Shown here piece by piece: positions 1-35,621 of a stretch of DNA of 35,621 nt. Made by a program: the position numbers and the translations under genes. The notes below the pieces were generated by a model. The model was not told the origin of the DNA and ran no database searches. It saw only the letters and a list, made by a program, of their open reading frames with translations. The stretch is from Methanolinea sp. (GTDB taxonomy: Archaea > Halobacteriota > Methanomicrobia > Methanomicrobiales > Methanospirillaceae), in NCBI GenBank assembly GCA_018263335.1, contig JADFCY010000019.1, positions 1 through 35,621 on the forward strand. The letters are read 5' to 3'. Position 1 is the stretch's first letter. Each line of letters opens with the position of its first letter.

Positions 1-582
1 CGGCGCCTCCCGACCGGAAGGGAGGGCATCACAAGATCCGGTGACGTCTCAACGAAGCCGACCAAGGCCATAGCGGCCCGAGCGACCGCAGAGAGCGAGT
101 CACTGAGCGTCATCATTGTCCGGTAAACAGCGACGAGCATGGTGCAAAGCACGATGCAAGGAGCGGGATGGAACAGCTGCCGGCGAGGAGTGGAACGACA
201 AAGCCGGTAGCGTCAGTGAATTAGGACCAGAAAGAGAAAACCAGGGGCATGGTGCGAGTGCAGCGGAGTGGAGGAGCACCGGACCGGAGGGAGGAGCGGA
301 CGGAGATGGAGCAGAGCGAGCACGTTGCCCCGTTATTGTGTATCAAGATCTCTCTGGTCTCCTCTCTCCTGCGATGAGATTCTGACCAGAGGGAGGAATC
401 GCATGGGGCAGGGGTCCCATGCCGCAGGAGGAGGGGCACCGGGGTGGAGGCCTCGCCCCTTCGGATTGGTAGGGGCGGGGTCAGGGGTAGGGGTCGGTCG
501 CAGGGGCGATTATTTGCGCGGTAAGAAAAAGAACAGCATAGAACACTCTGTTCCTTGTCCCACCCGCAGCATCACTATACGA
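1..582. other. No recognisable gene; structured, purine-rich stretch
   Basis: I recognise no protein or known RNA here. The plus strand is strongly purine-rich between about 120 and 330. Several inverted repeats are visible: CTCTGGTC (352-359) with GACCAGAG (384-391); TGCGAT (370-375) with ATCGCA (398-403), which interleaves with the first pair; GCATGGG (401-407) with CCCATGC (416-422); and CGCCCCT (454-460) with AGGGGCG (471-477). The first 126 bases are open in frame 1 up to a stop at about 124-126, so the very start could be the tail of a gene cut by the window edge, but its translation resembles nothing I know. Confidence 0.3.
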
Positions 583-1207
583 ATGATTTTTTTTCTTCTC
601 AGCCAATCAACCGTGGTCAGGGAAGGTTGGCAGCAGGAAGTCTCGCTCACGGACCTTGTCCCCGGCGATAATCTCCTCCTCTTTGCGGGCGATATCATTC
701 CCACAGACGCATTCCTCCGTGAAGAGCGGGACCTCTCCTTCAACCAGTCAGCCCTGACGGGGGAACCCTATCCCGGTGAAAAGAATGCAGTCTCGTCATC
801 ACCCGGCACACCTTTGGCGGAAGCGGAAAAGCACGTAGTTCTCGGGACCTCTGTGGTAAGCTGGACTGCAACGGACGTCATTACAAGGATTGGGGATGGA
901 GGCCGGGTTCGGAAAGGTTGCCCAGACCGTGGGAGACCAGCCGAAAGAAACGGAGTTCGAGCGGGAGCTCACCCAGTTCAGTTTCCTGATAGCGAGTACG
1001 TTCCTGGTCGTGTTTCTTGCCTGTGTCCTGCCGTTTACGTTCCTCGGCAGCCTCTTCGGGTTTGTACCTCCCCCGCTCTCGTTCTATGCAGTTCTTGTGG
1101 GCCTCGTGGCATGTTACCTGGTCATGGTCGAGGTCACAAAAAGGTGGTTCTATCGCAGGTACTCAACCCTGGAGGAGCAGAGCGCCGGACAATCGAGGTC
1201 AGCCTGA
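583..1207 (+). pseudogene. Remnant of an MgtA-like (magnesium-type) P-type ATPase
   Basis: Two pieces of a P-type cation ATPase survive. The first (about 604-890) is the actuator domain, with the family signatures LVPGD, AGDIIPTDA and the dephosphorylation loop as SALTGEPYP (normally LTGES/LTGE-P). At 891-894 a G4 run shifts the frame by one base; with three Gs the reading continues as IGMEAGFGKVAQTV. The second piece (frame of 890) runs FERELTQFSFLIA and then jumps directly to the last membrane helices (LPFTFLG, FGFVPPP, VEVTKRWFYRR), as in MgtA C-termini. The phosphorylation (DKTGT) and nucleotide-binding domains, roughly 400 or more residues, are gone. The N-terminus is also missing. It cannot work as a pump. 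The neighbouring cation transporter gene is damaged too. Confidence 0.85.
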
Positions 1208-1288
1208 CTTTTTGAGTCTACTGTTTGAGAATCGATCCGCACACCTCACCCGTAAGAGACACACAGATGGCAGGCATAACGGGGAACC

Positions 1289-2330
1289 ATGGTCCTTTCG
1301 GGTTCCAGACCTGCCTCCCCCGTCACCTTAATCATTTTCGGAATTATAACTTTTCCAATTATCTTGTTGAGATCTCCTGATACTTCGGCTGATGCATGCA
1401 ATTCACTCAAACAAGGAACCGCACGGCTCTCTGTTGCATCGAACATGTTCCTGGTTTTCCTCAAGTTCATGGTGGGTTTTGCAGTCGGTTCGGTCAGTAT
1501 CATATCCGAGGCCATCCATTCATCGATGGACCTTCTGGCAGCGGTAATAGCCTTTTTTTTCCGTCAGGAAGTCGTCAGAACCACCGGATTCCGGCCATGC
1601 GTTTGGCCATGGCAAGTTTGAAGATTTTTCCGGCCTGATCGAGGCAATCCTCATCTTTATCGCTGCGGCGATCATCATTTGGGAGGCGGTCCGTGCACTC
1701 CTCGGAGAAGGTGGACCCGGGCTCTCTGAAGACCTGCTCGTTGTCGGCATCGCGGTGATGGCAATCTCGGCGGTGGTGAACTGGTACGTCTCACGTCGGC
1801 TGATGAAGGTGGCATTGGAGACCGAGTCGATCGCCCTCGAGAGCGATGCCTGGCATTTGAGGACCGATGTTTATCCCTCTGCGGGAGTTACGCTCGGCCT
1901 CGTATTGATACGTATCACGGGGATCACGATCATCGATTCAATTATTGCGATTGGTGTCGCGCTGGTCATCATCAGGGCTGCATACGATCTCACGCGGCGC
2001 TCGGTGGCCGATCTCATCGATACGAGTCTTCCCGAGGGAGACGAGGCCCGGATCAAGGAGATCATCTGCGAACATTCGAGCGAATATGCAGGGTTTCATG
2101 GCCTTAAAACCCGCAGGTCCGGCCCGGATGTCTTTATCGACCTCCACCTTGTCATGCCGGGAGCAGTCTCGGTGGAGGATTCCCATGACCTTACGGATCA
2201 CCTGGAGAGCGACATCAGGGTAGAATTTCCCCGGTCTACTGTCACCATCCATGTCGAGCCCTGTCAGGAGGGGGCCGGCGAATGTCACCGCTGTGGCTCC
2301 TTCTGTACCCATTCCCAAACCAATAAATGA
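1289..2330 (+). pseudogene. Cation diffusion facilitator (CDF) transporter with a one-base frameshift
   Basis: This is a CDF-family divalent metal/proton antiporter of the inner membrane. It reads in one frame from 1289 to about 1559 and then in a second frame from 1560 to 2330. The break is a run of eight Ts at 1553-1560. With seven Ts the protein is continuous through AFFSVRKSSEPPDSGHAFGHGKFEDFSG, which matches the conserved GHxxGHGKFE loop of the family. The TM5 metal site HLRTD (HxxxD) is present. In TM2 the usual first Asp is Glu (SEAIHSSMD). The cytoplasmic C-terminal domain is complete (about 2000-2260). It ends in a short tail with four Cys and two His (CQEGAGECHRCGSFCTH), a possible metal-binding extension. 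The start may lie downstream of 1289. The lesion is either a recent mutation or a homopolymer sequencing error. Confidence 0.85.
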
Positions 2331-2444
2331 AGATGGAGCCGGAAGCCCGGAACGCTTTGCGTTACCTGTCGTTCTTCATCGGTCAAATCAGCACTCACTG
2401 TATCATGAGTCCCTGCACTGACGAGGAAATCGCAGGCCTCCCAT

Positions 2445-4013
2445 TCAGGACTCACAAAATATCCTGTGATACAGGTCTTTTCCAAAACTTGTCTGGAGCG
2501 GTTCGCCCTCTTTTATTTTGAACGTGCGTTCACCATCCGGCTTTCGTTCAGCCCTGAGAAAAGAGGCATTGCCCATGTTTCTCTCAAAGAGGCCCCGTGA
2601 AAATTCATGGAGGTGAGTGACGAAGATGATTTTCACCCGTTTTTTCAGGAGTGCGCACACGATCTGCCTTGAGATCTCTGAACCTTCCCGTTCGTTCGTC
2701 GCCGCGAACGATTCGTTGAACAACACCATGCTGTCCGGGCTGAGATGATCAATGATCTCACTCATCCTCGTGAGTTCTTCATCCAGTTTGCCGCTTCTCA
2801 TCTCGTGGTCCTCTTCACGCCTGAAGTGGGTGAAGACCCCGCGACAGACATCTGCAGAGAATGACTCGGCCGGGACACACGAACCGCACTGCATCAGCAG
2901 TTGCGCCAGCCCGACACTCCGGAGAAACGTTGATTTCCCCCCCCTGTTTGCCCCCGTGATGAGTACAAGGTCCTTCCCTTCCGCGTTCACATCGTTTCCG
3001 ATGATCGCCTGGTTCTTCTGGAGCGCCATGCACGCATCGTAGAGTCCTTTGGAGGTGAGAGTCCGGTTCCCGGGTTCACGGGGGACCGGGAAGCAGACTG
3101 GTTCCCCAAGACGCATCAGTTCCTCTCTCAGATGCACACACCCAAGATAAAATGCCAGTTCGATCTTCAACGAGGTGAAGAACCTGAAGATATGATCGGT
3201 CGCCTGATGGAGGATGCGGGAGACAGGGTTCAGGCTCTTTCCTCTCATCTCTGCCAGTGCCCGGAATCCGGTCGTATCCCGATCAGCGATGGTGAAGCTG
3301 TACTGCGCTGACGGGTCTATTGAAAGAACCCGGGCGATCCATGTCTGCGGTGGGATCTCCCGGCACCGCTGGAGGGTATAGTTTGTCCCCTTGTTTCCCT
3401 TCCCGAGTTCCGCGGTGATACAGGCGCCGGCCGGTAGCGATAACTCCCCGAGTATGGCGTTCAGTGAGACGATGTATTCATCGGTCAGTTCTCTTTTGAG
3501 CATGGCGAAGAACTCCCTGAACCCCTCTGATTCGAATGTCCCCCCATGGTCCTCTGCGACCTTCCGGAGCAACACGAGCTTTCCGATAAACAGCGTGAGC
3601 GCCCGTATGGAAGTGCCCCGGACCGAGTCTGCTGATTTGCCTGTATACCAGGTGAACTCCTTGAAATACCCCTCGATCGATTCATCGCAGATCCCGTAGA
3701 TCTCTCTTACGACCTTTGTATTCCTGATGCAGTCCCTGAGGATATCCTGGCGGTAGAGGATCGTGCCGGTATCCGGGACCGAAAGGAGCACCACATTCTT
3801 CGCGACTTCATAGAGATACCTGTCACCCTGTGCCATCGATTTGAACAGGATGTCCAGTTCCAGGTCCTGTGTGACCATCCGCAGGACGTGTGGGAGCAAT
3901 GCCCATTGCTCTTCATACTCACGGTCTCTCCACCTTGTCGGCTGGGGATATTTCGGGAGCATCCCCCACGCGGGACAAAAATCTCGGTTCCTGAAGAGGA
4001 GATGGGGTTTCAT
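2445..4013 (-). CDS. MutS-like ATPase, second gene of a pair
   Basis: This 522-residue protein carries the C-terminal ATPase (domain V) of the MutS family. Walker A is GANRGGKST (about residue 355), followed by the family signature FTHFRREED (about 394-402), a Walker B-like SMVLFNESF (about 430) and the switch motif THLHEF (about 466). In canonical MutS, Walker B ends in Asp-Glu; here it is Asn-Glu, which keeps the catalytic Glu. The N-terminal two thirds look like MutS core/lever helices. No mismatch-recognition domain (Phe-x-Glu) is evident, and the length is well below the 800 or more residues of MutS1. Its ATG overlaps the stop of the preceding MutS-like gene by four bases, so the two are probably co-translated and may form a heterodimer. 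The DNA substrate is unknown. Confidence 0.85.
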   Translation of the reverse strand: MKPHLLFRNRDFCPAWGMLPKYPQPTRWRDREYEEQWALLPHVLRMVTQDLELDILFKSMAQGDRYLYEVAKNVVLLSVPDTGTILYRQDILRDCIRNTKVVREIYGICDESIEGYFKEFTWYTGKSADSVRGTSIRALTLFIGKLVLLRKVAEDHGGTFESEGFREFFAMLKRELTDEYIVSLNAILGELSLPAGACITAELGKGNKGTNYTLQRCREIPPQTWIARVLSIDPSAQYSFTIADRDTTGFRALAEMRGKSLNPVSRILHQATDHIFRFFTSLKIELAFYLGCVHLREELMRLGEPVCFPVPREPGNRTLTSKGLYDACMALQKNQAIIGNDVNAEGKDLVLITGANRGGKSTFLRSVGLAQLLMQCGSCVPAESFSADVCRGVFTHFRREEDHEMRSGKLDEELTRMSEIIDHLSPDSMVLFNESFAATNEREGSEISRQIVCALLKKRVKIIFVTHLHEFSRGLFERNMGNASFLRAERKPDGERTFKIKEGEPLQTSFGKDLYHRIFCES

Positions 4014-5542
4014 GATGGAATCCGCTCCAGGATCGCCTCGTAAGTGACCCGTTTCTTTCTGGCAATCGCGATTGCATAGGAAAGTCCGTCCGCGGGTCTC
4101 CTCACCACCCTGTACGTGCGCACATCCGGGTTGTCAGGCGCCACCGTGCTGACCATGCTCACCGTCTTTTCGAGCATGGTCAGCTCGTCAAGGAAGGTGA
4201 CATAGATGCAGAGGAGGTCCAGTTGGATTGCCTGCTCAAGTACTTTTCTTCCGAGGTACAGGGCGTCCTGGACTGTCGTCGAGGTAAACATCTCGTTGAT
4301 GATGATGATACTCCTTGGAGTGCAGGTGGTGAATATCGAGTGGATCCTCAGGAGATCGTCCTCCAGTTTACTCCTCAGGTTTCCAAGGGACTCTTCCCGT
4401 TCGAAATGGGTAAATATCCTGTCAAAGAGGTAAAGCCGCGCGGTCCTGCCCGGCACCGGACACCCGAGGCCCGCGAGGAAATGCAGCTGCCCAAAGACCC
4501 GGGCAAATGTTGTTTTTCCCCCCTGGTTCGGACCGGTGATAACAAATATTCGTTCCCTGCCCTCGAGGTAAAAATCATTGGTGACGACGGGTATACCTTG
4601 AGGGGACAGTCTGATTGCAAGGGCAAGGTCGAACCCTTCTCGGCTTTCGACCTCTTTCTCCGTATCTGAGACTTCTGGGATGCAAAAAGGAAGGTTCTCA
4701 TTCTTTATCCTGGCAACCAGATCGAGGTACGCGAGATAAAAGTGGACCTCCCGATCGAAACGGGCCACGGTCTCATCCAGGTAATTGAGGTTCTTCTCAT
4801 GGAAGGCGGAGAGGTGTGAGAATACTTCGGGGTACTGGAGTGCGACCAGGTCGAGGACCTTCGCCTCCACATGGTTCATTTCAGGATATTCTGGAAATCT
4901 CTCCTGGAACGGCTGAACGGGATCCTGGAGAAACCCCTTAAAGGTGTGTTCAACCTCTCTGATATAGTCCTGGCTCGATTTGCTCTTTCTCACGGTTATC
5001 TTGTTTCCTTGAATATGCAGGCAGTAGGTGACGCCTGACAGTTCCGCATCGAGTTGTGCAATTTCTGCGACAAGCGAGGTAAACCCTGGGGAGTGTGAAT
5101 ACTCGTTCAGGAATTCACGCAACGCCTGGAAGCCACGCGAGGCAAGATCGAGATCTGCGAGGTCGTTTCCCAGGCGTTCAATTGTTTCGCAGTACACTGC
5201 CACTGCATCCAGGAACCAGCGTCTCTTCTGGGAGAAGTTATGGAGTTTTTTGGCCTGGGCAAGGTGTGTCCGCATCGTTTGCATCCCGAGAGAGAAAGAT
5301 TTGAGGGCTTCAAGAAGCCGGGTGTTGCCCAGGTCCCGGACTATCTCCTGGCGATAAGCAATGGCATCGCAACTCTTCAGCGATTCATAGAAAAACGGCT
5401 TCAGGTCGTACTCCTCATAGCCTGCGATCACCGCATCTACAACCTGATCCAGGTGTAAGTCCGAAAAAAAGGCCGGTTCCTTGAGGGCTTCACGGCTGAC
5501 GGCCATATCCGGATTTGCATACAGAATGCTGAAACGACTCAT
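4010..5542 (-). CDS. MutS-like ATPase, first gene of a pair
   Basis: This 510-residue MutS-family ATPase is the upstream partner of the gene at 2445-4013. Walker A is GPNQGGKTTFAR (about 343-354), then FTHFEREES (about 382), a Walker B-like SIIIINEMF (about 416, with Asn-Glu instead of Asp-Glu) and the switch region YVTFLDEL, where the usual His of the TH motif is Phe. The two proteins have the same layout but differ along their length, as subunits of a heterodimer would. The N-terminal MutS mismatch-binding and connector domains are not recognisable. I see no strong ribosome binding site before the ATG at 5542. One 45-nt repeat element lies about 290 bases upstream in the same orientation. 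A role in recombination or structured-DNA processing is possible, but the sequence does not decide it. Confidence 0.85.
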   Translation of the reverse strand: MSRFSILYANPDMAVSREALKEPAFFSDLHLDQVVDAVIAGYEEYDLKPFFYESLKSCDAIAYRQEIVRDLGNTRLLEALKSFSLGMQTMRTHLAQAKKLHNFSQKRRWFLDAVAVYCETIERLGNDLADLDLASRGFQALREFLNEYSHSPGFTSLVAEIAQLDAELSGVTYCLHIQGNKITVRKSKSSQDYIREVEHTFKGFLQDPVQPFQERFPEYPEMNHVEAKVLDLVALQYPEVFSHLSAFHEKNLNYLDETVARFDREVHFYLAYLDLVARIKNENLPFCIPEVSDTEKEVESREGFDLALAIRLSPQGIPVVTNDFYLEGRERIFVITGPNQGGKTTFARVFGQLHFLAGLGCPVPGRTARLYLFDRIFTHFEREESLGNLRSKLEDDLLRIHSIFTTCTPRSIIIINEMFTSTTVQDALYLGRKVLEQAIQLDLLCIYVTFLDELTMLEKTVSMVSTVAPDNPDVRTYRVVRRPADGLSYAIAIARKKRVTYEAILERIPS

Positions 5543-6620
5543 GAGAAAAAACCCCCTTGCCCTGGAAATCCTGATTGGGAAGATACATTTTCTCTCCCGA
5601 ACAGGGCATTGGACAATGGTGTAACCCGCCCGGATTCCAGGGGTACACCTGCCCTGGATCCCTGATGCACAGGTATAACACCGGCATTGACGCAGGGTGC
5701 AGGGCGGCCAACTGACAGGCCCGCCCTATTGGTCGCGGAGTTTTGATCTCTCACACAAGAACACGAGGAGTCAGGGAAACGATGAGTGATTGGGTTTTTC
5801 TCACCTTCGGATACCATACCGGTCCTCCCGGGTAGAAGTCATTAGCAGGAGGCGGTTGAATCGGTGGACTTCATCACCGGCAGTATCCCGTGAAGGTGTC
5901 AACTGCTGCAGAATAGTGTTGGAGGATGGCAGGTATTAATGTTCATGGTGGAGAGCCGCAAAAAGCAGAAAGCGGACGAGGCTGATCACTTCAGAAATGC
6001 GCTCCCAATAATTTCCTAAAAAATTCTTCTCACCTCCGGGTCATTGCGACTTTTTTAAAGATCGAGGATTTGGGAAACGAGCAGGCGAAGTAAGTCTTCT
6101 GGACCTTCCTCATCCCGATGGCCGGGATGGTCCTGGCCCGGGTCGTTGGACCCTGCAATAGCTCAAACAGATTGTTGGGCTGATTGTGCGGATAGGAGGA
6201 TACCCCCAAATCTCTCCTGCCAAAGCCCCTCCATAAAGGGGGGTAAATCCTATCAGGGAAAATAACTCCTATCCGGGCCACTTTTCCCCCTCTCTGCGTG
6301 GGCTGATACCGGAAAATCCAAAAAAAAAACTGCCCTTTTTCGTTCCCATGGAGATTATGCCCTATAGTCGCCCTGTTTGGTAAAATGCGACAGATTTTAC
6401 CTCAACTAACGGTCAATAAGGTCATTTTATTCGAGATTATTTTTTGCCCCCTGTTTATATTCCATCTGACTCCAGAAACCCTGCCAGAACCCCGCTATGA
6501 AGGTCTTTTTTCCCGACAGGATCTGGAAAAAAAATCAAATTTTCGGGAAAAGATCCTCCAAAACATCTCCATTTTTGATGATAATATCACCTTTCAGAAC
6601 CTCGAGATGAAAAGGAGAAA
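5543..6620. other. Intergenic region without a convincing gene
   Basis: This stretch of about 1.1 kb separates the MutS-like pair from hicBA. Apart from the 45-nt element at 5834-5878 I can support no feature with confidence. Small open frames occur (6030-6281 minus, 6385-6624 plus, 5539-5817 minus), but their translations are of low complexity or unlike proteins. From about 6300 on the DNA becomes AT-rich, with TATA-like stretches such as TTTATATTC near 6454. This fits a promoter and leader for hicBA. Confidence 0.5.
5834..5878 (-). repeat. 45-nt repeat element, copy A
   Basis: Read on the minus strand it starts GGTGATGAAGTCC and ends GCTAATGACTTCT, with a variable middle. The 5' part can form a hairpin, GGTG with CACC, enclosing loop ATGAAGTC. 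The loop bases GAAGTC are complementary to GACTTC near the 3' end. Compared with the other copies, stem bases GGCG/CGCC have changed together to GGTG/CACC, a compensatory change. It points toward the MutS-like pair and lies about 290 bases upstream of it. Confidence 0.75.
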
Positions 6621-6881
6621 ATGACACATGGTACTTTTTTCAAGCACCTTGCAAAAAAGAATTCATGCATGAATACTGATGGTGTGTATATGAAAACGAT
6701 CCATGTTCCTATCATCATCGTATCCTGCCCACAGTTCAAAGGGTGTCACACATTCGGGAAAACAATCGATGAGGCTCTTGCCCGTATCAGGGAAGTCATC
6801 GAGCTTTGCATGGAAGATGAAAAGCCCGAACACCTCAATACATTTGTAGGATTCCGCGAGGTCGAGATCCAGGGTGCCTGA
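6621..6881 (+). CDS. hicB: HicB-family antitoxin
   Basis: This is the antitoxin of a HicBA type II module; HicB proteins bind and neutralise the HicA mRNA interferase and often repress their own operon. The signature is VPIIIVSCPQFKGCHTFGKT followed by a helix, IDEALARIREVIELCMED, which matches the PGCHTQGDTxxEAxxNIxEAI pattern of the HicB partial RNase H fold. The 86-residue length fits small HicB proteins. The start at 6621 is favoured by AAGGAG just upstream, although the spacing is only three bases and the recognisable fold begins at an internal Met near residue 24. No separate DNA-binding domain is visible at the C-terminus. It overlaps the toxin gene by eight bases, so the pair is translationally coupled. 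Confidence 0.8.
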   Translation: MTHGTFFKHLAKKNSCMNTDGVYMKTIHVPIIIVSCPQFKGCHTFGKTIDEALARIREVIELCMEDEKPEHLNTFVGFREVEIQGA

Positions 6882-7119
6882 TGCTTCCGGTAATCTGGGG
6901 AAGGACCTGATCCCTTTTCTTGAGAAACTCGGTTTTGTTATCATTCGCCAGAAAGGGTCTCATGTGCGGATGAAATTTAATGATGGCAGGTGTACAACGA
7001 TACCTGTCCAGACAGGTGAAGATATCCCAAAAGGACTTCTCCGAAAAATTATCCGGGAAGATCTCGAAATGACGCTTGAAGAGTTTTCTGAAGCGTATGA
7101 AAACTATAAGGGGCACTAA
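6874..7119 (+). CDS. hicA: HicA-family toxin (mRNA interferase)
   Basis: HicA toxins are small double-stranded-RNA-binding-fold ribonucleases that cut mRNA and tmRNA. The 81-residue product shows the family layout: FLEKLGFVIIRQKGSHVRMKF with the catalytic His in GSH, then the beta strand TTIPVQTGEDIPKGLLRKIIRED, matching the VPxHxxxxIxxGTLRxILK pattern (the second His is Gln here). Translation starts at a GTG that overlaps the last codons of hicB. The antitoxin-first order is the reverse of the E. coli hicAB locus; this arrangement is known elsewhere. The active-site His is intact, so the toxin is probably functional. It lies between decayed transporter genes, typical of mobile accessory DNA. 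Confidence 0.85.
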   Translation: MPDASGNLGKDLIPFLEKLGFVIIRQKGSHVRMKFNDGRCTTIPVQTGEDIPKGLLRKIIREDLEMTLEEFSEAYENYKGH

Positions 7120-7242
7120 TCCATCAAATTCCACAACTCAACGGGTCCCTGAATCTGTAAACGATGTGAGGATCCTCTGGAGTGAGAGAAGGTCCTCGCA
7201 TGCCTGCCTCTCCGCTGATGTCCAACCAAATACTATGGCTAC

Positions 7243-7254
7243 ATTTTTAAAAAA
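7243..7254 (+). promoter_or_regulatory. Possible TATA box upstream of the proton-ATPase remnant
   Basis: An AT-rich stretch, TTTTTAAAAAAC, lies about 65 bases before the ATG at 7319. It resembles an archaeal box A, but no BRE is clearly visible and no transcript start can be fixed from sequence. Confidence 0.3.
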
Positions 7255-7274
7255 CTCTCAGCTTAGGCTATTCC

Positions 7275-7330
7275 GGCGATGAAGCTCACCCAGTAAAATA
7301 CTGATCCTCCCTGAAGGGATGACAGCTTCT
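7275..7330 (+). repeat. Divergent candidate copy (E) of the 45-nt element
   Basis: It begins GGCGATGAAGCTC and ends GGGATGACAGCTTCT, with a longer middle (56 nt in total). The ATG in its 3' part is the start codon of the ATPase remnant at 7319. The loop sequence GAAGCT is complementary to AGCTTC just after the ATG. The typical copies instead pair GAAGTC with GACTTC, so both sides have changed together. Stem 1 is weaker here (GGCG against CACC, one mismatch). The assignment is tentative. Confidence 0.4.
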
Positions 7331-7963
7331 GCATTCAGTGTGAGCCTCATGAACGGGAAATCAAAAGAAACTGGCCCGGCAACCGGTCTTTCCGGGAAGG
7401 AAGCCCGGGATCATCTCGCCCGGTATGGATATAACGAGATCAAGGAAGAGAATTAAAACCCGGTTTTTAGTATTTTAAAGCGCTTCCGGGGCCCCCTCTC
7501 CTGGGGTATCGAAAGGGGGATATTGCTTGAACTGCTCCTGGGAAAGGGCCCTGAAGCATTGGTAATCACCGGTTTGCGTGCCTTCAGTTGTCTCGTGGGA
7601 GAGACCCAGGAACTCCGGGCCCGGATTGCGCTAGGCTACCTCCGCAGACATCTCCAGATAACCGCGCAGGCATACCGAGATGAAAAATGGCAGTCGCTCC
7701 CCGCAAGAGAACTTGTCCCCGGTGATTTGGTCAATGGAACCGTGGGCGATATCGTGCCCGCAGATTGCACAATCCATGAAGGTACGATAGAGGTTGACCA
7801 GGGCTCACTCACAGGCGGATCTCTTGCAGTAGGGCGCAGTGTCAGTGAGACGTTCTATTCCGGCTCGACGGTTCGCCAGGGAAAATCCATCGGGACCGTA
7901 ACCGCTACCGGAATCAACAGCTATTTCGGTCGGACCGTCGAACTGGTGCGGACTGGACGCTGA
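7319..7963 (+). pseudogene. Truncated proton-pump-type (plasma-membrane H+) P-type ATPase
   Basis: This is the N-terminal third of a type III P-ATPase. The cation-ATPase N-terminal motif GLSGKEARDHLARYGYNEI (codons 23-41) is followed by an in-frame TAA at 7454-7456. The same frame then continues through FSILKRFRGPLSWGIE, membrane segment 1-2 remnants, and the actuator domain: LPARELVPGDLV, GDIVPADC, a dephosphorylation loop altered to GSLTGGSLAV (normally TGES), YSGSTVRQG and GINSYFGRTVELV. The reading ends at 7963, just before membrane segment 3. The phosphorylation, nucleotide-binding and remaining membrane domains are absent downstream. Part of segments 1-2 between about 7500 and 7620 also looks shortened. 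It is dead as a pump because of the stop, the loss of the TGES Glu and the truncation. Confidence 0.85.
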
Positions 7964-8094
7964 ATGAGACAGCCATACCCACAGCATCCCGTTACCACTG
8001 GGCAGACGGATATATCCTCCGGTTTTGGAAAAATCTCCCCCTGGTCGGTATTCCAAAGAAAAAAATAAGTCCCCCAACAGCTACAGTTATCCAA

Positions 8095-8139
8095 GGCGAT
8101 GAAGTCCGCTGTGAAAAGCCCTCCTGGCTGATGACTTCT
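8095..8139 (+). repeat. 45-nt repeat element, copy B
   Basis: It starts GGCGATGAAGTCC and ends GCTGATGACTTCT. The hairpin is GGCG with CGCT (one G-U pair) around loop ATGAAGTC, and the loop can pair with GACTTC near the 3' end. Five bases separate it from copy C. It points toward the gene at 8277. Confidence 0.8.
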
Positions 8140-8144
8140 GTTCT

Positions 8145-8189
8145 GGCGATGAAGTCCGCCGTATCCTGCCATCAGCGCTGATGACTTCT
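8145..8189 (+). repeat. 45-nt repeat element, copy C
   Basis: It has the same 13-nt ends as copy B and a different 19-nt middle. The hairpin is GGCG with CGCC around ATGAAGTC. The conserved ATG (8180-8182) opens only a seven-codon frame here (MTSTPRE). Copies B and C are 50 bases apart and therefore in different frames, which argues that the conservation is not protein-driven. Confidence 0.8.
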
Positions 8190-8276
8190 ACCCCAAGGGA
8201 ATGAAGAGGAATTATCCGGGTCAGGGATACCTGTCAGAGACGGGATCCAAACCCTTCCTGGGGGTGACGTGAAACG

Positions 8277-8615
8277 ATGGAGTTTGGAATCACAGAGATC
8301 CTTACCTACCCTATAGAAATGGAAATATCCGTCGGCGAGCAGGAGATAGAACTCTCCCTGATGCCGGTTGAAGAACAAGTCACTGACGCATTGAGATTCA
8401 TCCTTGATCGCCGTGCGCTCAATCTCATGGATCTTGATAAAGAATCCTTCGTGCGAGCGCATCTGGAAAACCGGTCGCGATACCGGGTAAGGATTGATCA
8501 TTCCGGGTTCCGGATTATCGATACCTTTGGGAAGACGGCCGCATCCCATGAAAGGAGTGAATCTTGGACCAGAATGCGGGCAGCGGGGACCGATGATGGC
8601 GTTCAAGAACAGTGA
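8277..8615 (+). CDS. Small hypothetical protein, first gene of a three-gene unit
   Basis: This is a predicted soluble protein of 112 residues that I do not recognise. The start is supported by a good ribosome binding site, GGGGGTGA, about seven bases before the ATG. The first 90 residues are plausible alternating strand and acidic helix (EIEMEISVGEQEIELSL, then EEQVTDALRFILDRRALNLMDLD). The last 20 residues overlap the next reading frame and look less protein-like. It has no signal peptide, membrane helix or cysteine cluster. Two 45-nt elements lie 88 bases upstream in the same orientation, and two further small genes follow closely, ending with a zinc-ribbon/HEAT protein. Confidence 0.6.
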   Translation: MEFGITEILTYPIEMEISVGEQEIELSLMPVEEQVTDALRFILDRRALNLMDLDKESFVRAHLENRSRYRVRIDHSGFRIIDTFGKTAASHERSESWTRMRAAGTDDGVQEQ

Positions 8616-8736
8616 TACGCGTTGGGGGATTCCCGATGACCCTGATGATCAGGAAGACCCCTGGTGCAGCGCCACGAACCCATGGCTCTTCAATGTGTAC
8701 AACCTTCTCGTAGAACGGCGGAAGAACAGGGAATGA
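8548..8736 (+). CDS. Very small hypothetical protein
   Basis: A frame of 62 codons starts at an ATG at 8548 (MKGVNLGPECGQRG); a later start at 8593 is also possible and would reduce overlap with the previous gene. The region after residue 15 is charged and aromatic (DTRWGIPDDPDDQEDPW, then NPWLFNVYNLLVERRKNRE), which looks protein-like, and the frame stops 27 bases before the next gene. No clear ribosome binding site precedes 8548. It has two isolated Cys only. I do not recognise it; the call rests on its position in the unit and its composition. Confidence 0.4.
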   Translation: MKGVNLGPECGQRGPMMAFKNSDTRWGIPDDPDDQEDPWCSATNPWLFNVYNLLVERRKNRE

Positions 8737-8763
8737 ACCAACGTTCCATGAGGTGAGAGATCC

Positions 8764-9168
8764 ATGGTCACCACGTACTTCTGTCCGCGGTGCTGGCACC
8801 ACGAGACCAGGCCAATTGCGACCTGTCCCCGATGCGGCCACGACCTTGCAGCAGAGGACATCCTTACCTACGAAGAGCGCCTCCTCTCTGCGCTCTCCCA
8901 TCCCATCAGGGAGCACCGGATGATTGCAATCGAGATCCTTGGAAGGCTGCGATACCAGAAGGCGGTCCCACAGATCGCACGCATCGTCGAGACCGAGAGT
9001 GACTATTTCCTTGTACGGGAGGGATTGAAGGCATTGATGCGCATCGGGGGGCCAGACTGCGATAAGATACTCACGTCTCTGTCACAGCACCATCACTCAC
9101 CGCTCATACGGGTGCTTGCCGAGGAATTCCTCCAGAAAGGAGAACCCTGTCACTCCCGATCGCAGTGA
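8764..9168 (+). CDS. Zinc-ribbon plus HEAT-repeat protein
   Basis: The 134-residue product starts with a treble of metal ligands: CPRCWHH (residues 7-13) and CPRCGHD (residues 20-26), a typical zinc ribbon. Helical HEAT-like repeats follow: HPIREHRMIAIEILGRLRYQKAVPQIARIVETE and VREGLKALMRIGGPDCDKILTSL, each a pair of antiparallel helices with Pro/Gly turns. Such proteins usually act as protein-binding scaffolds or adaptors; no enzymatic motif is visible. A strong ribosome binding site, GAGGTGAG, lies six bases upstream of the ATG. The gene is last in the small unit beginning at 8277, and its 3' end overlaps the convergent regulator gene by 19 bases. The domain calls are fairly firm, the biological role is open. 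Confidence 0.75.
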   Translation: MVTTYFCPRCWHHETRPIATCPRCGHDLAAEDILTYEERLLSALSHPIREHRMIAIEILGRLRYQKAVPQIARIVETESDYFLVREGLKALMRIGGPDCDKILTSLSQHHHSPLIRVLAEEFLQKGEPCHSRSQ

Positions 9169-9911
9169 CTGCCCGTACCTAAAAACGGGAGCGCCGACAT
9201 CCGGGAAGACGGGGCCACGTCGGTGAGAACCTTCTGTATCCTGTCGAGGGGTTCCAGGAACCTCTCGGCGAGGCCTCCCTGCGCGATATCGCGGGTGACC
9301 GCCTCGCTATAGAGCTGGGCATACAGAAAACAGGCCTGGAAATACGGGTCTTCTGCATGCATGAGGCGGCAGGGGAAGAGGTAGAGTGAATACGTGGCGA
9401 GCATTCGCTCGTGGCTGGGACTGGCGGCGACCATGGTAAAGAACGTGTGCGATTTTGTCATCATCTCCTGGATAAGGAGGAAGAGATCGGGGGGAAGATC
9501 CCGGAACCCTTCTGTCATTTCGGCGACGAACCATGGGATCTCCCGGATCCTGTTCCGGAGCCGTTTATAAAATGCAGACTGGTAGAGCGCGAGGACTCCC
9601 TCTTTCTTGGACGTGAGCTGGTACCAGTTGCCCGGGCCGTACTCGTCCCCTGGCAGGCACGTGATATACCCCATGTTCACGAATGACCTGAGATGTGTCG
9701 CGATGTTCCGTGGATTTTTGAATCCGATCTCCGCAGCGAGCTGCCTGTCAGAGACCGGGTCTCCCTGGAGCAGAAGACTCATCAGTTTGAGACTCACTTC
9801 AGTTCTGACCATACTCCCCTCATCTCCCTCACTGCCCATCCTGGGTCTGGACATGGGTAAGGTCTGCCGGGAATATCGATCGCTCATTCCCGGTTCGAGA
9901 AGAGAAGTCAT
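9150..9911 (-). CDS. Winged-helix transcriptional regulator
   Basis: The open frame extends to 9989, but likely starts are internal ATGs at 9911, 9887 or 9812. The winged helix-turn-helix begins only after the last: VRTEVSLKLMSLLLQGDPVSDRQLAAEIGFKNPRNIATHLRSFVNMGYI, with recognition helix and wing (ITCLPGDEYGPGNWYQLTSK). The remaining 140 residues form an all-helical, Cys-poor effector or dimerisation domain that I cannot name. The 45-nt element copy D overlaps the ATG at 9911 (codons MTSLLEPG), which is why I give that start. If the element is a leader, translation could begin there or at 9887, 15 bases beyond it. The target is unknown; its place among decayed transporters and the HEAT operon suggests a local regulator. 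Confidence 0.7.
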   Translation of the reverse strand: MTSLLEPGMSDRYSRQTLPMSRPRMGSEGDEGSMVRTEVSLKLMSLLLQGDPVSDRQLAAEIGFKNPRNIATHLRSFVNMGYITCLPGDEYGPGNWYQLTSKKEGVLALYQSAFYKRLRNRIREIPWFVAEMTEGFRDLPPDLFLLIQEMMTKSHTFFTMVAASPSHERMLATYSLYLFPCRLMHAEDPYFQACFLYAQLYSEAVTRDIAQGGLAERFLEPLDRIQKVLTDVAPSSRMSALPFLGTGSHCDRE

Positions 9912-9947
9912 CAGCGAAAAACGCATTTTAAGGCGGACTTCATCGCC
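9903..9947 (-). repeat. 45-nt repeat element, copy D
   Basis: On the minus strand it starts GGCGATGAAGTCC and ends GCTGATGACTTCT, exactly 45 nt as in the other copies. The hairpin is GGCG with CGCC around ATGAAGTC, and the loop is complementary to GACTTC, which here begins with the G of a possible start codon of the winged-helix gene. Confidence 0.8.
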
Positions 9948-10036
9948 ATAGACGTGTAGGGGTGGAGAGGAGAAGAGCTTTTCTTTCATGGGGAGTGTGG
10001 TTCATTTCAGTCCCGGAAAAAGATTCTTTACGGAGA

Positions 10037-10576
10037 TCATTCTCTCTCTTGCACCGATCGTCTCGTTGTATCTGGCCTTGAGACAATACAGGGGGACAGA
10101 AGGATCGAGGGGACTCTCTTTGCCCTCTCTCCTCCCACGAGACGTGTGACCGATTCTTCGACCTCGCTATAACTGTCAACGAGGGTAAGGAGCCTTTCTT
10201 CACATGGGAGGGCGTCCCCCGCGCGAGAGGATGATGATCCTGGCAGGATCACCAGTCAGCCCCGCACCTCTTGCCCCGGATCATTGAACGATATGGCATC
10301 ACACGATTCCTGTGGTATTCCACAAGGCACCGGAAGCCGGATGGACTTGGCGGGATCCCGAAGGTCTTCCCTATGCTTCAGGGGGAGGGTGAGAGGGGCC
10401 ACTCCACCAGGCATTGCATTCGCAACCCTCTCAAATCGTCTGTTTTGAGCCAGAATTTCACCATCTGCAGAGAATATCGCACACGGGAGAGGGAGGGATT
10501 TTATGAGCGGATCGGTGAATGTATACCATTCCCTGATGCAGTCATCTTTTTTTAAATACCGTCGCTTCATTGCCAT
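10037..10576 (-). pseudogene. PAS-domain protein remnant with an in-frame stop
   Basis: Read from an ATG at 10576 (or 10570) the product begins MAMKRRYLKKDDCIREWYTFTDPL and enters a PAS-like fold: LPLPCAIFSADGEILAQNRRFERVANAM, which matches the start of PAS sensor domains (xAIxDxxGxIxxxNxxF). A TGA at 10256-10258 interrupts the frame after about 107 residues. The same frame then stays open to 10037 with a helix-like segment (CEERLLTLVDSYSEVEESVTRLVGGE). It therefore looks like a small PAS protein with a nonsense mutation, or the truncated N-terminus of a sensor kinase; no kinase domain is present. The gene is divergent from ilvD and shares its AT-rich promoter region. Confidence 0.55.
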
Positions 10577-10588
10577 CGCTCCGGTGGA

Positions 10589-10598
10589 TTTTTTAAAA
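10589..10598 (+). promoter_or_regulatory. TATA box of ilvD
   Basis: TTTTTTAAAA lies 22 bases before the ilvD ATG. This spacing would put transcription initiation at or next to the start codon, so ilvD mRNA is probably leaderless, and no ribosome binding site is visible. The element is near-palindromic and could also serve the divergent PAS gene. Confidence 0.55.
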
Positions 10599-10619
10599 TG
10601 ATTCGTCCCACTATGATGC

Positions 10620-12263
10620 ATGCGCAGTCATACGATCAAGAAGGGTGTGGCAAGGTCCCCGAACAGGGCGCTCCTCAGGTCGCTTGGTATCACCGACCGG
10701 GAGATGGACCTGCCGTTCATCGGGATCGCAAATGCATGGAACGATATCGTTCCGGGGCATGTCCATCTCAGGAACCTGGCCGGAAAGGTGCGGGAAGGCA
10801 TTGCCGCAGGTGGCGGTGTTCCATTCGAATTCGGGGTCATCGGGATTTGCGACGGGGTCGCCATGGGCCATGAGGGGATGCGGTATGCGCTTCCCTCACG
10901 GGAAAATATCGCCGATTCGATCGAGCTCATGACCGAATCCCACTGTCTCGACGGTCTGGTCTGCGTCGGTACCTGCGATAAGATCGTTCCCGGCATGCTG
11001 ATGGCTGCTGCCCGGATCAATATCCCGGCAATTGTCGTCACCGGGGGGAACATGCTTCCGGGGTACAGGGCCGGAAAAGACCTCTCGCTCATCGATGTAT
11101 TTGAGGGAGTGGGAAGAGTCGCAGGCGGGTCAATGACCGAGCAGGAACTCGCCGAACTCGAGTGCTGCTCCATGCCCGGCTGCGGCTCCTGCCAGGGGCT
11201 CTACACGGCCAACACCATGGCCTGCATGACCGAAGCGCTGGGGATGTCCCTTCCTGGATGCGGGGCGGCACCCGCGGTCGATGCGGTGAAGCTGCGGATT
11301 GCCCGTGAGAGCGGAGAACGGATCTGTGGACTCATCGAAGAGAACATTCGCCCTCGCGACATCATCACGAAAGAGAGCATGGAGAATGCGGTGCGCGTGG
11401 ACATGGCCCTTGGCGGGTCCACCAACACGGTCCTCCACCTGATGGCGATTGCTGCGGAGGCTCAAGTCCCCCTCACGCTTGATACGTTCAACCGCATCTC
11501 TGACACGACGCCCCACCTCTGCAACATGCAGCCTGCCGGCCCGCACGCGATGGTAGCGCTGCACAGGGCAGGGGGTATCCCTGCCATCTTCCACCGGTTG
11601 GCAGGCACGCTCAACGATTCCCTGACCGTATCTGGGAAGACAACCCTGGAGATTGCACGTGCGCACCCTGTCCTCGATGAGAACGTAATCCGGCCCCTCG
11701 AAGATCCCGTGCACGAGGGTGGCGGGCTACGCATCCTTTTTGGGTCCCTTGCTCCCGATGGCGCGGTAGTCAAATGCGGGGCGGTATCCATGGATATGTG
11801 GCGGCACAAGGGCCCGGCGAAGGTTTTTGACGGCGAGAAAGAGGCGATGGAGGCCATCCTCTCGCGCCAGATCAACGAGGGGGATGTGATCGTGATCCGG
11901 TATGAGGGGCCAAAAGGTGGGCCGGGGATGCCTGAGATGCTCTCTCCCACCTCTGCACTGATGGGGCTTGGGTACACCAGGGTGGTGCTGATCACGGATG
12001 GAAGGTTCTCCGGAGGGACGCGGGGCCCCTGTATCGGGCATGTGGCACCTGAAGCCGCGTCTGATGGCCCGATAGGTCTGGTCAGGGATGGCGACCGTAT
12101 TGAGATTGATTTATTCGAACGGCGTCTTGAACTTCATGTAAAACCTCAGGAGCTCAAGAAAAGGAAAGCGACCCGTACCCCCCCTCAAAAGAAGATATCA
12201 GGGGTTCTCGCCCGCTATGCCGGTCTGGTCGGGCAGGCAAATACCGGCGCCGTGTTCAGGTAA
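10620..12263 (+). CDS. ilvD: Dihydroxy-acid dehydratase
   Basis: IlvD converts 2,3-dihydroxy-isovalerate (and the methylvalerate analogue) to the 2-keto acids in the valine, leucine and isoleucine pathway, in the cytoplasm. The 547-residue length is typical for archaeal members. Iron-sulfur ligands are visible: Cys in [11 protein letters not shown] (about 118) and in the double motif [19 protein letters not shown] (about 182-200). The conserved [11 protein letters not shown] and [23 protein letters not shown] motifs near the C-terminus bind substrate and magnesium. The product starts [21 protein letters not shown], the usual IlvD beginning. It stands alone: the next gene, cofE, converges with only 12 bases between stops. 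Confidence 0.97.
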
Positions 12264-12275
12264 TTTCCTGGACAC

Positions 12276-13022
12276 TCACCCCATCTCCCTCTTCAGCATC
12301 GCCCTGGTGAGGTCCTCTTCAGGCCTGAAATAGAGGTCATCGTGTCCCTGCCAGGTCCCGCAGTTCCGGAAGACGACGGCCGGCACCCCGTTGTTGCTCT
12401 CCCCCATCACGAAGTTGGCAAAGCCCGCGATCTCGTCCACCACGGCCTCCTCGGTGATCTTAAGGACGTGGCCGAAGAGGTCGGTATCGCCCCTGAAGTC
12501 CCGGATCGCGGTCATCCCGCTCCAGCCGACCGCATGGCCGGTCTGGCCGCGCCGGAACGACCGGCCGCAGGTATCGGTGATGATAACCCTGACACTCCTT
12601 CCCGTGATCTTTCTGACTTCCTCGCGCACTTCATCGGCCGCTGCCATGGGATCGGGAGGGAGGAAGATCACCATGTCGTCCTCTATGTTGCTCTGGTCGA
12701 CACCGGCACGGACGCCGATATGGCCGCAGGAGACCTCGGAGAGGACGAAGGGGTACTCGAGGAGAACCTCGGTCGAGGCATCCAGCACAGCCTGGATGAA
12801 GCGCGGGTCTTCCTTTGTCTTTCCTGCGATCCGGACGGCTCTTTCCGTAGGCGTGATATCGGAGAGTCTTTTTGTATACCCCTTCGCCTTCGAATAGACC
12901 GACGACGCGATACAGAGGATGTCTCCGTCGGCCAGGTCGATTCGCTCGCAGATAAGGGCCGGGAGGTCATCTCCCTTGTGGATAATGGGGAGCCCGGCGA
13001 CTCCCTCAACATGGATATGCAT
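12276..13022 (-). CDS. cofE: Coenzyme F420-0:L-glutamate ligase
   Basis: CofE adds L-glutamate residues to F420-0 using GTP, making the polyglutamate tail of the hydride carrier F420 used by methanogens. The start at 13022 (MHIHVEGVAGLPII) gives 248 residues, the normal size for archaeal CofE; a longer open frame reaches 13085 but adds an atypical N-terminus. Diagnostic segments are DGDILCIASSVYSKAKG, LSEVSCGHIGVRAGVDQSNI, the metal-binding VRVIITDTCGRSFRRGQ and GHAVGWSGMTAIRDFRGDTDLFG. The gene converges with ilvD. It is strong evidence for an F420-producing archaeon. Confidence 0.96.
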   Translation of the reverse strand: MHIHVEGVAGLPIIHKGDDLPALICERIDLADGDILCIASSVYSKAKGYTKRLSDITPTERAVRIAGKTKEDPRFIQAVLDASTEVLLEYPFVLSEVSCGHIGVRAGVDQSNIEDDMVIFLPPDPMAAADEVREEVRKITGRSVRVIITDTCGRSFRRGQTGHAVGWSGMTAIRDFRGDTDLFGHVLKITEEAVVDEIAGFANFVMGESNNGVPAVVFRNCGTWQGHDDLYFRPEEDLTRAMLKREMG

Positions 13023-13288
13023 GGTATCTGCCCATCCGTGATGGAAGGGTACGACAGGGGCGAAATTGAACTTATTGTTTCTCACATGAGACCCCCCTGA
13101 GGGGTCCTGGTGCAGAAGATGCAGGGCGTTTTCCGGACCCGGGGGTCATTCATCTTGTCTCAGCCCCAGGGGAAGGGAGGGAACGTGCGAGCATGCTTTG
13201 CTCCCCCGCCGGTTCTCCGTATTCTCAATAGTGCCACGTGGAAAAGGCCTTTATCCCCGCGGGCTGAAAGGACATTGATAGTTCATCC

Positions 13289-15283
13289 GTGAACACGGGG
13301 AGTGGGAGTGTCACGGAGAATACGGGGGACAGGGACTGGATGCCAGCCAAGAAGGAGATCATAGGAGAACTGGGAGAGGAGGGGTTGATCCTCCCGACGC
13401 TCGTGAACAATGCATTAGCCGCAAACGACCGGATCAAGTATCTCTTCACCCTTCTCCAGGCAGCGCAGTCCAGGGCCGAGAACCCGCATGGAGATTTCTC
13501 CAGCCTGCGGGTGGAGAGGGAGGCTGCGGGAATAGAGGAGACTGCCTACGACAGGGTGGTGGCCGGATCGGAGTCAGCAGGAAAGGGAGTCATCCGCATC
13601 CCCCACGCAGCGCAGATCTTCGGAGAGGTGAGGTCAAACCTGATGGAGATGGCGACACCCCTTCTCTCACGCGATGATGGCGATGCCAGTGCGCTCAGAG
13701 AACGTCTGCAGGCGCTGGAAAAGCGCATTCCCACCGGCGAAGGGGATCTCGTTGAGAAGGCAGCAATCGATGCGATCACCGCGGGCCAGAGGGGAGAGGG
13801 CGACAGCATCCACCTCCTGGTGATGGACATGCACCGTGCCCTGAACAGGCTCCAGGGGGATCTCGCGAGCGAGATGGTCGACGGGGCCATGACCTACCTC
13901 CTTGAAGAGGGGGACCAGGAGATCGTCCGTGCCTTCATGTCCGGGGTCCATCGCACGGCGCCCCTGAAGTTCGACCACCCGGGCCTTGGGACCACCGCAA
14001 CGAGGAACGGACCAAGGCTGATACTCCAGAACGATATCGGGATGACCGATGCCCACGTCCTGGTGATCAACATCGAGGGCCTGATGGTGACCATCATCTA
14101 CACCGACATCCACATGCCGAGGCTCCAGTTCTTCCAGAGCCTCTTTGAAGGCCAGGGTGTCACCTGGGGCGACACGCTCTCAAAGAAGGGAGCGGAGACC
14201 TTCGAGAAGAAGATCTACCACCTCTCAACCGGGACGTATACCGCGTCCGGGAATGACGACCTGGCGAGGTTCCTCTCGTTCGCAGGGTCGCGCCTGGTCT
14301 TTTTGATCGACTGGAACCGCGCCCGAAAGAGGCTCCGGAACTTCCTCCTCACCAAGGACGCGGTCGGTGTCCTGAAATGGGCGGCGGACAACGATGTCGG
14401 GCACATGGGCTTCCTGCTCCTCGGGGGAGAAAAGATGATCTACGACGCGATGGAGATGTCCTCCCGGGTCCCCATGAGATACGGGGAACCCCTCCACCAG
14501 ATCCTCGGACGCGAGAAGAGCATCGAGTATTTCCAGTGGGTGCTCCGTGTCTCTGCAACAGGGCTCCTTGCACACAAGTCGCGCCTCCTGATCCAGGACG
14601 AGATAAAGGCAGAGCTGCTCCGCTACTTCCGGTCGGCGCACGAGGGCTTAATGGAGATCTGCGAGGAGCATGCCACCCTCACCATCAGCGTGGCGACAGT
14701 GGTGAGGGAGGCGCTGCAGCATATCCAGATGGGGGGAGACGTCTCGTTCATTGGGAGGAGCGCACGGCGGGCGAAGAGGTGGGAGAGCGAGGCGGACCTT
14801 GCGGTTACCTCCGTGCGGACCCTCTCGCGGAGGATAGAGAACGCCGGGTTCTACTCCCAGCTCATCTTCACGGCCGACGACGCGCTTGATTTTCTCGAGG
14901 AGGCATCCTTCTACGTGACCCTCATCCCGGCCGTCACCTCTTCGAGGAAGATCAACCAGTCACTCGTCGAGATGGCGGAACTCGCGGAGCGGAGCACCCA
15001 GGAGTTCTTAAAAGCCCTGATCGCCTCGCAGCATGTCTACAAGGGGTACAGCAGGGACGATATGCAGGAGTTCCTCCAGGCGATAGACCATGTGCTCTCC
15101 CTCGAACGACAGGCTGACGACGCCCTCCGCCTCGCACAGAAGACCATCCTTGTCGAGTCGCGGGACTGGAAGGAGATGCAGGTGTACAGCGACCTGGCCC
15201 GGACCATCGAGGAGTCTACGAACTCCCTGATGAAGGCTGCGTTCCTCATCCGGGACGACATCATGGAGAGGATGAACCGCTGA
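13289..15283 (+). CDS. Large protein with PhoU/DUF47-like C-terminus
   Basis: The 664-residue product has no signal peptide or membrane segment. Residues 1-440 are unfamiliar: mostly helical, with beta-rich stretches near the middle (DAHVLVINIEGLMVTIIYTD, LVFLIDWNRARKRLRNF). The last 200 residues are long amphipathic helices with acidic clusters (SEADLAVTSVRTLSRRIENAG, DDALDFLEEASFYVTLIP), which resemble the PhoU/DUF47 metal-binding helical bundle. Translation begins at GTG 13289 or more likely ATG 13340 (MPAKKEIIGELGEEG). It is separated by only 12 bases from the ATG of a half-length pyruvate phosphate dikinase, so the two are an operon and may act together in phosphate or phosphoryl transfer. 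That role is inferred from context only. Confidence 0.7.
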   Translation: MNTGSGSVTENTGDRDWMPAKKEIIGELGEEGLILPTLVNNALAANDRIKYLFTLLQAAQSRAENPHGDFSSLRVEREAAGIEETAYDRVVAGSESAGKGVIRIPHAAQIFGEVRSNLMEMATPLLSRDDGDASALRERLQALEKRIPTGEGDLVEKAAIDAITAGQRGEGDSIHLLVMDMHRALNRLQGDLASEMVDGAMTYLLEEGDQEIVRAFMSGVHRTAPLKFDHPGLGTTATRNGPRLILQNDIGMTDAHVLVINIEGLMVTIIYTDIHMPRLQFFQSLFEGQGVTWGDTLSKKGAETFEKKIYHLSTGTYTASGNDDLARFLSFAGSRLVFLIDWNRARKRLRNFLLTKDAVGVLKWAADNDVGHMGFLLLGGEKMIYDAMEMSSRVPMRYGEPLHQILGREKSIEYFQWVLRVSATGLLAHKSRLLIQDEIKAELLRYFRSAHEGLMEICEEHATLTISVATVVREALQHIQMGGDVSFIGRSARRAKRWESEADLAVTSVRTLSRRIENAGFYSQLIFTADDALDFLEEASFYVTLIPAVTSSRKINQSLVEMAELAERSTQEFLKALIASQHVYKGYSRDDMQEFLQAIDHVLSLERQADDALRLAQKTILVESRDWKEMQVYSDLARTIEESTNSLMKAAFLIRDDIMERMNR

Positions 15284-15295
15284 GAGGTGGTGTGC

Positions 15296-16903
15296 ATGGC
15301 CGCAGCAAAACCCTCTCCCCGCATGGCGTCGTTCGGGTGTGGCCTTGACGAGAGCCTCCCGGCCGAGGAGTTCGGCAACAAGGCTGCAAGCCTTGCCGCC
15401 ATCGCATCCCTCGGAGTCAGGGTGCCCCCGGGGTTCTGCCTCGGGGTGACCCTCTGTGAGGAGTACTTCGCTTCCGGGCGGCGCCTCCCTCCCGACCTCC
15501 CTGCCCTCCTCTCCACCGGAATCTCGCGCCTGGAGAAGACGACGGGCCTCTCGTTTGGCAGCAGCAGGAGACCGCTTCTCGTCTCTGTCCGATCCGGAGC
15601 CCCGGTATCCATGCCGGGGGTGATGGAGACCATCCTGAACATCGGGCTCTCACGGGAGACGGTCCGCGGCCTCATCTCCCTCTCCGGCAACCCGAAATTC
15701 GCGTGGGACTCGTACCGGAGGCTCATCCAGAACTTCGGGCAGGTGGTGTGCCGCCAACCACCTGCGCTCTACCAGGCGGCGCTTCGCGAGGCGATAGAGC
15801 GGGCGGGAGTCGAGGACGAGGTCGAACTGGACGCCCGATCACTCCGTGACCTTGCCGGCGAGTACGAGCGGATTTTTGCCCAGAACGGGGGCGAGAAGTT
15901 CCCTCCCGGTGCCATGCGGCAGCTGGAGCAGGCGGCCGAGGCGGTCATCCTCTCGTGGGAGAGTCCCCGTGCCGACGCGTTCCGGCGGCTCAACCTCATC
16001 AGGGAGGCGCGGGGGACCGCAGTCGCGGTACAGGCGATGGTGTTTGGCAACATGGGCTCCCGTTCGGGGGCGGGTGTTGCCTTCACGAGGAACCCCTGGA
16101 AGGGGAATAACGAGCTGTTGGTGGACTTCAAGTTCGGGGCACAGGGGGAGGACGTGGTCTCTGGAGACCAGTCGGTGAGCACCCAGCAGGAGTTCCAGGC
16201 GGCGCTCCCAGAGACATTCGCCGAGCTTTGCGAGACTGCAAAAAGGCTGGAATCGCATTTTCGGGACATGCAGGACCTCGAGTTCACGGTCCAGAACGGC
16301 GAACTCTACATCCTCCAGACGAGGAGCGGAAAACGCTCCCCCTATGCGGCGTTGAAGATCGCAGTCGATCTCTGCCAGGAGGGGGTCATCTCACCCTCAG
16401 ACGCCATATGGATGTTACGGGACGTGGACCTCGATGCCGTCTCGGTCCAGCGTGTCAGGACCCGGGATCACCCCCTCGCAGTGGGAATCCCCGCGTCGGG
16501 CGGGGTTGCATCGGGGGAGATCGCGTTCAACTGCGCGAGCGCCGAAGCGATGGAAGCGGAGGGGAGGCGCGTGATCCTGGTCAGGGAGACCCCCTCTCCC
16601 GATGACATCCCGGGGATCAGGGCGGCAATTGCCCTCCTCACTGCCAGGGGTGCACGGACGGCACATGCGGCGGTGGTGGCTAGGCAGATGGGAAGGGTCT
16701 GCGTGGTCGGGTGCGAGAACCTGGTCATCGACGAAGCAAGGCGGAGGTGCCGTATCAGCGGCCAGGAGCTGCGGGAAGGTGCCACCATCACAGTCGACGG
16801 GAACTCGGGGAAGGTATTCCTCGGTGAGGTAGAGCACTCGTCTGAGCGGCCCACAGCACTCATCGCGATGGTGAGGGAGTGGGAACAGTCCCTGCACCCG
16901 TGA
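15296..16903 (+). CDS. Half-length pyruvate phosphate dikinase-like protein (ATP and phospho-His domains only)
   Basis: This 535-residue protein matches the first two domains of pyruvate phosphate dikinase. The ATP-grasp domain shows FGNKAASLAAIASLGVRVPPGF, SVRSGAPVSMPGVMETILN, AMVFGNMGSRSGAGVAFTRNP, GAQGEDVVSG and MQDLEFTVQNGELYILQTRSGKR. The swivelling domain carries the phospho-accepting His in LTARGARTAHAAVVARQMG (about residue 455). The C-terminal TIM barrel (about 340 residues) that binds PEP or pyruvate is missing; the gene ends cleanly with a stop and no remnant follows. ATP-dependent His phosphorylation is possible, but the phosphate acceptor must be something else. I start at ATG 15296, five bases after GAGGTGG, rather than GTG 15287. 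It follows the PhoU-like protein by 12 bases. Confidence 0.85.
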   Translation: MAAAKPSPRMASFGCGLDESLPAEEFGNKAASLAAIASLGVRVPPGFCLGVTLCEEYFASGRRLPPDLPALLSTGISRLEKTTGLSFGSSRRPLLVSVRSGAPVSMPGVMETILNIGLSRETVRGLISLSGNPKFAWDSYRRLIQNFGQVVCRQPPALYQAALREAIERAGVEDEVELDARSLRDLAGEYERIFAQNGGEKFPPGAMRQLEQAAEAVILSWESPRADAFRRLNLIREARGTAVAVQAMVFGNMGSRSGAGVAFTRNPWKGNNELLVDFKFGAQGEDVVSGDQSVSTQQEFQAALPETFAELCETAKRLESHFRDMQDLEFTVQNGELYILQTRSGKRSPYAALKIAVDLCQEGVISPSDAIWMLRDVDLDAVSVQRVRTRDHPLAVGIPASGGVASGEIAFNCASAEAMEAEGRRVILVRETPSPDDIPGIRAAIALLTARGARTAHAAVVARQMGRVCVVGCENLVIDEARRRCRISGQELREGATITVDGNSGKVFLGEVEHSSERPTALIAMVREWEQSLHP

Positions 16904-16924
16904 ACCGCCCCGGATCCCGGGAAG

Positions 16925-18259
16925 TCAGGACCGGTCTCTCTGCTCGCGGTGAATCCTTGACGAGGCGTACTTCATCAGCGGATACACGCCGTCGGTCATC
17001 GGGTGGACCTCCATGAACCGGTCGAAGTCGTACACGGTGACCCCAAGGCGCATCAGGAAGGAGTGGTAGGCGGCGAGTATCCCTGCAGCGGGCCCTGCAG
17101 TATATACTCCGCCAACCTTTCCCGACTCCTTCGAGACGAGGATGCCTGCCATTCCCGTGTGCCCATGCAGCACCGACCAGAAAGTCCCCGGGCCGGCAGG
17201 GCCAGGGCTCCCGAACGCCACCTCGTCGCCGCTCGCGTCACCTTCGACGAACGCGTACTCCGACGCGAGGTTCATGGACTGGGGGATGGGCATGCAGTCC
17301 GGGGGAGGGTCCCGGCCAAGAATGGAGGCTGCGGCGACTGCGCCCTCGTGCCGTGCGACAGGGGTGAGGCAGCGGGAACCGGTGACGTCGCCGCAGGCAT
17401 ACACGTCGGGGTTGCTGGTGGCCATCGAACGGTCAACGATGATACGCCCGTCCTGCCCCTTCCCGATCCCGGCAATCATGGAGGAGTTTGGGACAAGCCC
17501 CGTGGCGACAAAGACCCCATCGCAGGGGAGGACAGACTTTTCCTCTCCGCTCGTGAGATGCGCATGGGTGACCACGTCGTCTCCCTCAAGCCCGTTCACC
17601 GTGCATCCCTCGCGTATTGTCACCCCTTCGAGGTCCCTTGCCGCGAGGTCCCGCAGTTTCGGATGCATTCCTTTTAGAAAGGTACTCCGGGCGGCCAGGG
17701 TGACATCAGCGCCGAATTGCCTGAAGATGAACGCAAACTCCGCTGCCATGATCCCTCCGCCGATGATCAGGAGGTGCTCCGGGACTATTTGCATGGTGAA
17801 AAGGGTGTGGGGAGTGTATACCCCGCCGAGCCGGATCCCGGGAATGTCCGGGATGCGGGGGAGCGACCCGGTGGCGATGATGATCTTATCAGTCTCAACG
17901 GGCTCCCCGTCCACAAACAGGGAACTTCCGTCCACCCTGCCCGTCGCTCCCTGCCGGATCTGGACCCCGCAGCCCCTCGTCTCGGCATCGAGCACCGAGG
18001 CGATCTTGGCCTGGACCTCTCTCATCCCAAAGAGAGTCCGGGAAAACGAGATCTCGGGGACATGGTCCAGGATTCCAAGTGAATGGAGGGTCCGGGAAAA
18101 AAAGAGGTGCCTGGCGATATCGTTCAGGGCGCAGACTGCCATGCAGCCGTGGTGGAGGCACTGGCCCCCGAGCCCACCCTTCTCGATGAGGACGACCTCC
18201 TTTCCCGCGAGGCCAAGCTGCATCGCCGCGATACGGCCCGCAGGCCCTCCCCCGAGCAC
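16925..18259 (-). CDS. FAD-dependent pyridine nucleotide-disulfide oxidoreductase (dihydrolipoamide dehydrogenase-like)
   Basis: The 444-residue flavoenzyme has the class I disulfide reductase layout. The FAD dinucleotide fold is GGGPAGRIAAM at the very start; the redox-active pair is CLHHGC (C-x4-C, about residues 34-39); then IIATGSLPRIP, the NAD(P) fold LLIIGGGIMAAEFA (about 162), the second FAD motif PDVYACGDVTG (about 284), and a C-terminal dimerisation domain with a His-Pro (EVHPMTDGVYPLM), where lipoamide dehydrogenases have HPTxxE. The changed tail suggests a substrate other than lipoamide. The GTG at 18259 leaves almost no residues before the FAD motif, so an upstream non-ATG start is possible. 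It lies 20 bases after the gene at 18280-19251 and probably shares its transcript. Confidence 0.85.
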   Translation of the reverse strand: MLGGGPAGRIAAMQLGLAGKEVVLIEKGGLGGQCLHHGCMAVCALNDIARHLFFSRTLHSLGILDHVPEISFSRTLFGMREVQAKIASVLDAETRGCGVQIRQGATGRVDGSSLFVDGEPVETDKIIIATGSLPRIPDIPGIRLGGVYTPHTLFTMQIVPEHLLIIGGGIMAAEFAFIFRQFGADVTLAARSTFLKGMHPKLRDLAARDLEGVTIREGCTVNGLEGDDVVTHAHLTSGEEKSVLPCDGVFVATGLVPNSSMIAGIGKGQDGRIIVDRSMATSNPDVYACGDVTGSRCLTPVARHEGAVAAASILGRDPPPDCMPIPQSMNLASEYAFVEGDASGDEVAFGSPGPAGPGTFWSVLHGHTGMAGILVSKESGKVGGVYTAGPAAGILAAYHSFLMRLGVTVYDFDRFMEVHPMTDGVYPLMKYASSRIHREQRDRS

Positions 18260-18279
18260 CCCGATGACGGACGGGACTG

Positions 18280-19251
18280 TCAGAAGACCTCGACTCCCTC
18301 GTCCATGGGTTCGGAAAGGACCTCGCCGGTGTAGGCGTTCACTTCCACGATCTTCTTGCCCCGCACCTGCCAGACCGGGATGAACGCCTGCTGCAATCGT
18401 ATCTGGATGTTCTTTCTCTCAGGCTTCATCACCTTCTCCTCGTAAGAGATGGCATCGCCGATCACCTGCCGGATCCGGATCTTCCGGGTGAGGCTCTCGA
18501 TCACCTCCGCGAGGATCTTCTCGGTCGCATCCTCCTTCGTGAGGCGGGGCTGCACCACCTCGGCGTTCCGGGGAACGGCTCCCTCGGTCATTGCATTCCA
18601 GTCGGCCTCCATCTTGAGGCCGTTGATCGCGTTGATCCCCCCGCTCCCCTCGGAGTCGAAGGCGATCCGGTTATCCTTGTATACCTGCTCGCCCGAACTC
18701 TGGTAGGAGTATACCCAGTACGGCATGAATCTGAGGCTTGCCTGCCCCTGGGCCTTTGCGATCTGCTCGGCAGCCTGCTTCTGTATTCTCACGGGGAGGT
18801 GAGAGATGGGCACTCCCCCGGCATCCTCCTCCTGGATTGCCGATCCCGCATCTCCCCCGGCGAGCGTGGCCTTGGAAGCGGCCTGCCTCCCTGGGCCGTC
18901 CGAAAACGAGAGCGCGAGGGGACGGTCGAGGATCGCATCCAGGGCCGCCTCTCCCGCGTACCGGATGAACTCGTCGCGTCCCCAGACGATGCAGTTGCCC
19001 GCACCGGCAGAAGGGTTGAGAGAGAAGAGGAGTTTTTTATAGGTGATCTCCTCGCCATCTTTCATCAGGCGGAAGGCCCCGCTCTCGTACTCCCCGATCT
19101 CTCCAGGGTCGTTGCTGCACAGAACCATGAGGTATTCATCATCCCGTTCGGCCAGGTCAAAGGGGTCCTCGAGCGTGTTCACCGAGAAGCCCGCCGCCTC
19201 CAGGATGGACTTTATCGCATTTCTCGCCTTTTCCCGAAGCTTTTCGTCCAT
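18280..19251 (-). CDS. Conserved-looking hypothetical protein upstream of the disulfide reductase
   Basis: The 323-residue protein is unfamiliar. Its N-terminus (residues 1-110) has an alpha/beta pattern with YLMVLCSNDP and GNCIVWGRDEFIRYAGEAA, resembling a restriction-endonuclease-like or PD-(D/E)xK-type fold only in outline. A low-complexity linker (about 118-150) is followed by a helix and PYWVYSYQSSGEQVYKDN, then charged helices and a C-terminal AFIPVWQVRGKKIVEVNAYTGEVL, which looks like a PepSY/YpeB-type beta hairpin. No signal peptide or transmembrane segment is evident. It is the first gene of a two-gene minus-strand unit with the flavoenzyme at 16925-18259. Its start is 65 bases from the divergent NrpR-domain gene. 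Confidence 0.65.
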   Translation of the reverse strand: MDEKLREKARNAIKSILEAAGFSVNTLEDPFDLAERDDEYLMVLCSNDPGEIGEYESGAFRLMKDGEEITYKKLLFSLNPSAGAGNCIVWGRDEFIRYAGEAALDAILDRPLALSFSDGPGRQAASKATLAGGDAGSAIQEEDAGGVPISHLPVRIQKQAAEQIAKAQGQASLRFMPYWVYSYQSSGEQVYKDNRIAFDSEGSGGINAINGLKMEADWNAMTEGAVPRNAEVVQPRLTKEDATEKILAEVIESLTRKIRIRQVIGDAISYEEKVMKPERKNIQIRLQQAFIPVWQVRGKKIVEVNAYTGEVLSEPMDEGVEVF

Positions 19252-19316
19252 TAACCATACATTTCCTTCATCTTATAGAACAATTTTTCTATTGACAGGA
19301 GAGATTCAATGAACAG

Positions 19317-20063
19317 ATGAATCTCCCCCTCAAGTTCGTGCATACCCGGATAGAGGAGTATGCCATGCAGGTGACGTTTGATCCCCGCGAAGGCAGAGGG
19401 ACTGTGGTGTACAACCTCTCCCTGATCAGAAAAGAGGACCTCGAGTACGCCATCGCGGTCATGAAGGATGCGTTCAAGGCAGGGATATGCGTGAGCGGCC
19501 TTGTCCGGTTCATCGAGGAGGGGGCCTCGGTGGGAGATTTCCAGGTGCCCGCAGGGCACTGCGCCATCATCACGATGTGCAGCTCCACGCTTGACGGGGT
19601 CCTTCTGAGGAAGGGTGTCCCCTCGAACCCCATCGGGGGTGGTGTTGTGGAGATTGAGAACAGGATCCCCAGGAGGTTCACCCACATGATCCTCTACGAG
19701 CACACCACCATCGACCCCCTCCAGGCCCTCATCTCGCAGGAGATCACCTCCGTCAACGAGATGATGCGGAGGGGGAGCGGCAATATCCTCGCAAACATCC
19801 GTCAGTGCCACATGGAGGCCGAGACGCTTGTGGGAGAGGTGATCGATGACCTCGCGGGAAGCAGTTTCTCGGGCATACTCGATGTGGGCCTCCCGAACAC
19901 CCCCGCACTCGGGGTCACCGTCGACCCCCAGTACATGGGGATCGTCGCCCTCGGGGGGACAAACCCCATGGCGGCAATCAAGGAAGGGGGCGTCTTTGTC
20001 GTGACCCAGGCCATCAAGGGGCTGATGGAAGTCCAGGAGATGCAGGAGATCCTCGAATTTTAA
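19317..20063 (+). CDS. Stand-alone NrpR-type (DUF128) regulatory domain
   Basis: The 248 residues correspond to one NrpR/DUF128 domain. In methanogens, NrpR represses nitrogen-fixation and glutamine synthetase genes and senses 2-oxoglutarate through this domain. Visible family features are TFDPREGRGTVVYNLSLIRKEDLEYAI, a central VPAGHCAIITMCSSTLDGVLLRKGVPSNPIGGGVVEI, YEHTTIDPLQALI, SGNILANIRQCH, and LDVGLPNTPALGVTVDP with the final GIVALGGTNPMAAI. The usual N-terminal winged-helix domain of NrpR is absent: only about 18 residues precede the domain. A DNA-binding partner would be needed for repression. AGGAGAG lies upstream of the ATG at 19317. Its stop overlaps the stop of the convergent TrmB gene. 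Confidence 0.85.
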   Translation: MNLPLKFVHTRIEEYAMQVTFDPREGRGTVVYNLSLIRKEDLEYAIAVMKDAFKAGICVSGLVRFIEEGASVGDFQVPAGHCAIITMCSSTLDGVLLRKGVPSNPIGGGVVEIENRIPRRFTHMILYEHTTIDPLQALISQEITSVNEMMRRGSGNILANIRQCHMEAETLVGEVIDDLAGSSFSGILDVGLPNTPALGVTVDPQYMGIVALGGTNPMAAIKEGGVFVVTQAIKGLMEVQEMQEILEF

Positions 20064-20833
20064 GCCGGTAAGGCCCCGCTGGCAGAGAGGATCTCCCAGT
20101 ACAGGGAGAAGAACTTCACAAACCCTCTTGACTCGGAGAAGAGCGCGGTCGACCCCTCTCCACCAGATACCATCACGACCATTGCCCTTTTCTGGTCGAG
20201 GAGAAACACTCCGCCCGCAATAGATGCGGCCTTGAGATTTTTCAGCGATTCTGGCGGGGACTTCACGTGCACCGAGATACCGTCATGGAGTGGACCGTCC
20301 CACCGATCGGTCACCACCCGGACAGGGACAACATTCTTCTTCGCAAGGAGGGTCGCGATGATCTCATCCCTGAGAAACCCGCCGAAGAACACGGCATCGA
20401 TGGAACATTCCGCATTCTGGAGCAGGTCGATCAATCGGGAGCGGATGTGCTCGTCGCCGTAGATACTCCATATCAGCTCCTGGTCGCCACGCTCCCTGGA
20501 CGACCTGTCCCTGTAGATCCGGGAGAGCATCTTCTTTGCGCGGGCCGCATCCGACTCGACCATCTCCAGCAGGTGGTCGATCCCGTCCTCCGGGGGGACG
20601 GCCTCGAACCTCTTTGGCGTGGTGTGCGAGACCGAGACCAGGTTCTTCTGGATAAGCCGGTCGAGAACCGGGTACACCGAGGCACGGGGCACTCCCGAGA
20701 TCTCGTGGATATCGGTTGCAGTTGCACCCGAGACCTTGAGAAGCCCGACATACACAAGGGCTTCATACTTGGTGAGGCCGAGGGACTTGAGGGACTCCGT
20801 CAGGGGAAGGTGGGATGGGTGCGTTTCGGCCAT
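20060..20833 (-). CDS. TrmB-family transcriptional regulator
   Basis: The 257-residue product has the TrmB winged helix at its N-terminus: LKSLGLTKYEALVYVGLLKVSGATATDIHEISGVPRASVYPVLDRLIQKNLV, followed by the wing SHTTPKRFEAVPPEDGIDHLLEMVE. After a coiled linker, the C-terminal half (about 115-250) looks like the phospholipase D-like sensor domain of the family (ELIWSIYGDEHIRSRLIDLLQNAECSIDAVFF). TrmB proteins typically sense sugars or metabolites and bind palindromes near TATA boxes. A perfect palindrome lies 31 bases upstream of its start, between it and a divergent surface-protein gene followed by a glucose-6-phosphate isomerase. Autoregulation and control of that pair are a reasonable inference. 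Confidence 0.88.
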   Translation of the reverse strand: MAETHPSHLPLTESLKSLGLTKYEALVYVGLLKVSGATATDIHEISGVPRASVYPVLDRLIQKNLVSVSHTTPKRFEAVPPEDGIDHLLEMVESDAARAKKMLSRIYRDRSSRERGDQELIWSIYGDEHIRSRLIDLLQNAECSIDAVFFGGFLRDEIIATLLAKKNVVPVRVVTDRWDGPLHDGISVHVKSPPESLKNLKAASIAGGVFLLDQKRAMVVMVSGGEGSTALFSESRGFVKFFSLYWEILSASGALPA

Positions 20834-20841
20834 TACATACC

Positions 20842-20850
20842 ATTATATAT
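20842..20850. promoter_or_regulatory. TATA box in the TrmB/surface-protein divergent region
   Basis: The stretch ATTATATAT lies between the two divergent starts (20833 minus, 20897 plus). For the plus-strand gene it would place transcription initiation near 20870, within the adjacent palindrome. It could also serve the minus strand. Confidence 0.5.
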
Positions 20851-20863
20851 TGCGAATCTTAAA

Positions 20864-20885
20864 TGTTGTTATAGCAATAACAACA
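20864..20885. promoter_or_regulatory. Perfect 9-4-9 palindrome, candidate TrmB operator
   Basis: Half-sites TGTTGTTAT (20864-20872) and ATAACAACA (20877-20885) are exact reverse complements separated by AGCA. The site lies directly downstream of a TATA-like stretch and 11 bases before the ATG of the surface-protein gene. A repressor bound here would block initiation of that gene and probably also affect the TrmB gene 30 bases away. Confidence 0.65.
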
Positions 20886-20896
20886 AGTGGTTTGAA

Positions 20897-22168
20897 ATGT
20901 ATATGCGTCATTTCGTTATTCTGGCCATTTTTTTCGGTTTAATTGGAACGCCGGTCATGGCAGACGTCAAGTACCTGACTGGGGACCCGGACCTCTCCGC
21001 GTCCGTGGCCGGAAGAAACGAGTTCTCCCCTGGCGAGGATGTCGTATTGAAGGTCAATATCGAGAACCGGGGGCTGATTGACATGAAGTTTGTCAGGTCC
21101 GGCATCGTCGAGCGGGACGACCTGCCAAGCACCGCAAAGCTCGTGAAAGCCGGACTTGGCGCCGGGGACTCCCCCCTCGTCATAAGGTCAGACCCCCAGT
21201 TGGCAGGGGACATCCCCGGCGGCAAGACGGCATCTGTCTCGTTCTCTGTCAAGGTGCCTGCGGACGCCATGGCGGGAGATTACCTCCTGCCCCTCACTGT
21301 CCATTATGTCTACCTGAAGACCGCGGAACAGTACGGGCAGGACGCCATCTCCTACACCTACAGGGACGTGGATAAGACCCTTGACCTCCCTGTCAGGATC
21401 AGGCCGAAGGCAATGCTCGAAGCAGGCTCCCTCAAAACCGAGCATTTGAATGCAGGCACGGAAGGATACCTGGTCCTCACCGTCAGGAACCGGGGATCGG
21501 AAGATGCACGGGACGCGGTCCTCAGGATCGCAAGGAACGGCAACAGCCCCGTGATCCCGACCGACAGCAGCCTGTACCTGGGGGATTTTTCTGCCGGCAG
21601 CAGCAGGGAGGTTCGCTTCAAGGTCTCGGTATCGCGTGATGCAGGAGAGGGGGAATACCCGCTTGACCTCTCCTGCCGGTACACTGACCGCGATGGAGAT
21701 ATGGTGACATCCGATGTCCTGACCCTTGGGGTTCCCGTAGGGGGCAAGATACAGTTCTCGGTCGTCTCCCCGCCACCCGAAGTGCGTGCAGGTGGAAAGG
21801 CGGTCATCGAGGTGGAGTACCAGAACACGGGTTCCGCCCCGGCACGGCATGCCCAGGCCCGGATAAGCGCGGTGGACCCCTTCACGAGCAACGACGACTC
21901 GGCGTATCTCGGCGACCTTGCCCCAGGAGAAAAGGCGACCGCGAGGTACGAGGTGAACGTGGACGCAGGCGCGACCATCAAGGAATACGGCCTTGACTCC
22001 GAGATCCGTTACCGCGATGCCCTTGACAACAGCGCGATCTCCGACACCATGAAGGTGAGGGTGAGGGTGGTGGAAGGGGGAAGTCCCCTCCTCCTGGTCG
22101 CAGGGATCCTTGTCCTCCTCGCCTGTGCAGGCGGAGCGGGATATTATATCCTGAAGAGACGCACCTAA
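20897..22168 (+). CDS. Membrane-anchored surface protein with CARDB-like repeats (COG1361-type)
   Basis: The 423-residue protein begins with a signal peptide (MYMRHFVILAIFFGLIGTPVMA) and ends with a transmembrane helix and positive stop-transfer (LLLVAGILVLLACAGGAGYYILKRRT). Between them are three beta-sandwich modules of about 110-130 residues with the pattern of CARDB/S-layer-like domains: FSPGEDVVLKVNIENRGLID, LNAGTEGYLVLTVRNRGSED and VRAGGKAVIEVEYQNTGSAP, each followed by a LGDxxxGxxxxxxFxVxV motif. It is thus displayed outside the cell. The open frame extends far upstream, but only because it runs antisense to the TrmB gene; the ATG at 20897 is set by the signal peptide and operator. The cupin PGI gene follows after six bases. 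Confidence 0.85.
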   Translation: MYMRHFVILAIFFGLIGTPVMADVKYLTGDPDLSASVAGRNEFSPGEDVVLKVNIENRGLIDMKFVRSGIVERDDLPSTAKLVKAGLGAGDSPLVIRSDPQLAGDIPGGKTASVSFSVKVPADAMAGDYLLPLTVHYVYLKTAEQYGQDAISYTYRDVDKTLDLPVRIRPKAMLEAGSLKTEHLNAGTEGYLVLTVRNRGSEDARDAVLRIARNGNSPVIPTDSSLYLGDFSAGSSREVRFKVSVSRDAGEGEYPLDLSCRYTDRDGDMVTSDVLTLGVPVGGKIQFSVVSPPPEVRAGGKAVIEVEYQNTGSAPARHAQARISAVDPFTSNDDSAYLGDLAPGEKATARYEVNVDAGATIKEYGLDSEIRYRDALDNSAISDTMKVRVRVVEGGSPLLLVAGILVLLACAGGAGYYILKRRT

Positions 22169-22174
22169 CACACC

Positions 22175-22873
22175 ATGGAGAACTGGCGAGAGCATGTGGG
22201 GGTGCCCGAGATCCGGTACCTGGAGGACCTGAGATCCGTGCTCCGGGACCGCGAGTGCTCCTGCAGCGGCCCTGCCTACTCGATGTACCGTGACGTTGCA
22301 GCCTCGCCTTCCGACCGGGTGTGGATGGCATCCCTTGGGATCCGTTTCGATATCACCTGCATCCCCCCGGCCATCGTATGCGGGGAGCATGTGAAGACCA
22401 AGGGCCATTACCACCCAAAGAACGCTGCAGGCGCCGGCTATCCCGAGATATACCAGGTATTCGAAGGAAAGGCCCATTACCTGCTGCAGGCGCGTGACCT
22501 ATCGGAGGTGTTCCTCGTGGAGGCCATGCCCGGCGACACTGTCGTGGTGCCGCCAGGATTCGGCCATGTGACGATCAACCCGGAAAGAGGTGAGCTGGTG
22601 ATGGCAAACCTTGTATCAGCGGAGTTTTCAAGCGAATACGGATTCTACGAGGCGCATCGTGGCGCCGCGTATTACGAACTCTCCGACGGCACCCTTGAAA
22701 AAAACCCGGAATATCCCCTGGTGCCGGAGCCGGTCAGGGTGCCGGCGGCAGGATTCCTCCCGGGATCGCCATTCAGGGGACCGATTTACGACCTGGTGAA
22801 GGAGAGGGATCTCCGCCTCTGGTGCCTCAACCACCCCGAACGGTTTTTGGAGTTCTTCACCCGGGCGGGATGA
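22175..22873 (+). CDS. pgi: Glucose-6-phosphate isomerase, cupin type (archaeal PGI)
   Basis: Cupin PGIs interconvert glucose 6-phosphate and fructose 6-phosphate with a bound metal. The 232-residue product shows the family signature GEHVKTKGHYHPKN with metal-binding His residues, then GYPEIYQVFEGKAHYLLQ with the metal Glu and catalytic region, and PGDTVVVPPGFGHVTINP with the last metal His. The AxGHYHP...PEIYxVLEG spacing matches archaeal enzymes. It lies six bases after the surface-protein gene and is probably co-transcribed. The TrmB regulator on the other side of the shared promoter suggests sugar-linked control. The last 17 bases overlap the convergent nadE. Confidence 0.93.
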   Translation: MENWREHVGVPEIRYLEDLRSVLRDRECSCSGPAYSMYRDVAASPSDRVWMASLGIRFDITCIPPAIVCGEHVKTKGHYHPKNAAGAGYPEIYQVFEGKAHYLLQARDLSEVFLVEAMPGDTVVVPPGFGHVTINPERGELVMANLVSAEFSSEYGFYEAHRGAAYYELSDGTLEKNPEYPLVPEPVRVPAAGFLPGSPFRGPIYDLVKERDLRLWCLNHPERFLEFFTRAG

Positions 22874-23603
22874 GGCCGGGTGGAGGGAGCCGCTTATGCT
22901 CGCTTGCCCTCACCATCCCGAGCACTCTCTCCTCAACCTCGTCCCGGCTCTTCCACCCTGACCTTGAGAGGGAGGCGAGCGCCGCATCAATCTCGGCATA
23001 GGTGAGGCCGATCTCTTCCTCGTCCCGCTGACCTGGCCAGAGCCCGGCCGAGGGAGCCTTCTTCAGCACCCGTTCGGGGAGGTCCATCGTCTCTGCCAGC
23101 GCATAGACCTCTGTCTTGTACAGGTGCATGATCGGCTGGATGTCGGCGGCGCTGTCCCCGTGCTTGGTAGAGTACCCGAGAAGGTACTCGGTCCGGTTGG
23201 AGGTCCCGCACACGAGCCTCCTGTCCCGGTTGGCATGGTAATAGAGGATCGTCATCCGGGTCCTTGCCATGAGGTTCCCGATCAGGTATGGGCTCTCGGT
23301 GTACCCCGGCATCGTCCGGTATGCATCAAGGATGGGGTCGATACTGATCACGCGGCATTCCATGCGGAGCCGCCGGCAGATCTCTTCGGCGTCCTCGATG
23401 TCCTCGGGAAGGGTCACGCTGCTTGGGAGGATGAGGGCACGCACGCGTTCCCCGCCCACCGCCCTGCAGCACATGGTCGCGGCCACTGCCGAGTCCACTC
23501 CCCCCGAGAGCCCGATCACGATCCCGGTGCTGCCGCTGCTCCAGTACGCGTGCCTGATCAGCTGCTCAATCCTCCCCAGTGCGCATCCCGTATCCTCATC
23601 CAT
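22857..23603 (-). CDS. nadE: NAD+ synthetase
   Basis: NadE amidates nicotinic acid adenine dinucleotide to NAD+ with ATP. The 248-residue product has the PP-loop IGLSGGVDSAVAATM (about residues 29-43), the adenylate-binding RTRMTILYYHANRDRRLVCGTSNRTEYLLGYSTKHGDSAADIQPI, YKTEVYALAETMDLPERVLKKAPSAGLWPGQRDEEEIG, all typical of the ammonia-dependent class; no glutaminase domain is fused. I prefer ATG 23603, preceded by GGGATGAT, over the longer frame starting with TTG at 23657. It overlaps the convergent pgi by 17 bases and is 164 bases from the next gene on the same strand. Confidence 0.94.
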   Translation of the reverse strand: MDEDTGCALGRIEQLIRHAYWSSGSTGIVIGLSGGVDSAVAATMCCRAVGGERVRALILPSSVTLPEDIEDAEEICRRLRMECRVISIDPILDAYRTMPGYTESPYLIGNLMARTRMTILYYHANRDRRLVCGTSNRTEYLLGYSTKHGDSAADIQPIMHLYKTEVYALAETMDLPERVLKKAPSAGLWPGQRDEEEIGLTYAEIDAALASLSRSGWKSRDEVEERVLGMVRASEHKRLPPPGLIPPG

Positions 23604-23767
23604 GGAATCATCCCTTCCCATTCTCATTGCCCGCAAGATGTCACCCGGTCCCGGCAAGAATCTTTTGCATTCACTATCCGCTCACTGAAAAGGCCACACG
23701 AAATATTCCTGTCCCTGACAGGCGACACGCTCGTCCGCGAACCATCTCCAGTCCCCCGACCTGAGCC

Positions 23768-24661
23768 TCACATGCCATCGCCCACCTCGGAGAGGATCTG
23801 GCAGGAGCGGCACACGTCACCGCAGGGCTCACCGCACCGCTCGCAGGTGTGCACCGCCCCCTCTCGCGCTGCACCAAGCTCCGAGAGTTCCTCTCCAAGG
23901 TTGACCAGGGCATGGCGGGTCCCGGGGTGGTCCCAGGCATACGCGTTCAGTATCCTCCGGACCCCCGCACGGAGGGCATTGTGGGAGTAGGGGCACCGGG
24001 AGGTGTCGATACGCCCTGTCTTCAGGTAGGAATAGAGGGCAACCTCGCGCTCGGGGACATGGAGGAACGGCTTGATCCGTGGTACCATCCCCTCCCGTGG
24101 CCCGGAGGCCCGCAGGAGTCTGCCACAATCCCCCCTGAGCACATTCATCAGGACACTCTGGGCCTCGTCGTCAAGGTTGAACCCGAGCGCAAGGCGTGTG
24201 GCGTGCTCCTCCCTTGCGGTCACGTTCAGAAGGTGGCGGCGGAGCACCCCGCAATAGGAGCAAGAGAGGGTATCGCCCTTCCTCGCCACGATCCCGTCGA
24301 TGGTCGTCCCGTAGTGTTCGCGAAACGAGACCGTGACGTGAGGGACTCCGAGGCCCTCGGCGATCCTCCGGGCATCGCATGGGTCCCGGTACCCCTCGAT
24401 CCCCTCGTCCACGGTGATGGCGAGCAGCTGCACATCCCGCCTCCGGAAGAGAAGGGAATGGAGAAAGTGCAGGAGGGCGGTCGAGTCCTTCCCGCCGGAG
24501 AGGGCGACGGCAACCGTGTCATTCGGGCGGATCCACCTGCGCACCCGGATGTCCCGCTTTGCCTTGGCCTCGAGGTCAGCGAAAAAATGCTCCTGGCAGA
24601 GGTGGAGGCCGGAATAACGCTGGAATAGAATGGCAGGGCGCCTGCACTTGCTACAGCGCAT
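23768..24661 (-). CDS. tRNA-thiolation ATPase of the TtuA/NcsA family
   Basis: This family adenylates tRNA uridine (U34 or U54) for sulfur insertion. The 297-residue protein starts with a zinc knuckle, MRCSKCRRPAILFQRYSGLHLC, followed by the PP-loop VAVALSGGKDST (about 50-61), the Cys motif LSCSYCGVLRRHLLN (catalytic/iron-sulfur Cys pair CxxC, about 131-134), and GFNLDDEAQSVLMNVLRGD. A third Cys lies in RCPYSHNALR. A second zinc finger ends the protein: CERCGEPCGDVCRSC. The order zinc, PP-loop, CxxC, zinc is that of TtuA/Ncs6 proteins. The start at 24661 fits the zinc knuckle; a 20-residue extension to 24721 is unlikely and would run through the shared promoter with rio2. Confidence 0.9.
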   Translation of the reverse strand: MRCSKCRRPAILFQRYSGLHLCQEHFFADLEAKAKRDIRVRRWIRPNDTVAVALSGGKDSTALLHFLHSLLFRRRDVQLLAITVDEGIEGYRDPCDARRIAEGLGVPHVTVSFREHYGTTIDGIVARKGDTLSCSYCGVLRRHLLNVTAREEHATRLALGFNLDDEAQSVLMNVLRGDCGRLLRASGPREGMVPRIKPFLHVPEREVALYSYLKTGRIDTSRCPYSHNALRAGVRRILNAYAWDHPGTRHALVNLGEELSELGAAREGAVHTCERCGEPCGDVCRSCQILSEVGDGM

Positions 24662-24678
24662 GGGGGAGATCAGATCAA

Positions 24679-24703
24679 CCTTTATCATCCGGATAGATAA
24701 ATT
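24679..24703. promoter_or_regulatory. Divergent TATA elements between the thiolase and rio2
   Basis: CCTTTATC (24679-24686) lies about 30 bases before the rio2 ATG at 24715. AATTTATCTATCC on the other strand (24703-24691) lies about 30 bases before the thiolase start at 24661. Both spacings suggest leaderless transcripts; no ribosome binding site is seen before either start. Confidence 0.5.
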
Positions 24704-24714
24704 GTGTAGCACAC

Positions 24715-25572
24715 ATGGCAATTTCTGCCGACCATATCCGGCAGCTCCACCCCTACGAGATACGCATTCTGCATACCCTGGAGCGCCTGATGAGGACCCA
24801 TGCCTGGGTCCCCCTCGAGCTGATCAAAAAATCCACCGGGTTCTCCGAATCCGAGACCCTCTTCAGGCTCGGCCGGCTCATGGAGATGGGCATGGTCCGC
24901 TACGACGTGGTGCCCTACGAGGGGTACAGCCTCATCTTCTCGGGCTACGACACCCTCGCCCTCCTCTCCCTTGTGAAAAAGGGGACGGTCTCCGCGCTTG
25001 GCCCAAAGATCGGGGAGGGGAAAGAGTCGGTGGTATACGAGGCGGCCGGCCTTGGGAGCCTTGCCCTCAAGTTCCACCACGTCGGCCAGCGCTCGTTCCA
25101 GTCGGTCAGGATTTCGCGGGAATACCTTCCCGAGGAGGGGCATTGCCCCTGGGTCTTTGCGTCCCGGTTCTCCGCAGAGCAGGAGCACGCAGCCCTCAAA
25201 AGGCTCCACCCCCGCGTCCGGGTCCCCATCCCCATCGACAGGAGCAGGAACGTGGTGGCGATGGAGTTCATCCAGGGGGTGAACTTACACCGGTGCCGCC
25301 CTGAAGACCCTGCGGGAATAATGGAAGCGATCCTGGAAGCGATAGGAGAGGCGTACCGTCTCGGCGTGATCCATGCCGATCTCTCGGAGTACAACGTGAT
25401 GATAGACGGAAACGACGTGGTGCTGATCGACTGGCCACAGTGGATCTCCCCTGACCACCCGAACGCAGCCCAGGTCCTCGCCCGGGATGTTGCACAGATC
25501 CTGCGCTACTTCTCGCGCAAGTTCAGGGTCACCGCCAACCCGGAGGAAGCCCTCGCAAGGGTGACCGGATGA
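24715..25572 (+). CDS. rio2: RIO2-family serine kinase
   Basis: Rio2 is an atypical kinase/ATPase needed for small ribosomal subunit maturation in archaea and eukaryotes. The 285-residue protein has the Rio2-specific N-terminal winged helix (residues 1-85, HPYEIRILHTLERLMRTHAWVPLELIKKSTGFSESET) and then the RIO kinase domain: the nucleotide loop GPKIGEGKESVVYEA (about 96), ALKFHHVGQRSF with the ATP-binding Lys, the catalytic loop GVIHADLSEYNVMI (HxDLxxxN, about 219-232) and VLIDWPQW as the metal-binding Asp. Its stop overlaps the ATG of the next gene by four bases, giving a coupled operon with a DUF460 protein and a ThiL-like kinase. Confidence 0.95.
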   Translation: MAISADHIRQLHPYEIRILHTLERLMRTHAWVPLELIKKSTGFSESETLFRLGRLMEMGMVRYDVVPYEGYSLIFSGYDTLALLSLVKKGTVSALGPKIGEGKESVVYEAAGLGSLALKFHHVGQRSFQSVRISREYLPEEGHCPWVFASRFSAEQEHAALKRLHPRVRVPIPIDRSRNVVAMEFIQGVNLHRCRPEDPAGIMEAILEAIGEAYRLGVIHADLSEYNVMIDGNDVVLIDWPQWISPDHPNAAQVLARDVAQILRYFSRKFRVTANPEEALARVTG

Positions 25573-27521
25573 AAGTCTTTGGCATTGACGTGATCAAGGG
25601 CTCGGTGCGGTCCAGGTCGAGGAGACCGATGTATGCCCTGGTGGTGATGTCAGGCCGCGAGATCGTGAGCGAGTCGGAGGTTTCGGGATTCCGCCTCCTG
25701 CGCCTGCTGAATGCAGAGACCCCTGATATCCTCGCCGTCGACAGCCTCCAGGAGATTTCGGTTGATCAGCATGACCTCTTCTCCTTCCTCCAGTCGCTCC
25801 CTCCCTCAGTGCGCCTGGTCCAGGTGACGGGAGGCGAGCGGAAGGAGACCCTCGGCAAGGTCGCGAGCCGGTTCAATATCAGTTTCAACCGGTTCGATCC
25901 CTTCGACGAGGCCCGGACGATCGCGAGGGTCGCGGCGCTCGGGGCAGGTGCCGAGGTGGTCGCATTCGAGAACGAGAGCGAGATCGTGGTCAGCAGGCAT
26001 CGTTCTCCCGGAAAGGGGGGCTGGAGCCAGAACCGGTATGTCCGGAAGATCCACGGGGCGGTCCAGGCAAAGGCAAGGGAGATTGGCCTCGCGCTGATGG
26101 CTGCGGGGCTCCGGTACGAGAAGAGGGAGACGCGGGCGTTTGGAGGGTGCAGCAGGGTCGCGTTCACCGTCCAGGCACCCCGCGACCAGGTGCCTGTCTC
26201 CACGTTCCGGGGAGCGGATGTCCAGGTACGCATCTCAGGAAAGAGGCTGGAGCGGATCCGGTTCCGCCCGCTCTCCAGCAAACCCCCCTACCTGATTGCA
26301 GGGATAGACCCGGGGACGACCACCGCCATCGCCGCCCTCGACCTCGACGGAAACCTCCTCCTTTTAGAGAGCTCCCGCCAGATCTCGATGTCCGGAGTGA
26401 TAGAAGCGCTCTACCGGGTGGGAAAGCCGCTGATCATCGCCTCGGACGTGCACGACATGCCGTTCTCGGTTGAGAAGATCAGGAGAGCCTTCAACGCGGT
26501 CGCACACACCCCCCGGCAGGACATGAGCGTGGAGGCAAAGCACGCACTCACGTCTGGGTATGTCTACCAGAACGACCACGAGCGCGATGCGCTCTCGGCG
26601 GCTCTGGAGGCGTTTCGGACGTACCGCAACAAGTTCCAGAGCCTCCAGAAGAGGGTCCCTCCCGGGTACGAACTCGACGAGGTGCGGGCCGGGATCGTCC
26701 GCGGCCAGTCCGTCGAGCAGGTGATCGGGGACCTGAAGGGGAAGGCGGCACCCCCCGAGGAGCAGGCCCCGCCCGTAGAGATCGAAGCGGCTCGAGACGA
26801 GCGCATCCGCATCCTGGACGGAACCGTCAAGAGGCTCCGGGTCCTCGTCGGGGAGCTCCAGGAAGAGGTCGAGGAGAGGGATCGCCAGGTGATCCGGCTG
26901 CAGGAACGGTTAAAGAGAGTCCGCTCCCGGCAGGACCAGAAGGTGCGCTTTGATGCCGAGGTCACCAAGAGGGACGTGATCATCCAGAACCTCAAAAAAA
27001 GGCTTCGCAAGGAGGAGAGGGCGAACCGGGCGCTGAAGAAGCGGATAGAGAGGATGAAGGAGTTTGACGAGGCCCTGTTGTCCGGAGAGACCATCCCGCT
27101 CAAGATCCTGCCCGCACTCACCCGGGAGGGTGTCAAGGCCGTCTCGGCAGAGAGTGGAATTCGGGAAGGCGATGTATTCTATGTGCCCCGTATCGAAGGC
27201 TTTGGGAAGAGCGCCGTAAAAGACCTCGCGCAGGCGGGGATAGCGGCGCTCCTTGTTGGAGAATTCGCAGGCGATGCCGTCGCCAGGGAAGTGGAAGGGG
27301 TCTTTCGCGACTTCAATACCCCGGTCCTTTCGACAGATCACGTGCGGGTGGTGGTGAAAGGAGGGCGCGGGGCCGCGGACCCGGGGCAGTTCAGAACGGC
27401 GATCAGGCAATGGCAGGAGTCCCAGGCAGAGTACGAGAAGGAGAAGAAGGGAAGGATGCTCGAGGAGATCTTCAGGGAATACCAGGCAGAGCGGGGAAAG
27501 GAGATGAAGAAGGTTGGATGA
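25569..27521 (+). CDS. DUF460 family protein (RNase H-like fold with long coiled coil)
   Basis: This 650-residue protein matches the archaeal DUF460 family. It opens with an RNase H/RuvC-like domain (MKVFGIDVIKGSV, DILAVDSLQEI), contains the basic segment HRSPGKGGWSQNRYVRKIHGAVQ, and has a second RNase H-like segment around IAGIDPGTTTAIAALDLDGNLLLLESSRQ (about 240-270), SDVHDMP and HERDALSAALEAFRTY with acidic positions. Residues 400-520 form a charged coiled coil (KRLRVLVGELQEEVEERDRQVIRLQERLKRVRSRQ). The C-terminal 100 residues are a small alpha/beta domain. The family is thought to act on nucleic acid, but no activity is established to my knowledge. It is coupled to rio2 (four-base overlap) and overlaps thiL by eight bases, which suggests a ribosome or RNA-linked role. 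Confidence 0.88.
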   Translation: MKVFGIDVIKGSVRSRSRRPMYALVVMSGREIVSESEVSGFRLLRLLNAETPDILAVDSLQEISVDQHDLFSFLQSLPPSVRLVQVTGGERKETLGKVASRFNISFNRFDPFDEARTIARVAALGAGAEVVAFENESEIVVSRHRSPGKGGWSQNRYVRKIHGAVQAKAREIGLALMAAGLRYEKRETRAFGGCSRVAFTVQAPRDQVPVSTFRGADVQVRISGKRLERIRFRPLSSKPPYLIAGIDPGTTTAIAALDLDGNLLLLESSRQISMSGVIEALYRVGKPLIIASDVHDMPFSVEKIRRAFNAVAHTPRQDMSVEAKHALTSGYVYQNDHERDALSAALEAFRTYRNKFQSLQKRVPPGYELDEVRAGIVRGQSVEQVIGDLKGKAAPPEEQAPPVEIEAARDERIRILDGTVKRLRVLVGELQEEVEERDRQVIRLQERLKRVRSRQDQKVRFDAEVTKRDVIIQNLKKRLRKEERANRALKKRIERMKEFDEALLSGETIPLKILPALTREGVKAVSAESGIREGDVFYVPRIEGFGKSAVKDLAQAGIAALLVGEFAGDAVAREVEGVFRDFNTPVLSTDHVRVVVKGGRGAADPGQFRTAIRQWQESQAEYEKEKKGRMLEEIFREYQAERGKEMKKVG

Positions 27522-28371
27522 GCGTGCCCTGAAGCGGGTGGTCATGGAGGTGGTGGGAAGGGACGCGGTCCTCGACGACTGCGCCGTTCTCCACGTGGGC
27601 GACCGGTTCCTGGTCGCATCGACCGATATGCTCCACGCGAGCACCGATTTCCCCAATGGGATGACCGACTGGCAGGTGGGGTGGATGAGTGTTGCAGTCA
27701 CGCTCTCCGATATTGCGGCAATGGGCGCTGAGCCGGCAGACATTCTCCTGGCAGTGGGGCTTGATCACCCCTCCCGGCTCCGCCAGATCCTGGAAGGGGC
27801 AAAGTCATGCTGCGATACGTACGGGGCACGATTCGCCGGGGGAGACCTTGATTCCCACCGGGAGCTCACGCTGGTCAGCTCGGGGATAGGGTTCTCGCTG
27901 AACCCGGTCCGGAGGGCCGGGTCCAGGGTTGGCGAGGTGGTCGGAATCGTGGGGGTGCCCGGCAGGGCACAGGCGGCGCTGGAGGGTCACACACAATACC
28001 TTCAGTATCTCCTGACGCCGCGCCCCAGGGTGGAGGAGGGAAGGATTCTGGCATCCGCAGGGGTCTCGTCGATGATGGACGTGAGCGATGGCCTCATCTC
28101 GTCGCTCTTTGACATGAAGGAGGCAAACTCGTGTGGATACGAGATCTTCTCATCCCAGATCCCCGGAATCCCGGGTATCTCCCCTGATACAGGGCTCGAT
28201 CTTGCGCTCAGGGGAGGTGGAGACTTTGGACTGCTCTTCACCTGCAGGCCCGAAGTCCTTCCCCTCCCAATCCCCGACCTGCACGTCATAGGCAGGGTCA
28301 TCGAAGAGCCGGTCGTGAAGCTGGACGGCCGGCCTGTGAACGTCCTCGGATACCAGCACCACTGGGACTGA
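27514..28371 (+). CDS. thiL: Thiamine-monophosphate kinase-like (ThiL/AIR synthase-related) protein
   Basis: ThiL phosphorylates thiamine monophosphate to thiamine pyrophosphate. The 285-residue product carries family motifs: DDCAVLHVGDRFLVASTDMLHASTDFP (metal-binding Asp residues), WMSVAVTLSDIAAMGAEP, RFAGGDLDS, GVPGRAQAALEG, MMDVSDGLISSLFDM, and LALRGGGDFGLLFT, where canonical ThiL has GGEDYELL. That last difference leaves some doubt between true ThiL and a related AIR-synthase-like kinase. Translation starts at a TTG that overlaps the end of the DUF460 gene by eight bases and is preceded by GGAGATGAAGAAGG. It is the last gene of the rio2 operon. The convergent TPR gene ends eight bases later. 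Confidence 0.82.
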   Translation: MDERALKRVVMEVVGRDAVLDDCAVLHVGDRFLVASTDMLHASTDFPNGMTDWQVGWMSVAVTLSDIAAMGAEPADILLAVGLDHPSRLRQILEGAKSCCDTYGARFAGGDLDSHRELTLVSSGIGFSLNPVRRAGSRVGEVVGIVGVPGRAQAALEGHTQYLQYLLTPRPRVEEGRILASAGVSSMMDVSDGLISSLFDMKEANSCGYEIFSSQIPGIPGISPDTGLDLALRGGGDFGLLFTCRPEVLPLPIPDLHVIGRVIEEPVVKLDGRPVNVLGYQHHWD

Positions 28372-28379
28372 CTTACCTC

Positions 28380-30365
28380 TTACCTGTCCCATGAAGGAGT
28401 ATACGAGGGCCACATCACGCGTATTGCCTCCATCCGGCCATACTGGGCATCGAAGTTCCCGGGATACAGTTCAAGCGCCCTGTCAAAGGACTTGATCGCA
28501 TCCTGGATACGGCCGAGCTTGATCAAGGCATACCCGCGGTTTGTCCATGCCATCGAGATTCGGGGGTCGAGGGTGATGAGGTAGTCGTAGGTATCAAGGG
28601 ACTTCCTGTATTCGCCGACCCGGTAGAGCGCGACCCCCCTGTACACATACGCCTCGGTCGTCCGGGGGTTGAGTTCGAGCACGGTGTCATAAGTGGCGAT
28701 GGCCCCAAGGTAGTCACCGATGCTGAACTGGAGCATCGCTTTCCAGAGGAGCACTTCGATATTCGCCGGGTCGCGCTCGAGGATGCGCTGGTACACAAGC
28801 ATCGCCTCACTGGGACGTTGCAGGGCGGCGAGCGCATATGCCTTCCTGATGAGGAGCGTCTGGTTCCCGGGGTCGGATTTCAGTTCCCTGTCAGTGACCA
28901 GGACTGCTTCCTGCCCCCTCCCCAGTCCCTGGAGGGCCGAGACCTTGTAGGCCCATGCAGCAGTATTCCCGGGATCAATTGAGAGGATCTTATCGTACGC
29001 ATCAATAGCCCCCTTGTAGTCCTTTGCGGCCAGGAGTGCATATCCCTTGTTGAGCAGGAGATCGAGTGACGCGGGGTTGAGTGCAATTGCACGGTCGAAG
29101 GAGGCTGCAGCGTCCTTGAACCGGCCTTTCTGGAGGAATGCCGACCCCTGGGTGGACCATCCATACGCATTCCGCGGGTCAAGTTCCACTGCACGTGTCG
29201 AATCCCGGATCGCGTCGTCGTATTTGCCCTGTCGCAGGTTTACCTGCCCCCGGTATGCCCATGCAGGCGAGAATCCTGGTTCAAGGGAGATGGCACGGTC
29301 CAGGTCCCTGGCCGCAGCGGTGTTGTTCCCAAGGTTCAGGTACGCAAATCCCCTGTTTGTCAGGGCGGCTACATTGCCAGGGTTCGCTGCAATCGCCGAC
29401 GAATATGCATTCACCGCCTCGTCGAATCGGCCCAGGGAATTGTAGGCGAATCCCTTGTTGTTCCATGCCACGGTGTTCTGGGGGTCCAGTGCAATCGCTG
29501 TCTCCGCGATTGCAAGGGATTCATTGAATTGCCCCAGGTTGTTGAGGAGGAATCCCTTGTATGCCCAGAATGTTGCATTCGTTGGTTCGACTGCAATTGC
29601 GCGGTCGTAGGTTGCGATTGCACCCGCGTAGTCCCCTGTCGCGGTCTGGACGGATGCCATATGGTACAAAAGCACCGTGTTGGTGGGCAGATACGTGAGG
29701 GCATACCGGTATGCGTCAAGAGCCTCCCCGTATTTCCCGAATTGCGAGAGGAGATCGCCTTTCGCGAGCGCCGCCTCGCCGTACGTGGGACTGGCATTCA
29801 GCGCATACTCATACGAGCGAAGTGCCTGTTCGTATTCCTTTAATTCCACGAGCACGTCACCAAGCTTCTTTGCGGCAGGAGAATAGGAGGTGTTCGTCCG
29901 CAGAACCATCGAAAACGCGGCCGCAGAGTCCTTATACCTCCCTTCGCGTGCCCAGACTTCGCCTACCCCGTTCCACGCCATCGTGGCATTGGGGTCAAGG
30001 CCGATGGCACGATCATAGGCGTAAAAAGCCTCTTCATTCTGGTCCATCCCGGCAAGGACATCACCCATCCGAATCCAGGTGTTGACTGAGGTGGGGTCGA
30101 TGGAGAGTGATTGATTGTAGGAGTGGAGCGCGTCTCTGTCTCTTCCCATCAGGTGGAGGACCTCGCCTCTCCCTGCCCAGGCAGCGCTGTTGTGTGCGTG
30201 CAGAGCGATGGCCTCGTCGTATTTTTCGAGGGACTGGGGCAAGTCTCCCTGCTGCTGGAGCGCCCTGGCTTCTTCAAGGAGATCAGCGGGTTGCGGTGAT
30301 ATGCACCCCGCAAGCGATGCACATGCCAGGGCCAGCAGGAGCAGAAGCCAGGGACTGATCTTCAT
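28380..30365 (-). CDS. Lipoprotein with an array of TPR repeats
   Basis: The 661-residue product starts with a lipoprotein signal: MKISPWLLLLLALACASLAGC, with lipobox LAGC. From about residue 28 to 650 it is built of roughly 18 tetratricopeptide repeats of 34 residues in tandem. Each shows the pattern W/G-xx-LG/Y-A-Y-x-A-x-P and repeated phrases such as AYDRAIALDPxNxxAWNNKGFAYNSLGRFDEAVNAY. TPR arrays are protein-protein interaction scaffolds, here tethered to the outer face of the membrane. No enzymatic domain is fused. The gene lies next to a cluster of secreted proteins of the same strand, so a role in surface assembly is possible. It is convergent with thiL. Confidence 0.9.
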   Translation of the reverse strand: MKISPWLLLLLALACASLAGCISPQPADLLEEARALQQQGDLPQSLEKYDEAIALHAHNSAAWAGRGEVLHLMGRDRDALHSYNQSLSIDPTSVNTWIRMGDVLAGMDQNEEAFYAYDRAIGLDPNATMAWNGVGEVWAREGRYKDSAAAFSMVLRTNTSYSPAAKKLGDVLVELKEYEQALRSYEYALNASPTYGEAALAKGDLLSQFGKYGEALDAYRYALTYLPTNTVLLYHMASVQTATGDYAGAIATYDRAIAVEPTNATFWAYKGFLLNNLGQFNESLAIAETAIALDPQNTVAWNNKGFAYNSLGRFDEAVNAYSSAIAANPGNVAALTNRGFAYLNLGNNTAAARDLDRAISLEPGFSPAWAYRGQVNLRQGKYDDAIRDSTRAVELDPRNAYGWSTQGSAFLQKGRFKDAAASFDRAIALNPASLDLLLNKGYALLAAKDYKGAIDAYDKILSIDPGNTAAWAYKVSALQGLGRGQEAVLVTDRELKSDPGNQTLLIRKAYALAALQRPSEAMLVYQRILERDPANIEVLLWKAMLQFSIGDYLGAIATYDTVLELNPRTTEAYVYRGVALYRVGEYRKSLDTYDYLITLDPRISMAWTNRGYALIKLGRIQDAIKSFDRALELYPGNFDAQYGRMEAIRVMWPSYTPSWDR

Positions 30366-30458
30366 TTATAAAAATTAGGCACAAAAGTTCTTAACAACTG
30401 TGGAACTCCCCGGTGTCCCTGGATAGCTCAAGAGTTCAATGATGATTGATACGGTGAA

Positions 30459-30487
30459 AAAAGATTCGATGGGGCATTCTCTGCCCC
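30459..30487 (-). terminator. Hairpin and T-run terminator of the secreted-protein gene at 30505
   Basis: On the minus strand, GGGGCA and TGCCCC form a six-pair stem with a five-base loop (plus coordinates 30471-30487), followed by a T-rich stretch (TTTTTT at about 30457-30462). It follows the stop of the gene at 30505 by 17 bases. Confidence 0.65.
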
Positions 30488-30504
30488 ACCCCATAATCCA
30501 GGTC

Positions 30505-31437
30505 TCAAATCCTGCGAACACCGGACTGGTACGTCATCGACTTGCTGAAGGACTCGATCACACCGGATGCGGTGGTCTTCTCCTTGTATACCATGTCGAC
30601 GCCCTGCATGAATCCGTTGTCCGGAGACCCTGAACCCATGTCGTAGTTCCAGAACCCTGGTTTGTAGGTCTTCCCGTCAGGTGCGGCATACGTCCCGAAC
30701 ACCCCGCCGGTCCTGCCCTCCATGATGTGGGCATTGATCCATGCGGCGGCCGAGCCGATTCCCGAGAGGCCGATACTGTAGCTCATACCGACCGGCACGT
30801 CCGCAGACGCTGCTACGTGGCGCTCGCTGGCCTGGGTGATCATCGATACCCGGGAGCCCGTGAAGGAGCTTCCCATCTCGACGATGTTGCAGTACGCCGG
30901 GATATAGCCGCTGTCACCGGTGCCGAACGGGCACAGCATGCGGTTCCCCGCATCCGAACCCATGCTCGCGCCATCGAGCATCAGGCTCTCCGAGAACGTC
31001 GCCCTTCCAAACGCATCTTCAAACGACACGAAGTCAAACTGCGTGGTCGCCTTGAAGTTGTCCTGGTTTGCGACCTTGTCCCCTGTATCGAGGCTCACCG
31101 TCTTGTCCCACTCGATATACCCGTTGTCCGCAAGCGTCTGTTCGCTGTAGGACATGGTATACTGGGCTTCGGGGGTCCAGATTTGGGTATTCGGATCAAG
31201 CGTTCCATCTGCGGTTACATTGTCACTGTATGCATTCAGTGGAGGATTGTTCCGCAGGTCCTGGTTCGACGAGACCCAGACCGCCTCGGCACTGTCGGTG
31301 AATGTTCCATAGACCACCACATGGGTGACCGTGGTGATTCCCTGCGTCTGGCGGGTGGCCCCAACCGCGTCATCCGCGAACCCCATCCCTGAGAACAGGA
31401 CGAGTAATACCAGGGCAGTGATTCCGAGTTTTTTCAT
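30505..31437 (-). CDS. Secreted protein, paralogue 1 of a local family
   Basis: The 310-residue protein starts with a signal peptide (MKKLGITALVLLVLFSGMGFADD). The mature part is beta-rich and polar. It shares with the proteins at 31731, 33501 and 34886 the segments NQDLRNNPPLN, a motif with two Cys (MLCPFGTGDSGYIPAYCN, probably a disulfide), EMGSSFTGSRVSM, AAAWINAHIMEGRTGG, PGFWNYDMGSGSP and the C-terminal YKEKTTASGVIESFSKSM. There is no transmembrane anchor, so it is released or bound to the S-layer. I recognise no known domain. The ribosome binding site AGGAGATGAT is close to the ATG. A leader motif is shared with the paralogue at 33501, and a strong terminator follows, so it is likely its own transcript. 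Confidence 0.8.
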   Translation of the reverse strand: MKKLGITALVLLVLFSGMGFADDAVGATRQTQGITTVTHVVVYGTFTDSAEAVWVSSNQDLRNNPPLNAYSDNVTADGTLDPNTQIWTPEAQYTMSYSEQTLADNGYIEWDKTVSLDTGDKVANQDNFKATTQFDFVSFEDAFGRATFSESLMLDGASMGSDAGNRMLCPFGTGDSGYIPAYCNIVEMGSSFTGSRVSMITQASERHVAASADVPVGMSYSIGLSGIGSAAAWINAHIMEGRTGGVFGTYAAPDGKTYKPGFWNYDMGSGSPDNGFMQGVDMVYKEKTTASGVIESFSKSMTYQSGVRRI

Positions 31438-31462
31438 TGATCATCTCCTGCATTTTGGTTCC

Positions 31463-31478
31463 GATACTCACAGCATCA
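31463..31478 (-). promoter_or_regulatory. Leader motif shared with the paralogue at 33501
   Basis: Plus-strand GATACTCACAGCATCA differs at one position from GATACTCTCAGCATCA at 34466-34481. Both lie about 25-40 bases upstream of a paralogue ATG, just before the ribosome binding site. A TATA-like CTATATAATTC follows at about 31480-31490 on the minus strand, so the motif lies at or just after the likely transcription start. Confidence 0.5.
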
Positions 31479-31683
31479 GAATTATATAGTTGGGTTTCAG
31501 AAATAAATATCTTCTGTCGGTTCACCTCATCAGAGTTGCCAATTTAAAAAAACGATTTTTTTCAGGATTTTTCCCGAATGAATGTCATTTTTCGAAAATC
31601 CAGAAAGGGCAATGAACTGCCGTATCCCTTCAACGGATAGGGATACTGACGTGAAAAATGCAGGTTTGAAAGAAATTATCATC

Positions 31684-31728
31684 ACAAAAAAGGCGAAAAA
31701 AATAAAAAAGAGAGATATCCAGTGGATT
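31684..31728 (-). terminator. T-rich terminator of the compact paralogue
   Basis: After the stop of the gene at 31731 the minus strand reads a small ATCCA/TGGAT inverted repeat and then three T runs (TTTTTT, TTTTTTT, TTTTTT) within 40 bases. Archaeal polymerase terminates efficiently at such T tracts even without a strong hairpin. Confidence 0.55.
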
Positions 31729-31730
31729 TA

Positions 31731-32177
31731 TTAGAACGAGCAAAAACCACTGTTCATGTTGGTAATACTCATCGATTTTTCAAAGGACTGGATGACTCCA
31801 GACGCGGTGGTCTTCTCCTTATATACAAGGTCAACTCCCTGCATGAATCCATTGGAAGGTGAAGCTGCACCGGTATCATAGTTCCAGAATCCCGGGGTGA
31901 AGGAACCGAGATTATTGCGAATCTGGTCGAATGTCGCACCAGTCCGGCCCTCCATGATGTGGGCATTGATCCATGCGGATGCGGTGCCAACTCCCGAAAG
32001 GCTCACACTGTAGCCCATGGAAACCGGGTTCCAATTGGTGGTGGTTGCCATCGATACCCGGGAGCCGGTAAAAGAGCTTCCCATATCACCCACGCTCGAA
32101 TACGCAGCAGAATCAGCCATTCCGATTCCGACAATAAAAAATGCCAGGGCCAATACCAGGATGGAATATTTTCTCAT
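31731..32177 (-). CDS. Secreted protein, compact paralogue 2
   Basis: At 148 residues this is a short version of the family. The signal peptide (MRKYSILVLALAFFIVGIGMADS) is followed almost directly by the second half of the longer proteins: DMGSSFTGSRVSM, GYSVSLSGVGTASAWINAHIMEGRTG, FTPGFWNYDTGAASPSNGFMQGVDLVYKEKTTASGVIQSFEKSMS. The first approximately 150 mature residues, including the NPPLN region and the two-Cys loop, are missing. Instead of the usual basic ending (RRL/RRI) it ends in NSGFCSF. The gene is intact with a ribosome binding site (GGTGAG), so the C-terminal module appears to be a folding unit of its own. It has its own T-rich terminator. Confidence 0.78.
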   Translation of the reverse strand: MRKYSILVLALAFFIVGIGMADSAAYSSVGDMGSSFTGSRVSMATTTNWNPVSMGYSVSLSGVGTASAWINAHIMEGRTGATFDQIRNNLGSFTPGFWNYDTGAASPSNGFMQGVDLVYKEKTTASGVIQSFEKSMSITNMNSGFCSF

Positions 32178-32597
32178 AATCTCACCTTCTTCAAATATTT
32201 TGAATGATGTACAAATATTACGAGTGGAATTATAAAGGCTTTCCTGTCGTTATACATCAACTGTCGCGAGTCTTCCACAGGAGCCCACCTAATCACTCTT
32301 TATAGCTATAGCATTACCTCAAAGGGATTCGCTCACCGGATGCTCTCTTGGATACGAAATAATTGCTTGGAGGTTGGGAATTTTCAAAAGAGATCTGTCT
32401 AAAACAAGTGGCATTCAAGCCCATGGATATGCAGCATACTTTTATTAATCTCCTCAAGTTCAGTGCAGTATACAATGGGAAAGTAAGAGGGATTTCTTCA
32501 AGTCTCTTTAAAAAAGTGCATAATATGAGCCGTGTGGGGGCGAGGCAATCTAAAAAAGAAAATTTGCGGGGGATTCACTTCTCAGTTCTTCTTTTAG
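32178..32597. other. Intergenic region, no gene seen
   Basis: About 420 bases between two minus-strand secreted-protein genes. It contains the promoter of the gene at 31731 and AT-rich DNA. An 84-codon plus-strand frame (32363-32617) has no ribosome binding site and resembles no protein, and it overlaps the end of the repeat-protein gene. T-rich stretches at about 32551-32565 may terminate the upstream minus-strand gene. Confidence 0.45.
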
Positions 32598-33092
32598 TTA
32601 TTCCCAGGGGATTTTGAATACGTTCGGGTTATTATACGACCACGCATATTTCAGCTCAGGGGTCTTAAATGCGTCCTCGTAGGAAGACCACATTGAAGGA
32701 GTCACTTCAGGGGCTTTAAATGCACTCGGGTTGTTGTAAGACCACGCATAAGTCGGCTCCGAGGTCTTGAATGCATCTTCATACGAAGACCACATTGAAG
32801 GAGTCGGGATGAGCGGTTTAAACGGATCATCATAGTAATATGACCACGCCTGAGTCATTTCCGGGGTCTTGAATGCGTCGTCGTAGGAAGCCCAGCTCGA
32901 GGGATTAAGTTCCGGGATCTTGAATGCATCCTCGTAAGAAGCCCAGCTTGAAGGGGTCAGATTGGGTGTCTTGAAAATATCTTGATAGGAACCTCCCATA
33001 GAGGGGGTCATGTTCTCCCACAGCGCAGATGCACTGCCTACCAGCAGAGAGAGTGTGAGAATGCCCATTACCAGGCAGGTGATGTTCTTCAT
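32598..33092 (-). CDS. Small secreted protein made of eight 17-residue repeats
   Basis: The start at 33092 (MKNITCLVMGILTLSLLVGSASA, a clean signal peptide, cut after about residue 23) is set by GGAGGAAC five bases upstream; the frame is open further but without meaning. The mature 140 residues are almost entirely tandem repeats of 16-18 residues: residues 28-44, 45-61, 62-78, 79-96, 97-112, 113-129, 130-146 and 147-164. The consensus is TPSxWxSYEDAFKTPE; from the fourth repeat on it alternates with a second form, YAWSYNNPxxFKxPE. There is no Cys after the signal peptide, no anchor, and every unit ends in Phe-Lys. I know no family with this repeat. It lies within the cluster of secreted paralogues but is unrelated to them. 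Confidence 0.8.
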   Translation of the reverse strand: MKNITCLVMGILTLSLLVGSASALWENMTPSMGGSYQDIFKTPNLTPSSWASYEDAFKIPELNPSSWASYDDAFKTPEMTQAWSYYYDDPFKPLIPTPSMWSSYEDAFKTSEPTYAWSYNNPSAFKAPEVTPSMWSSYEDAFKTPELKYAWSYNNPNVFKIPWE

Positions 33093-33450
33093 ATGGTTCC
33101 TCCGTAACGGGACAATATTCCCTTTCCAGGAATAAATGCTTTTTCTCTGTGGTATTCTGCCCTTGAAAACGCAACCGAACAGCACAATAGGCAGGGAATC
33201 AAGTCTACTCTGAATTGTCGTTTCAAAAAATGTGCCTCCTTGCTGTTTTCTATGGGAAGACTGAATCGAAGTTCTTATTTGCATATCCATGCGGTCACTC
33301 CAACCGCCTGCTGGGGCGCGAGTCGGGGGAGGCGGGGTTAATGGTGCATGGATATCAGACCGACACATCTCATTTTTCCAATCAGGATTTTAAACCTTTT
33401 TTAGAATCGGAATAAAATCAGAAATACGAGAAGTTCAAGTTAAAAATAGA
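33093..33450. other. Intergenic region, no gene seen
   Basis: About 360 bases hold the promoter and leader of the repeat-protein gene and, at the far end, the T run of the next terminator. The open frame on the minus strand up to 33368 is the meaningless upstream extension of the repeat-protein gene. I see nothing else. Confidence 0.45.
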
Positions 33451-33474
33451 AAAAATGGGGCTTTTAAGAGCCCC
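33451..33474 (-). terminator. Hairpin and T-run terminator of the gene at 33501
   Basis: On the minus strand GGGGCT and AGCCCC form a six-pair stem with a six-base loop (33457-33474), followed at once by ATTTTTT. It lies 26 bases after the stop of the paralogue at 33501 and resembles a bacterial intrinsic terminator. Confidence 0.75.
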
Positions 33475-33500
33475 AGTGGTCATCCTTCAATACTGGTAGC

Positions 33501-34442
33501 TTACAGGCGCCTGATGGCGTCCTGGACGCTGATGGACTTGCTGAAGGACTCGATCACGCCGGATGCGGTGGTCTTCTCCTTGTAGACAAGGTCGAGGCCC
33601 TGGGCGAAGCCGTTACTCGGGGAGATTGCACCGGTGTCGTAGTTCCAGAATCCGGGCGACCAGTTGTCACCGGTGTCGAGATCGGTGAGTGTATCGTAGT
33701 GGCCCATGGTCCTGCCTTCCATCACGTGGGCGTTGACCCATGCGGCTGCAGAGCCGGTTCCGGAGAGACCAACAGAGTAGTCAATCATGGTCGGCACATC
33801 GGCGGCCTTTGCGATGAAGTTGGTGTTCGCCCTGGTTATTGCAGAGACCTGGCCGCCAGTGAAGGAGCTGCCCATCTCGTAGACGTTGCAGTATGAGGGG
33901 ATGAATCCAGCGTCACCGGTTGCAAACGGACAGAGCATCCGGTCGAGTGCATTGGATCCCTGGCTCGCAAGGTCGAGCAGCTGGCTCTCGGAGGTGGTAA
34001 TCCTGCCCATTGCATCGCTGAAGGCGACGAAGTCGTACTGCTCAACGGAGTTGAAGTTCTTCTGGTTGGCTACCTTGTTGGCAGTGTCCATGGACTGGAC
34101 GCCGTTGAACTCGGTGTAGCCGTTGTCAGCGAGGACGGACTCGGTGTAGGAAAACACAGCCTGGCGCTCAGGGGTCCACTGGTTGTCCCAGGGGGCTTCG
34201 AGATCAGGTCCTCCAGTAACGGGGTCAATTGCCGTCCACTGGTTCAGCGGGGGGTTGTTGCGTATGTCCTGGTTGGACATGGTCAGGACTGCAGACTCCG
34301 AGTTGGTCATGGTTCCCATCACTACAACAGCAGTGCTGGTGGAGATGACCTGAGTCTCGGTTGTTGCATTGATGGGGTCGACTGCCATTACACTTCCCAC
34401 AAGGAGAGCGATGGCGAGGACCGCGAATGCGAATTTCTTCAT
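33501..34442 (-). CDS. Secreted protein, paralogue 3
   Basis: The 313-residue protein has a signal peptide (MKKFAFAVLAIALLVGSVMA) and the full set of family segments: VVVMGTMTNSESAVL, NQDIRNNPPLNQW, WTPERQAVFSYTESVLADNGYTEF, KVANQKNFNSVEQYDFVAFSDAMGR, MLCPFATGDAGFIPSYCN, EMGSSFTGGQVS, MEGRTMG, PGFWNYDTGAISPSNGF and YKEKTTASGVIESFSKSI, ending RRL. It is closer to the partial paralogue at 34886 than to paralogue 1 (shared VANQKNFNSVEQxDFVAFSDAMGR). The ribosome binding site GTAGGAGGAAC is strong. A hairpin in the leader and a strong terminator bracket the gene. No known domain is recognised. A structural surface role is plausible from its secretion and local duplication. Confidence 0.82.
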   Translation of the reverse strand: MKKFAFAVLAIALLVGSVMAVDPINATTETQVISTSTAVVVMGTMTNSESAVLTMSNQDIRNNPPLNQWTAIDPVTGGPDLEAPWDNQWTPERQAVFSYTESVLADNGYTEFNGVQSMDTANKVANQKNFNSVEQYDFVAFSDAMGRITTSESQLLDLASQGSNALDRMLCPFATGDAGFIPSYCNVYEMGSSFTGGQVSAITRANTNFIAKAADVPTMIDYSVGLSGTGSAAAWVNAHVMEGRTMGHYDTLTDLDTGDNWSPGFWNYDTGAISPSNGFAQGLDLVYKEKTTASGVIESFSKSISVQDAIRRL

Positions 34443-34461
34443 TTTGTTCCTCCTACAGTTT

Positions 34462-34480
34462 ATGCTGATACTCTCAGCAT
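34462..34480 (-). promoter_or_regulatory. Leader hairpin of paralogue 3
   Basis: ATGCTGA and TCAGCAT form a perfect seven-pair stem with a five-base loop, 20-38 bases upstream of the ATG at 34442 and just before the ribosome binding site. Its sequence overlaps the 16-nt motif shared with paralogue 1 (GATACTCWCAGCATCA); the stem itself is only partly kept there. Confidence 0.5.
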
Positions 34481-34826
34481 CAACCAGACATTTTAGCTAC
34501 AGCAACATAAGAACCTTTCTCTCTTTTCCGTTCAACGATTGATGATTCTGGTCTGTCCTTTTCCAAAAGTGGTCATGGATTGGCGAGTTACGTTTCATAT
34601 CAGCTGACCGGCACGGGCGTGGTTGGGAAATGTCGTCCCCTGAAGGGTATATTCTTTGCGTAAAAGAGGCCGGGTACTAATCTCAACAATATACCAGCGT
34701 ATTTCCCTCTCTGGATGGGGTACCTATTGTCCCAGCGGCAGCATGACAGGCGCATGCACGGCGTTCAGGAGATATCTCCTGGGGATGTCGTCTGCAGGTA
34801 TTATGTGGATTATTCATCATCCGCAG
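34481..34826. other. Intergenic region, no gene seen
   Basis: About 345 bases containing the promoter of paralogue 3 (TATA-like AT-rich DNA is modest here) and no convincing open frame. A plus-strand frame at 34715-35086 is antisense to paralogue 4 in its second half and is rejected. Confidence 0.4.
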
Positions 34827-34857
34827 AAAAAATGAGTTCTGGGCTTAATAAAAGCCC
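34827..34857 (-). terminator. Hairpin and T-run terminator of paralogue 4
   Basis: On the minus strand GGGCTT and AAGCCC form a six-pair stem with a five-base loop (34841-34857), followed after eight bases by TTTTTT (34832-34827). It lies about 28 bases after the stop of the gene at 34886. Confidence 0.6.
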
Positions 34858-34885
34858 GTGTTTTCATCCACTGATACCCGGGTGT

Positions 34886-35621
34886 TTACAAGCGCCTGAC
34901 GGCGTCCTGAACACTCATCGACTTGCTGAAGGACTCGATCACGCCCGATATGGTGGTCTTCTCCTTGTAGGTCAGGTCAACGCTTTGCATGAAGCCTGTT
35001 CCCGGACCCGTAAACGGAGCACCGGTGTCGTAGTTCCAAAGGAAATTCGCGTGTATGGGGAATCCGAACGGATCGTCCAATTCTAAGTGCCCGCCGGTCC
35101 GGCCCTCCATGACGTGCGAATTGATCCAGGATACAACGGAACCGGTTCCGGAGAGGCCGACAGAGTAGTCAACCTGAGTCGGCACATCGGCAGATTTTGC
35201 AATGTGGTTCTCACTTGCCCTCGTAACCATCGAGACCTGGCTTCCGGAAAAAGAACTTCCCATCTCGTACACGTTGCAGTATGCCGGGATATATCCCTCA
35301 TCGCCGGTCGCAAAGGGACACATGAACCTCTCTCTCGCGTCCGATCCCTGGCTTGCCATGTCGAGCAGCAGGCTCTCGGAAGTGGTCGCCCTTCCCATTG
35401 CGTCGCTGAACGCGACGAAGTCAAACTGCTCAACGGAGTTGAAGTTCTTCTGGTTGGCTACTCTGTTGCCGGTGTCAAGCGCCTGGACACCATTGAATTC
35501 ACCATACCCGTTGTCAGCGATAATAGACTCTGTGTATGACATTACGGATTGGCGTTCGGGAGCGAGGAACGTGATCTCTCCAATATTGATACCATCAATA
35601 TCAAGAAAATCCAGGTCCAAT
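34886..35621 (-). CDS. Secreted protein, paralogue 4 (N-terminus outside the window)
   Basis: The last 245 codons of a fourth family member run to the window edge; the signal peptide and first part lie beyond it. Segments present: APERQSVMSYTESIIADNGYGEF, RVANQKNFNSVEQFDFVAFSDAMGRATTSESLLLDMASQGSDA, the two-Cys loop MCPFATGDEGYIPAYCN, EMGSSFSGSQVSMVTRASENHIAKSADVPTQVDYSVGLSGTGSV, HVMEGRTGG, LWNYDTGAPFTGPGTGFMQ and YKEKTTISGVIESFSKSM, ending RRL. It is most like paralogue 3, consistent with a recent tandem duplication. The region before the YKEKTT module differs between the copies (an insertion of HLELDDPFGFPIHANF here), which marks a variable loop. Confidence 0.82.
   Translation of the reverse strand, partial: LDLDFLDIDGINIGEITFLAPERQSVMSYTESIIADNGYGEFNGVQALDTGNRVANQKNFNSVEQFDFVAFSDAMGRATTSESLLLDMASQGSDARERFMCPFATGDEGYIPAYCNVYEMGSSFSGSQVSMVTRASENHIAKSADVPTQVDYSVGLSGTGSVVSWINSHVMEGRTGGHLELDDPFGFPIHANFLWNYDTGAPFTGPGTGFMQSVDLTYKEKTTISGVIESFSKSMSVQDAVRRL

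Follow-up and report, generated by a model that had tools for sequence, protein, structure and literature searches.

A half-length pyruvate,phosphate dikinase obligately paired with a PhoU-like partner protein: a probable phosphate- or polyphosphate-handling phosphotransfer system

The window, a 35,621-nucleotide stretch of DNA from Methanolinea sp. (order Methanomicrobiales), carries two neighbouring genes in the same reading frame, encoding a partner protein (P) and a half-length pyruvate,phosphate dikinase (PPDK)-type protein (D). The 664-residue protein that a preliminary description had placed upstream of the dikinase was recovered as the open reading frame 13289–15283. Its true start is probably ATG 13340, giving 647 residues, because homologues begin there (MPAKK, residue 18) and residues 1–18 are disordered in the model. 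D likely starts at ATG 15296, which is preceded by a Shine-Dalgarno-like GAGGTGG; if this ATG is used the two genes are separated by the 12 bases reported previously, whereas counting from the upstream GTG leaves only 3. The features of the locus are as follows.

13289–15283, + strand: P, partner protein (664 aa from GTG 13289; open reading frame confirmed)
13340–14578, + strand: N-terminal region of P, approximately residues 18–430 (~410 residues), matching no known family or fold
14582–15280, + strand: PhoU/DUF47-like helical bundle at the C-terminus of P, approximately residues 432–664 (~230 residues)
15287–16903, + strand: D, half-length PPDK-type protein (538 aa from GTG 15287; open reading frame confirmed)
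15368–16411, + strand: ATP-grasp (PPDK_N) domain of D, residues 28–375
16469–16831, + strand: phospho-His (PEP-utilizers mobile) domain of D, residues 395–515
16664–16666, + strand: codon of the catalytic His460 of D (TAHAAVVAR; H455 of PPDK), His in 41/41 P-linked D proteins

The match of D to TIGR01828 (pyruvate,phosphate dikinase) covers model positions 17–514 of 865 (E 1.7e-164) and scores 549 bits, against an equivalog cut-off of 843. D also falls below the cut-off of NF004531 (430 versus 456 bits), a 534-residue half-length PPDK model that we take to represent the mycobacterial type. A Pfam search identified PPDK_N and the PEP-utilizers His domain but no PEP-utilizers_C, the PEP/pyruvate barrel. 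The protein stops ~20 residues past the His domain, at the point where the PPDK barrel would begin, and alignments of D to PPDK crystal structures span the first ~525 of ~874 residues. The end position is homologous in all 21 relatives aligned; together with the domain matches, this common end point supports the earlier account of a cleanly ending dikinase with ATP-binding and phospho-His domains and no barrel. Residues K32, R102, D330, E332, Q344 and R346 correspond to K22, R92, D321, E323, Q335 and R337 of Clostridium symbiosum PPDK. Across 41 P-linked D proteins, R102, E332, Q344, R346, T458 and H460 are present in every sequence and K32 in 40, while position 330 is either D or E. Just C-terminal of the catalytic His, Q467 and V474 are specific to the P-linked D clade (every full-length PPDK used has G at the position of Q467), as expected if the docking partner had changed.

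P itself has no Pfam or NCBIfam match. Its C-terminus can nonetheless be placed, as 45 of 75 family members match PF01865 (DUF47/PhoU_div; best 2e-10) and the AF2 model of this region superimposes on the PhoU-like structure 3l39 in Foldseek (TM 0.85 on target, rmsd 2.1), in agreement with the initial view of P as an N-terminal two thirds of no known family followed by a PhoU/DUF47-like C-terminus. Two motifs in the bundle, D530xxxD534 and E606xxxD610, are invariant across the 75 sequences; E(D)xxxD has been named as the PhoU/DUF47 metal motif (PMC5686610), and the bundle of P probably binds metal. The same 75 sequences share invariant polar residues in the N-terminal domain (K50, R139, D172, H175, H182, H230, N248, D249, H256, D273, H275, R278, D341, N343, R346, K347 and H372), and its motifs include HPGLGTTATR, QNDIGxTDAH, YTDxH and IDWNRARK. 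The HPGLGTT and QNDIGxTDAH motifs are gone from relatives of this domain that stand alone without D. Sequence and structure searches of the PDB returned at best a weak YbjN-like match (E ~0.5), making this a large conserved domain without a Pfam family or a confident PDB match.

Co-occurrence of the two genes, proposed at the outset as a check on their association, holds throughout: D adjoins P in 21/21 genomes of the order that encode P, no half-length D without P was found in the order, and genomes with just one of the two are not the rule. In GTDB, where 499 candidate loci passed an initial tblastn check, D lies beside P at all 77 loci with enough downstream sequence, invariably in the order P>D, with a median gap of ~3 bp at the 54 loci where it could be measured. 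These 77 loci belong to Methanomicrobia, Thaumarchaeota, Proteobacteria and Planctomycetes, and carriers of the pair include methanogens, Methanoperedens, Accumulibacter, Thiobacillus and other scattered bacteria. All 41 P-linked D proteins form a single clade (SH-aLRT 100), separate from the full-length and other half-length PPDKs sampled; the half-length rows in this tree came from Rhodococcus, Streptomyces, Azospirillum/Skermanella and Novosphingobium, three rows being short fragments and Rv1127c (VadK) itself not being among them. Half-length D proteins also occur elsewhere, in other clades, for example on Rhodococcus pRB98 and, adjoining pyruvate kinase, in Skermanella.

The phosphate and polyphosphate context of the pair is what is new here: in archaea, across several genera, it repeatedly adjoins genes for polyphosphate synthesis and breakdown. 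At two loci (L080/L173) the gene order is PPK1>CHAD>Ppx>P>D, and variants of this arrangement are found at L175 (PPK1>Ppx>P>D), in Methanoperedens (L089, PPK1>CHAD>phosphoesterase-HD>P>D), in a Geobacteraceae genome (L127, CHAD>Ppx>P>D) and at L082, where Ppx follows the pair (P>D>Ppx). Ppx lies upstream of P-D at Thiobacillus-type loci (L133, L134), CHAD/CYTH genes neighbour the pair in Methanosarcina, and CHAD/PPK1/Ppx genes do so in Methanolobus. A thaumarchaeon (L203) has Ppx, CHAD and pstC-A-B-phoU nearby, and Accumulibacter (L197) a pst-type cluster of PBP_like_2, PhoU and permease genes. Because Ppx, PPK1 and CHAD are often neighbours of P-D, they probably take part in the same process. 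None of the polyphosphate genes lies within 8–10 kb of the pair in the genome that contains the window, nor is there one at that distance in ~29 of 41 hand-grouped lineages, including most bacterial ones. Within the class, PPK1 and CHAD are both present in 26/26 P-encoding genomes of at least 90% completeness, versus 61/109 (PPK1; Fisher 2e-6) and 55/109 (CHAD; Fisher 2e-7) of those lacking P, figures to be read with the non-independence of related genomes, the commonness of both genes and the many PPK1-encoding genomes without P in mind. P, PPK1 and CHAD are jointly missing from one genome of the window's genus (G085) and one of another genus (G140). Among distant P-encoding genomes PPK1 is present in 25/30; it was undetected in three Thaumarchaeota, a Geobacteraceae MAG and SKS1.bin116, all of which have P-D, though MAGs may be incomplete. 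Since P-D is present where no PPK1 was detected, the pair does not simply serve PPK1.

Taken together, these observations suggest that P-D is probably an unrecognised phosphotransfer system that handles phosphate or polyphosphate. The computed basis comprises the obligate pairing, intact catalytic residues, absence of a barrel, PhoU fold, single origin of the D clade and gene context; from it we infer a P-D complex, phosphorylation of His460 and docking on P, along with the identity of the acceptor and the direction of the reaction. D would run the ATP half-reaction (ATP + Pi -> AMP + PPi, leaving phosphate on His460) or its reverse, and its swivelling His domain would then dock onto P as a stand-in for the lost pyruvate/PEP barrel. 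An AF2 model of a P-D read-through fusion, built with 10 paired rows, had a pTM of 0.63, a value that comes without an inter-chain error estimate and speaks neither for nor against a complex. The anatomy of the pair, with obligate partners, intact ATP and His sites and no barrel, supports the part of the earlier relay proposal in which phosphate passes to something other than pyruvate; P might itself be the acceptor, as also suggested then. More likely it holds the acceptor, because the PPK1, CHAD, Ppx and pst-phoU context points to phosphate/polyphosphate metabolism, and it could do so through its conserved N-domain pocket and PhoU-like, probably metal-binding bundle. The likeliest target would be the phosphate reserve of the cell, whether polyphosphate itself (ATP + Pi + polyP(n) <-> AMP + PPi + polyP(n+1)) or a switch in phosphate homeostasis that controls it. 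We consider the chances evenly balanced that P and D are two subunits of one PPDK-derived system, in which ATP charges D, P takes the place of the barrel and the phosphate reserve is the target. The narrower idea of a polyphosphate dikinase made from half a PPDK, as a third class of polyphosphate enzyme and with the P N-domain as a new polyphosphate-binding catalytic fold, seems unlikely; were it true, archaea could use polyphosphate and pyrophosphate to recharge AMP directly.

P-D could instead be a regulatory relay, where D, as a VadK-like kinase, phosphorylates or binds a signalling P to tune phosphate uptake or polyphosphate enzymes and has no bulk substrate. PhoU proteins are regulators, P ends in a PhoU fold, and pst-phoU genes neighbour the pair in the thaumarchaeon and Accumulibacter. 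There is also the precedent of VadK, a half-length PPDK of Mycobacterium tuberculosis that is autophosphorylated at His422 and works by binding enzymes (PMC13400623). However, at about a dozen positions the P N-domain has the same His, Asp, Asn, Arg or Lys in archaea and bacteria alike, a pattern that resembles an active site or a pocket for a ligand more than it does a docking surface, and D proteins linked to P group apart from the sampled half-length proteins of actinobacteria. We regard this relay as possible but not probable.

A small-molecule phosphotransferase resembling phenylphosphate synthase, with an organic acceptor (a phenol, acid or alcohol) on P and incidental polyphosphate neighbours, appears quite improbable. 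Phosphorylation of phenol or aniline by split enzymes of the PEP-synthase type is known (PMC7500099), acyl-CoA or aromatic-degradation genes lie near some bacterial pairs (a Methylocella plasmid; PcaD/acyl-CoA dehydrogenase at L199), and polyphosphate neighbours are absent at most bacterial loci. Nevertheless, no catabolic or other theme is shared among 95 bacterial and thaumarchaeal neighbours (172 Pfam families, none dominant), the pair occurs in hydrogenotrophic-type methanogens, which use few organic substrates, and the polyphosphate/pst context recurs. It is hardly credible that D is an ordinary PPDK using a barrel in trans, or a decaying fragment, even with its ~40–46% identity to PPDK N-terminal halves. 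A detached barrel encoded nearby, the circumstance initially singled out as completing a normal enzyme, was rejected after a search of the whole genome containing the window for PF02896 (PEP-utilizers_C), the sole match lying inside PEP synthase. Decay would not preserve a common end point, a single clade, a conserved active site and constant pairing with P, and one genome (G120) encodes a full-length PPDK besides P-D.

The reading of P-D as a two-subunit, PPDK-derived system gives a previously unassigned two-gene unit a concrete function hypothesis; in the literature, no paper linking such a dikinase with PhoU, CHAD or polyphosphate was found. If the phosphate/polyphosphate link is true, current accounts of polyphosphate metabolism in archaea lack an enzyme or a switch, as perhaps do those for the polyphosphate-accumulating bacteria of wastewater treatment.

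Among known systems, PPK1, Ppx/GppA and CHAD proteins are unrelated in sequence to P and to D, and a test for PPK1/PPK2 domains found no Pfam PPK domain in either. The C-terminal ~230 residues of P share the three-helix-repeat bundle and E/DxxxD motifs of PhoU/DUF47 proteins (PhoU_div, PF01865), but in those the bundle is the whole protein (~210–230 aa), whereas P adds ~410 N-terminal residues and the tie to a dikinase. D has the ATP-grasp and phospho-His domains of PPDK (TIGR01828; EC 2.7.9.1) and shares all the ATP-site and His residues that were checked; P-D differs in having no PEP/pyruvate barrel in cis or in trans, in its obligate partner and in the changes at Q467 and V474. With phenylphosphate and phenylphosphoamidate synthase (PpsAB, PasAB), which are PEP-synthase-derived, the pair shares a phospho-His, split subunits and the proposed non-pyruvate acceptor. 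In PpsAB and PasAB separate subunits bear the ATP and His parts, whereas D carries both domains, and no Pfam or NCBIfam family is shared between P and dikinases. The His-bearing subunit of phenylphosphate synthase-type enzymes is the alpha subunit (PMC7500099). Half-length dikinases acting as kinases are already known, and the pair is not without precedent: VadK (Rv1127c), published in 2026 as a His kinase with different partners, has the same two domains as D and has likewise lost the barrel, which is not encoded elsewhere in its genome (PMC13400623). Unlike D, VadK is reported to bind methylcitrate-cycle enzymes and has no PhoU-like partner described (PMC13400623), and the P-linked D clade stands apart from the sampled actinobacterial half-length proteins in a tree from which Rv1127c itself is absent. 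P-D is a second, independent case, after VadK, of a PPDK that has given up its pyruvate half and changed its job.

The half-length dikinase gene (D) and its partner gene (P) are arranged head to tail in a 2.03 Mb genome that is 99% complete; among named genomes, those nearest to it are MAGs of Methanolinea and Methanoregulaceae. Gene calls in the window place the pair as follows:

13289-15283, + strand: P; probable start ATG 13340
15287-16903, + strand: D; probable start ATG 15296, 12 bases past the P stop
16925-18259, opposite strand to P and D: flavin oxidoreductase, the next gene after D

The 12-base spacing in the preliminary description fits this D start. No same-strand gene comes directly after D, the flavin oxidoreductase being reversed. 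Elsewhere in the window (2445-5542, - strand), two neighbouring genes of 522 and 510 aa each encode a MutS_V ATPase domain (PF00488) alone.

As had been claimed, D is a dikinase with ATP-binding and phospho-His domains that lacks the C-terminal PEP/pyruvate-binding barrel: its match to the pyruvate,phosphate dikinase (PPDK) model covers positions 17-514 of 865, where D ends, and alignment with PPDK crystal structures is limited to the ATP-grasp and His domains. Equivalents of the PPDK catalytic site, assigned by constant offset, are K32, R102, D330, E332, Q344, R346 and H460, the residues of the Clostridium symbiosum enzyme being K22, R92, D321, E323, Q335, R337 and H455. Of 41 P-linked relatives, at least 40 conserve each of these positions, residue 330 being either D or E. 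Shortly past the catalytic His, Q467 and V474 differ from every full-length PPDK compared, as expected if the docking partner had changed. The genome encodes a single PEP/pyruvate barrel, inside PEP synthase, and D therefore cannot be a PPDK made whole by another subunit of known type; a detached barrel, raised earlier as a possibility, was found nowhere else in this genome.

P from the window matched no Pfam or NCBIfam model, and its N-terminal ~410 residues gave no match of substance. Its C-terminus is PhoU-like, also in line with the preliminary description: 45 of 75 relatives match DUF47/PhoU_div, and the C-terminal bundle of the AF2 model (pLDDT 84.7) resembles PhoU-like crystal structures (3l39, TM 0.85 on target). 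D530xxxD534 and E606xxxD610, which match the PhoU-protein motif E(D)xxxD, are invariant. Across 75 archaeal and bacterial sequences there are 47 invariant columns, many of them His, Asp, Asn, Arg or Lys, and the majority fall in the N-terminal ~410 residues. Stand-alone relatives of this domain (334-358 residues; L171 3665-4669, L172 8236-9309), with neither PhoU end nor D, occur in four genomes of one Methanoregulaceae genus (G146, G204, G206, G211). In the two that were aligned, HPGLGTT and QNDIGxTDAH have degenerated or disappeared, which suggests that these residues serve the work with D.

Neither gene occurs alone as a rule. Many of the genomes compared are MAGs, and gene calls are approximate where the context is GC-rich. 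Among 150 genomes of the order, full-length P is present in 21 and adjoins a half-length D in all 21; no half-length D was found away from P, the other strong matches being full-length PPDKs of 925-1008 residues. A GTDB scan with the P alignment gave 499 encoding loci; among the best 80, D directly follows P in 77/77 with downstream sequence. The two genes are typically 3 bp apart and often overlap by 1-4 bp, and the loci come from Methanomicrobia, Thaumarchaeota, Beta-, Gamma-, Alpha- and Deltaproteobacteria, and Planctomycetes. A tree of 59 dikinases groups all 41 P-linked D proteins in a single clade (SH-aLRT 100) with two branches, one of Methanomicrobia and one of bacteria plus Thaumarchaeota; full-length PPDKs and the other half-length proteins fall outside this clade. 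A single loss of the barrel in this line, with P retained since, is thus probable. At one locus, in Methanosarcina sp. bog_70 (L100 4965-6911), P has an in-frame TAG at codon 390, with the rest of P intact and D following; since TAG is readable as pyrrolysine in Methanosarcina, this may be a read-through gene and not a pseudogene. On a Methylocella tundrae plasmid (L219, NZ_LR536451.1) P is in several pieces, reflecting frameshift errors or decay; the pair is intact in strain T4 (NZ_CP139088.1).

Polyphosphate-metabolism genes abut the pair in several lineages. PPK1, CHAD, CYTH or Ppx was found at 14/80 loci with flanks of up to 5 kb each side, and longer flanks revealed PPK1>CHAD>Ppx>P>D (L173), PPK1>Ppx>P>D (L175), P>D<Ppx<CHAD<PPK1 (L176), and clusters divergent from P-D (PPK1>CHAD>Ppx in L174; CHAD>PPK1>Ppx in Methanolobus L205). 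About 13 kb of a thaumarchaeal locus (L203) holds Ppx, CHAD, pstC-pstA-pstB-phoU and P-D, and in Accumulibacter (L197) a pst-type PBP_like_2/PhoU/permease cluster adjoins the pair. The varying gene order and strand among lineages suggest that the association arose repeatedly and is not a single inherited block. With lineages approximate and grouped by hand, 12/41 have a polyphosphate-type neighbour within 10 kb, versus ~2 expected at an assumed chance rate of 5% per lineage (binomial 5e-7); the control gene, PEP synthase, is distant from PPK1 in the complete genomes compared (G005, G031, G097). In the window's genome, PPK1, CHAD and Ppx lie together on another contig, away from P-D. Some archaeal polyphosphate clusters (L070 8566-11943 and others) encode unusual fusions of Ppx-GppA domain III (HD-type) to CHAD or a calcineurin-like phosphoesterase.

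The phyletic pattern was tallied by hand in 135 near-complete genomes of the class. PPK1 and CHAD are present in 26/26 with strong P, versus 61/109 and 55/109 of those without (Fisher 2e-6 and 2e-7, uncorrected for descent). P, PPK1 and CHAD are all absent from a genome of the window's genus (G085, 95% complete) and from one of another genus (G140, 96% complete), although several sisters of the latter, G005 among them, carry the full set. In genomes outside the class, PPK1 accompanies P in 25/30, and the other five have Ppx; among genomes lacking PPK1, the sole Ppx gene of SKS1.bin116 is directly upstream of P, and that of a thaumarchaeon (L109) is ~8 kb from P on the same contig.

In PPDK chemistry, a phosphate from ATP is placed on the catalytic His, and AMP and PPi are released. 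Judging from its anatomy, D would transfer phosphate from ATP to His460, releasing AMP and PPi, and its swivelling His domain would next turn to a target that is not a pyruvate barrel, for which P is the only constant candidate. Given the polyphosphate and phosphate gene context, our first guess would be that such a relay ends in polyphosphate or in a switch that controls it; because P has a large invariant pocket, we lean towards an enzyme over a switch. We infer His460 phosphorylation, the P-D complex and the substrate alike.

Other half-length dikinases keep different company. A 579-aa protein lacking P on Rhodococcus oxybenzonivorans plasmid pRB98 (L187 3929-5668), in an operon with genes for a PEP-utilizing enzyme, an AMP-binding protein, biotin carboxylase and carboxyltransferase, resembles a split dikinase that would activate an aromatic or organic acid ahead of its carboxylation. 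On a Skermanella rosea plasmid (L217 1020-4174), the half-length gene belongs to a hydroxypyruvate/tetronate operon, where it overlaps a gene for pyruvate kinase; this is a third kind, with a different partner, and Azospirillum oryzae (L216) has a related protein. A literature search for the P-D pair found no paper, and a survey of archaeal polyphosphate metabolism names PPK1, PPK2 and Ppx (PMC6864096), the word "dikinase" not being found in its text. PPDK-like chemistry serves other acceptors through split subunits in phenylphosphate synthase (PMC7500099). VadK (Rv1127c), a half-length PPDK of M. tuberculosis, is reported to autophosphorylate and to regulate the methylcitrate cycle (PMC13400623), so that a barrel-less PPDK turned phosphotransfer protein is not new.
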